From NCBI RefSeq assembly GCF_029953595.1, contig NZ_CP124535.1:930001-994000 (forward strand): a stretch of DNA of 64,000 bases, given 5' to 3'. Source of the DNA: Fuscovulum ytuae. GTDB lineage: Bacteria; Pseudomonadota; Alphaproteobacteria; Rhodobacterales; Rhodobacteraceae. Under the pieces are notes generated by a model. It had not been told where the DNA came from. It saw only the letters and a list, made by a program, of their open reading frames with translations, and searched no databases. Both the position numbers and the translations under genes were made by a program. Of this stretch, positions 1-64,000 are shown piece after piece; positions within the stretch are counted from its first letter, which is position 1, and each line of letters begins with the position of its first letter.

Positions 1-233
1 CGCAACCGCAGCGCGCGGGCGACCCCACATGGAACGCTGCCAATTGCCGCAACCGCCGGATCTTTAACGATCGCGTGGGTCTTGCCGCAGGCCGCAACAC
101 CAAACCCTTCCTGCTCCAATCCTACCGCCGCGACATGGGCGGCGGCACCTTTGCCCTGATGAAGGATGTCTCGGCCCCGATCTTCGTGCAGGGCCGCCAC
201 TGGGGCGGCCTGCGGCTGGCCTATCGCGTCTGA
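1..233 (+). CDS. Methyl-accepting chemotaxis protein, C-terminal fragment (5' end outside window)
   Basis: This is the 3' end of a gene that begins upstream of the window; the open frame has codons starting at position 3 and stops with TGA at 231-233. The 76 visible residues include the stretches NCRNRRIFNDRVGL and RDMGGGTFALMKDVSAPI and end in GGLRLAYRV. From memory this tail is typical of a class of alphaproteobacterial chemoreceptors that carry a sensory domain at the C-terminus, after the signalling domain. It would sense small molecules and feed CheA/CheW. The signalling hairpin itself is not in the window, so the call rests on tail similarity only. Confidence 0.6.
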   Translation, partial: QPQRAGDPTWNAANCRNRRIFNDRVGLAAGRNTKPFLLQSYRRDMGGGTFALMKDVSAPIFVQGRHWGGLRLAYRV

Positions 234-320
234 CGTCGGATCACGGGGGGGCGCATCCCAGTACCGTCCCCCCCCTTTCGCCCTCTTGCCGCCTTCCCCC
301 CGCCATGCCACACCGACAAC

Positions 321-752
321 ATGGCCCTGCACCATCACCCCCGCCTGCGCCGCGTGATCTACGCCACCAGCTTCGAAGCCGGCGGCGTGCTGCTCTCCAC
401 AATCCTCCTGCTCCTGATGGCAGAAACCACTGCGGGCAGCAGCCTCGTCTTCTCCGTCCTTGCTTCCACCGTCGCCATGCTTTGGAACGTCACCTTCAAC
501 GCGGGGTTTGAGGCATGGGAAGCCCGCCAATCCGTCAAAGGCCGCAGCCTTGCCCGCCGCACGGCGCATGCCCTCCTCTTCGAGGCAGGGCTTGTCCTCT
601 TCTTGCTGCCTCTCACGATGTGGTGGTTCTCCGTCACCCTCCTTCAGGCCCTGTCTTACGAAGCCGCCCTCATCATCGCCTTCCTGATCTACACTTGGGC
701 CTTCACATGGGTCTTCGACCGCCTCTTCGGCCTGCCCGCCTCCGCGCGCTAG
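321..752 (+). CDS. PACE-family (proteobacterial antimicrobial compound efflux) transporter
   Basis: A 143-residue inner-membrane protein with four predicted helices arranged as two repeats. Each repeat starts with the family hallmark, an Arg/His-x-x-x-Phe-Glu segment: RRVIYATSFEAGG near residues 10-22 and RTAHALLFEAGL near 80-91. The first repeat continues with the WN.TFN.GFE box (about 55-65) and the second ends in a W.FDRLFG box. AceI-type PACE proteins export biocides such as chlorhexidine using proton motive force, and the Glu of the first repeat (FEAGG) corresponds to the essential acidic residue. The usual YNW.YD motif reads FTWVFD here, a mild divergence. No good Shine-Dalgarno sequence precedes the ATG. 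The substrate cannot be inferred. Confidence 0.85.
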   Translation: MALHHHPRLRRVIYATSFEAGGVLLSTILLLLMAETTAGSSLVFSVLASTVAMLWNVTFNAGFEAWEARQSVKGRSLARRTAHALLFEAGLVLFLLPLTMWWFSVTLLQALSYEAALIIAFLIYTWAFTWVFDRLFGLPASAR

Positions 753-804
753 GCCGTTTTCCGACATGTGACCACCACGAAGGCCGGTAAAGATTTCGCG
801 CCTC

Positions 805-865
805 GCGGGCAGCGCCCGCAAAATTCTGTGTCAGAATTTTCCGCGATTTCTGCGCCAGAAATCGC
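805..865. repeat. Array of three back-to-back small-loop hairpins upstream of rpsF
   Basis: Three perfect inverted repeats follow one another almost without spacer: stem 805-810/814-819 (loop AGC), stem 820-828/832-840 (loop TGT) and stem 843-852/856-865 (loop CGC). The second and third have the apex CTG-NNN-CAG although their outer stems differ (AAAATT against GCGATTT). The same architecture recurs at 5369-5482. The array lies between the PACE gene and the rpsF promoter, so it may act as terminator or mRNA end for the upstream gene; no T-tract follows. Confidence 0.75.
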
Positions 866-888
866 CCGCCCCACTCCCCCGCGAACCC

Positions 889-916
889 TTGCACTCCTGC
901 GCCCTTTCTGTATAAG
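889..916 (+). promoter_or_regulatory. Predicted sigma-70-type promoter of the rpsF operon
   Basis: A -35 box TTGCAC (889-894) is separated by 16 bases from the -10 box TATAAG (911-916), about 110 bases before rpsF. This is the best promoter match in the 753-1025 gap and implies a leader of roughly 100 nucleotides. Confidence 0.55.
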
Positions 917-923
917 GCCGCAT

Positions 924-978
924 CCTTTCCGCATTCACACGAACCGGCGCAGCCTCTCGTGGACGGGCAGCGGAAAGG
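924..978 (+). ncRNA. Structured rpsF leader, candidate S6:S18 binding element
   Basis: The leader can fold into a long stem-loop: CCTTTCCGC (924-932) pairs perfectly with GCGGAAAGG (970-978), and inside it CACGA (938-942) pairs with TCGTG (957-961). The enclosed unpaired segment contains CCG at 944-946. In many bacteria the rpsF leader carries an RNA bound by the S6:S18 complex, with a CCG in a bulge or loop, which represses its own operon. Position and CCG fit, but the detailed match to that motif is inferred by eye. Confidence 0.45.
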
Positions 979-1025
979 CCAAACGCCCGCCCTATGAAAT
1001 GCGCCTTGTCAGAACTGGAGTGCAC

Positions 1026-1463
1026 ATGGCTCTTTACGAGCATGTCTTCATCGCGCGCCAAGACCTTTCCAACGCGCAGGCCGAAGGCCTTATCGAACAT
1101 TTCTCCACGGTTCTCGCAGACAATGGCGGCAAGGTCGTCGAGTCGGAGTACTGGGGCGTCAAGACGATGGCCTACAAGATCAACAAGAACCGCAAGGGCC
1201 ATTACGCTTTCCTGCGTTCCGATGCCCCCTCTGCCGCCGTGCAAGAGATGGAGCGTCTGATGCGCCTGCATGACGATGTCATGCGCGTGCTGACCATCAA
1301 GGTCGAAAAGCACAGCGAAGGCCCCTCGGTCCAAATGCAAAAGCGTGACGACCGCGACCGTGGCGAACGGTCCGAAGGCGGCTTTGGCGGTGGCGAACGC
1401 CGCGAACGCAGCTTCGGCGACCGTCCGGAACGCACGGGCGACCGTGGCGGCTTCCGTCGTTGA
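1026..1463 (+). CDS. rpsF: 30S ribosomal protein S6
   Basis: S6 binds 16S rRNA together with S18 in the platform of the small subunit. The 145-residue protein starts [14 protein letters not shown] and contains the conserved core ending in a VLTIKVEKH-type strand near residue 95. It is followed by a charged tail of about 45 residues rich in Arg, Asp, Glu and Gly, with repeats of GGFGGGERR type, as is common in alphaproteobacteria. The open frame extends further upstream, but the ATG at 1026 has GGAG at 1017-1020 and matches the family start. It is first in an rpsF-rpsR-rplI operon, with 26 bases to rpsR. Confidence 0.97.
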
Positions 1464-1489
1464 TCAGGCCCAGGAAAGGACCATAAACC

Positions 1490-1717
1490 ATGGCGAACAA
1501 ACCGTTTTTCCGCCGCCGCAAGGTCTGCCCCTTCTCGGGCGACAATGCTCCTGCGATCGACTACAAGGACGTCCGTCTCCTGCAGCGCTACATTTCCGAG
1601 CGTGGCAAGATCGTTCCGTCCCGCATCACCGCCGTCTCGGCAAAGAAGCAGCGTGAACTGGCGCAGGCGATCAAGCGCGCCCGCTTCCTCGCGCTCCTTC
1701 CCTACGCCGTGAAGTAA
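1490..1717 (+). CDS. rpsR: 30S ribosomal protein S18
   Basis: A 75-residue protein, the normal length for S18, which pairs with S6 on the platform of the 30S subunit. It shows the family core: an RRRKVCPF segment near the N-terminus, IDYKDV, then [23 protein letters not shown], split here by position (about residues 30-52). The C-terminus is the basic [11 protein letters not shown] segment. It is second of three genes, 26 bases after rpsF and 12 bases before rplI. Confidence 0.98.
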
Positions 1718-1729
1718 GGAGAGACCCAC

Positions 1730-2302
1730 ATGCAAGTCATCCTCCTTCAGCGCGTGGCCAAACTTGGCCAGATGGGCGAAGTCGTGAACGTCAAGGACGG
1801 CTACGCCCGCAACTTCCTCCTGCCGCAGGGCAAGGCGCTCCGCGCCAATGAGGCGAACATCAAATCCTTCGAGGCCAAAAAGGCCCAGCTCGAGGCCCAA
1901 AACCTCGAGACCAAGAAGGAAGCCGATGCCGTCGCAACCAAGCTCGACGGTCAGGCCTTCGTGGTGATTCGTTCTGCCTCCGACGCGGGCGCGCTTTACG
2001 GCTCTGTCACCACCCGTGACGCCGCCGATGCCGCCACCGCCGCAGGCTTCACCGTGAACCGCGCGCAGGTCGTGCTGGACCGTCCGATCAAGGATCTGGG
2101 CCTGCACAGCGTCAGCGTCGTGCTGCACCCCGAAGTGACCGTCCGTATCACTCTGAACGTGGCCCGTTCGACCGAAGAGGCCGAACTGCAAGCCTCGGGC
2201 AAGTCGATCCAGGAACTGGCGGCAGAAGCCGATGCCGCAGCCGATTTCGAAATCGCCGAACTTTTCGACGATATCGGCGGTGCGGCCTCCGAAGACGCGT
2301 AA
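1730..2302 (+). CDS. rplI: 50S ribosomal protein L9
   Basis: L9 binds 23S rRNA near the base of the L1 stalk and stretches between ribosomes, helping reading-frame maintenance. The 190-residue protein begins [19 protein letters not shown], with the N-terminal RNA-binding fold and the [13 protein letters not shown] signature near residues 24-36. A long helix (about 45-75) and the C-terminal domain follow. A further acidic extension of about 40 residues at the C-terminus is longer than in E. coli (149 residues) but usual in Rhodobacterales. The ATG has GGAGAGA upstream. It ends the operon and is followed by a strong terminator. Confidence 0.97.
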
Positions 2303-2328
2303 GCGTCCTTCGACATCAAACCAATAGA

Positions 2329-2357
2329 AACCGCGCAGGGCAACCTGCGCGGTTTTT
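2329..2357 (+). terminator. Rho-independent terminator after rplI
   Basis: AACCGCGCAGG pairs with CCTGCGCGGTT around a short loop and is followed directly by TTTTTCTG. It closes the rpsF-rpsR-rplI operon. Confidence 0.9.
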
Positions 2358-2359
2358 CT

Positions 2360-2821
2360 GTTATTCAAGTCTGCACAACAAACACGAGCTGTTGTTGGAC
2401 ATAGTCCTTGGCGGGAAACGACATGCCTTGGACACCACCACAAATCGTTTGTTGCCCATCGTAGGATGGACCGACACAGCCACCTCGCCCATGCCGTCGT
2501 TCTGGACCCGATCTCTTCTCTCTGGGAAGAACAGATCGCCGCGATTTCCGGGGCGCCCCCGCGCGAGGATAGGAGCGGCCGCGTCAATTGGTCTGACGTC
2601 ATTTCTAATCCGCGTCCTTGCCGAAGACGGTCCAGATGACCCGCCCAATACGTGGAAGGATGCACGCTCTCGCGGCCCGAATTGGCAGATGCGTTTTGAC
2701 GCCAGCCTCCCCCGCATGCCCTCAACGGCAGCCCGTCTCGCCGCGCTCTGACTGCCACCTACGACATGCCCATGTCGCCCGCACAGCAGCCCTCGCCGCC
2801 GCACGGCCCTAGCTTGCAGGA
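2360..2821. other. 462-base intergenic stretch without a recognised gene
   Basis: Between the rplI terminator and the DMT transporter gene lies a stretch that looks less GC-rich than its surroundings. It holds only weak open frames (2466-2639 and 2392-2751 on plus, 2361-2804 on minus), none with a good ribosome binding site or a recognisable motif. It could be a decayed gene or a horizontally acquired remnant. I cannot assign it. Confidence 0.4.
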
Positions 2822-3760
2822 ATGACCTCCACCATCGCCCAGCCCCTCCCCGGCCAGACCGCGAAAGGCATCGCCTTCCTCGTCGCGGGCATCGCCGTCT
2901 TTTCCATTCAGGACCTGATCCTGAAACTGCTCTCCGGGGCCTATCCGCTGCATCAGGCGATGCTGTTGCGCTCGCTCACCGCGATCCCCTTCCTGCTGAT
3001 CCTCGTGCATTGGGAAGGCGGGCTGCGCAGCCTTTTCACCCCCGGCACGCGCGCCATGATCTGGCGCGGTGTGGTGATGTTTCTTGCCTATACCTGCTAT
3101 TACCTTGCCCTCGCGGCCCTGCCGATGGCCACCACGGTGGCGCTTTATTTCTCGGCCCCGCTGTTCATCACGATCCTGTCGGTCTTCTTTCTGGCCGAAA
3201 AGGTCGGACCCCGCCGCTGGATCGCCCTGATGGCGGGTTTCGCGGGCGTTCTGATCATGGTCCGCCCCGGCAGCGCGCTCTTTGACTGGGCGGCGCTGCT
3301 GCCCGTCCTTGCCGGCCTCACCTATGCCATCTCAATGATCGCCGCACGGCGTCTGGGCAGCACCGAAACCGCCTCCGCCCTGGCCTTCTGGGGCAATGGG
3401 GTTTTCCTCCTCGGCGCGCTGATCCTGTCCGCGATCTTCGGCCCCGGCGCATGGGAGGGCGACGCCCACCCCTCCCTCGCCTTCCTTCTGCGCGGCTGGG
3501 TCATGCCGTCGGGCTATGACCTGATGCTGATGATGGCCTGTGGCGTCATCGCCGCCGTGGGCCTTACACTGCTGACACAGGCCTATCGCGTGGCCGAAGC
3601 CTCGGTCGTGACCCCATTTGAATATACCGGCCTTATCTGGTCGGTGATCTATGGCTGGGTGTTCTGGCAGGATTGGCCCAATGGCAGCGATTGGGCTGGC
3701 ATCGCCATCATCGTGGGTGCGGGTCTCTACATCCTCTGGCGCGAGTCCCTGAAAAAGTAA
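2822..3760 (+). CDS. DMT-superfamily transporter (EamA domains)
   Basis: A 312-residue inner-membrane protein with about ten hydrophobic helices forming two EamA repeats (about residues 15-145 and 160-308). Typical landmarks are KGIAFLVAGIAVFSIQDLI at the start, LFITILSVFFLAEKVGPRRW near 115-135 (the end of repeat 1, with the conserved E-K-x-G-x-R-R-W) and VTPFEYTGLIWSVIYG near 260. Proteins of this kind export metabolites or amino acids; the substrate cannot be told. The gene stands alone, convergent with tig, and shares a bidirectional terminator with it. The Shine-Dalgarno sequence (GCAGGA) is weak. Confidence 0.9.
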   Translation: MTSTIAQPLPGQTAKGIAFLVAGIAVFSIQDLILKLLSGAYPLHQAMLLRSLTAIPFLLILVHWEGGLRSLFTPGTRAMIWRGVVMFLAYTCYYLALAALPMATTVALYFSAPLFITILSVFFLAEKVGPRRWIALMAGFAGVLIMVRPGSALFDWAALLPVLAGLTYAISMIAARRLGSTETASALAFWGNGVFLLGALILSAIFGPGAWEGDAHPSLAFLLRGWVMPSGYDLMLMMACGVIAAVGLTLLTQAYRVAEASVVTPFEYTGLIWSVIYGWVFWQDWPNGSDWAGIAIIVGAGLYILWRESLKK

Positions 3761-3787
3761 AAGGGCCGGGGTATCGCCCCGGCCCTT
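3761..3787. terminator. Bidirectional terminator between the DMT gene and tig
   Basis: AAGGGCCGGGG and CCCCGGCCCTT form an 11-pair hairpin with a five-base loop, starting immediately after the TAA of the plus-strand gene. It also lies 26 bases beyond the tig stop codon on the other strand, so it can serve both transcripts. Confidence 0.8.
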
Positions 3788-3812
3788 CCCGCCTTCCCGA
3801 AACGGGAAAACC

Positions 3813-5147
3813 TTACATTTCGTCCAGCGCCTCGATGGCCTTCTGCAACTCGTCCTTGGCAACCTCCTTCTCGGTCACCTTGGCGCCTGCCACGATGTGA
3901 TCAACGACCTTGTCTTCAAAGATCGGCGCGCGCAGCTGCTGCTGCACCTGCTGGTTCTTCTGAACGAATTCGAAATAGGCGCGCTCCTGCCCCGGATAGT
4001 TGCGGGCCTGCGCCAGCACGGCCTGCGTCATTTCCGCATCCGTCACCGTCACTTCGGCCTTGCGGCCAATCTCGGCCAGCAGCAGGCCCAGACGCACCCG
4101 ACGCTCGGCCAGCGTTTTATGCTCGTCCGTCGGTTCGATATTGCCGTGGTTGTGGCCGTGCTCATGCGGGTTTTCCTCATGCCACAGCTGATGCGCGATC
4201 TGCGCGGCTTCCGCCTCAACCAGACGCGCGGGCAGGTCGAACTTCACCATCCCGTCCAGCTGATCCAGAAGCGCCCGCTTCATCACGGCGCGCGACGCGC
4301 CCTTGTATTCCGATTCCAGACGCTCGGCGATCTGGCCCTTCAGCGCGGCAAGGTCTTCCGCCCCGTATTTCTTGGCCAATTCGTCATCGATCTCAGCCGG
4401 CTTCGGTTCTTTCACCGCTTTCACGGTGCAGGCAAAGACAGCGGCCTTCCCGGCCAGATGCTTGGCACCATATTCCTCGGGGAAGGTCACATTGACCGAA
4501 ACCTCGTCGCCCACCTTGGCACCGACCAACTGATCCTCGAAACCGGGGATAAAGGAATTGGAGCCGAGGACGAGCGGATAATCCTCCGCCGAGCCACCCT
4601 CGAACAGCTCGCCATCGACCGACCCTTTGAAGTCGATCACGATCTGGTCGCCATCCTTGGCCTTCGCGCCCTTCTTGCGGTCTTCGAAATTCTTGGCATT
4701 GCCCGCAAGATTGGCCAGCGCCTCTTCGATATCGGCGTCAGCCGCCTTCACGACCAGCTTTTCCAGCACGATCTTGCCCGAATCCAGATCCGGGATCGGC
4801 GGCAGCGCCTCATAGGACATCTCAACGATGACATCCTTGCCCTCGGCCCAGGTTTCGCCATCGACCATCTTCACTTCGGGTTGCAGCGCGGGGCGATCAC
4901 CGGTCTTGTCAAAGTGATCCTTCATCGCGCCGTCAATGGCATCCTGCATCGCATCGCCCAGCAGACGCTGCCCGAACTGCTTTTTCAGAATCGCCAGCGG
5001 CACCTTGCCCTTGCGGAAACCCTTCATCTCGATCTCGGGCTGCGCCTCGACCAGCTTTTCCTGCACTTTCGCGTCCAGCTCGGCCGCCGTCACCGTGATG
5101 GTGTAGGCGCGCTTCAGACCTTCGTTCAGGGTCTCGGTGACCTGCAT
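3813..5147 (-). CDS. tig: Trigger factor, ribosome-associated chaperone and prolyl isomerase
   Basis: Trigger factor docks at L23 near the ribosomal exit tunnel and shields nascent chains. The 444-residue protein has the three family domains. The N-terminal ribosome-binding domain carries the signature GFRKGKVP near residues 44-51. The FKBP-type domain lies at about 160-245, with [19 protein letters not shown] and an FIPGFEDQL segment. The helical C-terminal chaperone arms contain a His-rich patch ([14 protein letters not shown]) near residue 330. Length is normal (432 in E. coli). It is a single gene; the tRNA-Leu gene lies just upstream on the same strand. Confidence 0.97.
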
Positions 5148-5172
5148 TCTTTCGTCCTTCTCATCTCATCCC

Positions 5173-5257
5173 TGGTGCGGGCGAAGGGACTTGAACCCCC
5201 ACGCCGTAAGGCGCCGGAACCTAAATCCGGTGCGTCTGCCAATTCCGCCACGCCCGC
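5173..5257 (-). tRNA. tRNA-Leu (anticodon UAG)
   Basis: On the minus strand the acceptor arms GCGGGCG and CGCCCGC pair (5251-5257 with 5177-5183), followed by discriminator A and an encoded CCA (5173-5175). The anticodon stem CCGGA/TCCGG encloses the loop TTTAGGT, giving anticodon TAG, which reads CUA/CUN leucine codons. A long variable arm with the stem GCGCC...GGCGT and the T-loop GGTTCAAGTCC confirm a class II leucine tRNA of 85 bases. It lies just upstream of tig in the same direction. Confidence 0.95.
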
Positions 5258-5368
5258 AAACTGCCCAAAACGCGCCCGTCCGTCCCCTCAGGTCCGGCCC
5301 GCACGCGCCCTGAAAATTCCGCGCCCTTCTAGCAAAGCCCCAAGGGGGATGCGAGAGGAAAATGCCAG

Positions 5369-5482
5369 CGAAATCTGACGCAGATTTCGAGCCGTTTCCT
5401 GACACAGGAAACGGACCCCGCGCCACCGCCCCAAAGCGGAATTTGCGACAAATTCCGACGCGATTTTTGTGCCAAAAATCGC
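5369..5482. repeat. Array of four small-loop hairpins with a constant TG-NNN-CA apex
   Basis: Four perfect inverted repeats occur within 114 bases: stems 5369-5377/5381-5389, 5392-5401/5405-5414, 5437-5445/5449-5457 and 5460-5469/5473-5482, each with a three-base loop (ACG, ACA, CGA, TGC). The stem sequences differ completely, yet every apex is TG-NNN-CA. The array fills the gap between tRNA-Leu and the 3' end of nnr. Confidence 0.8.
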
Positions 5483-5486
5483 CCCC

Positions 5487-7598
<2,112 letters not shown>

Positions 7599-7673
7599 GG
7601 GCGCGGTCACACGAATACCCGCCCGCATCCGCGCGGGCAGGCCACTGCAACACACCAACCGAAAGGCATCATG

Positions 7674-9083
7674 ATGAGCGCAGTTAAGAATGCTCTGAAG
7701 CTGATGAAGGACGAGGAGGTCGAATATGTCGACATCCGCTTCACCGACCCGAAGGGCAAGCTTCAGCACGTCACCCTCGTGGCCGACCTCGTGGATGAGG
7801 ACTTCTTCGAAGAAGGCTTCATGTTCGACGGCTCGTCCATCGCTGGCTGGAAGTCGATCGACCAGTCCGACATGAAGCTCATCCCCGATGCGGGTTCGGT
7901 CTATATCGACCCGTTCTATGCCGAAAAGACGATGTGCGTGCATTGCAACGTCGTCGAACCCGATACGGGCGAGGCTTATAGCCGTGACCCGCGCGGCACC
8001 GCCGCCAAGGCCGAGGCCTATCTGAAATCCTCCGGCATCGGCGATGCGGCCTATTTCGGCCCCGAGGCCGAATTCTTCATCTTCGACGACGTGCGCTATT
8101 CCGTGTCGCCGAACAAGGTGGCCTACCAGATCGACGCCGAAGCCGCCGCTTGGAACACCGACACCGTCATGGAAGGGGGCAACCTCGCCCACCGCGCCAA
8201 TTTCAAAGGCGGCTACTTCCCGGTGAACCCGATCGATGAGGCGCAGGATATCCGCGGCGAGATGCTCTCGACGATGAAGCGGATGGGCATGAAGGTGGAC
8301 AAGCACCACCACGAAGTGGCCACCTGCCAGCACGAACTCGGCATGATCTTCGGTGGGCTGACCCAGCAGGCCGACAACATCCAGAAATACAAATACGTCA
8401 TCCACAACGTTGCGGCCGCCTATGGCAAGACCGTGACCTTCATGCCCAAGCCCATCAAGGGCGACAACGGCTCGGGGATGCACGTCAACATGTCGATCTG
8501 GAAGGACGGCAAGCCGCTCTTCGCGGGCGACAAATATGCCGACCTCTCGCAAGAAGCGCTCTATTTCATCGGCGGCATCCTGAAGCATGCCAAGGCGCTG
8601 AACGCGATCACCAACCCCTCGACCAACAGCTACAAGCGTCTGATCCCCGGCTTCGAAGCCCCGGTTCTGCGCGCCTATTCCGCCCGCAACCGCTCGGGCT
8701 GCGTCCGTATTCCGTGGACGGAATCGCCCAAGGCCAAGCGCGTCGAGGCTCGCTTCCCCGATCCGTCGGCCAACCCCTATCTGGCCTTCTCGGCGCTGCT
8801 GATGGCTGGTCTTGACGGCATCAAGAACAAGATCGATCCGGGTCCGGCTTCGGACAAGGACCTTTACGATCTGCCGCCGGAAGAACTGGCCGCCATCCCC
8901 ACCGTCTGCGGGTCGCTCCGCGAGGCGCTGGAAGAGTTGGAAAAGGACCACGAATTCCTGCTCGCAGGCGACGTGTTCACCAAGGACCAGCTGGAAGGCT
9001 ACATGGCGCTCAAGTGGGAAGAGGTCTACGCCTTCGAACACACACCGCATCCGGTGGAATACCAGATGTATTACAGCTGCTGA
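7674..9083 (+). CDS. glnA: Type I glutamine synthetase
   Basis: GlnA makes glutamine from glutamate, ammonium and ATP as a dodecamer. The 469-residue length equals the E. coli enzyme. Visible signatures are [11 protein letters not shown] (about 46-56), [10 protein letters not shown] (about 127-136), the Glu/His metal site [15 protein letters not shown], the ATP loop [19 protein letters not shown] and [17 protein letters not shown]. The adenylylation target is Tyr398 counting Met (Tyr397 in mature numbering) in DLYDLPPEE, so it is a GlnE-regulated GSI-beta enzyme. An in-frame ATG lies three bases earlier (7671); the Shine-Dalgarno GAAAGG fits either. A terminator follows. Confidence 0.97.
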
Positions 9084-9112
9084 TCCCCGGATTGGCCGCC
9101 ACAATCATCGCA

Positions 9113-9146
9113 AAAGGGCCGCAATCTGCGGCCCTTTACTTTTTTC
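9113..9146 (+). terminator. Terminator after glnA
   Basis: AAAGGGCCGC (9113-9122) and GCGGCCCTTT (9128-9137) form a perfect 10-pair stem with loop AATCT, followed by ACTTTTTT. It ends the glnBA transcript. Confidence 0.9.
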
Positions 9147-9313
9147 CGACATAGTGGGGGGGCGACGAACGGGCGGTTTCTTGACATTAACGAACACTAA
9201 ATCGCTCTCAGATCCCAACAAATACAGGTATTGCCGCGAACCGGTCCACAGAAAGGCCAAATTATGGACACGATTCGGTGTTTGCCTTCCCCAAACAACA
9301 GGGGAATGCTGCC

Positions 9314-10447
9314 ATGCTTGATTGCGATGCCTCTTTCGTTTCGGTGCCCGAGTTTGCCTCGATCCGTCGCTCCCTCCCCGCCAGTCTGATGGGCGCAACC
9401 GCCCTGCGCGACGGGCGGCAGGACGCCGTCGCCAAATCCGGGTCCAGCCCCGTTCATAAGGCAGAACGGCAGAATGGCGAAACCTTTACCGCCGCCATGC
9501 AACCGGCCTTCTTCGACCATCTTCCCACCAGCGATCTGCCGCCGATCCCAGTGCCGCCGCTGGCCGACCTGCGCGCCGAGGCAGCCCGCAATTTCACCTC
9601 GCCCGCCGCCCCGGCAGAGGCCGAGGCCACCCCTGACCTGTCCATTCCAGATGCCACAGCAGATGCCGAGGCACGCCCCGTCACGCCGCGCCGCCCGCTC
9701 CGCTTCACCGCCGCCCGCAGCACGGATGAGGCAACCCCTGTCTCGCTCCCCAGCTTTGACCTTTTCGAAGGCGTCTTTGAAGACAGCGTGCTTGACGGGC
9801 CGAATGTCGACCCGCGCCTGCAACGCAGCCGCGCCCGCGCCCTTGCCCGTCTTGCTGCGATAGAGGCAACGCTTTCCCCCGTGGAACGCAACCTCTGGCA
9901 CGATGATGCGCCCGAAGCCGTGGCCCCGGCCCCGACAGTGCAGCCCGACGCAGGCCCCCAAACCGCCCCGACCATGGCCGCGCTTGACACCGTGGTCACC
10001 CGTGGCGAGGGCGTGCCCATGCCGCGCCGCCCCGTGCGCCATCTGACGCCATCGGATGCCAACCGCACGCCGCGCCCTGCCCCGCAGATCCAAGACCCGC
10101 TGCGCGACCGCCTCCGCGACCTGCGCGACATCCTTTACACCCCCAGCCCTGACGAGGCAGAGGCCACCGCCGTCGCCAAACCGGCGCGGAAGCCGATCCA
10201 TGCCATGGCGCTGGCGCTGCTCTTGCCTTTGCTTGCCCTTGCCTCCGCCCTCTTCCAAAATGCGGGTCAGACCGGGCGCACAGGTCTTGCTGCCCGACCA
10301 ATGGCACTGCCGATGGCCCTGTCCAAGGCCCTGTCCAAGGCCCTGTCCAAGGCCCTCCCCTCCTTCACCTTCGCCCCGCGCCTTACCACGGCGGCGGCAA
10401 CGCTGGCGGCCATCGCCATTCCGATCGACAGTCTTCCCTTCTTGTAA
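9314..10447 (+). CDS. Uncharacterised protein with a long disordered region and two C-terminal hydrophobic segments
   Basis: I do not recognise a family. The 377-residue protein is Pro/Ala-rich and probably disordered over about residues 75-260. Two short helical stretches stand out: DPRLQRSRARALARLAAIEATL (about 166-187, quoted by position) and LRDRLRDLRDILY (263-275). A membrane helix follows at about 297-313. Residues 334-348 repeat ALSK three times, encoded by three exact 12-base repeats, and a second weak hydrophobic stretch (about 356-370) ends the protein. The ATG at 9314 has AGGGGA upstream; the frame is open a little further. The next gene has the same ending plan, which suggests a related pair, probably anchored with the bulk in the cytoplasm. 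Confidence 0.6.
   Translation: MLDCDASFVSVPEFASIRRSLPASLMGATALRDGRQDAVAKSGSSPVHKAERQNGETFTAAMQPAFFDHLPTSDLPPIPVPPLADLRAEAARNFTSPAAPAEAEATPDLSIPDATADAEARPVTPRRPLRFTAARSTDEATPVSLPSFDLFEGVFEDSVLDGPNVDPRLQRSRARALARLAAIEATLSPVERNLWHDDAPEAVAPAPTVQPDAGPQTAPTMAALDTVVTRGEGVPMPRRPVRHLTPSDANRTPRPAPQIQDPLRDRLRDLRDILYTPSPDEAEATAVAKPARKPIHAMALALLLPLLALASALFQNAGQTGRTGLAARPMALPMALSKALSKALSKALPSFTFAPRLTTAAATLAAIAIPIDSLPFL
10316..10351 (+). repeat. Three exact tandem copies of a 12-base unit inside a gene
   Basis: GCCCTGTCCAAG is repeated exactly three times (10316-10327, 10328-10339, 10340-10351), encoding Ala-Leu-Ser-Lys each time. The repeat number could vary between strains by slippage without disturbing the frame. 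Confidence 0.95.
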
Positions 10448-10690
10448 CATCCAGATCTGCGCGACTCATCCCATGATTGCGCCGCCTGCTCTGTTCTCGT
10501 TCCCGACACAACGCCCCACCCATCGGCGGCTTTCCGCCGGAACGGGGTCAATCGGGGCAACAATTGGGCATCTTCACCAACTGATCAGACCGATTTCCAC
10601 AAACTGATCCGAAAAACGGCACAATTCATCTTCATCCTTAAGAACACGCGACGCCCGTGGGGGGCAGAACGGGAAAAGGAGGGTTGGTCG

Positions 10691-11587
10691 ATGGCTTTCG
10701 ATGACAGCACCATCGCCCAGTTCGTGTTCGATCGTGACCCGGCGCTCAATCTGGCGCTTTTGGTCAAGGAACTGGATGCCGCACTCGAACGGTCGGGTGC
10801 AGGACGGCGCAACATAACCTGGGATTGCGACGACGTCGCCATCCTCGACCTTGATGCTGTGCGCTTTACCTTGTCCTACACGGGCGAGGCAGCGGTCGGC
10901 CTTCCGGCAAGCCTGATGATCTCCGTCGGCCCCGGCCCCAACCGGCAACATGACCCCGCCGACCGTCGCCGCTATGAAGGCCTCTGCCGTCTTATCGCGG
11001 AACGCCTTCGCGCCCGCTTTGCCCCGCGCGAAACGCTGTGGCATCAGGTGGCCGGTCCCGTCACCACCGATCTGGTGGATGATCTGTTCGACCGCCTTCC
11101 CGATCTGTCAAACGGCACGCCCCGCCCGATGACCCGCCGCTCCGCCCCGGCCGAAGCCATCCGCGCCTTCCCCGAAACGGATGAAGGCATGCCCGTCTCC
11201 TTCGTGGAAAAGGCAATGGCCATCCGCGCCGCCAAGGCCGAACGCCTCCGCGCCATGCAATCTGGCCCGGCTGCCCCACAGCCCGCCAATGACACGCGCC
11301 CCGATGCCACGCGCAGCCACGAACTGGGCCCCGAACTGAGCCGCGTGCGCGCCGCCCTCTACCCGGTCGAGGAAACCCCGACGCAAAACGTCCGCATGCG
11401 CCTTGCCGCATCGACGCTGGATGTCACGCTGATGGTCGTCTACTTGCCGATGGGGGCCGCCATGCTGACCTGTTCGCTGTTGCGCGGCGGTGATGTGAAC
11501 GCCTCTGCCCGTGTGATGGCGCTGACCTGCACGATGCTGGGGATCGCGCATTTCTTCGGGATCACGCCGGTTGGCATGACGATCTGA
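10691..11587 (+). CDS. Uncharacterised protein with C-terminal membrane segments
   Basis: No family recognised. The 298-residue protein starts with a compact-looking domain (about residues 1-130) containing NITWDCDDVAILDLD, FTLSYTGEAAVGLPASLMISVGPGP and RRRYEGLCRLIAERLRARF. A polar linker follows, then HELGPELSRVRAALYPVEE (about 215-233) and two hydrophobic segments (about 245-265 and 273-293). The domain plus linker plus LRxxLY-type helix plus membrane hairpin parallels the gene just upstream. The start is well supported by AAGGAGGG seven bases before the ATG. The 243-base gap before it suggests its own promoter. It is convergent with, and only six bases from, the DUF3445 gene. Confidence 0.6.
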   Translation: MAFDDSTIAQFVFDRDPALNLALLVKELDAALERSGAGRRNITWDCDDVAILDLDAVRFTLSYTGEAAVGLPASLMISVGPGPNRQHDPADRRRYEGLCRLIAERLRARFAPRETLWHQVAGPVTTDLVDDLFDRLPDLSNGTPRPMTRRSAPAEAIRAFPETDEGMPVSFVEKAMAIRAAKAERLRAMQSGPAAPQPANDTRPDATRSHELGPELSRVRAALYPVEETPTQNVRMRLAASTLDVTLMVVYLPMGAAMLTCSLLRGGDVNASARVMALTCTMLGIAHFFGITPVGMTI

Positions 11588-11593
11588 CCGCCG

Positions 11594-12376
11594 TCAGATC
11601 CCCGCTGCGTCCATAGCCGAAAGGGCCTCTGGGTCCAACGCCGTCATCGGTACGATGATCGTATGGATCGAAAACACCACAGCCTGCGTCACAGGCAGAC
11701 GCAACACCACCTGCCGCTCGGATCGCAGATAGGTCCGCGCCACCGGGCGCGGCCGCCGCGCATTCTCTAGCCGGGGCTGGTGCAGCGTCGGGTCATCATA
11801 AACCAGCGCGTTGAACCTCTCCATCGGCTGCCCCACCCGCACCATGTCAAACAACCGCTGCACCCTTCGCGCCAAGGCCTCGTCATAATGCGCCACCGGG
11901 GCATGAATGCCCGTCATCGGCTTGCCAATCTTCTGCGCCAAGGTCCAGCTTGCCGGAAAGCACAGGATCGCCCCGGTCAGCACGCTTTCTTCGCCCTGCT
12001 TTTGCATCAGGCACAGGTCCTGCTGCACCAGACGGCCCAAGGTGATCAGGGGAAAGGCCCGATCCACCGGCACCACAACGCCATCTGGCCGCGTCACAGA
12101 CGCCGCCCCCACGGCAAATCCCGCGCGCCGCGCCAGCAGCTCCAGCGCTGCATCCAAAAGCTCCGCCGCCGCCGCCCGCCCCTCAGGCAAAAGCGCATGG
12201 ACCAATGGTTGACGTGTGGCGATCAACCAATCCCGCTCGGCCATCTGCCCGGCATAGGCCTCATCCATCCGCAGCCAATCCTCGGCCCCACAGGGCCGCA
12301 TCCCCGGCAGGCGGGCGGTGGCCGGGTCCAGCCACGGCACATGAGGCAATCTGTCCTGAAGCACGGGCGCACGCAT
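11594..12376 (-). CDS. Heme-dependent oxidative N-demethylase family protein (DUF3445)
   Basis: The 260-residue protein matches the DUF3445 family, to which the heme-binding subunit of dimethylamine monooxygenase and related oxidative N-demethylases belong. Typical segments are the early MRPCGAEDWLRMDEAYAGQMAER, RPDGVVVPVDRAFPLITLGRLVQQDLCLMQ (positions about 98-127), the CFPASWTLAQKIGKPMTGIHAPV box near 140-162 and LRSERQVVLRLPVTQAVVFSIHT near 215-237. It stands alone, without reductase or ferredoxin partners nearby, so its substrate is unknown. The TTG at 12382 is possible, but the ATG at 12376 is more likely. It is divergent from dddP, with a 13-base palindrome over its start. Confidence 0.8.
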   Translation of the reverse strand: MRAPVLQDRLPHVPWLDPATARLPGMRPCGAEDWLRMDEAYAGQMAERDWLIATRQPLVHALLPEGRAAAAELLDAALELLARRAGFAVGAASVTRPDGVVVPVDRAFPLITLGRLVQQDLCLMQKQGEESVLTGAILCFPASWTLAQKIGKPMTGIHAPVAHYDEALARRVQRLFDMVRVGQPMERFNALVYDDPTLHQPRLENARRPRPVARTYLRSERQVVLRLPVTQAVVFSIHTIIVPMTALDPEALSAMDAAGI

Positions 12377-12501
12377 AGGCAATGCCTAACGCCCTGCCAA
12401 ATGACCCGCAAGCGTCTGAAACCGACGCGCCCCGTCGCCCCCCGGCAACCAAAGGCGCCAGCCCCCCGCCACCATCACCCGAAGACAAGGGAGGATCGCC
12501 A

Positions 12502-13845
12502 ATGACCGTCCAATACCACGCCGACCGCCGCAAGATCGACCCGACCCGCGGCCCGCGCCTTGGCGATGGCAGCCCAAATGACAATGACCGGGTGGAAATC
12601 GGCCCCACCCAGCTTGCCTTCAAGGAATGGGAGGCGGCAGGTCTCACCCCGCCCGACCTCGCCCGCATGCGCCATTACCGCTGGGATCGGCTGGTCAAGG
12701 CGCTGCATGCCCGCGATTACGGTGGCCTCCTGATGTTCGATCCCCTGAACATCCGCTACGCCACCGACACGACCAACATGCAGTTGTGGAACACCCACAA
12801 CCCCTTCCGCGCCTGCCTTCTCTGCGCCGATGGCCATATGGTCATGTGGGAATACAAGAACTCGCCTTTCCTTGTGACCTTCAACCCGCTGGTCAAGGAA
12901 CTCCGCTCCGGCGCGACCTTCTTTTACAACTCCACCGGCGACCGGGGCGAGGCTGCCGCAAAGGCCTTCGCCGCACAGGTGGATGAGGTGATGCGCGAAC
13001 ATGCAGGCACCAACCGCCGCCTTGCGGTGGACAAGATCATGGTGCATGGCCTGCGCGCCTTGGAAGCCATCGGGTTTGAGGTGATGGAGGGCGAAGAGGT
13101 CACCGAACGCACCCGCGCCATCAAGGGCCCCGATGATATGCTGGCCATGCGCTGCGCGGCACATGCCTGCGAAAGCGCGGTCGCGGCGATGGAGGCCTTC
13201 ACACGCGAAAATGTCCCCAAAGGCGGCATTTCCGAGGATGACATCTGGTCGGTGCTGCATGCCGAAAACATCCGCCGTGGCGGTGAATGGATCGAAACCC
13301 GCCTTCTTGCCTCAGGCCCCCGCACCAATCCTTGGTTTCAGGAATGCGGGCCGCGCATCGTGCAGAACAACGAAATTGTCGCCTTCGACACCGATCTGAT
13401 CGGTGCCTATGGCTTCTGCATCGATATCTCGCGCACATGGTGGGTGGGCGACGAACGCCCCACGAATGCGATGATCTCGGCCTATGCCCACGCGCTGGAT
13501 CATATCCGCGACCATCAGGCGCGGCTGAAACCCGGCGTGTCGATCCGCGAACTGACGTTCGGCGGGCACCAATTGGATGACCAATATTGGAAACAGAAAT
13601 ATTCCTGCAAAATGCACGGCGTCGGGCTCTGCGATGAATGGCCCTATGTCACCTATCCCGATGGCTGGATGGAAGGCGCCTTTGATGCCGTCCTTGAACC
13701 CGGCATGACGATCTGCGTCGAGGCGCTGGTCAGCCCCGAAGGTGGAAATTTCTCGATAAAGCTGGAAGATCAGGTGCTTATCACCGAAACCGGATGTGAA
13801 AACTTAACAAGCTATCCCTTCGACAAGGCGCTGATGGGGGCCTAG
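12502..13845 (+). CDS. dddP: Dimethylsulfoniopropionate lyase DddP
   Basis: DddP is a metal-dependent member of the M24 (creatinase/aminopeptidase P) fold that cleaves DMSP to acrylate and dimethyl sulfide rather than peptides. The 447-residue protein begins MTVQYHADRRKIDPTRG and shows the DddP-specific IRYATDTTNMQLWNTHNPFR. The metal ligands are Asp296, Asp298, Asp308, His372, Glu407 and Glu422; Trp96, Tyr367 and Asp378 are also present. These all sit one position after the residues I recall for Roseovarius nubinhibens DddP, which makes the assignment strong. Start choice: GGGAGG seven bases before the ATG at 12502; the frame is open to 12382. Acrylate-using genes are not adjacent. Confidence 0.9.
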   Translation: MTVQYHADRRKIDPTRGPRLGDGSPNDNDRVEIGPTQLAFKEWEAAGLTPPDLARMRHYRWDRLVKALHARDYGGLLMFDPLNIRYATDTTNMQLWNTHNPFRACLLCADGHMVMWEYKNSPFLVTFNPLVKELRSGATFFYNSTGDRGEAAAKAFAAQVDEVMREHAGTNRRLAVDKIMVHGLRALEAIGFEVMEGEEVTERTRAIKGPDDMLAMRCAAHACESAVAAMEAFTRENVPKGGISEDDIWSVLHAENIRRGGEWIETRLLASGPRTNPWFQECGPRIVQNNEIVAFDTDLIGAYGFCIDISRTWWVGDERPTNAMISAYAHALDHIRDHQARLKPGVSIRELTFGGHQLDDQYWKQKYSCKMHGVGLCDEWPYVTYPDGWMEGAFDAVLEPGMTICVEALVSPEGGNFSIKLEDQVLITETGCENLTSYPFDKALMGA

Positions 13846-13879
13846 GTCGGGGGCAATGCTCTTCCATCAAGCGGCACCT

Positions 13880-13905
13880 AAGGCGGGGATGGCCCCGCCT
13901 TTTCC
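13880..13905. terminator. Terminator after dddP
   Basis: AAGGCGGGG and CCCCGCCTT form a nine-pair hairpin with loop ATGG, followed by TTCC. It sits between dddP and the convergent hypothetical gene and may serve both. Confidence 0.8.
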
Positions 13906-14235
13906 TTACAAATCACCGTAAGCCCCCACCGTCTCCTCCCCGCCATCCGATAGAAACCGCAGCCTCGCCCCGTCCCGTTCAAGGTCATAACAGGCCCAAC
14001 GGTCCGATGGCGGCCAGACCGAACAGTAGCGGTCCCCCTCCACCCGCCACCGCCCCCAGCTTTCCGCGCCATAAAGCGTCCGGCCATCCGCGCGGAAATC
14101 CTGCATGGTCCCATTCTCATAGACCAACACCCGCCCCTCCAGCGCGGCCCGCACGCCCGCACCGTCAAGCCGCTCCCACCCATCCGCCGCGACCGCCATC
14201 GGCCACAGCGCCACCACGACCCCGATCCAGCGCAC
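13906..14235 (-). CDS. Small exported protein of unknown function
   Basis: A 109-residue protein read from a GTG at 14235, chosen because GGGGAGG lies five bases before it and because translation then begins directly with a signal peptide (VRWIGVVVALWPMAVA, cleavage after AVA). Upstream in-frame starts at 14268 (ATG) and 14292 (GTG) are less well supported. The mature part contains YENGTMQDFRADGRTLY and the distinctive WGRWRVEGDRYCSVWPPSDRWACYDLE. The latter has two Cys, Trp-rich strands, and resembles small periplasmic beta proteins seen in Rhodobacterales. Function unknown. It is convergent with dddP. Confidence 0.65.
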   Translation of the reverse strand: MRWIGVVVALWPMAVAADGWERLDGAGVRAALEGRVLVYENGTMQDFRADGRTLYGAESWGRWRVEGDRYCSVWPPSDRWACYDLERDGARLRFLSDGGEETVGAYGDL

Positions 14236-14335
14236 CCCAACCTCCCCAAAGCTTGCCACCCGCCCCATCCCGGCATAAGGGGGGCGCGACACGCCTCACC
14301 CTTGCCCGCCACCCTAGCACAAAGGCCGCGCCGCG

Positions 14336-15640
14336 ATGATCCCTCGTTATTCCCGCCCCGACATGGTCGCCATCTGGGAACCCCAGACCCGCTTCCGCAT
14401 CTGGTTCGAGATCGAGGCCCATGCCTGCGACGCCCAGGCCGCGCTCGGCGTCATTCCCAAAGCCAATGCCGAAGCCGTCTGGAAGGCCAAGGATGTCACC
14501 TTCAACGTCGCCCGGATCGACGAAATCGAGGCCGTCACCAAACATGACGTCATCGCCTTCCTGACCCACCTCGCCGAAATCATCGGCAATGACGAGGCGC
14601 GCTTCGTTCATCAGGGCATGACTTCGTCGGATGTCCTCGACACCACGCTGAACATCCAACTCACCCGCGCTGCCGATCTTCTTATGGCAGGTCTCGACCG
14701 CGTCCTCGCCGCCCTCAAGACCCGCGCCTATGAACACAAGGACACGGTCCGCATCGGCCGCAGCCACGGCATCCATGCCGAACCCACGACCATGGGCCTC
14801 ACCTTCGCGCGCTTCTACGCCGAAATGGCCCGCAACCGCGCCCGCCTCGAGAATGCGCGGGCCGAGATCGCCACCGGCGCCATCTCCGGCGCGGTCGGCA
14901 CCTTCGCCAATATCGACCCGGCGGTGGAAGAGCATGTTTGCAAGATGATGGGCCTTACCCCCGAACCCATCTCCACCCAAGTCATCCCCCGCGACCGCCA
15001 CGCCATGTTCTTCGCCACGCTGGGCGTCATCGCCTCCAGCATCGAAAACATCGCGATCGAGATTCGCCACATGCAGCGCACCGAGGTGCTGGAGGCAGAG
15101 GAATTCTTCTCCCCCGGCCAAAAGGGCAGCTCGGCCATGCCGCATAAACGCAACCCAGTGCTGACCGAAAACCTCACAGGCCTTGCCCGCCTTGTCCGCA
15201 TGTCCGTGACGCCCGCGCTGGAAAACGTGGCGCTCTGGCATGAACGCGACATCTCCCATTCCTCCGTCGAACGCGCCATCGGCCCCGACACCACCATCAC
15301 CCTCGACTTCGCGCTTCACCGCCTTGCAGGCGTGGTGGAAAAACTGGTGATCTACCCCGAGAACATGCTCAAGAACATGAACAAATTCAAAGGTCTGATC
15401 ATGTCGCAGCGCGTCCTCCTCGCGCTAACGCAGGCAGGCGTCAGCCGCGAAGACAGCTATCGCCTCGTCCAACGCAACGCGATGAAGGTCTGGGAACAAG
15501 GCGCCGACTTCAAAACCGAACTCCTCGCCGACCCCGAAGTCACCGCCGCCCTCTCCCGCGAAGAGATCGAGGAAAAGTTCGACCTCGGCTATCACACCAA
15601 ACATGTCGACACGATCTTCGCCCGCGTTTTCGGCAGCTGA
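14336..15640 (+). CDS. purB: Adenylosuccinate lyase
   Basis: PurB acts twice in purine synthesis, releasing fumarate from SAICAR and from adenylosuccinate. The 434-residue protein belongs to the fumarase/aspartase superfamily. It shows TSSDVLDTTLNIQL (catalytic loop, about 101-114), GRSHGIHAEPTTMGL with the catalytic His (about 142-156), and the superfamily signature GQKGSSAMPHKRNP with the mobile-loop Ser (about 261-274). It starts MIPRYSRPDMVAIWEP, typical of the short bacterial type. A 10-pair hairpin without T-tract follows the stop. Confidence 0.97.
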   Translation: MIPRYSRPDMVAIWEPQTRFRIWFEIEAHACDAQAALGVIPKANAEAVWKAKDVTFNVARIDEIEAVTKHDVIAFLTHLAEIIGNDEARFVHQGMTSSDVLDTTLNIQLTRAADLLMAGLDRVLAALKTRAYEHKDTVRIGRSHGIHAEPTTMGLTFARFYAEMARNRARLENARAEIATGAISGAVGTFANIDPAVEEHVCKMMGLTPEPISTQVIPRDRHAMFFATLGVIASSIENIAIEIRHMQRTEVLEAEEFFSPGQKGSSAMPHKRNPVLTENLTGLARLVRMSVTPALENVALWHERDISHSSVERAIGPDTTITLDFALHRLAGVVEKLVIYPENMLKNMNKFKGLIMSQRVLLALTQAGVSREDSYRLVQRNAMKVWEQGADFKTELLADPEVTAALSREEIEEKFDLGYHTKHVDTIFARVFGS

Positions 15641-15643
15641 CCC

Positions 15644-15667
15644 ACCCCTCACGAAAGCGTGAGGGGT
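15644..15667 (+). terminator. Hairpin after purB
   Basis: ACCCCTCACG and CGTGAGGGGT pair perfectly around loop AAAG, four bases after the purB stop. No T-tract follows, so it may work as an mRNA 3' end rather than as a classical terminator. Confidence 0.6.
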
Positions 15668-15813
15668 CACAGCGCAGGGGCGAAAAATTCCGCCCTTGCC
15701 CGCCGCGATTCTGTGCTAGCCTTCATGCTACGCACCGGATGCGGATTTTCCGACCGCCGGTCGCCCTGCCCAAAGCAGCCGCAGCACAGCCAACGCGAAA
15801 GAAAGGACGACCC

Positions 15814-15984
15814 ATGAAGATCAAGACCACCCTGATTGCGCTTTCCCTGACCCTTGCACCGACCCTCGCCCTCGCCGGCGGCGGCTGCAATTCCGAAAAG
15901 ACCAAGATTTCCGCCTCTTCCTGCATCGAAGGCACCGTCTACGATGCAGCCACCGGCACCTGCATCCCGCAGACCACTTCGTGA
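15814..15984 (+). CDS. Small secreted cysteine-containing protein
   Basis: A 56-residue protein with a clear signal peptide: MKIKTTLIALSLTLAPTLALA, shown here by its key parts (two Lys, a Leu-rich core, cleavage after ALA). The mature peptide of about 35 residues has three Cys in GGGCNSEK, SSCIEGTVYD and TGTCIPQ. The spacing recalls tiny chitin-binding-like or adhesive repeats, but three Cys are too few for a firm call. The ATG at 15814 has AAAGGA upstream; the frame is open to 15739. Function unknown. Confidence 0.65.
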   Translation: MKIKTTLIALSLTLAPTLALAGGGCNSEKTKISASSCIEGTVYDAATGTCIPQTTS

Positions 15985-16073
15985 TTGGCGCGGGCGGGTT
16001 GACCCTCTGGCGCTAAGCCCGGATTAACCCGCCCCCTCTACCCTTCCCAAAAGATCAACCGGGAAGGGATACC

Positions 16074-17177
16074 ATGCAGGACGAAAGCCCTGTTTCTCAC
16101 GCGCTCCTCGCCGCTCCCTCGGCCATCGGCACAGGCTCAAACGGGATCGGCTTCGCCCCGCGCCTTGTCCCGCGCCCGACGACGCCGCTGGAAAAGGTGG
16201 CAATCATCGTCCGCCTTCTCCTGTCCGAAGGCATCCCGCTTCCCCTCGCCGACCTTCCCGAACAGCATCAGACGCGCCTTGCCGAACAGATGGCGCGCAT
16301 GGGCCTTGTCGACCGCGCCACCCTGACGGCCACGATCGAGGAATTCCTCGCCGCCCTCGATGCCACCGGTCTCACCTTCCCCGATGGCCTTGCCGGCGCG
16401 CTTGCCCTTGTCGATGGCCATATCTCCCCCGATGCCGCCAGCCGCCTGCGCCGCATGGCGGCAGGCCAGACCCGCGCCGACCCGTGGGATCGCATCGCCT
16501 CCCTCCCCCCCGAAGACTTGCTTCCCCTTCTGGCAGATGAGGCACCCGAAACCGCCGCCGTCGCCCTGTCGCGCCTGCCGGTCCCCCGCGCTGCCGACCT
16601 CCTTGCCAAAATGCCCGGCGACCGCGCGCGCCGCGTGGCGCTCGCCATGTCCCGCACCGCCGCCACCGCGCCCGAAACCCTGCGCCGCATCGGCCTGTCC
16701 CTCGTGGCCCAGCTCGATGCCCGCCCGCCCCGCGCCTTCCAGAACGGACCCGTGGCCCGTATGGGGGCGATCCTCAACGTCTCGCCCACCCTTACCCGCG
16801 AAGACGTGCTTGCAGGCCTCGACGAAGGGGATGCCACCTTCGCCGAACAGGTCCGCAAGGCGATCTTCACCTTCGCCCATATCCCGGCCCGCGTCGCCCC
16901 GCGCGACCTGCCCCGCATCCTGCGCGCCACAGACCCGGCCCAGATCACCACCGCCTTCGCCGCCGCCACCGCCGACCCTGCCCTTGCCCCGGTGGTCGAG
17001 GCGATCCTTGCCGCCCTCTCTCCCCGCATGGTGCAACAAATGCGCGACGACATGGCCGCCCGCGGCAAGGTCAACCCGAAAGATGCCGATGCCGCCTATA
17101 CCGCCCTTGTCACTGCCATCCGCCAACTCGAAGCCGCAGGCGAACTCACCCTCAAACAGGAAGAAGACGAAGGCTGA
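16074..17177 (+). CDS. fliG: FliG-like flagellar motor switch protein, isolated from other flagellar genes
   Basis: FliG forms the torque-generating ring of the flagellar switch. The 367-residue protein has the middle domain (about residues 140-235) with DPWDRIASLPPEDLLPLL and ADLLAKMPGDRARRVALAMS. The C-terminal domain (about 240-360) has VRKAIFTFAHIPARVAPRDLPRILR and LSPRMVQQMRDDMAARG, which correspond to the stator-facing helix and the end of FliG. In the torque helix ATDPAQ replaces the usual acidic pair, so charge conservation is reduced. The N-terminal half is divergent. No other flagellar gene is within the window, which is unusual. GAAGGGA precedes the ATG. Confidence 0.75.
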   Translation: MQDESPVSHALLAAPSAIGTGSNGIGFAPRLVPRPTTPLEKVAIIVRLLLSEGIPLPLADLPEQHQTRLAEQMARMGLVDRATLTATIEEFLAALDATGLTFPDGLAGALALVDGHISPDAASRLRRMAAGQTRADPWDRIASLPPEDLLPLLADEAPETAAVALSRLPVPRAADLLAKMPGDRARRVALAMSRTAATAPETLRRIGLSLVAQLDARPPRAFQNGPVARMGAILNVSPTLTREDVLAGLDEGDATFAEQVRKAIFTFAHIPARVAPRDLPRILRATDPAQITTAFAAATADPALAPVVEAILAALSPRMVQQMRDDMAARGKVNPKDADAAYTALVTAIRQLEAAGELTLKQEEDEG

Positions 17178-17185
17178 ACCCCAAT

Positions 17186-17332
17186 TTCTGTCTGAAACAT
17201 CCTCAGGGGGCGCATTGGCCCTCCACAGGCGGGACAAGAGGGGGCAGAACGCCCCCTGACGGCAAAGCCGGACGCGCGGAAAGCGAAAGGATCGGGGGCC
17301 AGCCCCCGGCGCGCCGCCAGATCACCGCTGCC
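17186..17332. repeat. About 145-base dispersed intergenic element, copy 1
   Basis: Shares ordered blocks with 48366-48525: TTTCTGTC at the left end, ATCCTCA then a G-run, TTGGCCC, CAGGCGGG, AACGCCCCC, CAAAGCCG, GCGCGGA and finally GCGCGCCGC followed by AGATCACCGC. It contains GC-rich hairpins. It fills the gap between fliG and the DMT gene. Its left edge belongs to the wider GAGTATTT repeat family (read on minus: GAGGATGTTTC). Confidence 0.75.
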
Positions 17333-17390
17333 ACCCGCTTGCACAGTCCCCCGCCCACGCCTAGGGTCCGCGCACAGCTAGGAATGCCCG

Positions 17391-18266
17391 ATGCAGACCC
17401 CGACCGAAGCCTCGACCCGCACCGGCATCCTCCTGATGCTGTGCTCACTCGTCCTCTTCACCGCGATGGACGCGCTCGCCAAGGGCCTCGTGCAGACCTA
17501 TCCCACCGCACAGGTCGTCTGGGCGCGCTTTGCGGGCCAGCTGTTCCTTGTCATCCTGATCCTCAATATCCGACTCGGCCCCGCCCTGCGCACGCGCCAC
17601 CCGAAACTTCACGCGCTGCGCTCCCTCACCCAGATGGGCGCGACGGGCTTCTTCTTTGCCTCGCTCAGCTATATTGGCCTCGCCGAGGCGACGGCGCTTG
17701 CCGATATCAACCCCGTCCTGATCACGCTGGGGGCTGCCCTTTTCCTTGGCGAAAAGCTTGGCCCCCGGCGCATCGCAGGCGTCCTTGCCGCGATGATCGG
17801 CGCGATGATCATCATCCGCCCCGGCGCGGATGTCTTCACCCCGGCCGCCCTCCTCCCCCTTGCCTGCGCCGTCTCCTACGCGGCTTCGGCCCTGCTCACC
17901 CGCAAGGTCGGCATGACGGAAAGCCCATGGACCGCCATGTTCTACGGTGCGCTTCTTGGCACCATCGTCACCTCGGCCCTGATGCCTGCCGTCTGGCAGC
18001 CCATCGCGCCCGGCGATCTGTGGCTCTTCGCCACTGTGGGATGCCTTGGCACCGCCGCCCAGATCTGCCTGATCCGCGCCTTTTCTCTGGCCGAAGCCGG
18101 GGCCATCGCGCCTTTCGGTTATGTAGGGATCATACTCGCCACAGGCTGGGGGATCGTGCTTTACGATGAATGGCCCGACGCCCTGACCCTGCTCGGCGCC
18201 GCGATCATCGTGATCGCGGGGCTCTACGTCTGGCACCGCGAAACGCAGGCCCGGCGAAAGGCCTAG
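17391..18266 (+). CDS. DMT-superfamily transporter (EamA domains)
   Basis: A 291-residue inner-membrane protein with about ten hydrophobic helices in two EamA repeats. Landmarks are TRTGILLMLCSLVLFTAMDALAKGL (about 8-32), EATALADINPVLITLGAALFLGEKLGPRRIAG (about 96-127, with the conserved E-K-x-G-x-R) and GAIAPFGYVGIILATGWGIVLYDEWPDALTLLGAAIIVIAGLYVW near the end. It is a second, clearly different member of the family found at 2822-3760. Substrate unknown. It faces the DUF1223 gene with only three bases between stop codons. Confidence 0.9.
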   Translation: MQTPTEASTRTGILLMLCSLVLFTAMDALAKGLVQTYPTAQVVWARFAGQLFLVILILNIRLGPALRTRHPKLHALRSLTQMGATGFFFASLSYIGLAEATALADINPVLITLGAALFLGEKLGPRRIAGVLAAMIGAMIIIRPGADVFTPAALLPLACAVSYAASALLTRKVGMTESPWTAMFYGALLGTIVTSALMPAVWQPIAPGDLWLFATVGCLGTAAQICLIRAFSLAEAGAIAPFGYVGIILATGWGIVLYDEWPDALTLLGAAIIVIAGLYVWHRETQARRKA

Positions 18267-18269
18267 CCG

Positions 18270-18998
18270 CTATTTCAACCGCGCCACAGCCATCACTGTC
18301 GATGGCCCCGGCTCCTGCACGATCACCACCACTGGCTCCGTTCCCGGGGCCTGCGCCGTCAATTCCAAAGGCGCCACCCCCGGCCAATCGGCCAGTTTCG
18401 TCCATTCCGTCACGATATTGTGGTAGGTCACCGTCTTGCCCGCATTCTCGCCCCGCGCGATCTCCACCACCGCCTCGGGGACATAGCGCACCAATTGCAC
18501 CTCTGCCCCACCGCTCAGAGGCGGCTCTGCCACGGCCCGGATCACCACCTGATCCCCCCGCCGCTCCAGCGTCAGATGCACCGTGCGCGTCACCGCCAGA
18601 TGCTTGCCGATCAACCGCACCACCGCGTCGGGCGTATTGCCTTCAACCCGGTCAATCCCGCCCACGATCATCTGCGGTGTATAGATCATCCGGCTCTTGA
18701 TCGCGCGGGCATAGCTTTTCTGCCGCTCGGTAAAGGCGGCTTGGGCAAAGCTGTCCTCCCAGCCGATATAATCCCAGTAATCCACATGCAGCGCCAAGGG
18801 GATAACCTCTTCATGCGCCGCGAGTTCCGCCAGAAACTCATCCGCCGGGGGACAAGAGGCGCAGCCCTGACTGGTATAAAGCTCCACCAGCACCGGCTGG
18901 CGAACCTCGGGCGAACCTGTCCCTGCGGCCTCTTCGGCCAAGGCCGGCACCGCCAGCGCAAGGGTCGCGCCACACAGGGCGCTGACGAAATGTCGCAT
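18270..18998 (-). CDS. DUF1223 protein, exported thioredoxin-fold
   Basis: The 242-residue protein begins with a signal peptide (MRHFVSALCGATLALAVPALA). A DUF1223 domain with a thioredoxin-like start follows: VLVELYTSQGCASCPPADEFL, here carrying a C-x-x-C pair near residues 44-47, then HVDYWDYIGWEDSFAQ and YTPQMIVGG. Such proteins are thought to be periplasmic redox proteins, but no substrate is established. The start at 18998 is preceded by AAGGAA; longer frames to 19064 lack a signal-like start. It is divergent from acnA. Confidence 0.85.
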   Translation of the reverse strand: MRHFVSALCGATLALAVPALAEEAAGTGSPEVRQPVLVELYTSQGCASCPPADEFLAELAAHEEVIPLALHVDYWDYIGWEDSFAQAAFTERQKSYARAIKSRMIYTPQMIVGGIDRVEGNTPDAVVRLIGKHLAVTRTVHLTLERRGDQVVIRAVAEPPLSGGAEVQLVRYVPEAVVEIARGENAGKTVTYHNIVTEWTKLADWPGVAPLELTAQAPGTEPVVVIVQEPGPSTVMAVARLK

Positions 18999-19162
18999 CG
19001 GTTCCTTCCCGGTCGTCTTCCTCTTCATCCCTGTTACAAAAAGCACGTCTCCCCCGCCAATCAAGGTTTTGCGAGTGTCCCGCCCCGCCTTTTCACCCTT
19101 TCGCGTGGCCTTCCTGCCGCAGCCTGCCCCGCCACGCCGCGAAAATCAGGGCTGGATTTTCG

Positions 19163-19224
19163 GCATACAATTGCATACAAAACCGCAGACCCCCTTGCAT
19201 CGCAAGATTCCCTGATGCATCGGG
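19163..19224 (+). promoter_or_regulatory. Operator candidates upstream of acnA
   Basis: Two GCATACAA repeats lie ten bases apart, one helical turn (19163-19170 and 19173-19180). A 13-base palindrome CTTGCATCGCAAG (19194-19206) and a near-palindrome around GATGCATC (19213-19220) follow. The GCATACAATTGCATAC block resembles binding sites of GntR-type regulators. All lie within 120 bases of the acnA start. Confidence 0.4.
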
Positions 19225-19281
19225 ACCGCATCGCCACCCGTTCCGGCCCCCCGGACGACAGCCATTTTGCAGGAGGCATCC

Positions 19282-21969
<2,688 letters not shown>

Positions 21970-21993
21970 TCTCCCTTAAGTCCGACGATCTGC

Positions 21994-22024
21994 AACACCC
22001 CGCGCCTTGCCGCGGGGTGTTCTC
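21994..22024 (+). terminator. Terminator after acnA
   Basis: AACACCCCGCG and CGCGGGGTGTT form a perfect 11-pair stem with loop CCTTGC, followed by CTCATTTGT. Confidence 0.85.
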
Positions 22025-22226
22025 ATTTGTGCCCAACTCCTGCCCGAATTCGCGTTCATGAACACCGCATGCAAAAGGCGGCAGCCCCCGAAACGGGGCC
22101 TTCCGCGCTGTGAGTGGTGTTGGAAACCCATTGTTTCCACATCGTCGGGCTGATTCCGGTACCGATTCTGGTATGGTGATCTCGTCGAGTACGAGTGTTC
22201 CTTCCCTTCTCTTCAGGTCCAACCAG

Positions 22227-22349
22227 ATGTCAGCAACCGATCACGCTCCTCCTCCTGAACGGTCGCTGTTTCGATCCGGGGCAACCCTGCCTTGGGGTGA
22301 ACTCTTCGTTGCCTTCACTCTTCTTGTGTTCATCTTGTCTTCGTTCTGA
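22227..22349 (+). CDS. Candidate 40-residue single-pass membrane protein
   Basis: The frame encodes a short polar N-terminus, MSATDHAPPPERSLFRSG, then PWGELFVAFTLLVFILSSF, a hydrophobic helix that runs to the C-terminus in the manner of tail-anchored micro-proteins. It lies alone in a 494-base gap and is followed 65 bases later by a strong terminator; acnA already has its own, so this stretch is probably transcribed separately. The Shine-Dalgarno sequence is weak (CAGGTCC). No family is recognised. It may be a real small protein, but coding status is not proven. Confidence 0.45.
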   Translation: MSATDHAPPPERSLFRSGATLPWGELFVAFTLLVFILSSF

Positions 22350-22413
22350 CGGCAACCTGTCGTTTACCTTGGGGCATTGCCCGTTCCGGCCTCTCTGGGC
22401 CGGAAATCAAAAA

Positions 22414-22442
22414 GGGGGGGCCATGCCCCCCCTATTTTTTTC
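22414..22442. terminator. Bidirectional terminator between the small gene and ccmG
   Basis: Seven G (22414-22420) pair with seven C (22426-22432) around CCATG. TATTTTTTT follows on the plus strand, and a five-T run follows on the minus strand, so it can end both the plus-strand transcript and the ccm operon. Confidence 0.85.
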
Positions 22443-22463
22443 CCCGAAAGACCGTCGCCGGCG

Positions 22464-23009
22464 TCAGCTTCCCGTCGCCTCGGCCAGCGCCGCCTTCAGC
22501 GCGGGAATGAACCGAGCCTCGTAATCCGTGCCCACAAGCGGACCGATGAACCGAAAAGCCACGGTGCCATCCCCCCGCACGATGAATGTCTCGGGCGGCG
22601 CGGTCACACCCCATTCCACCCGATCCCGCCCGTTCGGATCGAAGCCCAATGCAAAGAAGGGATTGCCCTCCTCTTCCAGATAGGCGGTCGCATCCTCGGC
22701 CTTGTCGCGCATATTGATGCCCGCCACCCGGATGCCATCGGCCGCCATCTCCAGCAGAACCGGATGTTCCGCCCGGCAAGGTGGGCACCAGCTCGCCCAG
22801 AAATTCACCACCGTCACCTGCCCCGTCCGCAGATCGGCATCCGTCAGCAAGGCATAGCCCGGCAAGGGTGCCCCCGGCACCGCCGGGGCCTGCCGATCAA
22901 TAAAGACCGATTGCAGCTCGTCAGGGTTTTCCCTCTGCATTCCGGTGTAAAACAGCCCCGCCAAGCCCAGAAACAGCACCGGCGGCAGCGCCATCAGCCA
23001 TTTAGCCAT
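22464..23009 (-). CDS. ccmG: Cytochrome c maturation thioredoxin CcmG (DsbE)
   Basis: CcmG is a membrane-anchored periplasmic thioredoxin that keeps the apocytochrome heme-binding cysteines, or CcmH, reduced. The 181-residue protein has an N-terminal anchor (MAKWLMALPPVLFLGLAGLF) and a thioredoxin domain with VTVVNFWASWCPPCRAEHPVLL carrying the WCPPC active site (about 70-75). The late GVTAPPETFIV motif is diagnostic of CcmG/DsbE. Its start overlaps the end of ccmD by eight bases. It is last in the ccmABCDG run. Confidence 0.95.
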   Translation of the reverse strand: MAKWLMALPPVLFLGLAGLFYTGMQRENPDELQSVFIDRQAPAVPGAPLPGYALLTDADLRTGQVTVVNFWASWCPPCRAEHPVLLEMAADGIRVAGINMRDKAEDATAYLEEEGNPFFALGFDPNGRDRVEWGVTAPPETFIVRGDGTVAFRFIGPLVGTDYEARFIPALKAALAEATGS

Positions 23010-23181
23010 CCGCCCGCCCCCCATCCGTTCGGGTTTCGGCCCGCGCCTCAACCTCTGCCAGTCGCCGCTTCACCCGCCGCCCCTGCCACAGCGTCAACAG
23101 GACGATCAGACCAAGCAGCGCAAGAGACGCCCCATAGGATGACAGAACCGCAAAGGCATATTTCCCCAGATCCGGCATCAT
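23002..23181 (-). CDS. ccmD: Heme exporter accessory protein CcmD
   Basis: A short gene of 59 codons. The translated protein begins MMPDLGKYAFAVLSSYG, has one hydrophobic helix (SLALLGLIVLLTLWQG) and then the basic stretch RRVKRRLAEVEARAE, exactly the CcmD plan of one helix plus a charged cytoplasmic tail. CcmD stabilises the release of holo-CcmE from the CcmABC complex. Its ATG overlaps the ccmC stop (ATGA) and its stop overlaps the ccmG start, so translation is coupled. Confidence 0.9.
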   Translation of the reverse strand: MMPDLGKYAFAVLSSYGASLALLGLIVLLTLWQGRRVKRRLAEVEARAETRTDGGRADG

Positions 23182-23906
23182 GCCAGCCGCTCCCGCGCCA
23201 AGAGCGCCTGCAACCGCCGTGCCCTGATCTCGGTCCGCGTCCGCATCAGAACCAGCGCCAAGAACAACAGCACGAACCCCGCAATACAGACCAGCAGCGG
23301 AAACCAGAACACATCCGCCACATTCTCCTCCTTATCAAGAGACAGCGACGCCCCCTGATGCAGCCCCTGATTCCAGAACAGCACCGCATAGCGCGACAAA
23401 AGGGCAAAGACCGACCCCACCAGACACAGCACCGCCGTCAGGTCCGCCGCGGTATCGGGATTCTCAATCGCTTCCCAAAGCGCGATATAGCCCATGTAGA
23501 ACAAGGTCAGGATCAGAAAGGATGTCAGCCGCGGGTCCCAGGCCCACCACGTGCCCCACATCGGCTGCCCCCAGAAGGCTCCGGTCACCAGCGCGATCAC
23601 CGTGAATGTCAGCCCCACAGGCGCCGCCGCCTTGGCAGCCAGCGCGCTCACATGATGCCGCCGCACCAGCCAGATCAGGCTGGTGATCAGCATCATCACC
23701 CAAGCATTGATCGCCATCATCGCAGCGGGCACATGCAGATAGATGATCTTCACCGTAGACCCTTGCCGGAAATCATCCGGCGTGAAGAAGAACCCCCAGA
23801 TCAGCCCGGCCACCAGCGCGACCACCGCCAAACCCATCACCCAAGGCAGGGCCCAGGCCGATGTCTGCATGAACTTCTTCGGATTGGCATATTCCCAGAT
23901 CGACAT
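23178..23906 (-). CDS. ccmC: Heme handling protein CcmC
   Basis: CcmC loads heme onto the chaperone CcmE. The 242-residue membrane protein has six helices and the family's tryptophan-rich WWD motif on a periplasmic loop, WGTWWAWDPRLTSFLIL (about 125-141), flanked by conserved His. It starts MSIWEYANPKKFM and has KIIYLHVPAAMMAINAW near 50-66. The stop overlaps the ccmD start by four bases; 54 bases separate it from ccmB upstream. Confidence 0.96.
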   Translation of the reverse strand: MSIWEYANPKKFMQTSAWALPWVMGLAVVALVAGLIWGFFFTPDDFRQGSTVKIIYLHVPAAMMAINAWVMMLITSLIWLVRRHHVSALAAKAAAPVGLTFTVIALVTGAFWGQPMWGTWWAWDPRLTSFLILTLFYMGYIALWEAIENPDTAADLTAVLCLVGSVFALLSRYAVLFWNQGLHQGASLSLDKEENVADVFWFPLLVCIAGFVLLFLALVLMRTRTEIRARRLQALLARERLA

Positions 23907-23960
23907 GCGCCTTCCCTAAACCCTCGCCCCCAAAGCCTCAATTCACTATCACGCGCGCGG

Positions 23961-24617
23961 CTATCGCAGATTGACGCGGATTGCCGCAGCCGCCGCAAAG
24001 GGCAACAGCGCCGCCGCCCCCAGCGTGATCCCCGCCAGCAGAAGCAGGGGCACCCCCACCTCCAGCCCCGCCGCGCCCCGCTTCACCACCTCAGCCCCGA
24101 AAATCAGCGTCGGCACATAAAGCGGCAGCACCAGCAAGGAAAGCAAAAGCCCCCCCCGCTTCACCCCCACCACCAGCGCCGCGCCGAACGCCCCGATCAC
24201 CGAAAGCGCGGGCGTCCCCAAAGCCAACGACAGCACCAGCCAGCCATAACCCTCCACCGGCAGATTAAGCAGCACGCCCAGCACAGGTGCCACCGCCGTC
24301 AAGGGCAAGCCTGTCACCACCCAATGCGCCAAGGCCTTCACCGCCACCACCGCCTCCAGCGGCATGGGGCTGGTCGCCAACAGGTCCAAGGACCCGTCTT
24401 CGAAATCCAGCGCAAAGATGCGGTCCAAGGACAGAAGGCAGGAAAGCAACGCCCCCACCCATAGGATACCCGGTGCGATCCGCCCCAGCACGCCCCCCTC
24501 CGGCCCCACACCCAAAGGCACCAGCACGGCCAGCAAAAGGAAAAAGGCCAAACCCAGCCCGAACCCGCCGCCCGCCCGCATCGCCAGTCGCAAATCCCGC
24601 GTCAGAAGCGACCACAT
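23961..24617 (-). CDS. ccmB: Heme ABC exporter permease CcmB
   Basis: CcmB is the membrane subunit of the CcmABCD complex that uses ATP to release heme-loaded CcmE. The 218-residue protein has about six helices. It starts MWSLLTRDLRLAMRAGGGFG and contains the conserved LDRIFALDFEDGSLDLLATSPMPLE (about 63-87), where it contacts CcmA, and the ends LGTPALSVIG and PLLLLAGITLGA. Between it and ccmA is an 88-base gap holding a dispersed repeat. Confidence 0.95.
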   Translation of the reverse strand: MWSLLTRDLRLAMRAGGGFGLGLAFFLLLAVLVPLGVGPEGGVLGRIAPGILWVGALLSCLLSLDRIFALDFEDGSLDLLATSPMPLEAVVAVKALAHWVVTGLPLTAVAPVLGVLLNLPVEGYGWLVLSLALGTPALSVIGAFGAALVVGVKRGGLLLSLLVLPLYVPTLIFGAEVVKRGAAGLEVGVPLLLLAGITLGAAALLPFAAAAAIRVNLR

Positions 24618-24631
24618 GTTCGCCCCCCGGC

Positions 24632-24654
24632 TTCATCTTGGCCCAAATACTCAA
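24632..24654 (-). repeat. GAGTATTT-type dispersed repeat, copy between ccmA and ccmB
   Basis: Read on minus: TTGAGTATTTGGGCC followed by AAGATGAA. Nearly identical to the copies at 31280-31302, 40094-40116 and 59570-59592, all in the same orientation. It sits inside the ccm operon, 15 bases before the ccmB start codon. Confidence 0.85.
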
Positions 24655-24705
24655 CCGCGACGCCGCCGCACGCGCCAAGGCCGCAGGAAAGAGCGCACGC
24701 CCCCT

Positions 24706-25341
24706 TCATCCAAAGGCCTCGTCAAAGGCCCCAACGCGCCCGCCCGCCATGGGCGACCGCGCGCGGAAGGGTGTAAGGTCCAGAACCCCCGCCTCCGCCA
24801 GCCCCAGATCGATATGCGTGGCCATCAACGCCGCGCCCCCGCCCGCCAGATGCGCCCGCACCACGGCCCCAAACAGCGCCACCGACCCCGCATCCAGCGA
24901 CACCGTGGGTTCATCCAGCAGCCAGATCGCCCGCCCCGTCACCAAGAGCCGCGCCAGACCCAGCCGCCGCTTCTGCCCCGCCGACAGGTTCGCCGCCATC
25001 CGGCCCCGCAAGGCCCGCAGGTCCATCGCCTCCAGCGCCGCCTCGACCGCATCTGTGCCCGTGCCATGAATGGCGGCCCAGAAACGCAGATTCTCCTCCA
25101 CGCTCAGCACGGCCTTCAACCCATCGGCATGGGCGGCATAGGCAAGGCTCTCCGCAGGCAGCGAAACGCGCCCGCCCAAGGCGGGCTGAAGCCCTGCCAG
25201 CGTGCGCAGAAGCGTCGTCTTGCCCACGCCATTCGGCCCCCGCAGGATCAGGGCCTGCCCTGCCGCCAGCCGAAAGGACAGACCCTCCAGCACCGGCACG
25301 CCCCCGCGTGCCACGGCCAGATCCTCGACGATCATCTCCAT
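24706..25341 (-). CDS. ccmA: Heme ABC exporter ATP-binding protein CcmA
   Basis: The ATPase of the CcmABCD complex. The 211-residue protein has Walker [10 protein letters not shown] (about 35-43), signature [16 protein letters not shown] (about 117-132) and Walker [15 protein letters not shown] (about 138-151). [19 protein letters not shown] between them is typical of CcmA. The end is slightly extended ([10 protein letters not shown]). It is first of the ccmABCDG run; a second possible ATG lies at 25335. Confidence 0.95.
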
Positions 25342-25370
25342 CCCATGCCCCCGCCGGGCATCGGGGAGAA

Positions 25371-25422
25371 AAAATCTTCCCTAGAAGATTTTACCCGAAA
25401 AGTTTTCGGAGAAAACTTTTCG
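25371..25422. repeat. Two tandem small-loop hairpins upstream of ccmA
   Basis: AAAATCTTC (25371-25379) pairs with GAAGATTTT (25384-25392) around CCTA, and CGAAAAGTTTTC (25396-25407) pairs with GAAAACTTTTCG (25411-25422) around GGA. They fill most of the gap between the Mth938-like gene and ccmA. Same architecture as 805-865 and 5369-5482 but with a different apex. Confidence 0.8.
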
Positions 25423-25432
25423 TCCCCCCGCC

Positions 25433-25807
25433 TCACACCGCGCCCTCCGGCGGCATCACGGGCAAAAGCGCCGCTGCAATGCGGCGCCCTTCGCCCAAAA
25501 GCACGTTATAGGTCCGGCATGCGGCGGGCGACGACATCACCTCGACCCCGATCCCCGCCGCCTCCATCGCGTCACGAAAGGCGCGCGGCGGATGGCCGAT
25601 CTCGGCCCCCATCCCCAACAGCAGCACATCGATCCGCCCCGCCATCGCCAAAGGCGTGGACGTATCGCTCAGCCCACCCCAAGGCCCCGCATCCCAAGGC
25701 GTGATCAGGCAGGCCCCGCGCAACACATGCCCGCCCAGCCGGAAAAAGCCGGGTCCATAGCCCTCGACGGGCTGCGCGCTGCCATAGCTGATTTCGGTCA
25801 GGCGCAT
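25433..25807 (-). CDS. Mth938-like domain protein (DUF498)
   Basis: A 124-residue protein with the fold family of Mth938/NDUFAF3. It starts MRLTEISYGSAQPVEGYGPGFFRLGG and has the characteristic RIDVLLLGMGAEI and then AACRTYNVLLGEGRRIAAALLP at the end. The human member assembles respiratory complex I; bacterial function is not established. GGAGG precedes the chosen ATG; the frame is open to 25846. It lies 48 bases after secF in the same direction, a placement common in Rhodobacterales, so it is probably cotranscribed with the sec genes. Confidence 0.88.
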   Translation of the reverse strand: MRLTEISYGSAQPVEGYGPGFFRLGGHVLRGACLITPWDAGPWGGLSDTSTPLAMAGRIDVLLLGMGAEIGHPPRAFRDAMEAAGIGVEVMSSPAACRTYNVLLGEGRRIAAALLPVMPPEGAV

Positions 25808-25855
25808 GCGCCCTCCTCCGGTCTTCGCATCAGACGGCCGTTTCACCCAACCGCA

Positions 25856-26830
25856 TCAGGCGTCCACATGGGCAAAATCGTCCGGGGTTCCCTTGTTCTT
25901 CGGTTTCTCGCTGCGATCAAGCCCGATGATCAGAACGATGTTCTTGGCCACATAGACCGATGAATAGGTGCCAAGAATCACGCCCATAAAGATGGCGAAA
26001 CAGAACCCCCGGATCACATCCCCGCCAAAGACCATCATGATCCCCACCGCAATCAGCGTGGTGACCGATGTCATCAGCGTCCGGCTCAGCGTCTCGTTCA
26101 CCGACAGGTTCATCACATCGCGCAGCGGCATGGTCTTGTATTTCTGCAAATTCTCGCGCAGCCGGTCAAAGACCACCACCGTGTCATTGATCGAATAGCC
26201 AAGGATGGTCAGCAGGCCCGCGATGATCGTCAGATCGAACTTGATCTGGAACAGCGCAAAGATGCCGATGGTGATGAACACGTCATGCAGCAAGGCCAGC
26301 ACGCCGCCCAAGGCGAACTGCCATTCGAACCGCATCCAGATATAGCCCAGCACCGCAATCGAGGTCAGCGTGACCGCGATGATCGATCCCCAGACCAACT
26401 CGCCCGAAACCTTTGGCCCCACACTTTCCACACTGGGAAAGGTCATCGCCGGGTCGATGGTCCGCAGCGCCTCTTCCACCGCCATGATCGTCTCAGGCGT
26501 CACCGCCTCGGTCGCGTCCAGCGCCGCGATGCGCACCATGGCCACGTTCTGATCCGGCCCAAAGGTCGGGTCGAACACTTCCGTGATCGCCACATCCCCC
26601 AAAGGCAGGCCCGACAGCGCCGCGCGATAGGCCCCCACATCCACAGGCTGCGCGCTTTCCGTCCGGATCGTGGTGCCACCCTTGAAATCGATACCGAAAT
26701 TCAACCCCATCACCGCCCAAGCGATGAAGGCGAAAACCATCAGGGCCATCGACCCGCCAAAGGTGATCCATTGCAGGCGAAAGAAATCGAAATTGGTCTT
26801 TTCCGGTGCAAGCCGCAGTCGCCAGGCCAT
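25856..26830 (-). CDS. secF: Protein translocase subunit SecF
   Basis: SecF works with SecD as a proton-driven auxiliary to SecYEG, pulling proteins through on the periplasmic side. The 324-residue protein has six helices, a GIDFKGGTTIR segment after helix 1 (about 46-56), the periplasmic domain, and the RND-type transmembrane motifs GYSINDTVVVFDRLREN (about 208-224) and LTLIAVGIMMVFGGDVIRGFCFAI-type end (about 250-280). Ten bases separate it from secD. Confidence 0.97.
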   Translation of the reverse strand: MAWRLRLAPEKTNFDFFRLQWITFGGSMALMVFAFIAWAVMGLNFGIDFKGGTTIRTESAQPVDVGAYRAALSGLPLGDVAITEVFDPTFGPDQNVAMVRIAALDATEAVTPETIMAVEEALRTIDPAMTFPSVESVGPKVSGELVWGSIIAVTLTSIAVLGYIWMRFEWQFALGGVLALLHDVFITIGIFALFQIKFDLTIIAGLLTILGYSINDTVVVFDRLRENLQKYKTMPLRDVMNLSVNETLSRTLMTSVTTLIAVGIMMVFGGDVIRGFCFAIFMGVILGTYSSVYVAKNIVLIIGLDRSEKPKNKGTPDDFAHVDA

Positions 26831-26840
26831 GTCGCCCTCC

Positions 26841-28523
26841 TTACACGATCACGGTCGTGGGCTTTCGCAGCCCATACCAGGTTTCCACCATCGCCCGCGT
26901 CACATAAAGCGCCGTGAAGACCGATGTCACGATCCCGATGGCCAGCGTCACCGCAAAGCCCCGGACAGGCCCAGCCCCCATCGTGAACAGCACGGCAGAA
27001 GTGATCAGCGTCGTCAGGTTCGCGTCGATGATGGCCGAAAGCGCCCGCTCATAGCCGATCTCAATCGCCCGCGCCGCCGATTTGGCATTGCGCAATTCCT
27101 CGCGGATACGCTCAAACACAAGGACATTGGCATCCACCGCCATCCCGATGATCAACACGATCCCCGCAATCCCCGGAAGCGTCAGCGTGCCGCCAATGGC
27201 CGACAGAATGCCGAAGATCATCGTCATATTCAGGCCCAGCGACAGCACGGCAAAGACCCCGAACGTCCCATAAGACGCGATCATGAACACACTGACCGCC
27301 ACCATGGCGATGACCGCCGCCACGCGCCCGGCATCGATGGAATCCTGACCCAGTTCCGGCCCGACCGTCCGCTCTTCCAGAAAGATCATGCTGGCAGGCA
27401 AAGCACCCGCCGACAGCAGAACTGCCAGACGGTTCGCCTCTTCCACCGTGAAATTCCCGGTGATGATCCCCGACCCGCCCGGAATATGGCTCTGGATCAC
27501 CGGCGCGCTGATCACCTTGCCATCCAATACGATGGCGAAAGGTGCCCCGATATTCTGCGCCGTGTAATCGCCAAAGGCCCGCGCGCCCCGCGCATCAAAC
27601 TGAAAGGCCACGGCAGGGCGCCCGTTCTGGTCGAAATCGCCCTTGGCATTGGTCAGATCCTCGCCCGACACGACCGGCACTTCCTCGATCGTGTACCAGA
27701 CATTTTCCTCGTCCAGCGACGGCAGGCTCACATTGCCCGGCCCCGGCGCCTGATCCTCGCTCGTGCCGCGCCGCACCACCGGGTTGAAGGTCAGCTTCGC
27801 CGTCGTCCCGATCAGCGCCTTCAACTCCGACGCCGATCCGATCCCCGGCACCTGAATCAGGATACGGTCCGCCCCCTGCCGCTGGATCGTCGGCTCCCGC
27901 GTGCCCGCTTGATCAACCCGCGTGCGGATGATCTCCAAGGATTGCTGGATCGTCCGCAAATCCACCGCCTCACGCTCCGGCTCGGACAATTGCACGATCA
28001 GCACATCGCCCTCGGCCGTCACGTCGATATCGGTCTGCCCCACACCCGTCAGGCTGACGATATTGGACGACAGCGCCCGCACCGCATCCACCGCCGCCGC
28101 CATGCCTGCCGGGTTCTCGATCTGCACCCGCAGCTCATAGGGCAGCTGCGTCTGCTGCCGCCGCACGCTGCCCACCTGATCACGCACCTCACGCAGCGCA
28201 TCGCGCACTTCCGGCCACCAGCCATCCATCCGCGCCTTGTAGACATCCGCGACCTGCACCTCGGCCAGCAGATGCGCGCCCCCCCGCAGGTCAAGCCCAA
28301 GGTTCACCAGACCCGACGGCATCCAGGACGGCCAGGCATCCAGCGCCGCCTGCTGCTCGGTCGTGGCAAAGCCCGCCGCCTCCACCGCAAGCGCCGCGTC
28401 ATTGCGCGCCTCCACCTGCCCGTAAAACAGGTTCGGCACCGACAGGATCACCCCCAGCGCAACCAGCGCCCAGATCACAAGCCGCTTCCACAAAGGCGCT
28501 TTTACCAAGGGGACATATTGCAT
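26841..28523 (-). CDS. secD: Protein translocase subunit SecD
   Basis: Partner of SecF in the Sec translocon. The 560-residue protein has an N-terminal helix, then LGLDLRGGAHLLAEV (about 75-89), the large periplasmic P1 domain with PTIQRQGADRILIQVPG, and the C-terminal RND helices with GMAVDANVLVFERIREEL (about 460-477) that carry the proton-relay Asp. Length is somewhat below E. coli (615), as usual for alphaproteobacteria. It is 19 bases after yajC. Confidence 0.97.
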   Translation of the reverse strand: MQYVPLVKAPLWKRLVIWALVALGVILSVPNLFYGQVEARNDAALAVEAAGFATTEQQAALDAWPSWMPSGLVNLGLDLRGGAHLLAEVQVADVYKARMDGWWPEVRDALREVRDQVGSVRRQQTQLPYELRVQIENPAGMAAAVDAVRALSSNIVSLTGVGQTDIDVTAEGDVLIVQLSEPEREAVDLRTIQQSLEIIRTRVDQAGTREPTIQRQGADRILIQVPGIGSASELKALIGTTAKLTFNPVVRRGTSEDQAPGPGNVSLPSLDEENVWYTIEEVPVVSGEDLTNAKGDFDQNGRPAVAFQFDARGARAFGDYTAQNIGAPFAIVLDGKVISAPVIQSHIPGGSGIITGNFTVEEANRLAVLLSAGALPASMIFLEERTVGPELGQDSIDAGRVAAVIAMVAVSVFMIASYGTFGVFAVLSLGLNMTMIFGILSAIGGTLTLPGIAGIVLIIGMAVDANVLVFERIREELRNAKSAARAIEIGYERALSAIIDANLTTLITSAVLFTMGAGPVRGFAVTLAIGIVTSVFTALYVTRAMVETWYGLRKPTTVIV

Positions 28524-28542
28524 GACGCAGGTCCGATCCGGC

Positions 28543-28869
28543 TCAGGCCGCAGCCGGTTCGGTCTTGCTCATCACCTGCACGATGGTGTGGCGCATGATC
28601 TTGACCTTCACGCCCTCGGCGATCTCCACCTCCAGAAGGCCATCCTCCTGCACCTTGGTCACTTTGCCAACGATCCCGCCCTGCGTCAGGATCTGGTCCC
28701 CGCGCCGCAGCGCCTCCACCATCGCCTTATGTTCTTTCATCTTCTTCTGCTGCGGACGGATCAGCAGGAAATACATGATCGCGAAGATCAGGATCAGAGG
28801 GATGAAAGAGGCAAAGGCAGAACCGGCACCGGCACCGGCGGCCTGGGCATAGGCGGGGGTTGCGAACAT
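28543..28869 (-). CDS. yajC: Preprotein translocase subunit YajC
   Basis: A 108-residue single-pass protein associated with SecDF. It begins MFATPAYAQA and has the membrane helix FIPLILIFAIMYFLLIRPQQKKMKEHK (about 22-48) with the invariant RPQ-x-K end. The small cytoplasmic domain contains GDQILTQGGIVGKVTKV. The ATG at 28869 is chosen because the frame before it has no family-like sequence. First in yajC-secD-secF. Confidence 0.96.
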   Translation of the reverse strand: MFATPAYAQAAGAGAGSAFASFIPLILIFAIMYFLLIRPQQKKMKEHKAMVEALRRGDQILTQGGIVGKVTKVQEDGLLEVEIAEGVKVKIMRHTIVQVMSKTEPAAA

Positions 28870-29052
28870 CGTGGCGTCCTCACTGTCTGATGTGGCCAAG
28901 GCAGAGCCCCGGCGAATTTGCGGGCACCCTATAATCGGGGCCATGGGAAGGCAAGAAGCCGCCCGGTCACCCGCGCCGCACCCCGCCATCCCGGCCCATA
29001 TATGAACCCGCCCCCGATTTACCAGCCTCTCCGCACGCGCATCTCTCCGCCC

Positions 29053-29194
29053 ATAGGGTGGGGGTGCACCCTATCGCCCCCACCTGTGCAACCACGCACC
29101 ATTAACCAATTCGCGCGGCACATACCTCTCCAAATTTGTATGTACACTTTGCTGCACAAAACCCGGCACAAAACAGGGCACAGTCTTTGCAGCC
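29053..29194. repeat. Composite intergenic element upstream of serS, copy 1
   Basis: The left part can fold two ways: ATAGGGTG (29053-29060) with CACCCTAT (29067-29074), or GGTGGGGG (29057-29064) with CCCCCACC (29077-29084). The right part has TTTGCTGCAC (29148-29157) and GCACAAAACAGGGCACAG (29166-29183), ending TTGCAGCC. The copy at 62250-62343 has the same order of parts. The rest of the 28870-29277 gap probably holds the divergent yajC and serS promoters, which I cannot place with confidence. Confidence 0.7.
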
Positions 29195-29277
29195 AGATCA
29201 ACAGCTTAGCGCCCCCTTTCCCTTCTTCGTCAAAACGGGCATATCTGCCGCCGTTCATTCCGCAGAAGGACAGGCCC

Positions 29278-30570
29278 ATGCACGATATCCGCGCCATCCG
29301 CGAAAACCCCGCAGCCTTTGACGAAGGCCTGCGCCGCCGTGGCCTGTCCCCTGCCTCGCCCGAAATCCTTGCGCTGGATGCCGATCGTCGCGCCAAGATC
29401 GCCGCCGCCGAAACCGCCACCGCCGACCAGAACCGCGCCTCCAAGGACGTGGGGGCCGCCAAGGCCCGTGGCGACGATGCCGAGTTTGAACGCCTCCGCG
29501 CCTTAGTCTCTGAAAAGAAAGCGGAAATCGCCCGCCTTACGGCCGAGGCGGATGCCCAGGATGCCGCCCTGCGCGACATGCTGATGCGCATCCCCAACCT
29601 GCCCCATGCCGATGTGCCAGAGGGCCGGGATGAAGAAGAGAATGTCGAACTTCGCCGTTGGGGCACGCCCCGAACTTTTGACTTCAAGCCCTTGGAACAT
29701 TTCGACATTCCGGCCGTGAAGCCGGGGATGGATTTCGAGACGGCGGCCAAACTCTCTGGCTCCCGCTTTGTGGTGCTGAAAGGGGCCGTGATCCGCGTCC
29801 ACCGCGCCTTGGCGCAGTTGATGCTCGACACCCACATCACCGACCACGGGCTGACCGAAACCTGGACCCCGGTCCTGGTGAAGGAAGACGCCATGTATGG
29901 CACCAACCAACTGCCCAAATTCGCCGAAGACAGCTATCAGACGACCAATGGCTGGTGGCTTGTGCCCACCTCCGAAGTCACCCTGACGAATACGGTTGCG
30001 GGCGATATTCTGGAAGAAAATCAACTGCCTATCCGCATGACCGCACATACTCAATGCTTCCGGTCCGAAGCAGGCAGCGCGGGCAAGGACACCACGGGGA
30101 TGCTCCGTCAGCACCAGTTCGAAAAGGTGGAAATGGTGTCGATCACCACCCCCGACACGAGCATGGCTGAACATGACAGAATGACCCGCTGCGCCGAAGC
30201 CATCCTCGAAAAACTGGAACTCCCCTACCGGACCATCGTCCTCTGCACGGGCGACATGGGCTTTGGCGCGCAAAAGACCCATGATCTCGAAGTCTGGCTT
30301 CCCGGTCAGAACCGCTATCGCGAGATCAGCTCCGTTTCCGTCTGCGGGGACTTTCAGGCCCGCCGAATGAATGCCCGTTTCCGGCCCGCGGGCGGCGGAA
30401 AACCCGAATTTGTTCATACGCTTAACGGGTCCGGCCTTGCCGTCGGCCGCACCCTGATCGCGGTCTTGGAAAACGGCCAGCAGGCCGATGGCTCGGTCAC
30501 CCTGCCTGTTGCCCTCCACCCCTATCTCGGTGGCAAGACCCACATCACAGCGGACGGCCAGCTCGCATGA
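29278..30570 (+). CDS. serS: Seryl-tRNA synthetase
   Basis: Charges tRNA-Ser. The 430-residue class II enzyme has an N-terminal coiled-coil arm (about 30-100; rich in Ala, Glu, Lys and Arg), motif 2 [29 protein letters not shown] (about 255-283) and motif 3 [19 protein letters not shown] (about 383-401) with the invariant Arg. It starts [18 protein letters not shown], with AAGGA upstream. Its stop overlaps the next start (ATGA). Confidence 0.98.
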
Positions 30571-31274
30571 AGACGCGCGCCGCCCTCCTCCTTCTTGTCA
30601 CCCTTGCCTTCGGCGCGGCGCCTTTCCTGACGCCGCCCTTCCGGGGTTATGACCCGGCCCTCTTCCCGGTGCAGATTGCCCGCCCCTCGATCCAGCCCGC
30701 AGGCTATGCCTTCGGAATATGGAGTGTGATCTACCTCTGGCTTTTCGCGCATGCCGTCACAAGCCTTTGGAAACGCGCGGAAAATCCGGCATGGGACCGC
30801 ACGCGCCTGCCCTTGATCATTGCCGTCGCCCTGGGGTCTGCTTGGCTTTCCATCGCGCCCGTGGCGCCCATCGCGGCCACGGTGACGATCCTCGTCATGG
30901 CCGCCGCCGCCATCGCCGCCTTCCTTCTGTCCGATCCACAGACCGACCGTTGGCTTCTCTCCGCCCCGACCGCCATCCTTGCCGGATGGCTCTCTGCCGC
31001 CGCCGCAGTTTCCACCGGGGTCGTCCTCGCGGGCTATGGCTGGCTCTCCGACAGCGCCTCAGCGCTTGCTATGATTGCTGTTACCCTTGCCTTAAGCCTT
31101 TGGGTCCAAAGGCAAAAGCCCGCGATGCCAATCTATGGGCTGACGGTGATCTGGGCGCTTGCGGGCATCGTTACGGTGAATGCCGGCCTCAACCCCACGG
31201 TGGGGATCGCCGCAGGCCTTGGCATCGCCGCCCTTGCACTGACTCTGGTGCAACAGTTGAAGGCCAACCGCTAA
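30567..31274 (+). CDS. TspO/MBR-like integral membrane protein
   Basis: A 235-residue protein with about seven hydrophobic helices. The early segment [23 protein letters not shown] (about 41-63) matches the conserved start of a TspO-related family in bacteria and eukaryotes (P-x-G-Y-x-F-x-I-W-x-x-I-Y). Classic TspO proteins bind porphyrins and affect tetrapyrrole export, but this longer type is uncharacterised. The four-base overlap with serS implies cotranslation, perhaps only by compact packing. Confidence 0.65.
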
Positions 31275-31279
31275 GCCAT

Positions 31280-31302
31280 TTCACCTTGGCCCCAATACTC
31301 AA
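31280..31302 (-). repeat. GAGTATTT-type dispersed repeat, copy downstream of der
   Basis: Read on minus: TTGAGTATTGGGGCC followed by AAGGTGAA, two changes from the other copies. It lies between the convergent 3' ends of the TspO-like gene and der. Confidence 0.75.
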
Positions 31303-31340
31303 TCGACGCCGCCCTGATGCAGCGCCGCTCCGGGTTTGGA

Positions 31341-32807
31341 TTACCCCTTCCGCCCTTCGATATGCTTGCGCAGGCGCGAGGGCGTATTGAACTTGCGTTC
31401 CTTGAATGGGTTTTTGTCCGATTGGCTGCGAAACATGATGCGGATCGGCACGCCCGGCATTTCAAAATGGTCGCGCAACCCATTGACAAGATAGCGCTTA
31501 TAGCTTTCCGGCATCTCATCGGGCCGCGAACACATCACCACGAAGCCCGGGGGCCGCGCCTTTACCTGCGTCATATAACGCAGCTTGATCCGGTGCCCGC
31601 CCGGCGCGGGCGGCGGATGCGCCTCGGTCATCGCGCCCAGCCAGCTGTTCAGCCGTGCCGTGGTGATCCGTTTGTTCCAAACGTCATGCGCCCGGCAGAT
31701 GGCATCATGCAGCCGGTCCAGACCCCGCCCCGTCTTTGCCGATACCGTCACCAAAGGCGCCCCGCGCAACTGAGGTAGAAGACGTTCGAACATCTCTTTG
31801 AGTTCGGCCAGCTTTTCCTGCTTCTCGTCTTCCAAATCCCACTTGTTCACCGCCACGACAACGGCACGCCCCTCGGTTTCGGCGAAATCCGCAATGCGCA
31901 GGTCCTGCGTTTCGAAGGGGATCTCCACATCCAGCAGGACCACCACCACCTCGGCAAAGCGCACGGCCCGCAGCCCATCCGCGACCGACAGTTTTTCCAG
32001 CTTTTCCACCACGCGCGCCTTCTTGCGCATCCCCGCGGTGTCAAAGATACGGATCGGCGTGCCCTGCCAATCTGCCCGCACGGAAATCGCATCGCGCGTG
32101 ATCCCGGCCTCCGGCCCCGTCAGCAGGCGATCTTCGCCGATGATCTTGTTGATAAGTGTGGATTTTCCTGCATTGGGCCGACCGATCACCGCGATCTGCA
32201 AGGGGCGCTTGGCGGTCGGGCGATGGGCGGCGGGATCAACCTCATCCTCGCCAATCTCGCCCTCGATTTCCACTTCCGTTTCGGGGGTATTGGCGGCCTC
32301 ACGCGCGGCAAACTCCTCGCGGAAGGGGGTCAGGATGCGATAAAGGTCATCCATCCCTTCACCATGTTCCGCCGACAGTCGGACAGGTTCGCCAAGTCCA
32401 AGGCTCCACGCTTCCAAAGCGCCACTATCCCCTGCCGCCCCTTCGGCCTTGTTCACACCAAGGATCACGCGGGCATTCTTTTTACGCAGGATATCGGCGA
32501 AAACCTCGTCCGAAGGCGTCACGCCCACCCGCCCATCGATCAGGAAAAGGCAAACATCCGCCATCTCCACCGCGCGTTCGGTCAGCCGCCGCATCCTGCC
32601 CTGCAGGCTGTCATCGGTCACCTCCTCCAGCCCCGCCGTGTCGATCACGGTAAAGCGCAGGTCGAAGAGTTTCGCATCCCCTTCACGCAGGTCGCGCGTC
32701 ACGCCTGGCTGGTCATCCACCAGCGCAAGACGCTTGCCAACCAGTCGGTTGAACAGCGTGGATTTGCCCACATTGGGCCGCCCCACAATCGCAAGGGTAA
32801 AGCTCAT
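31341..32807 (-). CDS. der: Ribosome assembly GTPase Der (EngA)
   Basis: Der has two GTPase domains in tandem and helps 50S subunit assembly. The 488-residue protein has G1 motifs GRPNVGKST (about 8-16) and GRPNAGKST (about 211-219), DTAG in both domains, NKAE/NKWD base-recognition motifs, and a C-terminal KH-like domain with [20 protein letters not shown]. It is third of a yfgM-bamB-der series, the same order as in enterobacteria. Confidence 0.97.
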
Positions 32808-32855
32808 CGCCCGCTCCCGGTTTTCCGAAGAGGAACCCCTTACACGGGGTTTGCG

Positions 32856-34220
32856 TCAACGGAAAGCGTGAAGTTGTCCATTGTCCGAGACAACATACAG
32901 CGTCCCACCCGCCAAGGCCGGTGGGGCCGATGCCCCGCCCGGAATCTCGGCCCCGCCCACCAAGGCGCCATCCACCGGGTTGAACAGCCGCAACTGCCCG
33001 TCACCCGATACCACCGCCAGCCGCCCGCCCGCCAGCACGGGGCCGAATTGCGGGAAGATCGCGATGCGACGCTTGGGTTTTTCCTTTGTGAAATAGGGCA
33101 TATCCACGGCCCAGATCACCTCGCCTGTCGCTGCATCAAGGCGCACAAGGCGGTTTTCGTCATTCACAAGGAAGACGGATCCCCCCACCACCAAGGGCGG
33201 GTTCAACGCGCCTTCCACGGCCGTCCAGATCCGTTCCCCAGACGAGGTATCCATCGCGGCCGTCCGACCAGAAGCCGTGCCGACATAGGTCACATCGCCA
33301 AGGACCACCGCATCCCCCGTGATGTCCGTTAGCCCGGCATAACCACGCCCAACCCGTTGTCCGGTGACGGGTGCTTGCCAGACCTGCAGACCCGACACTT
33401 TCAGCGCTGCTGTGATTGATCCATTCGCGAAGGGGAAAAGGACAAGCTGCTCACCCACCGACGGTGCAGCGGAACCAACCACACCGGTCGAACCAACAGC
33501 CCCCGGCACCGTCCAACGCACGCGACCATTGTCGGCCTCAAGCGCCCAACCCGATCCGTCACGGCCCGAAACATAGACCGTGCCACCCGATACCGCGGGC
33601 GCCCCCGTCACCGGGGCATCAAGCCGCTGCCGCCAGACGACACCGCCCGACGCCGCATCCAACGCAACCAATTCGCCATAGGCCGTCGCGGCATAGACGC
33701 GCCCGCCCTCTACCGCCAGACCACCACCGGAAACACCACCGCCCCGGTCGAAGGTCGCCGTCAAGTCCGCACGCCACAGCACCGCGCCCGCAGCCGACGT
33801 GGCCTGCACCACCGATGCCGCATCCAGTGTGAAGATACGGCCATCCGCCACCACGGGGGCGGCGCTGACCCGGTTCTTTCGGCTGTTCCCGGCCCCAATC
33901 GACACGGACCAAGCCCGCGCAGGCGCGGGCGACAGCGCCCCATGCACCGACGCATGGTTGGCCGAGGCCCCCCGCATCCCCCAATCAGCATTGCTTACAG
34001 CGGCGGGCAGCGAAATCGGCTCCGCCCGGTTTTCCGGCCGATCCGGCGGGGCGACAGGCGCCGCTTCCCCTTCCACTTGGATCGAGGCCTCCAGATCGGC
34101 CCGCACCGGAAAACGCTCCCCCGGAAGGATAAGTTCCCTCTCGCACCCGGCCAGCACCGTCACGACGGCCAGACCCGAGATCGTTCCCCAAACGCTGCGC
34201 TTCAAAGTCCCGGCCCCCAT
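32856..34220 (-). CDS. bamB: PQQ-like beta-propeller lipoprotein, BamB-type
   Basis: BamB is an outer-membrane lipoprotein of the BAM complex. The 454-residue protein has a lipoprotein signal (WGTISGLAVVTVLAGC, with the lipid-anchored Cys near residue 26) followed by an eight-bladed propeller. Repeated blade motifs include GRIFTLDAASVVQA, GRVYAATAYGELVALDAASGGVVWRQ, GTVYVSGRDGSGWALEADNGRVRW and GTLYVVSDNGQLHAF. Position between yfgM and der supports the BamB call over a dehydrogenase. The frame is open to 34265; the ATG at 34220 begins the lipoprotein signal. A gap of 48 bases leads to der. Confidence 0.88.
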   Translation of the reverse strand: MGAGTLKRSVWGTISGLAVVTVLAGCERELILPGERFPVRADLEASIQVEGEAAPVAPPDRPENRAEPISLPAAVSNADWGMRGASANHASVHGALSPAPARAWSVSIGAGNSRKNRVSAAPVVADGRIFTLDAASVVQATSAAGAVLWRADLTATFDRGGGVSGGGLAVEGGRVYAATAYGELVALDAASGGVVWRQRLDAPVTGAPAVSGGTVYVSGRDGSGWALEADNGRVRWTVPGAVGSTGVVGSAAPSVGEQLVLFPFANGSITAALKVSGLQVWQAPVTGQRVGRGYAGLTDITGDAVVLGDVTYVGTASGRTAAMDTSSGERIWTAVEGALNPPLVVGGSVFLVNDENRLVRLDAATGEVIWAVDMPYFTKEKPKRRIAIFPQFGPVLAGGRLAVVSGDGQLRLFNPVDGALVGGAEIPGGASAPPALAGGTLYVVSDNGQLHAFR

Positions 34221-34251
34221 CTGTCGTTCCTTGCCGCCCTGCGGGGCACGG

Positions 34252-34938
34252 TCAGCCCGCATCATCCTCGGCCACCGCGGCAGATGGAACTGTGGCAGGC
34301 GCCACCTCTCCGCCCAGCGCGATGATCATCTGTTCCGCCCGCGCCCGCACACCACCCGGCGATTCCTGATCGCTCAAAAGGGCGGTCAACGCGGCAATCG
34401 CCTCATCCGTCTTGCCCTCTTCCACCAAAAGATAGGCCATCTGTTCCAAGGCCATGGTGCGATAGGGCCGCCCCGGCGCGGCCACCGGATCCAGCACCGC
34501 GCGGCGATCCGAAATCGACATCTCGCTCCCCGCGATCACAACCTTGCGCAGCGCTGCAAGATCCCGATAGCTCGGTGGCATCGTCGCGTCATTGGCCAGC
34601 TGTTCCAGCGCGGCAATCGCACCTGCGCGATCCGCAACCGGATCAGAGGCCAGCAATAGGTTCAAGATCGCCGCCTGTTCGCCATCCGCCGGTGTCGCGG
34701 TTAAGGCAGCAACCCGATCCTGTGGCGCACCAAGGTCAAGGGCATCCAGCACGGCATCACCAAAGGCTTCGGCCTGCGCCTCGGCCTGCGCACGCCGCCA
34801 TTCGGTCCAGCCTGCACCGCCCACCACAGCCAGCACCAATAGCACCCCGATCCAGCCATATTTGCGCATCAGGGCAAACAGCCTGTCGCGGCGGACCTCT
34901 TCGGTCACCTCTTCGATAAAGCTGTCGGGGTTGCTCAC
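34252..34938 (-). CDS. YfgM-like membrane-anchored TPR protein
   Basis: A 228-residue protein read from a GTG at 34938, preceded by GGAG and giving the family-like start MSNPDSFIEEVTEEVRRDRLF. It has one membrane helix (KYGWIGVLLVLAVVGGAGWTEW, about 27-48) and a periplasmic TPR-type domain of helices such as AIAALEQLANDATMPPSYRDLAALRKV and ALEQMAYLLVEEGKTDEAIAALTAL. YfgM of E. coli links SecYEG with periplasmic chaperones. It is 31 bases upstream of bamB. Confidence 0.82.
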   Translation of the reverse strand: MSNPDSFIEEVTEEVRRDRLFALMRKYGWIGVLLVLAVVGGAGWTEWRRAQAEAQAEAFGDAVLDALDLGAPQDRVAALTATPADGEQAAILNLLLASDPVADRAGAIAALEQLANDATMPPSYRDLAALRKVVIAGSEMSISDRRAVLDPVAAPGRPYRTMALEQMAYLLVEEGKTDEAIAALTALLSDQESPGGVRARAEQMIIALGGEVAPATVPSAAVAEDDAG

Positions 34939-35025
34939 GGGCCGCTCCACATTCTTTTGCACCGTCTTACACGCAAGCGGGAAGGCTTGCCAAGCCCCGC
35001 CCCCTTCGGCGCGCGTCAGGCAGGA

Positions 35026-36864
35026 TCATTCCGCTGCCAGCGTCTCGTCCTCTTCGGAGGATTGCCGCGCCCACATCGCGGCGTACCGGCCGCCCTGCGA
35101 CAGCAGATCCTCATGCGTCCCCTGCTCTACAATCACGCCCGCCTCAAGCACGACGATCTGGTCGGCATCCGCGATGGTCGACAGGCGATGCGCGATGGTG
35201 ATCACCGTCCGCCCCTGCCCCATCTCGCGCAGACTGTCCTGAATATCCCGCTCTGTCTGGGTATCCAGTGCCGAGGTCGCCTCATCAAGGATCAGGATCG
35301 GCGGGTCTTTCAAAAGCGTCCGCGCGATACCGACGCGCTGCTTTTCCCCACCCGAAAGCTTCAGCCCGCGTTCGCCGACCTTCGTCTCATAGCCCTCTGG
35401 CAGGGAAATGATGAAATCGTGGATTTTCGCCGCCTTGGCCGCCGCAACGATCTCGTCCTCGGTCGCGTTATCGCGGCCATAGGCGATGTTGTAGCGCACC
35501 GTGTCGTTGAACAGAACCGTATCCTGCGGCACAACCCCGATCTGGGCATGGATTGAACTTTGCGTCACGTCCCGCAAATCCTGCCCGTCGATCCGGATTG
35601 CCCCCCCGTTCACGTCGTAGAACCGGAACATCAACCGCCCGATGGTCGATTTGCCCGATCCAGATGGCCCGACCAGCGCATATCGCTGCCCCGCGGGCAC
35701 CTTCAAGCTGATCCCCTTCAGGATCGGACGTGCCGCGTCATAGCCGAATTCCACCTGATCAAACTCCACCGCGCCGCCCCGCACGGTCAGCGCGGGCGCG
35801 CCGGGCTTGTCCACCACTTCCGCAGGCTGGCCCAAAAGACCGAACATCTCGCCCATATCGACCAGTGCCTGCCGGATTTCCCGATAGACCGTGCCAAGGA
35901 AGTTCAGAGGCATGGTGATCTGGATCATATAGGCATTGACCATGACGAAATCGCCCACCGTCAATTCGCCACGCTGCACCCCCATCGCGGCCATGGCCAT
36001 CACGGCCACCAGCCCCGACGTGATCAACAGCGCCTGCCCACCGTTCAGGAAAGACAGGCTCAGCCCCGTCTTCACCGCCGCCGCCTCATAGCGCTGCATC
36101 GCGTGGTCATAGCGCGCCGCCTCGCGGGTTTCGGCGTTGAAATACTTTACCGTTTCATAGTTCAGCAGGCTGTCGATGGCCTTTTGGTTCGCATCGGTAT
36201 CCTGCTCGTTCATCTCGCGCCGGATTTTCACCCGCCATTCTGTCACGGCCAGCGTGAACCAGACATAAAGCGTGATCACCCCGACGACGACGGCCATGTA
36301 AGACAGGCCGAACACCGTGGCGAAGATCACCGCCACCATCGCAAGTTCAAGGATCAAGGGCCCAATCGAAAACAGCATGAAGCGCAGAAGGAAGTCGACG
36401 CCCTTGACCCCGCGTTCGATGATCCGGCTTAGTCCGCCCGTCTTGCGCGTGATGTGATAGCGCAGCGACAGGCGGTGAATATGGGTAAAGGTCTCCAGCG
36501 CCAGCTTTCGCAGCGCCCGCTGCCCCACGCGCACAAAGATCGCATCGCGCAATTCCTGAAAAGCCACCGTCCCCAGACGCGCCATCCCATAGGCCACCGT
36601 CAGGCCAACAGCCGTAAGCCCAAGCAAGGTGCCAGTATCCGGCGTCTCACCCGCCAGTGCATCCACAGCCTGTTTGTAGAAATAAGGGGTCGAGACTGAA
36701 ACGATCTTCGCCGCCACAAGCATGAGGAAAGCGGCAACCACGCGCCGCTTCACCCATGTTTCGCCATCCGGCCAAAGATAGGGCAGCACCCGCCGTATCG
36801 TGTGAAGGCCGCTTGCCGGTTTCTCCACGGTATCCTGGGCGGTGCGGACAGGTGTCTTGCGCAT
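35026..36864 (-). CDS. Atm1-type ABC exporter (fused permease and ATPase)
   Basis: A 612-residue half-transporter with six membrane helices (about 40-330) and an ATPase domain. Motifs are Walker A GPSGSGKST (about 400-408), Q-loop GVVPQDTVLFND, signature LSGGEKQRVGIARTLLKDPP and Walker B ILILDEATSALD. The sequences around YFKQAV-type helix 1 and YNIAYGRDNATEDEIVAAAKAAKIHDFI are typical of the ABCB7/Atm1/HMT1 group, which exports glutathione- or sulfur-linked compounds for Fe-S cluster or metal homeostasis. The exact substrate is inferred. It appears monocistronic. Confidence 0.9.
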   Translation of the reverse strand: MRKTPVRTAQDTVEKPASGLHTIRRVLPYLWPDGETWVKRRVVAAFLMLVAAKIVSVSTPYFYKQAVDALAGETPDTGTLLGLTAVGLTVAYGMARLGTVAFQELRDAIFVRVGQRALRKLALETFTHIHRLSLRYHITRKTGGLSRIIERGVKGVDFLLRFMLFSIGPLILELAMVAVIFATVFGLSYMAVVVGVITLYVWFTLAVTEWRVKIRREMNEQDTDANQKAIDSLLNYETVKYFNAETREAARYDHAMQRYEAAAVKTGLSLSFLNGGQALLITSGLVAVMAMAAMGVQRGELTVGDFVMVNAYMIQITMPLNFLGTVYREIRQALVDMGEMFGLLGQPAEVVDKPGAPALTVRGGAVEFDQVEFGYDAARPILKGISLKVPAGQRYALVGPSGSGKSTIGRLMFRFYDVNGGAIRIDGQDLRDVTQSSIHAQIGVVPQDTVLFNDTVRYNIAYGRDNATEDEIVAAAKAAKIHDFIISLPEGYETKVGERGLKLSGGEKQRVGIARTLLKDPPILILDEATSALDTQTERDIQDSLREMGQGRTVITIAHRLSTIADADQIVVLEAGVIVEQGTHEDLLSQGGRYAAMWARQSSEEDETLAAE

Positions 36865-36955
36865 AGTGGGTCGTCCTTTCGACGCCCTACCTAAGCCGCT
36901 TTGGCGGGACGCACCAGAGGCTGTGGCGCAGCCCCCTCTGTGCGTCCCTGCAAGT

Positions 36956-38494
36956 TCACTCGGCCGCCGGGATCGTGAAAACCTGACCCGGGTAGATCAG
37001 GTCCGGATCGCGGATCTGGTCCTTGTTCGCCTCAAAGACCTGCACATAGCGGATGCCCGCGCCAAGGTTCTCGGTTGCGATCCGCCAAAGGGTAAAGCCC
37101 GGCTGCACGGTGACAGTCGTCGGCCCGGCGCTGCTCGCACCCGCGTCCACAGACCCAGCTGCGGCCGGATCGGCCCCGCCATCACCCGCTTCAGCTTGCG
37201 TTACGCCCGTCGGTGCCACAGCCTCTGCAGCCGCTGCCAGCGCTTCAACCGTCTCCCGCTTGAAGGGCGTCTCGAACCGGCTTGTGACCTTGCCCTCCCC
37301 ATCCAACTGATCCGCGCGCAAAACATAGACCCCGGGTGCCACCTCAGGGAGCGTTACAGCCCAATCCCCTGCCGCGGAAATCGACGCTTCGGCCATCTGC
37401 GCATTGTCAAGGTAAAGCCGCACCACCCGCCCGGCCGTGCCGCGCCCGGCCAATTGCACCGCACCTGCCTCGGTGTAGGTGATCGTGTCGATGGTCACAT
37501 TGGCCACGAGTTCCGGCGCAATCTCTGCCGCCGATTGCAGCACTTTCGCCCCTTCATCCGTCACCAGCAAGGCCGCCGGGGCCTCGGCGACGGGAGCGGC
37601 TTCAGCCGGGGCTTCTGTCTCGGGCTGAGGCTCTGGCGTGCTTGCAGCGGCCTCCGCTGCCTCGGTCGGCGCCTCGGGCACCTCTGCCTCTGCCACCACA
37701 ACGGGCGCGATGGTCGGGCCAATCACCACTGTCGCCTCTGCCGGCACCTCTGTCCCATCCGCAAGCAGCATGACCATGGACAGCACGCGCGGTGCCGCAC
37801 TGGGCGCAAGGTTGAACATTGCAACAAACTTGCCCTGCGGATCGGCGGGCACTGCGGCAAGTTCCGCGCCAATGACCCTCAAAGAAACCGTGGATCCGGC
37901 TGCGGCCGACCCAGCCACCAGCGCAGATCCATCCTTTTCCACCCGAACAAGGTCAAAGCTCGGCGGGATCGGTGCCGCTTCCTCCACGACTGCCGCTGCG
38001 GCATTCTCTTCGGCAGGAACAGCAACTTCCGCCACAGGCGCCACGTCTGCCACTTCTGTCACGGGTTCGGCCACCGCTTCCCCCGCCGCGGCCTCATTCG
38101 CCGCTGTTTCGCCCGCCGCTGCTTCGTCAGGGGCAGCTTCGTCTGGGGCGGCTTCGGTGACGGCGACCTCTGTCTCAGCCTCGGTTGCAACAGTCTCCGG
38201 CGCCGATGCCTGGGCCCCGGTTGCAGGATCGGCCACCGCCTCAGACTCAGCCGCTTCTGCCGTCGTTTCCTCTGGCTGCGGCGCGGGTTCCGCCGCGCTG
38301 GTCGCCGTCGCCTCCGTCGTGACAGGCGCAGGCGCGGCCTCAGGCTGCGACCCAGATGCTGTCACTGCCGCCTCTTCCACCGCGGGTGGGCGGTTCACTG
38401 ACCAAGCCCCGTAGAACAGCAGCGCGATAATCGCCCCAACCACAGCCACAACGCCCCCGCGCCCGGCTGCATCCATTTCCGCCCAAGATTTCAT
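36956..38494 (-). CDS. LysM-domain protein with Ala/Glu-rich linkers
   Basis: A 512-residue envelope protein: N-terminal membrane helix (about 13-33), a long Ala/Glu/Pro/Thr-rich linker (about 36-150), an Ig-like domain starting PSFDLVRVEKDGSALVAGSA, a second linker, a second Ig-like domain (about 330-400, AGAVQLAGRGTAGRVVRLYL), and a C-terminal LysM (about 460-510; VTVQPGFTLWRIATENLGAG and IYPGQVFTIP). LysM would hold it on peptidoglycan. Short degenerate repeats such as PDEAAPDEAAAGE occur in the first linker. It is divergent from the LOG gene. Confidence 0.9.
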   Translation of the reverse strand: MKSWAEMDAAGRGGVVAVVGAIIALLFYGAWSVNRPPAVEEAAVTASGSQPEAAPAPVTTEATATSAAEPAPQPEETTAEAAESEAVADPATGAQASAPETVATEAETEVAVTEAAPDEAAPDEAAAGETAANEAAAGEAVAEPVTEVADVAPVAEVAVPAEENAAAAVVEEAAPIPPSFDLVRVEKDGSALVAGSAAAGSTVSLRVIGAELAAVPADPQGKFVAMFNLAPSAAPRVLSMVMLLADGTEVPAEATVVIGPTIAPVVVAEAEVPEAPTEAAEAAASTPEPQPETEAPAEAAPVAEAPAALLVTDEGAKVLQSAAEIAPELVANVTIDTITYTEAGAVQLAGRGTAGRVVRLYLDNAQMAEASISAAGDWAVTLPEVAPGVYVLRADQLDGEGKVTSRFETPFKRETVEALAAAAEAVAPTGVTQAEAGDGGADPAAAGSVDAGASSAGPTTVTVQPGFTLWRIATENLGAGIRYVQVFEANKDQIRDPDLIYPGQVFTIPAAE

Positions 38495-38599
38495 CCCGTT
38501 TCCCCGAAATCAGGGCCTGTTCCCGGCCCCTTCTTCCCTTAACTCTGCAAGCCCGATAACACGGATGAACCGTTCCGCCCATAGCCCGAAAGCAAGTCC

Positions 38600-39154
38600 A
38601 TGTCCGCCTTCCATTCCATCTGTGTCTTCTGCGGCTCACGCGCAGGTGCCCGCCCTTCTTATGCAGAGGCTGCAAAAGCTTTCGGTCAGGCCATCGCCGA
38701 CGAAGGGTGGCGCCTTGTTTACGGCGCGGGCGATGTCGGCCTGATGGGCGAAGTGGCACGCGCTGCCCAAGCCTCTGGCGCGCGCACCATGGGCGTTATC
38801 CCGATACATCTCATGGCGCGCGAAAAGGGCAAGCGCGACCTGTCGCAGCTGGTGATCACGGAAGACATGCATGAACGCAAAAAGGTGATGTTCATGAACT
38901 CGGATGCCATCGTGGTCCTTCCGGGCGGAGCGGGATCATTGGACGAGTTTTTTGAGGTGCTGACCTGGCGGCAAATCGGCCTGCACAAAAAGCCGATCTT
39001 CCTTCTGGATACCGAAGGTTATTGGCAGCCACTTGCCAGCCTTGCCCGCCATGTCGTCGCCGAAGGCTTCGCCGAAAACAGCATGCTTGATTACTACAGC
39101 ACCGTGCCGGATGTACCCGCACTTGTCACGGCATTGCGCAAGGCCCTCTCTTGA
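38600..39154 (+). CDS. LOG-family (TIGR00730) nucleotide 5'-monophosphate phosphoribohydrolase
   Basis: Rossmann-like enzymes of this family split AMP or cytokinin riboside monophosphates into base and ribose 5-phosphate. The 184-residue protein begins FHSICVFCGSRAGARPSY and has GAGDVGLMGEVARAA, MHERKKVMFMNSDAIVVLPGGAGSLDEFFEVLTW (about 95-128). The canonical PGGxGTxxE reads PGGAGSLDE, a conservative Thr-to-Ser change. Its last 61 bases overlap the 3' end of rarD on the other strand. Confidence 0.92.
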   Translation: MSAFHSICVFCGSRAGARPSYAEAAKAFGQAIADEGWRLVYGAGDVGLMGEVARAAQASGARTMGVIPIHLMAREKGKRDLSQLVITEDMHERKKVMFMNSDAIVVLPGGAGSLDEFFEVLTWRQIGLHKKPIFLLDTEGYWQPLASLARHVVAEGFAENSMLDYYSTVPDVPALVTALRKALS

Positions 39155-40014
39155 CGCCAGCCTTCCAGCGAATAAAGGGCAAGCGCCCCCCAGATCAGGG
39201 AAAAGGCCGCCACATGCCAGCCTGTGAAGGCCTCACGAAAGACCAGAACGGCCGAAATCGCCTGCAAAGTCGGGTTCAGATATTGCACCAACCCCAGCGT
39301 CGAGAGGCGAACCCGCTGTGCGCCCCATGAAAAAAGGATCAGCGGCCCCCCGGTGATCAGCCCCGACAAGGGCAGCATCGCAGTCACAAAAGCGTCCTGT
39401 CCGAACCAGCCCCCTGCCACCACGCCCCCATGCGCCAGTGCCAGCCACAGCACAGCCAAAGGCAGCAAAAGCATCACCTCAGCCGTCACCGACACGGCGG
39501 CAGCGGCTGCCATCTGCTTCTTGATCAGCATGTAAGGCGCGAATGAGAAGGCCAGCGCCAGCGCCACCCAAGGCGCCACCCCCAGACCATAGGTCAACAG
39601 GATAACCGCCCCTGCCGCCAAACCGACCGCCATCCCTTGCCCGCGCGTCAAGCGCTCGCCCAGCACCAAAACACCCAGAACCACCGACACCAACGGAAAG
39701 ATGTAGTATCCAAGGCTCGCCTGAACCGCATGGCCCGTCTGTATGGCCCAGATGAACAACCCCCAATTCACCGCAACGATCCCGGCAGCAAGCCAGACCC
39801 GGCCCCTGAGCGGCCCACGCAGGAGCGTAACCGCACCACCGAACCGCCCCTGCAAGGCCAATAGGATTCCAAAGAAGACAAAGGTCCAGACTGTGCGATG
39901 CGCCAGCACCTCCAAGGGTGGCACCTCTGCCAAAGCCTTGTAGTAAAGCGTCGCCAGCCCCCAGATCGTGCAGGCCGCCACGATGGCTAAAATGCCCTTG
40001 CCCGCCTCGCTCAC
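39094..40014 (-). CDS. rarD: EamA-family transporter RarD
   Basis: A 306-residue inner-membrane protein of about ten helices, the RarD branch of the DMT superfamily. Typical sequences are GLATLYYKALAEVPPLEVLAHRTVWTF (about 18-44), NWGLFIWAIQTGHAVQASLGYYIFPLVSVVLGVLVLGERL (about 83-122) and STLGLVQYLNPTLQAISAVLVFREAF. A GTG at 40014 preceded by GGGAGG is the likely start; an ATG at 40035 is possible. Substrate unknown (chloramphenicol resistance is only a historical name). The 3' end overlaps the LOG gene. Confidence 0.9.
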   Translation of the reverse strand: MSEAGKGILAIVAACTIWGLATLYYKALAEVPPLEVLAHRTVWTFVFFGILLALQGRFGGAVTLLRGPLRGRVWLAAGIVAVNWGLFIWAIQTGHAVQASLGYYIFPLVSVVLGVLVLGERLTRGQGMAVGLAAGAVILLTYGLGVAPWVALALAFSFAPYMLIKKQMAAAAAVSVTAEVMLLLPLAVLWLALAHGGVVAGGWFGQDAFVTAMLPLSGLITGGPLILFSWGAQRVRLSTLGLVQYLNPTLQAISAVLVFREAFTGWHVAAFSLIWGALALYSLEGWRQERALRNAVTSAGTSGTVL

Positions 40015-40093
40015 GCCCGCCCTCCCGAACGCCATCCGCCGACGATCGGCGCCTTCCTTGCACCCCACTCAACCGACTGCAAGCCGCCGCACC

Positions 40094-40160
40094 TTCATCT
40101 TGGCAAAAATACTCTTTGGGGGTCCGGGGGGCAAAGCGCCCCCGGGGCTTTCCCCCCCCG
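40094..40160 (-). repeat. GAGTATTT-type dispersed repeat with adjacent GC-rich hairpin
   Basis: Read on minus: a hairpin of CCCCGGGGGC and GCCCCCCGG type, ending GGACCCC, then AAAGAGTATTTTTGCC followed by AAGATGAA (40094-40116). It lies downstream of sodB and upstream of rarD. The copy at 40968-41030 has the same two-part plan. Confidence 0.8.
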
Positions 40161-40170
40161 CGCCACGCCC

Positions 40171-40208
40171 AAAGAAAAAGGCCCGCCGCAACACAGGCGA
40201 CGGGCCTT
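40171..40208 (-). terminator. Terminator after sodB
   Basis: On minus, AAGGCCCG pairs with CGGGCCTT and is followed by TTTCTTT. It lies about 20 bases beyond the sodB stop. Confidence 0.8.
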
Positions 40209-40229
40209 CCAAATCCAACGGGCGAAGGG

Positions 40230-40832
40230 TCAGAGCTTGGCCGCAACCGCTTCCCAATTCACCAGCTTTTCAAGGAAGTTGGTCAGATAGGCCGGGCGCT
40301 TGTTGCGGAAGTCGATGTAATAGGAATGTTCCCACACATCGCAGCCCAGAAGCGCGGTCTGACCAAAGCAAAGCGGGTTCACCCCGTTCTCTGTCTTGGT
40401 GACCTTCAACGCGCCGTCCTTGTCCTTCACCAGCCAAGCCCAGCCCGACCCGAATTGACCGGCCCCTGCCGCCGCAAAATCCTCTTTGAACTTCGCGACC
40501 GACCCGAAAGCTTCCACCAGCGCCTTTTCAAGGCTGCCGGGCATCTTCTTGTCTTCGCCCGGCCCCATCACTTCCCAAAACAGGTTATGGTTCCAGTGCT
40601 GGCTGGCATTGTTGAAAATGCCGTTCTGCGCCACTGCACCGGCCTGATAGGTGCCGACGACGATCTCTTCCAGCGACTTCGCCTCCCATTCGGTCCCGGC
40701 GATCAGCTTGTTGCCGTTGTCGACATAGGCCTTGTGGTGCAGGTCGTGGTGATATTCCAGCGTCTCCTTCGACATGCCAAGTGCGGCAAGCGCATCATGG
40801 GCATAGGGAAGGTCGGGAAGCGTGAAAGCCAT
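40230..40832 (-). CDS. sodB: Superoxide dismutase, Fe/Mn family
   Basis: A 200-residue enzyme that dismutates superoxide. It starts MAFTLPDLPYAHDALAALGMSKETLEYHHDLHHKAYV; the metal ligands are His in YHHDLHH (about 26), His in NASQHWNHN (about 77), and Asp and His in LGCDVWEHSYYIDFRNKRPAYL (about 160 and 164). GQFGSGWAWLV is also present. The overall pattern is closer to iron-type enzymes, but metal choice cannot be fixed from sequence alone. The frame is open to 40886; the ATG at 40832 is the family start. Confidence 0.95.
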   Translation of the reverse strand: MAFTLPDLPYAHDALAALGMSKETLEYHHDLHHKAYVDNGNKLIAGTEWEAKSLEEIVVGTYQAGAVAQNGIFNNASQHWNHNLFWEVMGPGEDKKMPGSLEKALVEAFGSVAKFKEDFAAAGAGQFGSGWAWLVKDKDGALKVTKTENGVNPLCFGQTALLGCDVWEHSYYIDFRNKRPAYLTNFLEKLVNWEAVAAKL

Positions 40833-40967
40833 GGGAGTGATCCTCTCTGTTCGCGTGTTCACGGAATGCCGCAGATAAGATGGCACAACGCGCCAAGGTC
40901 AAGGCCGAAAGCAGCATATTGCGCCCGATGAAATCCGGCCAAGATTGAAGAACGCCCGGCAAGCCGT

Positions 40968-41030
40968 TCATTTTCCGTATAAATATCCCACAGGGGTCCG
41001 GGGGCAGGAAACCCCCGGGGCCTTTGCACG
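40968..41030 (-). repeat. Divergent member of the GAGTATTT repeat family with GC-rich hairpin
   Basis: Read on minus: GGCCCCGGGGG, CCCCCGGACCCC, then GGGATATTTATACGG and AAAATGAA. The hairpin plus TATTT...ATGAA order is the same as at 40094-40160. It lies between soxG and sodB. Confidence 0.6.
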
Positions 41031-41041
41031 GCGCGACGGCT

Positions 41042-41593
41042 TCAGAAAAGCTCGGACCCCGGCGTTGCACTGCTGGCCAGAAGGTCAAAGACATAGCGTG
41101 CCACCGACCGGAAACAGACCAGCGTATACCCTTCACCGTCTTTCCAGAAGGCCGCCGCAACCTGCGCCGCCCGTGTCCGCCGCAACTCGCCCGGTTCCAA
41201 CGCGGCGAAATCTACGGGAGAAAGCTTGGCCATAACCTGCTCGGCCTTCGCGCCCTCGATGCGAAACACGGCACGGGCATCTGACACGTCAACGGCAAGG
41301 TGATGCTCTTTGCCCATCGCCTTGGCGATCGCCGACAGCGATGCAGACACGTCCACATAGGGCATGACCAGCAGATATTCGTCCGGGCTCATCCAGCCAC
41401 AGGCGCGATCCCCCTCAACCACCACACGGCGCAGGGCGGGCACGCCCGTCCCCACCGCCGCCTTGATGGCCTTGGGCAGGGCCTTCACATCCGCCTTGCA
41501 ACGCAGCGTGATCATGCCAAGCGGCCCGATCTCACGGATCGTGGCAAAGCCTTCCGATGCCGCACCGTTCAATGCGCTGACGGGTTCAGACAT
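41042..41593 (-). CDS. soxG: Sarcosine oxidase gamma subunit
   Basis: SoxG is the smallest but one subunit of heterotetrameric sarcosine oxidase, structurally similar to part of the T-protein (aminomethyltransferase). The 183-residue protein starts MSEPVSALNGAASEGFATIREIGPLGMITLR and has GWMSPDEYLLVMPY, VDVSDARAVFRIEG and the end CFRSVARYVFDLLASSA. Its start overlaps the soxA stop by eight bases. Last gene of soxBDAG. Confidence 0.93.
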   Translation of the reverse strand: MSEPVSALNGAASEGFATIREIGPLGMITLRCKADVKALPKAIKAAVGTGVPALRRVVVEGDRACGWMSPDEYLLVMPYVDVSASLSAIAKAMGKEHHLAVDVSDARAVFRIEGAKAEQVMAKLSPVDFAALEPGELRRTRAAQVAAAFWKDGEGYTLVCFRSVARYVFDLLASSATPGSELF

Positions 41594-44500
41594 TCTGCTT
41601 CTCCCCTTCTTTGTCGTAAAAGACAGGGTCAACGACCCTTGCCTTCACGGTGCCGCCCTTGACGGTGTTGAACTCCACCACCTCGCCCATCCGATCCGGC
41701 CCACGCAACAGAAGGCCCATCGCGATACCCTTCTTCAAGGTGGGCGAATAATAGGTCGACGTCACGCGCCCCTGCGTGTTCCCCTGCCCGTTCGCATTGC
41801 GACCCGGTGCCACGATATAGGCCCCGTCCGGGATCACCGAGCCGTCCAGCGTTTCGAAACCCACCAGTTTCCAGCGATCCGCGCTGGCAAGGAAATTCCG
41901 CTGTTGTCCGCGCTTGCCAAGGAAATCGGCCTTCTTCTTCGAAATCGCCCAGTCAAGGTTCAAATCTTGCGGGATTACGGTGCCATCCGTTTCATCCCCG
42001 ATCATGATGAACCCCTTTTCGGCCCGCATCACATGCAGCGCCTCGGTGCCATAGGGCATCGCCCCGAACTCGGCCCCGGCCTCGTGCAGCGCCTCCCAGA
42101 AGGCCGCGCCATGGCTCGCCGGCACCGCGATCTCGTAGGACAACTCGCCCGAGAATGAGATGCGATAGACCCGCACCGCAAACCCGCCCAGCGTGCCATC
42201 GGCCCAGCCCATAAAGGGCAGCGCCTCTTTCGACACATCCATACCGCCCAGCTTTTCCAGCAACTTGCGTGCATTCGGCCCAACAACGGCGACCTGCGCA
42301 TATTGCTCGGTCACATTGGCGGTATAGACCTGCCAATCCCACCATTCGCATTGCAGCCAGTCTTCCATCCAGCCATGGATGCGATCCGCTCCGCCCGAAG
42401 TCGTATGGCAAAGCCACGTCTCTTCATCGATCCGCGCCACCACACCGTCATCCGACAGGAAGCCCTGCTCGTTGCACATCAGGCCGTAGCGGCATTTGCC
42501 CACGGGCAAGGTCGACATCACGCCGGTATAAAGCATGTCGAGGAATTTCCCCGCATCCGGCCCTTTCACGATGATCTTGCCAAGGGTCGAGGCATCCAAA
42601 AGCCCCAACCGTTCGCGGGTATTGACCACTTCGCGGTGAACCGCCTGTTCATGCGTCTCTCCCGCGCGGGGGAAGCAATAGGGGCGGCGCCACAGACCCA
42701 CGGGTTCGAAATAGGCGCCATTCTTTTCGTGCCAGCCATGCATCGCCGTGCGGCGCAGCGGCTGGAATATCTCGCCCCGCGCCTCACCCGCCAGCGCGCC
42801 CAAAGTCACGGGCGTGTAGGGCGGGCGGAAGGTTGTCGTCCCGACTTGGGGGATATCTTCATTCAATGCGTCAGCAAGAACCGCAAGGCCATTGATATTA
42901 GACAATTTCCCCTGATCTGTCGCCATGCCCAGCGTGGTATAGCGCTTGGTATGTTCGACGGATTCATAGCCTTCACGCGCAGCCAACTGCACGTCGGACA
43001 CCTTCACGTCGTTCTGGTAATCCAGCCACATCTTTGACTTCAGCTCGACCGAAGCCCCCTGCGGCATGATCCAGACAGCTTCCATCGGTCCCTCAGCCAC
43101 GGCTTCGGCGACCGGGGCCTTGGCCTTCTTGGCCTTCATCCCCACAGCCGCCAGCGCTGCTTCGGCCTGCGCTGTCGCATCGGCCAGCGCGGCATCCGCC
43201 TTCATCGCACCGTTCGCGGCACCCGCCGCCATGACCATCGCGCCGCCATCATGGTTCAACGGGGGCCGCGCCGGATCGGGCCGGAAACAGGCATTGTCCC
43301 GATCCCATACCAGCTTGCCGCCGCAATGGCTCCAGAGATGCACGACAGGGGACCAACCGCCCGACATGGCAACGGCGTCACAAGCGATCTCATCAATCAC
43401 CGCGCCCTCGCCTGCCTGAAGGCAGATAGCAACCGAAGCCACCCGCTTGCCACCCTTCACCTTGGCAATCCCGCGGCCCGCCTCGATCCGCAGGCCCAAG
43501 GCGCGTGCCTTTGCCACCAGATCGCCCGCAGGATTGGCCCGCGCATCCACGATGGCCGGCACCGCCAACCCCGCCTCGCGCAGCGCAATCGCCGTGCGAT
43601 AGCCGTCGTCATTGTTCGTGACAACAACCGTGCGATCCCCCGGCGACACCGCCCAGTTCACCACATAGTCCCGCACCGCCGAGGCCAGCATCACCCCCGG
43701 AATATCGTTCCCGGCAAAGGACAAAGGCCGTTCGATCGCCCCCGTCGCTGTCAGGATCTTGCCCGCCCGGATGCGCCACAGCCGGTGCTTGGGCCGCCCG
43801 TCGCCGGGCGTGTGATCGGCGACCTTTTCATCCGCCAGAACATAGCCATGGTCATAGACCCCCGCCGCCATGCAGCGCGTGCGCAGGGTAACGTTCTCCA
43901 TCCCCTCAAGCGCCATGACCGCCTCATCGACCCATTCGCCCGCAGGCTTGCCGTCGATCACATCGCCATCCACCGGCGCGCGCCCGCCCCAATGGGCGTT
44001 CTGCTCCACCAGCAGAACCCGCGCGCCCGCCCGGCCTGCCACCAAAGCCGCTTGAAGGCCCGCGATGCCCCCGCCCACGATCAGCAGATCGCAAAAGGCA
44101 TAGGCCTGCTCATAGCGGTCGGCATCCCGGTCTTTAGGCGCCTTGCCCAGACCGGCCGAATGCCGGATCACCGGTTCGAAGACGTGCTTCCAGAACGGCC
44201 GCGGATGGATGAAGGTCTTGTAGTAGAAGCCCGCGGGCAAGAACCGGCTGACCGTGTTGTTCACCACGCCCACGTCGAATTCCAACGACGGCCAATGGTT
44301 CTGGCTCGTCGCCTCCAGCCCGTCGAAAAGTTCGGTCACCGTCGTGCGCTGGTTCGGCTCCAACCGCCCGCCGGACCCAAGGTTGACAAGCGCGTTCGGT
44401 TCCTCCGGCCCTGCGGCAACGATCCCGCGCGGGCGGTGATACTTGAAGGACCGGCCCACCAGCATCTGGTCATTGGCCAAAAGTGCCGCCGCCAGCGTGT

Positions 44501-44597
44501 CGCCGCGATACCCCTTCAACCGCTTGCCGTTGAAGGAAAACTCCATCGCCGCCGATCGGTCGATCAGGCGGCCCCCTTTCGCAAGACGGGTGCTCAT
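41586..44597 (-). CDS. soxA: Sarcosine oxidase alpha subunit
   Basis: The large subunit binds NAD+ and tetrahydrofolate and receives the methylene group from sarcosine. The 1003-residue protein has an N-terminal 2Fe-2S-like fold (about 18-100; FSFNGKRLKGYRGDTLAAALLAN) lacking cluster cysteines, as usual. A Rossmann dinucleotide domain has GGGIAGLQAALVAGRAGARVLLVEQ (about 175-199), and a C-terminal GcvT-type folate domain begins about residue 610, with LPVGKCRYGLMCNEQGFLSDDGVVARI and SFSGELSYEIAVPASHG. Stop and start overlap with soxG and soxD on both sides indicate a tight operon. Confidence 0.96.
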   Translation of the reverse strand: MSTRLAKGGRLIDRSAAMEFSFNGKRLKGYRGDTLAAALLANDQMLVGRSFKYHRPRGIVAAGPEEPNALVNLGSGGRLEPNQRTTVTELFDGLEATSQNHWPSLEFDVGVVNNTVSRFLPAGFYYKTFIHPRPFWKHVFEPVIRHSAGLGKAPKDRDADRYEQAYAFCDLLIVGGGIAGLQAALVAGRAGARVLLVEQNAHWGGRAPVDGDVIDGKPAGEWVDEAVMALEGMENVTLRTRCMAAGVYDHGYVLADEKVADHTPGDGRPKHRLWRIRAGKILTATGAIERPLSFAGNDIPGVMLASAVRDYVVNWAVSPGDRTVVVTNNDDGYRTAIALREAGLAVPAIVDARANPAGDLVAKARALGLRIEAGRGIAKVKGGKRVASVAICLQAGEGAVIDEIACDAVAMSGGWSPVVHLWSHCGGKLVWDRDNACFRPDPARPPLNHDGGAMVMAAGAANGAMKADAALADATAQAEAALAAVGMKAKKAKAPVAEAVAEGPMEAVWIMPQGASVELKSKMWLDYQNDVKVSDVQLAAREGYESVEHTKRYTTLGMATDQGKLSNINGLAVLADALNEDIPQVGTTTFRPPYTPVTLGALAGEARGEIFQPLRRTAMHGWHEKNGAYFEPVGLWRRPYCFPRAGETHEQAVHREVVNTRERLGLLDASTLGKIIVKGPDAGKFLDMLYTGVMSTLPVGKCRYGLMCNEQGFLSDDGVVARIDEETWLCHTTSGGADRIHGWMEDWLQCEWWDWQVYTANVTEQYAQVAVVGPNARKLLEKLGGMDVSKEALPFMGWADGTLGGFAVRVYRISFSGELSYEIAVPASHGAAFWEALHEAGAEFGAMPYGTEALHVMRAEKGFIMIGDETDGTVIPQDLNLDWAISKKKADFLGKRGQQRNFLASADRWKLVGFETLDGSVIPDGAYIVAPGRNANGQGNTQGRVTSTYYSPTLKKGIAMGLLLRGPDRMGEVVEFNTVKGGTVKARVVDPVFYDKEGEKQNV

Positions 44598-44917
44598 TTG
44601 TAACCCTTCCAGTCCGGCCTGCGGGCCTTGATCTTTTCGATGATGTCGGCAGGCGGCTCGCCCACCTGCGCCGGATAGGTGCCGAACACTTCCAGCGTCG
44701 CCGTGCAACGGGCGGCAAGGAACCACTTCCCGCAGCCATAGGCATGACGCCAGCGTTCGAAATGAACCCCCTTGGGGTTCTTTCGCGCGAACATATAGGC
44801 CTCGAATTCCTCATCCGTGGATCCGGGCCCGAACCGCTTCAGATGCGCCTCATAGCCGGGCGACAGTTCCGTCTCTTCGGCCTTCACGCCGCAATAGGGA
44901 CATTCAAGCAGCAGCAT
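44594..44917 (-). CDS. soxD: Sarcosine oxidase delta subunit
   Basis: A 107-residue zinc-binding subunit. It begins MLLLECPYCGVKAEETEL with the first Cys pair (residues 6 and 9). A conserved region follows, FARKNPKGVHFERWRHAYGCGKWFLAARCTATLEVFGTY, with the remaining Cys near 62 and 70. The stop overlaps the soxA ATG by four bases; 33 bases separate it from soxB. Confidence 0.96.
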   Translation of the reverse strand: MLLLECPYCGVKAEETELSPGYEAHLKRFGPGSTDEEFEAYMFARKNPKGVHFERWRHAYGCGKWFLAARCTATLEVFGTYPAQVGEPPADIIEKIKARRPDWKGYK

Positions 44918-44950
44918 TTTGCACCCCGTTCTTCCTTGCGCGCGCCCGCA

Positions 44951-46198
44951 TCAATGCGCCACCCCGGCGGCCACCGACTCGTCGATGAACCGCCCTTCCT
45001 TGAAGCGCCACATGTCGAATTCCGCAGCCAGCGGCCCCGGCTCGCCCTTGGCCATCAACTCCGCCATCGCCCAACCGGAACCAGGGATCGCCTTGAACCC
45101 GCCCGTCCCCCAGCCGCAATTGATGAAGCAGTTGCCCAGCGGGGTTTTCGAGATGATGGGCGACCGGTCCCCGGTCATATCCACGATCCCGCCCCATTGC
45201 CGCAGCATCTTGAGGCGCGAAATGATCGGGAATGTCTCGATCAGCGCCCGCAGCGTTTCCTCAATATGATGGAAGCTGCCGCGCTGGGTATAGTTGTTGA
45301 ACCCGTCCGTGCCACCGCCGATCACCATTTCGCCCTTGTCGGACTGGCTCATATAGCCATGCACGGTGTTGGCCATCACCACGATATCCATGCAGGGCTT
45401 GATCGGCTCCGACACCAGCGCCTGCAGCGCCACAGCCTCCACCGGCAGGCGGAACCCGGCCATATCGGCCACCTGCCCCGAATGGCCGGCCACCACGATG
45501 CCCAACTTCTTGCAACCGATGAAGCCCTTGGTCGTCTCGACCCCCGTCACCTTGCCGTTTTCCGACCGAACGCCCTTCACCTCGCATTGTTGAATGATGT
45601 CCATACCCATGTCGGAACAGGCCCGTGCATAGCCCCACGCCACCGCATCATGCCGCCCGGTGCCCCCGCGCGCCTGCCACAGCGCCCCCAGCACCGGATA
45701 GCGCGGCCCGTCGATATTCAGGATCGGGCACAACTCCTTTACGCGCTGCGGCGTGATGAATTCCGTCTGCACCCCTTGCAGGGCATTGGCATGGGCCGTG
45801 CGCTGATATCCCCGCACCTCATGATGCGTCTGCGCCAGCATCATCACGCCGCGCGGCGAAAACATCACGTTGTAATTCAGGTCCTGACTCAGCGTCTCAT
45901 ACAGAGAACGCGATTTCTCATAAATCGCGGCACTTGAATCCTGAAGATAGTTCGACCGGATGATGGTGGTGTTGCGGCCCGTGTTGCCGCCCCCCAACCA
46001 GCCCTTTTCGATGATCGCCACATTGCGAATGCCGTGGTTCTTGCCAAGGTAATAGGCCGTGGCCAAACCATGCCCGCCAGCCCCCACGATGATGGCATCA
46101 TATTCCTTCTTGGGCTCTGGCGATTTCCACGCCCGTTCCCACCCGGTGTGATGCCGCAGCGCCTCACGCGCGATGGCGAAAACCGAATAGCGTGTCAT
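44951..46198 (-). CDS. soxB: Sarcosine oxidase beta subunit
   Basis: SoxB holds the FAD and the covalently bound FMN and oxidises sarcosine to glycine. The 415-residue protein starts MTRYSVFAIAREALRHHTGW and has the FAD-binding YDAIIVGAGGHGLATAYYLGK (about 33-53) and GNTGRNTTIIRSNYLQ. A His that would carry FMN is in the TAHANALQG region. The end is CGWGTGGFKAIPGSGWAMAELMAKGEP. The frame is open to 46327, but the ATG at 46198 is the family start. A nested palindrome lies 105-135 bases upstream. Confidence 0.96.
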   Translation of the reverse strand: MTRYSVFAIAREALRHHTGWERAWKSPEPKKEYDAIIVGAGGHGLATAYYLGKNHGIRNVAIIEKGWLGGGNTGRNTTIIRSNYLQDSSAAIYEKSRSLYETLSQDLNYNVMFSPRGVMMLAQTHHEVRGYQRTAHANALQGVQTEFITPQRVKELCPILNIDGPRYPVLGALWQARGGTGRHDAVAWGYARACSDMGMDIIQQCEVKGVRSENGKVTGVETTKGFIGCKKLGIVVAGHSGQVADMAGFRLPVEAVALQALVSEPIKPCMDIVVMANTVHGYMSQSDKGEMVIGGGTDGFNNYTQRGSFHHIEETLRALIETFPIISRLKMLRQWGGIVDMTGDRSPIISKTPLGNCFINCGWGTGGFKAIPGSGWAMAELMAKGEPGPLAAEFDMWRFKEGRFIDESVAAGVAH

Positions 46199-46302
46199 GG
46201 CAAACCCCCGATCCTGTGGCCCGCTGCGAACCTGCGCCCCTTCTGGAACGCCGCGCGATTTATGCCCCACCTTCCAGCGGCACAATCGGGAAAAATGCGA
46301 CA

Positions 46303-46333
46303 TGACCAGCCTGCGACGGCGTCGCACAGGTCA
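46303..46333. promoter_or_regulatory. Nested palindrome between soxB and ccmI, candidate operator
   Basis: Outer arms TGACC (46303-46307) and GGTCA (46329-46333) enclose inner arms TGCGAC (46312-46317) and GTCGCA (46321-46326) around GGC. The whole lies about 105 bases before soxB and 77 bases before ccmI, so it may control either gene. Confidence 0.45.
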
Positions 46334-46409
46334 CTTTCGCGTTTCCGTCTTCCGATCCAGCCCTCAAGCCGCTACATCCGCCACAGAAGTTGCACACGGG
46401 AAAGACACG

Positions 46410-47633
46410 ATGGAGACTGCCGCCTTCTGGGCCGCCGCCGGAGGAATGGGCCTTGCCGTGGCCGCCCTATTCCTCTTGGCCCTGCGCCGCGCGCGGGCCG
46501 AAATCGCGGCCGCCGCTGATTTCGACCTCAAGGTCTACCGTGACCAACTGGCCGAGATTGACCGTGATCTCACCCGCGGCACCCTTCCCCCAGAAGAGGC
46601 CGACCGCCTGCGCACCGAAGTCTCGCGCCGCCTTCTGGACGCGGACCGCCATGCCCAGCAGGCCAGCCGCAAGGCCAGCACGGCAGGTGTCACCCTTGCC
46701 GCGACCCTGATCCTCGCCCTCATCGGCAGCAGCTACTGGCTCTATCTGCGTCTGGGCGCGCCGGGCTATCCCGACTTGCCGCTCGCCGCCCGTTTTGCCA
46801 TGTCAGAAGAGATGCGCGCCAACCGCCCCTCTCAGGCCGAGATGGAGTTGACCGCCGCAGCCACGCGCCCTGCCCCGGTGCAGCCCGAACCGGAATTCGC
46901 CGAACTGATGGATCGCTTGCGCGAAGCGGTGGCCGAACGCCCAGACGATGCGCGCGGCCTTGAACTCCTCGCCGCAAATGAAGCGCGCCTTGGCAATCTT
47001 GGCGAAGCCCGCGCCGCGATGGAAAACCTTCTTCGCATCAAGGGCAACACGGCCACAGGCGACGACCATGCCGCGCTTGCCGAACTGATGATCATGGCCG
47101 CAGGCGGCCTCGTCTCGCCCGAGGCAGAGACAGAGCTGACCCGGGCCCTCACGCTCGATGCCCGCAATGGCACGGCACGCTACTACTATGGCCTTATGGC
47201 CGCGCAAGTGGGCCGCTTCGATCGCACCTTTGCGCTCTGGCGTCCCCTCCTCGATGAAGGCCCTGCGGATGCACCATGGATCGCCCCGATCCGGGCCCAG
47301 ATCGAAGATGTCGCCATGCGGGCGGGCGTTCAGTTCACCCTGCCCGCAGCGCTCCCCGGCCCGGATGCCGGTGCGATGGCCGCAGCGCAGGACATGTCAA
47401 CCGAAGATCGGCAGGCCATGATTGAAGGGATGGTCGCGCAACTGGGCGAACGCCTTGCCACCGAAGGCGGCACGGTCGAAGAATGGGCGCGTCTCATCTC
47501 CTCTCTGGCGGTGCTGAACCGCATGGAGGACGCGCAGGAAATCTATGCCGAAGCCCTGACGAAATTCGAAGGCTCCCCGTCCCAGCAAAGCTTCTTGCGC
47601 GAACAGGCCCTCAACGCAGGCCTAACCCCGTGA
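46410..47633 (+). CDS. ccmI: Cytochrome c maturation protein CcmI
   Basis: CcmI brings apocytochromes to the CcmFH heme ligation complex. The 407-residue protein has two membrane helices (about 7-25 and 93-112) framing a cytoplasmic loop with the heptad-like VYRDQLAEIDRDLTRGTLPPEEADRLRTEVSRRLLDAD (about 37-74). A periplasmic TPR-type domain contains ARGLELLAANEARLGNLGEARAAME. The ATG at 46410 is chosen by family start (METAAFW); its Shine-Dalgarno is weak. Its stop overlaps the ruvX GTG start. Confidence 0.9.
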   Translation: METAAFWAAAGGMGLAVAALFLLALRRARAEIAAAADFDLKVYRDQLAEIDRDLTRGTLPPEEADRLRTEVSRRLLDADRHAQQASRKASTAGVTLAATLILALIGSSYWLYLRLGAPGYPDLPLAARFAMSEEMRANRPSQAEMELTAAATRPAPVQPEPEFAELMDRLREAVAERPDDARGLELLAANEARLGNLGEARAAMENLLRIKGNTATGDDHAALAELMIMAAGGLVSPEAETELTRALTLDARNGTARYYYGLMAAQVGRFDRTFALWRPLLDEGPADAPWIAPIRAQIEDVAMRAGVQFTLPAALPGPDAGAMAAAQDMSTEDRQAMIEGMVAQLGERLATEGGTVEEWARLISSLAVLNRMEDAQEIYAEALTKFEGSPSQQSFLREQALNAGLTP

Positions 47634-48112
47634 TCTGCGCGACGCTCGAAGACTTCATCGCCTCCCTACCCCCGAACCGCGCCATCTGCGGGCTGGATTT
47701 CGGTGAAAAGACCATCGGCATCGCCATTTCCGACCTGCGCCGCATCGTGGCCAGCCCGGCCGAAACCCTTCGCCGCGTGAAATTCACCGAAGACGCCAAC
47801 CGCCTCCTCGCCTTTCTTGCCACGCGTGAGGTGACAGGGATCATCCTTGGCCTGCCCCTCAACATGGACGGCTCCAGCGGTCCGCGCGTGCAGGCAACAC
47901 AGGCCTTCGCCCGCAATCTCACCCGCCTGACGGACCTTCCCATCACGTTTTGGGATGAACGCCTGTCCACAGTTGCGGCAGAAAGGGCACTGCTTGAGGC
48001 GGATACGTCGCGAAAACGTCGGAAAGAGGTGATCGACGCCGTCGCCGCGGGCTATATCTTGCAAGGTGCCCTAGATCGTATGGGCCATTTGGGAAACGGG
48101 GTGCCGTCTTGA
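47630..48112 (+). CDS. ruvX: Holliday junction resolvase-like protein RuvX (YqgF)
   Basis: A 160-residue RNase H-fold nuclease, essential in many bacteria and linked to 16S rRNA 5' processing. It has the active-site strand CGLDFGEKTIGIAISDLRRIVASP (about 18-41), IILGLPLNMDGSSGPRVQATQAFA and WDERLSTVAAERALLEAD near the end. No ATG fits: the start is GTG at 47630, in GTGA overlap with the ccmI stop, pointing to coupled translation. Its stop in turn overlaps the next TTG start. Confidence 0.93.
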   Translation: MICATLEDFIASLPPNRAICGLDFGEKTIGIAISDLRRIVASPAETLRRVKFTEDANRLLAFLATREVTGIILGLPLNMDGSSGPRVQATQAFARNLTRLTDLPITFWDERLSTVAAERALLEADTSRKRRKEVIDAVAAGYILQGALDRMGHLGNGVPS

Positions 48113-48339
48113 AAGACGAAGTTTGGAAGCGTGACGAGGTTCAATCGCCTTGCATCAAGCTTTGCACCATCCATCCCGCGGAACGCATCTGCGTCGGCTG
48201 CTACCGCACGATCGAGGAAATCTCTGCTTGGTCGCGCCTGACGCATGAGGCACGTGGTGCCATCATGGCTGACCTTCCCTCCCGCGCTCCACGCCTTGCC
48301 AAACGCCGGGGCGGCCGCATGGGCCGCCTGCAAGACTGA
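48109..48339 (+). CDS. DUF1289 protein
   Basis: A 76-residue protein with the DUF1289 Cys pattern: QSPCIKLCTIHPAERICVGCYRTIEEISAWSRLTHEAR, four Cys within about 20 residues, probably a metal or cluster site. The start appears to be TTG at 48109, overlapping the ruvX stop (TTGA). The chain ccmI-ruvX-DUF1289 thus has two overlapping non-ATG starts. Function unknown. Confidence 0.88.
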   Translation: MKDEVWKRDEVQSPCIKLCTIHPAERICVGCYRTIEEISAWSRLTHEARGAIMADLPSRAPRLAKRRGGRMGRLQD

Positions 48340-48365
48340 CACCCTAACGCCTCTTTACCCCCTTA

Positions 48366-48525
48366 TTTTCTGTCCTCGAATATCCTCAAGGGGTGACTTG
48401 GCCCCCCGCAGGCGGGGCAAAAAGGGGCGCAACGCCCCCCCGCGCCAAAGCCGAAGGCGGCGGCGCGGAGAAAAGGCTTGCGCGGGCCCTTGCCCGCGCG
48501 CCGCGAGATCACCGCGGCCAGCCCC
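48366..48525. repeat. About 150-base dispersed intergenic element, copy 2
   Basis: Same ordered blocks as 17186-17332: TTTTCTGTC, ATATCCTCA and a G-run, TTGGCCC, CAGGCGGGG, AACGCCCCC, CAAAGCCG, GCGCGGA, GCGCGCCGC and AGATCACCGC (48506-48515). Contains several GC-rich inverted repeats, one with GGGCCC at its centre. It fills the gap between the DUF1289 and DUF2852 genes. Confidence 0.75.
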
Positions 48526-48638
48526 CGGAACCTCCATGTAAATTATTTTAACATACCCTCTTGAATGCGCCCCGCCTCCTCCTCATCTTCCGTCATGTGA
48601 AAGACATTCACATCACCGCGCAACAAGGGAGACCGCCG

Positions 48639-49100
48639 ATGAACACCTACCCCGCCGCCGCCCCCCGCATTTCGGGCGGCCTCCTGTCCTGGCCCCGCCG
48701 GGCCGAAGCCTGGCTTGACAGCCATGGCCGCAAGGCCTGGATCGCCGCAATGGTGCTGGGCTTCATCTTCTTCTGGCCCGTGGGCCTTGCCCTCGTCGTC
48801 TATATGACCGTCACCAACCGTTGGAGCAAAGACATGTTCGGATCGTCCTGCCGCAAATCCCGCCGCGCCGCCTGGTCCCCCGATTGGAACAGCCGCGTGC
48901 AGCAATCCTCGGGCAATACCGCCTTCGACGCCTACAAGGCCGAAACGCTCCGCCGTCTGGAAGAAGAACAGGCTGCCTTCGAAGGTTTCCTGAACCGCCT
49001 GCGCGAAGCGAAGGACAAACAGCAGTTCGACGCCTTCATGGAAGAACGCGCCCGCAGCCCGCGCAATGACGAGGCATCGCCCCCCGCGCTCAACGCTTGA
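48639..49100 (+). CDS. DUF2852 membrane protein
   Basis: A 153-residue protein. The N-terminal part has one or two hydrophobic helices, with GRKAWIAAMVLGFIFFWPVGLALVVYM (about 31-57) being the DUF2852 core. A cytoplasmic helix near the end, FDAYKAETLRRLEEEQAAFEGFLNRLREAKDKQQFDAFM (about 100-138), looks like a coiled coil. The start at 48639 has AAGGGAGA upstream; the frame is open to 48561. Function unknown. Confidence 0.85.
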   Translation: MNTYPAAAPRISGGLLSWPRRAEAWLDSHGRKAWIAAMVLGFIFFWPVGLALVVYMTVTNRWSKDMFGSSCRKSRRAAWSPDWNSRVQQSSGNTAFDAYKAETLRRLEEEQAAFEGFLNRLREAKDKQQFDAFMEERARSPRNDEASPPALNA

Positions 49101-49169
49101 CGGCACAGACCTTGATCCGGTGGCCCTTCGGGGCCACCTCATCCCTTTATCCCCGACCGGACACGCCAG

Positions 49170-49619
49170 ATGTATCCCGACCACAGCCTGAACGCCCTGC
49201 CCGACCCCGACCGACATGCCGCATTCTATGCCGGCGTCCCGGCCAAGCGCGCACTGGCATGGATCATCGACACGATCTTCGTCACAGCGATCGTCCTTCT
49301 TGTCCTTCTCCTCACGGCGCTGACGGCGGTTTTCATCTTCCCACTCGTCTGGCTCGCCGTGGGCTTCCTCTACCGCTGGGTCACGCTCAGCGGTCGCTCG
49401 GCCACTTGGGGCATGCGGGTGATGTCGATCGAATTCCTTGATCGCTACGGCCAGCGCTTCGATGCAGGCACCGCCTTCCTGCACACTTTGGGCTATTCGC
49501 TCTCGATGGCCTTCGTCCTGCCGCAGATCCTCTCTGTGGGTCTGATGCTGGTCACCCGGCGCGGGCAAGGCCTGACCGATATGGTCTTGGGCAGCGTGGC
49601 GATCAATCGCCACGCCTGA
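49170..49619 (+). CDS. RDD-family membrane protein
   Basis: A 149-residue protein with three or four helices and the RDD landmarks: KRALAWIIDTIFVTAIVLLVL with the Arg and Asp (about 26-46), LYRWVTLSGRSATWGMRVMSIEF (about 69-91) and RRGQGLTDMVLGSVAI near the end. RDD proteins are small, poorly characterised membrane proteins, some involved in Na+ or Li+/H+ exchange. It lies between DUF2852 and bpt, same strand. Confidence 0.9.
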   Translation: MYPDHSLNALPDPDRHAAFYAGVPAKRALAWIIDTIFVTAIVLLVLLLTALTAVFIFPLVWLAVGFLYRWVTLSGRSATWGMRVMSIEFLDRYGQRFDAGTAFLHTLGYSLSMAFVLPQILSVGLMLVTRRGQGLTDMVLGSVAINRHA

Positions 49620-49723
49620 GGTCCGGTCAAATCCGCAGGAATGCCCCGGAATCGCCCGAAATGCGGCTTGGCGGATGCCAAGCCGCTTGATACGCTGAAC
49701 GTTATCACCATAAATCCCGATCC

Positions 49724-50563
49724 ATGCGCCACACCCTCCCCATCGCGCCCCAGTTCTACGTGACGGCTCCGCAACCCTGCCCCTATCTTGAGGGGCGGAT
49801 GGAACGAAAGCTTTTCACCGCGCTGCAGGGGGAACATGCGCAGAAACTGAACGACACCCTGTCGAAGCAGGGCTTCCGGCGCAGCCAGAATGTGCTTTAC
49901 CGCCCCTCCTGCGCGGAATGTTCGGCATGCCTGTCGGCGCGCATCCGGGTGGCCGATTTCGCCCCCCGCCGCACCCATCGTCGCATCCTGAAAAAGGGCG
50001 GCGACCTGCGCCGCAACGCCACCTCGCCTTGGGCGACCGAGGATCAGTTTTCGCTTTTCCGGCGCTATCTCGACCGCCGCCATGCCGATGGCGGGATGGC
50101 CGACATGGACATCTTCGAATTCGCCGCGATGATCGAGGAAACGCCGATCAAATCCCGCGTGGTGGAATACAGCCGCCCCGCTGGCCCCGGCGAAACGGGC
50201 CGTCCGCTGGCCGCCGTCTGCCTGACGGATGTCTTCGATGACGGGCTTTCGATGGTCTACAGCTTTTATGACCCCGATCTCGCCGACCTCTCGCTTGGCA
50301 CCTATGTCATCCTCGACCATATCGACCTCGCACGCGAGGCGGGGCTGCCCTACGTCTACCTCGGCTACTGGGTGCCGGGCAGCCGCAAGATGGGCTACAA
50401 GGCCAGTTTCCCAGCGCTTGAGATTTACAAGGGTGGCCGCTGGCAGGATATCGGGGCGCCCGGCGATCATCGGGCGGAACTTCACCCCCTGTCGGTCGAT
50501 CCCATCGCGGAACAGGTGGCCCGCATCTCTCTGCCCGACACCCGCGTTCCCCGCGACGCCTGA
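49724..50563 (+). CDS. bpt: Aspartate/glutamate leucyltransferase (N-end rule)
   Basis: Bpt moves leucine from Leu-tRNA to proteins that start with Asp or Glu, marking them for ClpS-ClpAP. The 279-residue protein has the ATE-type N-terminal [13 protein letters not shown] with Cys, then [23 protein letters not shown] (C-x-x-C-x-x-C, about 52-74), and the C-terminal GNAT-like part with [22 protein letters not shown] and [18 protein letters not shown]. It is followed by a VOC gene after only three bases, likely one transcript. Confidence 0.95.
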
Positions 50564-50566
50564 AGG

Positions 50567-50950
50567 ATGGGCCAATCCCGCCTTGGCGCCATCGCCCTCA
50601 TCGTCCCTGACTATGACGACGCCATCCGCTTCTTTACTGCTGCGGGCTTCCGCCTGAGCGCCGATATCGATCAGGGCACCAAGCGCTGGGTTACGGTGGA
50701 ACCGCCGGGGGGCGGCTGCCGCATTGTCCTTGCCCGTGCCGCCACCCCCGAACAACAGGCCACCATCGGCGCGCAGGGCGCAGGCCGCGTCTGGCTCTTT
50801 CTTGAAACCGACGATTTCGCGGCCACCGCCGCCCGCCTGATCACCGCCGGCGCGGTCTTCGAGGAAGCCCCCCGCCATGAACCCTACGGCACCGTCGCCA
50901 TCTGGCGCGACCCCTTCGGCAACCGCTGGGACCTGATCCAGCCCGCCTGA
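50567..50950 (+). CDS. VOC-superfamily protein (glyoxalase-like)
   Basis: A 127-residue single VOC domain made of two beta-alpha-beta-beta-beta units: IALIVPDYDDAIRFFTAAGF at the start, RVWLFLETDDFAATAARLITAGAVF in the second unit, and the end EPYGTVAIWRDPFGNRWDLIQP with the conserved Glu-type metal position and FGNRWDLIQ motif. Proteins of this type bind metal and small substrates; substrate not inferable. Translationally close to bpt. Confidence 0.9.
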   Translation: MGQSRLGAIALIVPDYDDAIRFFTAAGFRLSADIDQGTKRWVTVEPPGGGCRIVLARAATPEQQATIGAQGAGRVWLFLETDDFAATAARLITAGAVFEEAPRHEPYGTVAIWRDPFGNRWDLIQPA

Positions 50951-51117
50951 CCCAGTCGGACCACGCCGCAAAGTGGCAGGCGCGCAACGGCAGGCGTGTC
51001 CATCCGCCTCGACGATGCGCTTTTTCCCACCCCTGCCCCTTGTCATCGCAAATCCGCACCCGACCTAGGGGGGGCGCGCAAGGGCCGCCCCTTTGGCGGC
51101 CGCAGCAGGGAAAAAGA

Positions 51118-52032
51118 ATGACCTATCTCCTTTTTGTGGTGGGCCTCGTCGCCCTCTTCTTTGGCGGCGAATATCTCGTCCGTGGGGCCAGCGCCGTGGC
51201 CCGCCATTTCCGCCTCTCGCCCATGGTGATCGGCCTCACCATCGTGGGTTTCGGCACCTCCGCCCCGGAATTGCTGGTCTCGGTTCAGGCCGCGCTGGCC
51301 GGACAACCCGCCATTGCCATCGGCAATGTGCTGGGCTCGAACATCGCCAATATCCTGCTGATTCTAGGCGTCTCCGCTGTCATCGCGCCGCTTTTGATCC
51401 CGGTGCGCAAACTCTGGCGCGACCTTGGCTTCATGCTCGCCGCCACCGCCACCGTCTGGTTCATGCTGCTTGACGGTCAGGTGACACGGATGGAAGGGGC
51501 AATCCTTGCCATCGGTCTTATCGCCTTCCTGACCACCGCCTTCCTGACGGGCAAGGTCGATGAAGAAGAGGCCACGCTTGGCGATATCCCACAATGGAAA
51601 GCCTGGGCCATGACGCTGGGTGGCCTGGTCGTCCTCGTGATCGGCGCACGCCTTCTTGTGGACAGCGCCACCGAAATTGCCCGCGCCTTCGGGGTGTCCG
51701 AGGCGGTGATCGGCCTGACCATCGTGGCCGTCGGCACCTCCTTGCCCGAACTTGCCACCTCTGCCATCGCCGCCATCCGCAAACAGACCGAGATTGCCGT
51801 GGGCAACGTGGTCGGCTCGAACATTTTCAACATCTTCAGCATTCTGGGGATCACCGCTCTGATCACCCCGATCCCCGCCGATCCGCGCTTTGCCGCAATC
51901 GACATGCCTTGGGTCGCCGCCACCGCCGTGGGCCTGACAATCCTTGCCGTCGTTCTGGGCGGCCTGCCCCGCATCGCGGGTGTGCTGCTCCTTGCGGCCT
52001 ATGGTGGCTATATCGTCCTGACCGGGATATGA
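51118..52032 (+). CDS. CaCA-family sodium/calcium exchanger (YrbG type)
   Basis: A 304-residue antiporter with about ten helices in two inverted repeats. The alpha repeats are visible: GLTIVGFGTSAPELLVSVQAAL and then NVLGSNIANILLILG (about 38-83), and GLTIVAVGTSLPELATSAIAAIRKQTEIAVGNVVGSNIFNIFSILG (about 198-243). These carry the acidic and Asn/Ser residues that coordinate Ca2+ and Na+. The ATG at 51118 follows AGGGAAAAAG. Followed by a G/C hairpin shared with the GST gene. Confidence 0.93.
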   Translation: MTYLLFVVGLVALFFGGEYLVRGASAVARHFRLSPMVIGLTIVGFGTSAPELLVSVQAALAGQPAIAIGNVLGSNIANILLILGVSAVIAPLLIPVRKLWRDLGFMLAATATVWFMLLDGQVTRMEGAILAIGLIAFLTTAFLTGKVDEEEATLGDIPQWKAWAMTLGGLVVLVIGARLLVDSATEIARAFGVSEAVIGLTIVAVGTSLPELATSAIAAIRKQTEIAVGNVVGSNIFNIFSILGITALITPIPADPRFAAIDMPWVAATAVGLTILAVVLGGLPRIAGVLLLAAYGGYIVLTGI

Positions 52033-52038
52033 CGGCAA

Positions 52039-52060
52039 CGGGGGGGCAACCGCCCCCCCG
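52039..52060. terminator. Hairpin between the convergent exchanger and GST genes
   Basis: A run of seven G (52040-52046) pairs with seven C (52053-52059), closed by an extra C-G pair, around CAACCG. No T-tract directly follows on plus, so the strength is uncertain. Confidence 0.55.
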
Positions 52061-52075
52061 CACCCCCCTTTCCGC

Positions 52076-52678
52076 TCAGATCAGTCCTTCGGCCTTCATG
52101 GCCGCCGTCACCGCCGGGCGCGCAGCGATGCGCGCGCGCAGCGCCTCCAGTTTCGGGAAGGCGGAAAGATCATGCCCGATCCCCTTCGACCAATTGGTCA
52201 CGGTGAAGAGATAGGCATCCGCCGGCGTAAACGCCGCCCCCAGCAGGTAATCCCGCCCATCCGCCAGCCGCCCTTCGATCAGTGCAAGCCGCCCATTCAA
52301 GAGCGCCAGCTGCGCCTCGCGCGCGGCCCCCTCCAGCCCGCGGAAGAAGGGGGAATAGGTCTTGTGCACCTCGGTCGAAATGAAATTCAGCGCCTCCTGC
52401 AACCGCGCCCTTTGCAGGGTCCCCACTGCAGGAAGCGCGCCGGGCTTTGCGCTATCCATCACATATTGCATGATCGCCACGCCCTCGGTCAGCACCTCGC
52501 CGCCCTCCAGCACCAGAACGGGCACCGCCCCGCGCGGGCTGATCGCGGTGAAATCCGCCCCGCCTGCCGTTTTCTTGGCACGGATATCGGCGCGTTCCAC
52601 CTCATAAGTCGCGCCAGCCTCTTCCAGCACGATATGGGATGCCAGCGAACAGGCGCCGGGCGAATAGTAAAGCTTCAT
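52076..52678 (-). CDS. Glutathione S-transferase, beta-class-like
   Basis: A 200-residue protein with an N-terminal thioredoxin-like domain starting MKLYYSPGACSLASHIVLEEAG, with the Cys10 position typical of beta-class enzymes, and VPVLVLEGGEVLTEGVAIMQYV (about 47-68) for the glutathione gamma-glutamyl site. The helical C-terminal domain has DYLLGAAFTPADAYLFTVTNW (about 147-167). Physiological substrate unknown. Single gene; the frame is open to 52723 but the ATG at 52678 is the family start. Confidence 0.93.
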   Translation of the reverse strand: MKLYYSPGACSLASHIVLEEAGATYEVERADIRAKKTAGGADFTAISPRGAVPVLVLEGGEVLTEGVAIMQYVMDSAKPGALPAVGTLQRARLQEALNFISTEVHKTYSPFFRGLEGAAREAQLALLNGRLALIEGRLADGRDYLLGAAFTPADAYLFTVTNWSKGIGHDLSAFPKLEALRARIAARPAVTAAMKAEGLI

Positions 52679-52886
52679 GGGTGACCCTCCTACATCCGGG
52701 GCGAACCGCCCCCAAGGCAGCATCTACCCCGAACCACCACGCCAACCAACGCGCAAGACGACTCAGTCTGGCAGATAGCCCTGTGCGGCAGCGCAGAGAT
52801 TTCCTTTTATTGCCCTCACGGCGCGCCAAACGAAATGAAGTTTCAATTTTTTGCACCACAGCGACACTTTAGGCCATCTTTTGCGG

Positions 52887-52915
52887 TTGACGCCCCTGCG
52901 CACCCGCCCTAGTGT
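52887..52915 (+). promoter_or_regulatory. ilvB: Predicted promoter of the ilvBN operon
   Basis: -35 TTGACG (52887-52892), 17-base spacer, -10 TAGTGT (52910-52915). This would start transcription about 20 bases before the leader peptide ATG. It lies in a 409-base gap between the GST gene and ilvB. Confidence 0.65.
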
Positions 52916-52941
52916 CCGCCGCGACGAACAGAGGAACGGAC

Positions 52942-52989
52942 ATGTCCCGCATTCTCGTACTTGTAGGGTCTTGGCGCATGGGGCGGTAA
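52942..52989 (+). CDS. ilvB leader peptide (15 residues)
   Basis: The short frame reads MSRILVLVGSWRMGR. Five consecutive codons (52951-52965) are Ile-Leu-Val-Leu-Val, and they use ATT, CTC, GTA, CTT, GTA, several of which are rare in this GC-rich genome. GAGGAACGG precedes the ATG. Its only role would be to sense charged branched-chain tRNAs, as part of the attenuator described next. Confidence 0.85.
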   Translation: MSRILVLVGSWRMGR

Positions 52990-53043
52990 CGCAAACCCTA
53001 TGGTTCCCATGCGCCCCCGGATCGAAACCCGGGGGCTTTTTAT
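52973..53043 (+). promoter_or_regulatory. Transcription attenuator controlling ilvBN
   Basis: GGCGCATGGG (52973-52982) pairs perfectly with CCCATGCGCC (53006-53015). This excludes the terminator GCCCCCGG/CCGGGGGC (53013-53020 with 53029-53036, then TTTTTATT), because both use 53013-53015. If the ribosome stalls at the Ile/Leu/Val codons the first hairpin forms and transcription continues. If it reaches the stop codon at 52987-52989 it covers 52973-52982 and the terminator forms. This is classical amino acid attenuation. Confidence 0.85.
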
Positions 53044-53087
53044 TGCGCGATGGCGGGGGCTTGGCCCCGAATGACAGGTGATGGCAG

Positions 53088-54842
53088 ATGACGAAACAGA
53101 TGACCGGCGCGAAGATGGTGGTGCAGGCGCTCAAGGATCAGGGCGTCGAGGTGGTCTTTGGCTATCCGGGCGGCGCAGTGCTGCCGATCTATGACGAAAT
53201 CTTCCAGCAGAACGACATCCGCCACATCCTTGTGCGCCACGAACAGGGCGCGGTCCACATGGCCGAAGGTTATGCCCGGTCCACCGGCAAACCGGGCGTC
53301 GTGCTGGTGACCTCTGGCCCGGGTGCCACCAATGCCGTCACGGGTCTGGTGGACGCGCTGATGGATTCGATCCCGCTCGTCGTTCTGACGGGTCAGGTGC
53401 CCACCTTCATGATCGGTACCGACGGGTTCCAAGAAGCCGACACCGTCGGCATCACCCGCCCCTGCACCAAACATAACTGGTTGGTGAAGGACACGGCGAA
53501 GCTGTCGGAAACCATCCATCAGGCCTTCCATGTGGCCACCTCCGGCCGCCCCGGCCCGGTGCTGATCGACATCCCCAAGGATGTGCAATTCGCACAGGCC
53601 GAATACACGCCGATGGAAAAGACCCGCGTCAGCCATTACCAGCCCCGCCGCGAAGGCGACCCCGAACAGATCGCCCGTCTGGTTGAGATGATGGAACAGG
53701 CCGAACGCCCGATCCTCTACACAGGCGGCGGCGTTGTGAATTCCGGCCCCCGCGCCAGTGCGCTCCTGCGCGAACTGGTGGCTGAAACGGATTTCCCCAT
53801 CACCTCCACCCTGATGGGCCTTGGCTCCTATCCGGCCTCCGGCAAGAACTGGCTGGGCATGCTTGGCATGCATGGGCTGTATGAGGCGAACCTCGCCATG
53901 CATGGCTGCGACCTGATGATCAATATCGGCGCGCGCTTCGACGACCGCATCACGGGCCGGGTCAAGGATTTCTCGCCCCATTCCCGCAAGGCGCATATCG
54001 ACATTGACCCCTCCTCGATCAACAAGGTCATCCGCGTCGATGTCCCGATCCTCGGTGACGTGACGCTGGTGCTGGAAGAGGTGCTGCGCCAATGGAAGGC
54101 CCGCGGGTCCAAGACCAACAAGGGCGGCCTTGCCAAGTGGTGGAAGCAGATCAACGAATGGCGCGCCGTCGATTGCCTGTCCTTCAAGAACAGCGAAAAG
54201 ACCATCAAGCCGCAATATGCCCTGCAACGGCTTGAGGCGCTGACCAAAGGCATGGATCGCTACATCACGACCGAAGTGGGTCAGCACCAGATGTGGGCGG
54301 CGCAATTCCTTGGGTTCGAAGATCCCAACCGCTGGATGACCTCGGGCGGGCTTGGCACCATGGGCTATGGCCTGCCCGCCTCCATCGGCGTGCAGATCGC
54401 CCATCCTGAGGCACTGGTCATCAACGTGGCGGGTGAGGCGTCGTGGCTCATGAACATGCAGGAAATGGGCACCGCGATGCAATTCCGCGCGCCCGTCAAG
54501 CAGTTCATCCTGAACAACGAACGCCTCGGCATGGTGCGCCAGTGGCAGGAACTCCTGCATGGCGAACGCTATTCGCACAGCTGGTCGGAATCCCTGCCTG
54601 ATTTCGTCAAACTGGCCGAGGCCTTCGGCTGCAAGGGCATCAAATGCGACCACCCCAAGGACCTTGATGACGCGATCATGGAAATGATCCGCTATGACGG
54701 CCCGGTGATCTTTGACTGCCTCGTGGAAAAGCATGAAAACTGCTTCCCGATGATCCCCTCGGGCAAGCCGCATAATGAAATGCTGCTGGGCGAGGCGGAT
54801 ACGCAGGGCGTCATCGGGGCCAAAGGCGCCGTTCTGGTGTGA
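53088..54842 (+). CDS. ilvB: Acetolactate synthase, large (catalytic) subunit
   Basis: First common enzyme of valine, leucine and isoleucine synthesis, using thiamine diphosphate, FAD and Mg2+. The 584-residue protein has EVVFGYPGGAVLPIYDEI with the ThDP region, HEQGAVHMAEGYARSTGKPGVVLVTSGPGATNAVTGL (about 48-84) with the catalytic Glu, and the ThDP motif ALVINVAGEASWLMNMQE. In that motif GEASWLMN stands where most enzymes have GDGSFQMN, a noticeable change. It is behind the attenuator and followed by ilvN after 77 bases. Confidence 0.96.
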   Translation: MTKQMTGAKMVVQALKDQGVEVVFGYPGGAVLPIYDEIFQQNDIRHILVRHEQGAVHMAEGYARSTGKPGVVLVTSGPGATNAVTGLVDALMDSIPLVVLTGQVPTFMIGTDGFQEADTVGITRPCTKHNWLVKDTAKLSETIHQAFHVATSGRPGPVLIDIPKDVQFAQAEYTPMEKTRVSHYQPRREGDPEQIARLVEMMEQAERPILYTGGGVVNSGPRASALLRELVAETDFPITSTLMGLGSYPASGKNWLGMLGMHGLYEANLAMHGCDLMINIGARFDDRITGRVKDFSPHSRKAHIDIDPSSINKVIRVDVPILGDVTLVLEEVLRQWKARGSKTNKGGLAKWWKQINEWRAVDCLSFKNSEKTIKPQYALQRLEALTKGMDRYITTEVGQHQMWAAQFLGFEDPNRWMTSGGLGTMGYGLPASIGVQIAHPEALVINVAGEASWLMNMQEMGTAMQFRAPVKQFILNNERLGMVRQWQELLHGERYSHSWSESLPDFVKLAEAFGCKGIKCDHPKDLDDAIMEMIRYDGPVIFDCLVEKHENCFPMIPSGKPHNEMLLGEADTQGVIGAKGAVLV

Positions 54843-54919
54843 TGCGTCGGACCGGGGGTTTCACCCGCCCCCGGACCCGCATGGGAAATAATTTAGACAG
54901 AAAATGAAGGGAGTGGCGG

Positions 54920-55480
54920 ATGTCCGCGCTCAATATCAAAAAAGGCTCCACCAGCCATTCCGCCTATGACCTGCGCGACCACAACGCCACGGTCATCGAA
55001 AGCCATACGCTGGCGGTGATCGTCGAAAACGAACCGGGCGTCCTTGCCCGCGTCATCGGCCTTTTCTCTGGGCGCGGCTACAATATCGACAGCCTCACCG
55101 TGGCCGAGGTCGATCATACCGGCCACCGCTCGCGCATCACCATCGTCACCTCTGGCACCCCCGCCGTGATCGACCAGATCGAGGCGCAGCTTGGCCGTCT
55201 GGTTGCCGTCTACGAAGTCCATGACCTGACGGCGGAAGGCCCCTGCGTGCAGCGCGAGCTTGCGCTGTTCAAGGTCGCAGGCAAGGGTGACGCACGGATC
55301 GAAGCCCTGCGTCTGGCCGAGATTTTCCGCGCCAATGTCGTCGACTCGACGCTGGAAAGCTTTGTCTTCGAAATCACCGGCACGCCGGAAAAGATCGACG
55401 CTTTCGCCGATCTGATGCGCCCCCTTGGCCTGCGCGAACTGGCCCGCACTGGCGTCGCCGCCCTGTCGCGCGGGGCCTGA
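54920..55480 (+). CDS. ilvN: Acetolactate synthase, small (regulatory) subunit
   Basis: Gives the enzyme feedback inhibition by valine. The 186-residue protein has an ACT domain starting HTLAVIVENEPGVLARVIGLFSGRGYNIDSLTV (about 31-63) and a second, ACT-like C-terminal domain with GDARIEALRLAEIFRANVVDSTLESFVFEITGTPEKIDAF. An N-terminal extension of about 30 residues is present. AGGGAGTGGCGG precedes the ATG. A GC-rich hairpin without T-tract (55489-55523) follows. Confidence 0.96.
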   Translation: MSALNIKKGSTSHSAYDLRDHNATVIESHTLAVIVENEPGVLARVIGLFSGRGYNIDSLTVAEVDHTGHRSRITIVTSGTPAVIDQIEAQLGRLVAVYEVHDLTAEGPCVQRELALFKVAGKGDARIEALRLAEIFRANVVDSTLESFVFEITGTPEKIDAFADLMRPLGLRELARTGVAALSRGA

Positions 55481-55539
55481 TGTCCTCTGCGCGGGTGGGG
55501 CCTGACAAGCCCCCCGCCCGCGCGGCAATCACCATTCCC

Positions 55540-56088
55540 TCAGACTTCGCTCCGCGCGGCGCGGCGCTGCACCGCTCTGCGCCGCCTCTGGCGTATCTTG
55601 ACCCGGGTCGTCACCCACCAGACGACATGCACCAGCACATAGCCGATCACCGCCGAAACCGTGGCAAAGACCAAAAGCCCGACCGCGGTATAAAGCGATG
55701 CATCCGACAGCCCGCTCAGGAAATCCGCCGCCACAGGCTCCCCCTCCAGCACCTCGCGGATTTCCTCCGCAGGGCCAAGGATTTCCCGCCCAACCCGCCA
55801 GGCCGCGACATAGATCGCAGGCAGCACAAGGGGGTTGGTCACAAGGGTGGCCAGACTGGCCACAATCACATTGCCCCGCGTCACGATCGCGATAAGCGCT
55901 GCAAGAAAGACCTGCCCCACCGGCAGCACAAAGGCGCTGAACAGCCCGATCGCCGCCCCGCGCGCCACGCTGCGGCGGCTGACATGCCAGATCGACGGCG
56001 CGCGCAGCCATTCCGCCACGGGCCGCAGCGTGCGGTTCCCCTCCAGCGAGGACCGCATCCGCCCCAGACCTTTCAGCCAATCCCGCAT
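55540..56088 (-). CDS. DUF2062 membrane protein
   Basis: A 182-residue protein with the DUF2062 core RRSVARGAAIGLFSAFVLPVGQVFLAALIAIVTRGNVIVASLATLVTNPLVLPAIYVAAWRVGREILG (about 37-103; two helices joined by a conserved NP loop). One further helix pair lies near 128-160. The C-terminus is very basic (RQRRRRAVQRRAARSEV). Start at 56088; the frame is open to 56148. Function unknown. Single gene, convergent with ilvN. Confidence 0.88.
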   Translation of the reverse strand: MRDWLKGLGRMRSSLEGNRTLRPVAEWLRAPSIWHVSRRSVARGAAIGLFSAFVLPVGQVFLAALIAIVTRGNVIVASLATLVTNPLVLPAIYVAAWRVGREILGPAEEIREVLEGEPVAADFLSGLSDASLYTAVGLLVFATVSAVIGYVLVHVVWWVTTRVKIRQRRRRAVQRRAARSEV

Positions 56089-56183
56089 CCGTTTCCCTTC
56101 CGGCGCCCGGTTCCCTTGCAAAGTGGGGCTGGGGCGGCGGCAGGACAACCCGAAAACGGCACAAGATCCAATCTATCTGCGTG

Positions 56184-56960
56184 TCACGCCCCGGTGAACC
56201 GCGCCGGGCGTTTCTCCAGAAACGCCGCCACCCCTTCGCGGAAATCGGCCGTCGCCCCCGCCTCGCCCTGCAATCGCGCTTCCAGCGCAAGTTGCGCCTC
56301 CAACCCGTTCCCCGGCGACGCCCGCAGCGCCTGCTTGACCAGCCGATAGGCCACCGTCGGCCCGGCAGCCAAGGCCCCCGCCCGCGCCGTCACATGGGCG
56401 GCAAAGCCCTCATCCGGCACCGCCTCCCAGATCATCCCCCAGTCCGCAGCCTGCGCCGCGCTGATCTTTTCGGCAAACAGCGCCGCCCCCATCGCGCGGG
56501 CCATCCCCACCTGACGTGGCAGCCAATAAGTTCCCCCCGCATCAGGGATCAGCCCGATCCGCGTAAAGGCCTGTATGAATGAGGCGCTTTCGCAGGCGAT
56601 CACCACATCGCAGGCCAGCGCAAGGTTTGCCCCTGCTCCCGCCGCCGCCCCATTCACGGCGGCAATCGTCGGCACCGGGCAATCATAGATCGCTTTCAAA
56701 AGCGGCTCATATTCCTCGGCCAGGACGCGCCCAAGGTCCATCTGCCCCAGCGCCATCGCATCCTGCAAATCCTGTCCCGAACAGAAGGCCCGCCCCGCCC
56801 CCGTCAGCACAATGCAGCGCGCCCGCGCCTCCACCTCGCGCCATGCGGTCAGAAGTTCGCCCCGCAGCCGTGACGACAGCGCATTCATCACCGAAGGCCG
56901 GTTCAGGGTGATCGTCGCCACCCCACCCGCCTCGGCCACCGTGATCGTCTCATATGCCAT
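56184..56960 (-). CDS. Enoyl-CoA hydratase/isomerase family protein (PaaG-like)
   Basis: A 258-residue crotonase-fold protein. It shows VATITLNRPSVMNALSSRLRGEL, an oxyanion-hole segment GRAFCSGQDLQD (about 60-71), AAVNGAAAGAGANLALACDVVIACESASFIQAFTRIGLIPDAGGTYWLPR (about 101-150, with Asp where PaaG enzymes have it) and a C-terminal FREGVAAFLEKRPARF. The Asp in IPDAGG and lack of the second Glu favour an isomerase such as 1,2-epoxyphenylacetyl-CoA isomerase, but no paa genes are adjacent. Exact reaction uncertain. Confidence 0.85.
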   Translation of the reverse strand: MAYETITVAEAGGVATITLNRPSVMNALSSRLRGELLTAWREVEARARCIVLTGAGRAFCSGQDLQDAMALGQMDLGRVLAEEYEPLLKAIYDCPVPTIAAVNGAAAGAGANLALACDVVIACESASFIQAFTRIGLIPDAGGTYWLPRQVGMARAMGAALFAEKISAAQAADWGMIWEAVPDEGFAAHVTARAGALAAGPTVAYRLVKQALRASPGNGLEAQLALEARLQGEAGATADFREGVAAFLEKRPARFTGA

Positions 56961-57023
56961 GCCATGCCTCCCCTTTGCGCCCACCCTATCCGGGCCGCAG
57001 GGAAGGAAAAGCCCGACGGCGCG

Positions 57024-57482
57024 TCACTCCTTCAGGATTTCCGTCAGCCGCGCGCGCTCGGCCTCGCTCAACTCTTCGGCACGGACCTGACCGCGCCGCC
57101 GGAAGGTGGCAAAGGCAATCCCAACCCCCGCCAGAAGCATCGCGGGACCCGCCACCCAAAGCAGAAGGTTCACCCCCGTCGCCGGGGGATTGAGCAGCAC
57201 ATATTCGCCATAGCGATCCACAAGAAAGGCCACCGCCTCCTCATCCGTATCCCCGGCCACCAACCTCTCACGCAAAAGGACACGCAGGTCTGCGGCCAAT
57301 TGCGCATCGCTGTCATCGATATTCTCGTTTCGGCAAACCAGACAGCGCAGCCCCTTGGAAAGCGCCCGCGCCCGCGCCTCAAGGGCCGGATCGTCCAGCA
57401 TTTCATGCGGCTGCACCGCCAGCGCAGGCCCCGCCACGGGCAAGGCCACCGCCAGCATCAGCGCAAGAGTAACCGCCCTCAT
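57024..57482 (-). CDS. ccmH: Cytochrome c maturation protein CcmH
   Basis: CcmH holds or reduces the apocytochrome cysteines during heme attachment. The 152-residue protein has a signal sequence (ALMLAVALPVAGPALA), the heme-ligation motif RCLVCRNENIDDSDAQLAADLR (about 45-66; C-L-V-C with Arg where many enzymes have Gln), and a C-terminal membrane helix (LLLWVAGPAMLLAGVGIAF). The start overlaps the ccmF stop by four bases. Confidence 0.94.
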   Translation of the reverse strand: MRAVTLALMLAVALPVAGPALAVQPHEMLDDPALEARARALSKGLRCLVCRNENIDDSDAQLAADLRVLLRERLVAGDTDEEAVAFLVDRYGEYVLLNPPATGVNLLLWVAGPAMLLAGVGIAFATFRRRGQVRAEELSEAERARLTEILKE

Positions 57483-59449
57483 TCCGCAGGCACCCCCGAA
57501 GGCACGCGCCGCGCCCCCGCCGCCACGCGATAGCGCCGATCAGACAGGCTCAGCACCCCCCCCAGCGCCATTAAAAGGCACCCGCCCCACAGCCAATTGG
57601 CAAAGGGTTCGATATAGGACCGGACCGCCCAACCACCGTTGTCCTGCGGGTCGCCAATCACCAGATAGACGTCGCGCAGGAACCCGTAATCAATCGCGGC
57701 CTCTGTCGTTGGCATGCCCGCCACCGGATAAACCCGCTTTTCCGGAAACAGCAGCGCCACGTCTTGACCGTCCTGCGTCACCCGCATCTCGGCCATGGTG
57801 GATAGGTAATTCGGCCCCTCCACCTCGCGCACCTCGACAAGCGTCACCTCATAGGGGCCAAGGGGGAAACTCTCCCCCGGCTGAACCACGCGGATATCCT
57901 CCACCTTCCAGGCCAGCATGGCTGACACGGCAAAAATCGTGATGCCAAGGCCGCCATGCGCCACCATCTTCCCCCAATCGGCCCGTGGCAGCCGCGCCAT
58001 CCGCGCCACCCGGCCCCCAAAGGCCCCGCGCCCCGTCCGCGTCCAGAAATCCGCCAGCGCGCCGCCCAGAACCCAGACCCCCAGCAGCACACCCACCGGA
58101 CCAAGGGCGCTACGCCCCGTCTGCATCGCCCAAGCCAGCGCCCCCAAGGACAAGGCCAGCACCAGCACGGGCCACAGGGGCCGCATCCCCCGCAACGCAT
58201 CGCCCCGCTTCCACGGCATCATTGCGCCCAAAGGCAGGATCACCGCCAGCGCCACCACAAAGGGCGAAAAGGCCGCGTTGAAGAAGGGCTCCCCCACGCT
58301 CAACTTCCGGTCAAACAGCATCTCGGCCAAAAGCGGCCAGATCGTCCCAAAGAACACCACAAAGGCTGACACGGCCAACAGGATGTTGTTGGCCACCAAG
58401 GCGCTTTCGCGGCTGACCACGCCGAACACACCCTTCGCCTCCATAACCCCCGCCCGCGCGGCAAACAGGGTCAGCGCCCCGCCCATGAAGACGCCAAGGA
58501 TCAACAGGATGAACACACCCCGTTCCGGGTCATTGGCAAACGCATGGACCGAGGTGATGACCCCCGACCGCACGATGAATGTGCCCACCAGCGAAAAGCC
58601 AAAGGCCAGAATGGCCAGAAGGATCGTCCAGGCTTTCAGGCTTTCCCGCTTCTCCACCACGATGGCCGAATGCAACAAGGCCGCCGAAATCAGCCATGGC
58701 ATGAAGGACGCATTCTCCACCGGGTCCCAGAACCAGAACCCGCCCCAGCCAAGCTCGTAATAGGCCCACCAAGACCCCAGCGCGATGCCGATCGTCAAAA
58801 AGACCCAAGCCGCCAGCGTCCAAGGTCGCACCCAACGCCCCCATGCGGCATCCACCCGCCCCTCGATCAGCGCGGCCACCGCAAAGGAAAAGCTCATCGA
58901 AAGGCCCACATAGCCCAAATAAAGGAAGGGCGGATGGAAGGCGAGGCCGGGGTCCTGCAACAACGGGTTCAGATCCTGCCCGTCGAGCGGCGGAATGGCC
59001 AGGCGCAGGAACGGGTTTGATGTCAGCAGCATGAACAGAAGGAAGGCCACCCCAATCATCCCCTGAACCGCCAAGACCCGCGCCTTCAACTGCGGCGGCA
59101 GGTTCCCCCCGAACCACACCGCACAGGCCCCGAACAAGGCAAGGATCAAGACCCACAGCAGCAGCGATCCCTCGTGGTTCCCCCATACCCCGGAAATCTT
59201 ATAGATCATGGGCTTCAGCGTGTGCGAATTGCTGACAACCAGCGAAAGCGAGAAGTCAGACATCACGAAGGCATAAGTCAGCGCCGCAAAGGAAAAGCCC
59301 ACCAGCAGGAACTGCACCACCGCCGCCGGATCGCCCACCGCCATCCATGCCGCATTGCGCCGCTCGGCCCCGATCAGGGGCACGGTTGATTGGATGATGG
59401 CCACCGCCAGCGCCAATATCAGCGCGAAATGCCCAAGCTCCACGATCAT
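57479..59449 (-). CDS. ccmF: Cytochrome c heme lyase subunit CcmF
   Basis: CcmF transfers heme from CcmE to apocytochromes. The 656-residue protein has about 15 helices and begins MIVELGHFALILALAVAIIQS. It carries the WWD motif WGGFWFWDPVENASFMPWLIS (about 231-251) and the family's GVWGNHEGSLLLWVLILALFG near 86-106. The frame is open to 59584, but the ATG at 59449 fits the family. ccmE, often next to ccmF, is not upstream. ccmH follows. Confidence 0.96.
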   Translation of the reverse strand: MIVELGHFALILALAVAIIQSTVPLIGAERRNAAWMAVGDPAAVVQFLLVGFSFAALTYAFVMSDFSLSLVVSNSHTLKPMIYKISGVWGNHEGSLLLWVLILALFGACAVWFGGNLPPQLKARVLAVQGMIGVAFLLFMLLTSNPFLRLAIPPLDGQDLNPLLQDPGLAFHPPFLYLGYVGLSMSFSFAVAALIEGRVDAAWGRWVRPWTLAAWVFLTIGIALGSWWAYYELGWGGFWFWDPVENASFMPWLISAALLHSAIVVEKRESLKAWTILLAILAFGFSLVGTFIVRSGVITSVHAFANDPERGVFILLILGVFMGGALTLFAARAGVMEAKGVFGVVSRESALVANNILLAVSAFVVFFGTIWPLLAEMLFDRKLSVGEPFFNAAFSPFVVALAVILPLGAMMPWKRGDALRGMRPLWPVLVLALSLGALAWAMQTGRSALGPVGVLLGVWVLGGALADFWTRTGRGAFGGRVARMARLPRADWGKMVAHGGLGITIFAVSAMLAWKVEDIRVVQPGESFPLGPYEVTLVEVREVEGPNYLSTMAEMRVTQDGQDVALLFPEKRVYPVAGMPTTEAAIDYGFLRDVYLVIGDPQDNGGWAVRSYIEPFANWLWGGCLLMALGGVLSLSDRRYRVAAGARRVPSGVPAE

Positions 59450-59569
59450 CGCGGCCCCTCCCAATTGCTTGGCCCGACCATAGGCGCAAATCCCGCCCAC
59501 TCCAATGGGGATGCGCCCCCGCGTCGCAGCCCCTGACGAAGGGTTGATCGCCGCAAAGCCACCCGCCCC

Positions 59570-59592
59570 TTCATCTTGGCCCAAATACTCAA
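59570..59592 (-). repeat. GAGTATTT-type dispersed repeat upstream of ccmF
   Basis: Read on minus: TTGAGTATTTGGGCC followed by AAGATGAA, identical to the copy at 24632-24654 in another ccm locus. It lies in the 237-base gap between the Lrp gene and ccmF, in which I see nothing else apart from GC-rich sequence. Confidence 0.85.
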
Positions 59593-59686
59593 ATCACCCC
59601 GCCACCACCCAAGCCAGGCCGCATCACCGGGCCTCCTCCCCTCCCCCGTCCTTCACGGCGACGGGGCCGGGGGTTCCCCCGCAACC

Positions 59687-60121
59687 CTACCGCCGCCCCG
59701 CCTTCCGCGTCGATAAAAGAAGGTTCGTCTCCGACACCGTCACCCCTTCCATCGCCCGGATGCGGTGGATCGTCTCATCCAACTCCAGCAGGGTCTGCGT
59801 CCCCAATTCCACGATCACATCCCACCGCCCATTCGTCGAATGCACCGCCTGCACCTGCGGCAGACCGCCCAACCGCGCCATGATCTTCTCGCCCCCCCGC
59901 CCTTCGATCCCGATCATCATCAAGGCCCGAACCGGGGACGCGCTCACATCCGCCCGCGTCAGCACGGTGAACCCCGCAATCTCGCCCTTCGCCGTCAGCC
60001 GCTCCATCCGCGCCCGCACCGTTGCCCGGCTCAACCCCAAGCGATCGGCCAGATCGGACAGCGCCGCCCGCCCGTCCCGGCGCAACTCCGCCACCAGCCG
60101 CTGATCCACCTCATCCATCAT
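59687..60121 (-). CDS. Lrp/AsnC-family transcriptional regulator
   Basis: A 144-residue regulator with an N-terminal winged helix-turn-helix (DEVDQRLVAELRRDGRAALSDLADRLGLSRATVRARMERL, about 3-42) and a C-terminal RAM ligand domain (FTVLTRADVSASPVRALMMIGIEGRG and VHSTNGRWDVIVELGTQTLLELDETIHRIRAMEGV). The chosen ATG at 60121 has GGAGAA upstream; a start at 60169 has none. It is divergent from arginase and ornithine cyclodeaminase, so it most likely controls them in response to an amino acid, probably arginine or a product. Confidence 0.92.
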   Translation of the reverse strand: MMDEVDQRLVAELRRDGRAALSDLADRLGLSRATVRARMERLTAKGEIAGFTVLTRADVSASPVRALMMIGIEGRGGEKIMARLGGLPQVQAVHSTNGRWDVIVELGTQTLLELDETIHRIRAMEGVTVSETNLLLSTRKAGRR

Positions 60122-60183
60122 GGCCAATTTCTCCGCCGTTTCGGTCAATCCCCTGTCCAGATCGACCATAACAACGCTGGATT

Positions 60184-60215
60184 TTGCCGCAACCCGGAAA
60201 GACCCTTGCGACGAA
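60184..60215. promoter_or_regulatory. Paired TTGC boxes between lrp and rocF, candidate Lrp operator
   Basis: TTGCCGCAA (60184-60192) and TTGCGACGAA (60206-60215) start 22 bases apart, two helical turns. They lie in the divergent region close to both start codons, where an Lrp-type octamer would bind. Confidence 0.35.
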
Positions 60216-60226
60216 GGAGAAGTCGC

Positions 60227-61153
60227 ATGTCCAAAACCATCCTCATCGGCGCCCCCATCGATACGGGCCAACGCTATCCCGGCTGCCTGATGGGCCCTTC
60301 GGCCTATCGCGTGGCGGGTATCGCACAGGCGATCCGCGATCTGGGCCATGGTGTCGAAGACTGGGGCGATGTGGCCCTCCCCGCCCTCAAACCCCTCACC
60401 TGCCCCAACCCTTCCGTCCATTCCTTGCCCGAAACCGTCGGCTGGACGGAAACGCTCGCCGACCGCACCGATGACGCCCTGTCCCAAGGCGGGCTGCCCA
60501 TCATCATGGGCGGCGATCATTCCCTCGCGCTCGGCTCTGTCTCGGGTGCCGCCGCCCATGCCAAACGCAATGGCCGGCCCCTCTTCCTCCTCTGGCTGGA
60601 CGCGCATTCCGATTTCCACACGCCGCTGACCACGACCTCCGGCAACCTGCACGGCACACCGGTGGCCTATATCGCGGGCCGCGATGGGTTCGACGCCTTC
60701 CCCCCCTTCCCGGCCCCGATCCCGCCGCAGAACATCTGCCTTTACGGCATCCGCTCGGTCGACCCGGCCGAACATGCCGCCCTCCTCACCCATGACATCG
60801 CCATCAACGACATGCGCGTCTTGGACGAAAATGGCATCGTCGCCCCCCTCCGCGCTTTCCTCACCCGCGTGCGCGACGCGGGCGGCATGCTGCATGTCTC
60901 GCTAGACGTGGATTTCCTCGATCCCTCTATCGCCCCCGCCGTCGGCACCACCGTCCCCGGCGGCACCACCTTCCGCGAAGCCCATCTGGTGATGGAACTT
61001 CTCCACGAATCCGCCCTCGTCACCTCGCTTGATCTCGTGGAACTGAACCCTTTCCTTGATGAACGCGGCCGCACCGCGCGGCTGATGGTCGACCTCGTCG
61101 CCTCCCTCATGGGTCGCAAGGTCTTTGACCGCCCAACCAGAGGCCATCTGTGA
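60227..61153 (+). CDS. rocF: Arginase
   Basis: Hydrolyses arginine to ornithine and urea with a binuclear manganese centre. The 308-residue protein has GGDHSLALGS (about 100-109), LWLDAHSDFHTP (about 125-136) with DAHSD, and SLDVDFLDPSIAPAVGTTVPGGTTFREAHLVME (about 226-258), which hold the metal ligands, plus the catalytic acidic LDLVELNPFLDE. GAAGGAG precedes the ATG at 60227. Its stop overlaps the ocd start by one base. Confidence 0.94.
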   Translation: MSKTILIGAPIDTGQRYPGCLMGPSAYRVAGIAQAIRDLGHGVEDWGDVALPALKPLTCPNPSVHSLPETVGWTETLADRTDDALSQGGLPIIMGGDHSLALGSVSGAAAHAKRNGRPLFLLWLDAHSDFHTPLTTTSGNLHGTPVAYIAGRDGFDAFPPFPAPIPPQNICLYGIRSVDPAEHAALLTHDIAINDMRVLDENGIVAPLRAFLTRVRDAGGMLHVSLDVDFLDPSIAPAVGTTVPGGTTFREAHLVMELLHESALVTSLDLVELNPFLDERGRTARLMVDLVASLMGRKVFDRPTRGHL

Positions 61154-62199
61154 TGCTGATCCCCCAAGATAAACTGAATATCGTCCCCTTCGTGTCCGTT
61201 GACCGGATGATGAAACTCGTCCACCGCATCGGCGTGGAACGGATGCTCACCGACCTTGCCGCCGCCATCGAGGCCGATTTCCTCCGCTGGGGCCAATTCG
61301 ACAAAACACCCCGCATCGCCTCGCATTCCGATGTGGGCGTGATCGAACTCATGCCGACATCGGACGGACAAACCTACGGGTTCAAATATGTCAACGGCCA
61401 CCCCTCCAACATGAAGCGCGGGCTGCAAACTGTCACCGCTTTCGGCCTTCTGGCCGATGTTGAAACCGGCTACCCGGTCCTTCTGTCGGAAATGACCATC
61501 CTCACCGCCCTGCGGACAGCAGCCACAAGCGCCATGGCCGCGAAATGGCTTGCCCCCAAAGGCGCCACTACCATGGCCCTGATCGGCAATGGCGCGCAGG
61601 CGGAATTTCAGGCGCTGGCCTTCAAATCCGTCTGCGGCATCACCGATCTCAGGCTTTACGACATTGACCCCGCCGCCACGGCGAAATGCGCCCGGAACCT
61701 TGCGGGCCGTGGCCTGAAGATCACCCAATGCCGCACGGCCGAAGACGCCATCCTCGGCGCTCAGATCATCACCACCGTCACCGCCGACAAGACCAACGCC
61801 ACCATCTTGTCCGACAACATGGTCGGCAGCGGCGTTCATATCAACGGCGTGGGTGGCGACTGTCCCGGCAAGACGGAACTGCACCGCGACATCCTGCTGC
61901 GCTCCTCCATCTTCGTCGAATACCCACCCCAGACCCGCATCGAAGGCGAGATTCAGCAACTCCCCCCCGACCACCCCGTGACCGAACTCTGGGAAGTCAT
62001 CGCCGGTCGCACCCCCGGCCGCAGGGACCCGGCGCAGGTCACCCTCTTTGACAGCGTCGGCTTCGCGATCGAGGATTTCTCGGCCCTCACCTATATCCGG
62101 TCGAAACTGGCCGAGACGGGCCTTTACGAAGACCTCGACATGATCGCCGACCCAGACGACCCGCGCGACCTCTTCGGGATGCTCCTGCGCGCAGCCTGA
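61153..62199 (+). CDS. ocd: Ornithine cyclodeaminase
   Basis: Converts ornithine directly to proline and ammonia with bound NAD+. The 348-residue protein has the substrate-binding EVTPRI-like region KTPRIASHSDVGVIELMPTSDG, KYVNGHPSNMKRGLQTV, and the dinucleotide fold TTMALIGNGAQAEFQALAF (about 138-156) with VTADKTNATILSDNMVGSGVHINGVGGDCPGKTEL (about 215-250). Alternative family members make alanine or act on lysine, but the arginase partner makes ornithine the expected substrate. Translationally coupled to rocF. Confidence 0.92.
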   Translation: MLIPQDKLNIVPFVSVDRMMKLVHRIGVERMLTDLAAAIEADFLRWGQFDKTPRIASHSDVGVIELMPTSDGQTYGFKYVNGHPSNMKRGLQTVTAFGLLADVETGYPVLLSEMTILTALRTAATSAMAAKWLAPKGATTMALIGNGAQAEFQALAFKSVCGITDLRLYDIDPAATAKCARNLAGRGLKITQCRTAEDAILGAQIITTVTADKTNATILSDNMVGSGVHINGVGGDCPGKTELHRDILLRSSIFVEYPPQTRIEGEIQQLPPDHPVTELWEVIAGRTPGRRDPAQVTLFDSVGFAIEDFSALTYIRSKLAETGLYEDLDMIADPDDPRDLFGMLLRAA

Positions 62200-62249
62200 C
62201 GTCTATGAACGCCCTGCCCCCGGGGTCCGCCCCCCACAACTTACCGGAG

Positions 62250-62343
62250 GGTGGGGTTAAACCCCACCTTACCAAAACCCTGACAAGGCGCGCGCTACGT
62301 GCCCACAGTTTGCTGCACAAAACAGGGCACAGCCGTTGCAGCC
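62250..62343. repeat. Composite intergenic element downstream of ocd, copy 2
   Basis: GGTGGGG (62250-62256) pairs with CCCCACC (62262-62268); then, after a spacer, TTTGCTGCAC (62309-62318), GCACAAAACAGGGCACAG (62315-62332) and TTGCAGCC. Same order as 29053-29194. The hairpin may also serve as ocd terminator. Confidence 0.7.
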
Positions 62344-62347
62344 CTTT

Positions 62348-62629
62348 TCAGTGCAGCCGGAACTCCCCCACCACGTTCCGCCATTCGCCCGGGCTGATCA
62401 TTTTCCGATGCGTAAACCGCACCGAATGCAGCGGTCCCTCGATCTTTTCCTGCCAGAACTCGATGAACCGGAACAGTTCCGGGTAATCCGGTGCCAGATC
62501 ATAGTGCTGCCACACGAAGGTATTGAGAACATTACGATAATCTGGCATCCGGTAGAAAAACTCCGCCGTCGTCAGACCATATCCCCGCAGCATCAACTCC
62601 GTCTCGCTGCGCCCGTCCAATGTTGCCAT
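62348..62629 (-). CDS. usg: Usg family protein
   Basis: A 93-residue protein of the Usg-like family: LMLRGYGLTTAEFFYRMPDYRNVLNTFVWQHYDLAPDYPELFRFIEFWQEKIEGPLHSVRFTHRKMISPGEWRNV fills almost all of it (about 12-88). Old annotations call it a probable subunit of phosphoribosylanthranilate isomerase because of its location next to trpF in some genomes; that role is not proven. AGGAGG precedes the ATG. No trp gene is nearby. Confidence 0.88.
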   Translation of the reverse strand: MATLDGRSETELMLRGYGLTTAEFFYRMPDYRNVLNTFVWQHYDLAPDYPELFRFIEFWQEKIEGPLHSVRFTHRKMISPGEWRNVVGEFRLH

Positions 62630-62823
62630 GCGCGCCTCCTTGCTTGCCCCCCTGCGGAAAGGCTGCATTGATTCGCACTTTCTTGCAATGATTTCAATAT
62701 GTTGTCACTCACACAACAATGCTGCCAATTGCCCAGCCCTTCGCGCATTGCACCCCATATGCAGGATGGTGTAAGGTCGCCGACAACAAGATATAGGCCG
62801 CGCGCCGGAAGTCAGAGGCTCAC

Positions 62824-64000
62824 GTGAACGATACCCCGGAAACCCCTGAAAACGCAGACGATTCCGCACCGAAATCCGCGTGGCACGGCCCCCAGGTCTC
62901 CATCGCGGATGAGATGAAGACTGCCTATCTCGACTACGCCATGAGCGTGATCGTCAGCCGCGCCATCCCCGATTTGCGCGACGGGCTGAAACCCGTCCAC
63001 CGCCGCATTCTTTTTGCCATGCAGGAATCCGGCAACACGCATGATAAGCCCTATCGCAAATCGGCCCGCCCGGTGGGCGACACGATGGGGAAATACCACC
63101 CCCATGGCGACAGCGCGATCTACGATGCCCTCGTCCGCATGGCGCAGCCCTTCAGCATGTCCCTCAAACTCCTTGATGGACAAGGGAATTTTGGCTCCAT
63201 GGACGGCGACGCCGCCGCTGCCATGCGCTACACCGAAGTGCGCATGGACAAGCCAGCCGCCTTCCTTCTGGCCGATATCGACAAGGAAACGGTCGAATTT
63301 CAGGACAATTATGATGGCAAGGACCGTGAACCCACGGTCCTCCCCGCCCGTTTTCCCAACATGCTCGTCAACGGCGCAGGCGGCATCGCGGTCGGCATGG
63401 CCACCAACATCCCGCCCCATAACTTGGGCGAAGTCATTGACGGCACCCTTGCGCTTATCGAAAACCCCGACCTCTCGACCGAGGCGCTGATGGACATCAT
63501 CCCCGCCCCGGATTTTCCCACGGGCGGCGTGATCCTTGGCCGCTCCGGCGCGCGCAAGGCCTATTTGGAAGGGCGCGGCAGCGTCATCATCCGTGCCAAA
63601 ACGCGGGTGGAAGAAATTCGTAAGGATCGCTTCGCTATCATCCTCGACGAGATTCCCTATCAGGTGAACAAGGCGTCGATGATCGAGAAAATCGCCGAAA
63701 TGGTGCGCGAGAAAAGGATCGAAGGCATCTCGGGCGTTGCCGACGAATCCGATCGCATCGGCGTACGCGTGGTGATCGAACTGAAACGCGACGCCACCCC
63801 TGATGTCGTCTTGAACCAGCTCTACCGTTTCACGCCGATGCAAACCTCCTTCGGCTGTAACATGCTGGCGCTGAATGGCGGCCGCCCGGAACAACTCGGT
63901 TTGCGCGATTTCCTCACGCATTTCATCACCTTCCGCGAAGAAGTTGTCGCCCGCCGTACGGCCTTTGAACTGCGCAAAGCGCGCGAACGCAGCCACATCC
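62824..64000 (+). CDS. gyrA: DNA gyrase subunit A, N-terminal part (3' end outside window)
   Basis: Gyrase introduces negative supercoils. The visible 392 codons read from a GTG at 62824 and hold the breakage-reunion domain: [35 protein letters not shown], then [41 protein letters not shown] and [10 protein letters not shown] with the catalytic Tyr. The quinolone-determining positions are Ser97 and Asp101, equivalent to E. coli Ser83 and Asp87, so wild type. YD after the Ser favours GyrA over ParC. An N-terminal tail of about 25 residues precedes the domain. Confidence 0.95.

Follow-up and report, generated by a model that had tools for sequence, protein, structure and literature searches.

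What controls transcription of the acetolactate synthase genes ilvBN in Fuscovulum ytuae, and how would this control act? The question is raised by a short region upstream of ilvB in the window, by which we mean the whole analysed stretch of 64,000 nucleotides (contig NZ_CP124535.1, positions 930,001 to 994,000, forward strand). Attenuation of ilvIH in alphaproteobacteria was reportedly predicted by Vitreschak et al. in 2004, and Tarleton et al. (1994) are said to have dealt with attenuation of Caulobacter ilvBN. For the window, a first-pass annotation made from the sequence alone had proposed a complete attenuator with a promoter, a 15-residue leader peptide containing five consecutive Ile/Leu/Val codons, a perfect 10-pair antiterminator helix (here P1) and an overlapping intrinsic terminator. 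All these parts are present in the sequence at the positions assigned to them. Absent from that annotation was P2, a second hairpin. The predicted fold and the alignment indicate that P1 closes a three-way junction and that P2 carries the leader stop codon in its loop. The features are listed below with the evidence for each.

52887–52915, + strand: promoter as a whole (sequence and conservation in family leaders)
52887–52892, + strand: -35 element TTGACG (direct reading of the sequence)
17 nt, + strand: spacer between the -35 and -10 elements (sequence)
52910–52915, + strand: -10 element TAGTGT, weak (sequence)
52930–52935, + strand: Shine-Dalgarno-like AGAGGA of the leader ORF (sequence and conservation)
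52942–52989, + strand: leader ORF of 15 residues, MSRILVLVGSWRMGR, stop codon TAA at 52987–52989 (sequence and relatives)
52951–52965, + strand: control codons ATT CTC GTA CTT GTA, reading I L V L V (sequence and codon usage)
52973–52982, + strand: P1 5' arm GGCGCATGGG, conserved 9-nt part GCGCATGGG, encoding the peptide tail (sequence and alignment)
52983–52992, + strand: P2 hairpin GCG-GTAA-CGC, with a GNRA-type loop at 52986–52989 that contains the stop codon (sequence, fold and alignment)
52994–53005, + strand: P3 hairpin AACC-CTAT-GGTT, the weakly conserved third arm of the junction (fold and alignment)
53006–53015, + strand: P1 3' arm CCCATGCGCC, conserved 9-nt part CCCATGCGC (sequence and alignment)
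53013–53041, + strand: intrinsic terminator with a GC-rich stem of eight pairs (53013–53020/53029–53036) and T5 at 53037–53041 (sequence and alignment)
53088–54842, + strand: ilvB, acetolactate synthase large subunit (Pfam/NCBIfam)
54920–55480, + strand: ilvN, acetolactate synthase small subunit (Pfam/NCBIfam)

In the window, GGCGCATGGG and CCCATGCGCC form 10 Watson-Crick pairs, P1 and the terminator share three nucleotides (53013–53015), and ilvB starts 98 nt downstream of the leader stop codon. When the 76-nt stretch was shuffled 5000 times with its dinucleotides preserved, a perfect helix of 10 pairs arose in 0.08% of cases; of 3197 stretches of the same type sampled across the window, 31 contain one. 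Five consecutive Ile/Leu/Val residues occur in 3 of the 594 ATG-started ORFs of 8–30 residues in the window, this leader included. The RNA z-score for 52915–53045 is -2.72, and the P1 stretch folded alone (52960–53012) is not unusual (z -0.24). A consensus promoter scan of the window listed no promoter at the leader, because the -10 element matches TATAAT at only three of six positions. Since the TTGAC and -10 elements are conserved among relatives, we regard the promoter call as settled. A 24-residue homologue of the leader peptide was matched by no Pfam or NCBIfam model, and Rfam gave nothing at the leader site at the gathering cut-off; the sole match in the window at this cut-off is a tRNA gene (5176–5257, minus strand). 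We also observed that TGTCCG and CGGACA (52914–52943) flank the leader Shine-Dalgarno motif and could form a 6-pair hairpin, which is absent from the predicted fold of 52915–53045.

Conservation in relatives had been named beforehand as a test by which the proposal could fail. We took the upstream sequences of the best 130 ilvB matches among 248 genomes of the family, one per genome; having been chosen by ilvB, all 130 loci have this gene as the downstream neighbour by selection. The leader, its Ile/Leu/Val run, the promoter, the P1 arms and the terminator turned out to be kept far beyond chance. An Ile/Leu/Val-rich leader ORF, picked by the content of these residues alone and regardless of the tail, is present upstream of ilvB in 117 of the 130 relatives. 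A leader score that rewards both Ile/Leu/Val and an RMGR tail is passed by 123 of 130 (L014, L038, L062, L072, L086, L097 and L131 fail). In all 120 leaders scoring 7 or more, TTGAC lies no further than 90 nt from the leader start (73 of 1421 background windows contain it), and in 103 of them it is 53–60 nt 5' of the start codon. At 17-nt spacing, a TAATGT-like -10 element has T, A and T at positions 1, 2 and 6 in 108, 110 and 107 of 120 leaders, respectively, and a Shine-Dalgarno-like motif is found in 111 of 120.

We then relied on an alignment of 122 family leaders (A1), which leaves out L001 (a duplicate), L038, L062 and L131, as well as L009, L033, L046, L080 and L097, where the pattern found no clean T-run. 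In A1, 95% of the terminator cells are paired, and double changes occur in three of the eight pairs. The covariance model trained on A1 (R1) matches 213 of the 248 family genomes, including 190 of the 215 of good quality, and gives no match in the other 35; with 122 of the 248 genomes used for training, at least 91 of the 126 non-training genomes match. In the genome of F. ytuae itself R1 finds the element once; the next best match (19.3 bits, E 0.43) was taken as chance. One family genome (G024) has two ilvB genes with a leader before each, MADIVILVGKWRMGR (L351, G024:C49) and MGPILVVPKRMRMGR (L013, G024:C24). Three loci (L062, L131 and L038) have ilvB and no recognisable leader ORF in the upstream stretch examined; L062 is AT-rich, and L038 retains a terminator. 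We also inspected ilvB upstream regions from 28 other alphaproteobacterial families (the best 28 of the ilvB matches), 27 of which gave enough sequence (L314 has 83 nt). A leader of this kind was found upstream of ilvB in none of the 27, and the RMG-encoding arm likewise in none; in L324, L326 and L329 an ORF passes the Ile/Leu/Val filter and no other part of the element is present.

The control run favours codons that are rare in ilvB. In a comparison of 117 leaders with 30 ilvB genes (partial sequences), GTA accounts for 171 of 305 Val codons in the leader runs (56%) versus 3.2% of 1369 in ilvB, CTA for 52 of 155 Leu codons (34%) versus 1.2% of 1398, and ATT for 51 of 107 Ile codons (48%) versus 8.3% of 1041. 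A sensor based on stalling would need just such rare codons.

The P1 arms GCGCAUGGG/CCCAUGCGC are near-invariant, and both 9-nt arms are exact in 90 of 123 leaders. The perfect 10-pair helix described by the first-pass annotation holds for the window, but its relatives suggest that the conserved unit is nine pairs rather than ten, because the tenth is G-C in only 76 of 121 aligned relatives (47 of the 90 with exact arms). Compensatory changes, which that annotation had advised looking for, are present in P2 and the terminator, whereas P1 hardly covaries: the covariation score over the whole of A1 is 0.070 versus 0.021–0.046 for slid controls, and the eight pairs with double changes are not above those controls (7–10). 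Pairing is kept with different P1 letters in L050 (10 pairs), L072 (7 pairs) and L078 (a CAC/GTG double change), likewise in L055 and L068; in four family leaders (L004, L014, L086 and L091) P1 is largely lost, with at most 5–6 pairs. P2 is CCG-GUAA-CGG in most relatives and GCG-GUAA-CGC in the window, and 105 of 123 leaders have either GUAA or GUGA as its loop. The outer P2 pair is double-changed in seven sequences, in five of them from C-G to U-A and in two to G-C; the next pair is double-changed in a single sequence, and a hairpin of at least three pairs with the stop codon in its loop is found in 120 of 123 leaders versus 133 of 343 ordinary stop codons, although neither the changes nor the counts represent independent events, as the leaders share ancestry. 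P3 is weakly kept (49% of cells paired in A1). For a metabolite riboswitch one would look for conserved unpaired aptamer nucleotides; most of the near-invariant letters of A1 fall within the codon run, P1, P2, the terminator or the T-run. On these comparisons, we consider the leader, control codons, promoter, P1, P2, terminator and the gene behind them to be established.

Since the P1 5' arm encodes the end of the peptide, it might be argued that the RMGR tail is selected as a product, either a functional or an arrest peptide, and that the arms are its by-product. RMGR does end 95 of the 117 leaders picked by Ile/Leu/Val content, and RMG is found in the leaders from Rhizobiales described below, where the encoding arm was itself the basis of selection. 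The Arg codons of the tail, however, are fixed as CGC (112 of 115, first) and CGG (112 of 117, second), which suits the RNA and not the amino acid. Moreover, amino-acid changes that keep the pair occur (Cys TGC in five leaders, Val GTG in two, His CAC with a compensating partner in one), while silent pair-breaking changes at the first Arg (CGA, CGG or AGR) were seen in none of the leaders compared. Fixed Arg codons together with tolerated pair-keeping changes therefore suggest that selection acts on the RNA rather than on the peptide tail, and we regard a selected RMGR product as very unlikely. Still less credible is that a dimeric regulator binds the arms, a perfect inverted repeat of 9–10 bp, at the DNA level. 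The spacing varies (CCATGNGCC starts 20–26 nt from the first base of the stop codon in 112 of 120 family leaders, is not found in the other eight, and the spacing is wider in Rhizobiales), the repeat lies within the predicted transcript, and the compensatory changes indicate pairing in RNA.

Relatives of the junction are found outside the family. The Rfam model Atu_C8 (RF02502) gives only 15.7 bits (E 1.5 and 0.78; cut-off 50) for the window element, which is therefore not counted as a member, and other low-threshold Rfam matches at the site were taken as chance. When aligned to the window, though, the Atu_C8 model matches P1 arm for arm. The P1 arms, the stop-codon hairpin and the terminator follow in the same order, as judged from the Rfam model alignment and from 78 Rhizobiales-form sequences selected on P1. 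These were obtained by scanning named genomes for P1 in its Rhizobiales form (125 pattern matches, at least 120 loci), filtered for at least three Ile/Leu/Val residues of nine and a tail of RMG plus at most six residues. Among the at least 120 loci listed, 83 have a leader on the matched strand (for example, MKISIALIVVGTRMGRMV), 13 have one on the opposite strand and were left out of the alignment and gene tally, and 24 were taken as chance. Of the 83 listed leaders, 42 stand in front of ilvB and 38 in front of an MFS gene resembling that of L132; three were left unassigned. As side observations, neither ilvB nor the MFS gene lies within 6.8 kb downstream of the leader in L152 (Sinorhizobium sp. 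A49) or within 1.5 kb downstream in L208 (Mesorhizobium metallidurans).

The resulting alignment (A2) contains 78 of the 83 (L168 is cut short and four identical sequences were dropped). Because the sequences had been selected on P1, its invariance in A2 was not used as evidence of conservation. P2 is longer in this form and has double changes in six of seven pairs; the whole structure has 74 double-changed cells, compared with 20 after shuffling and no more than 10 after sliding. In 74 of the 83 listed leaders the stop codon lies in the loop of a hairpin with five or more pairs, versus 103 of 2301 ordinary stop codons. In the Nisaea group (the family of G353), six Atu_C8 matches lie above the cut-off, all before an MFS gene, and each has a Val-rich ORF with RMG or RVG and a stop codon in P2. 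Both exact P1 arms are present in five of the six; the sixth (L146) has a G-U pair with Val in place of Met. R1 matches 28 of 135 genomes outside the window's family at E up to 0.1: two that prove to be family members (94 and 106 bits), L273 (78 bits), L274 (37.9 bits) and the rest below 30 bits. Of seven such matches that were read, L275–L278 and L284 look like chance terminators. L273 (MHILIVVVGERRLDR) and L274 (MSIRIVSQYVWRAVL, with few Ile/Leu/Val residues and a stop-in-loop hairpin), the two best outside the family, precede MFS genes that share 60% and 56% identity, respectively, with the one in L132.

How, then, would the leader act on ilvBN? Transcription would start shortly past 52915, and a ribosome would translate the 15-codon leader. 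With ample charged Ile, Leu and Val tRNAs, the ribosome would reach the stop codon at 52987–52989 and cover the P1 5' arm and P2, so that the terminator (53013–53041) could form freely. With these tRNAs scarce, it would stall on the rare-codon run (52951–52965), and the P1-P2-P3 three-way junction, closed by P1 and holding the stop codon in the P2 loop, would fold first. The terminator would then lose much of its drive to form the outer pairs, and polymerase would read through into ilvB. The stalling, the read-through and the role of P1 as the element that weakens the terminator are what we infer from this arrangement. Very probably the region is an attenuator that responds to branched-chain amino acids, and we hold with considerable confidence that ribosome-sensing transcription attenuation controls ilvBN through the steps proposed; a strictly exclusive antiterminator is only partly supported. 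The attenuator most likely raises enzyme output when Val, Leu or Ile run short, yet how the fold disables the terminator is less clear than textbooks suggest.

The difficulty lies in the last step. In equilibrium calculations with a simple ribosome mask, to which folding kinetics are external, completing the terminator stem in the window gains 9.9 kcal/mol alone and 1.5 kcal/mol when full P1 must give up three pairs. By the same calculations, the outermost terminator pair of the window has a probability of 0.78 with the ribosome upstream and 0.997 with the ribosome at the stop codon; for 88 relatives, the mean for this pair is 0.71 with the ribosome upstream, and the mean pair probability of the terminator is 0.98 with the ribosome at the stop codon. 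The overlap between antiterminator and terminator noted in the first-pass annotation does exist (three nucleotides here), but exclusivity does not follow from it. The overlap is two nucleotides in 77 of the 88 relatives measured (88 of 102 leaders with an exact 5' arm), and the minimum-energy fold of the window contains seven P1 pairs and the full terminator together. In L050 and L072, two leaders of the family, no overlap is seen by eye. Rhizobiales-form leaders go further: in all 81 measured (among 83 matches listed), 8–11 nt separate the end of P1 from the terminator. There the terminator is calculated to form, if anything, with higher probability when the ribosome is upstream (0.99) than when it is at the stop codon (0.92), opposite to the model. 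Because the overlap is only 2–3 nt, the hairpins co-exist and the Rhizobiales form has no overlap, mutual exclusion of P1 and the terminator by pairing would be a soft effect at best. On these calculations P1 acts as a soft switch, helped if it folds first, and pairing cannot be the whole story in Rhizobiales.

One could suppose that the junction is a recognised element: its near-invariant P1 would be read by a protein, by RNA polymerase or by the ribosome, which would then act on termination, the leader deciding only whether the junction folds. This would account for the near absence of variation in the P1 letters of the family, in contrast to the compensated variation of P2 and the terminator, and for P1 standing clear of the terminator in the Rhizobiales form, where no other conserved pairing with a probability above 0.1 touches the terminator in the alignment. 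The same P1 letters recur in Rhizobiales, though they were found by searching for them, and, unselected, in five of the six Atu_C8-model matches of the Nisaea group. Yet L050 and L072 build the helix from very different letters, which indicates that this sequence is dispensable in some leaders, and the P1-terminator spacing of -2 in 77 of the 88 family leaders measured suits direct competition or stacking. Overall, we judge recognition of P1 to be unlikely.

A second proposal, to which we give similarly little credence, retains attenuation and adds a second role for the leader RNA of about 120 nt: once released, it would work in trans as an sRNA in the manner of rnTrpL from Sinorhizobium meliloti, with the junction mainly stabilising it. 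The related Atu_C8 is filed in Rfam as an sRNA, the leader sequence is strongly conserved, and S. meliloti offers a precedent in rnTrpL/peTrpL, described in the accessible part of the source as a trans-acting attenuator sRNA and a leader peptide (PMC10117765). The conserved letters, however, lie mostly within the P1 helix and are not exposed, and 80 of the 83 listed Rhizobiales-form leaders stand before either ilvB or the MFS gene, a position expected of a cis element. Returning to cis-acting attenuation, we note that the Atu_C8-model matches L132 and L145–L149 are Val-rich leader ORFs with an RMG or RVG tail and a terminator. The 'Rhizobiales sRNA Atu_C8' of Rfam is therefore probably a leader of this attenuator type rather than a free sRNA (or a free sRNA alone), which would provide a likely function for this family.

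The leader itself represents an expected type of control, whereas its anatomy departs from the textbook: the stop codon sits in the loop of a covarying hairpin, and the closing helix is almost frozen and need not touch the terminator. This anatomy makes it possible to test whether a ribosome-sensing leader can control termination without two mutually exclusive hairpins. The accessible passages of an alphaproteobacterial motif screen refer to 'an ilvB leader peptide' described before (PMC1273637) and those of a Sinorhizobium survey list an ilvIH cis-regulatory element (PMC2573895), both citing Vitreschak et al. 2004; attenuation of Caulobacter ilvBN through a leader is likewise described (PMC4117421, in the part available). 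As presented in such citing papers, these systems resemble the window element in that acetolactate synthase genes are preceded by a terminator and a leader peptide containing branched-chain codons, whereas a stop-codon hairpin and a likeness to Atu_C8 are absent from the descriptions found there. Atu_C8 shares with the window element the arms GCGCAUGGG/CCCAUGCGC and the terminator after them; it differs in a longer P2 and a terminator that lies beyond P1 instead of overlapping it. The uORFC-8-2 motif before cysS, also from Rhodobacterales, is similar in its tandem-codon leader ORF, two stems and terminator, but its cysteine codons lie within the first stem and, in the available text, a three-stem junction is rare and without covariation (PMC8632094). 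The Corynebacterium ilvB leader uORF, compared by its published description as far as accessible (PMC11109978; PMC11857589), has an Ile/Leu/Val-rich leader, an antiterminator stem and a terminator stem. It belongs to a different phylum and has two stems, P1 with the antiterminator sequence and P2 as the terminator (PMC11109978). In the accessible, chiefly open-access literature, we found neither Atu_C8 described as an ilv leader nor a stop-codon hairpin. The window element thus belongs to a known type of control; its anatomy is unusual, and we found no description of it there.

The leader also draws attention to a transporter. The L132 protein passes the Bcr/CflA model TIGR00710, and the other MFS genes were matched to L132 by tblastn. 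On the strength of the leader in front of it, the MFS gene is probably controlled by branched-chain amino acid supply, that is, a predicted branched-chain amino acid responsive transporter. A broader and rather doubtful extension is that Rhodobacterales, Rhizobiales and Nisaea share one module, including Atu_C8, in which the ribosome licenses the junction and P1 controls termination without pairing exclusion, by contact with polymerase or a protein or in trans, and which also governs the MFS transporter; if this were true, the MFS protein would be a transporter responsive to branched-chain amino acids. The leader module was observed before a Bcr/CflA-like MFS gene in Rhizobium, Mesorhizobium, Devosia, Pelagibacterium and Nisaea, as well as in L273 and L274. 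The MFS-linked members are 38 of the 83 listed Rhizobiales-form loci, L132, L145–L149, L273 and L274.
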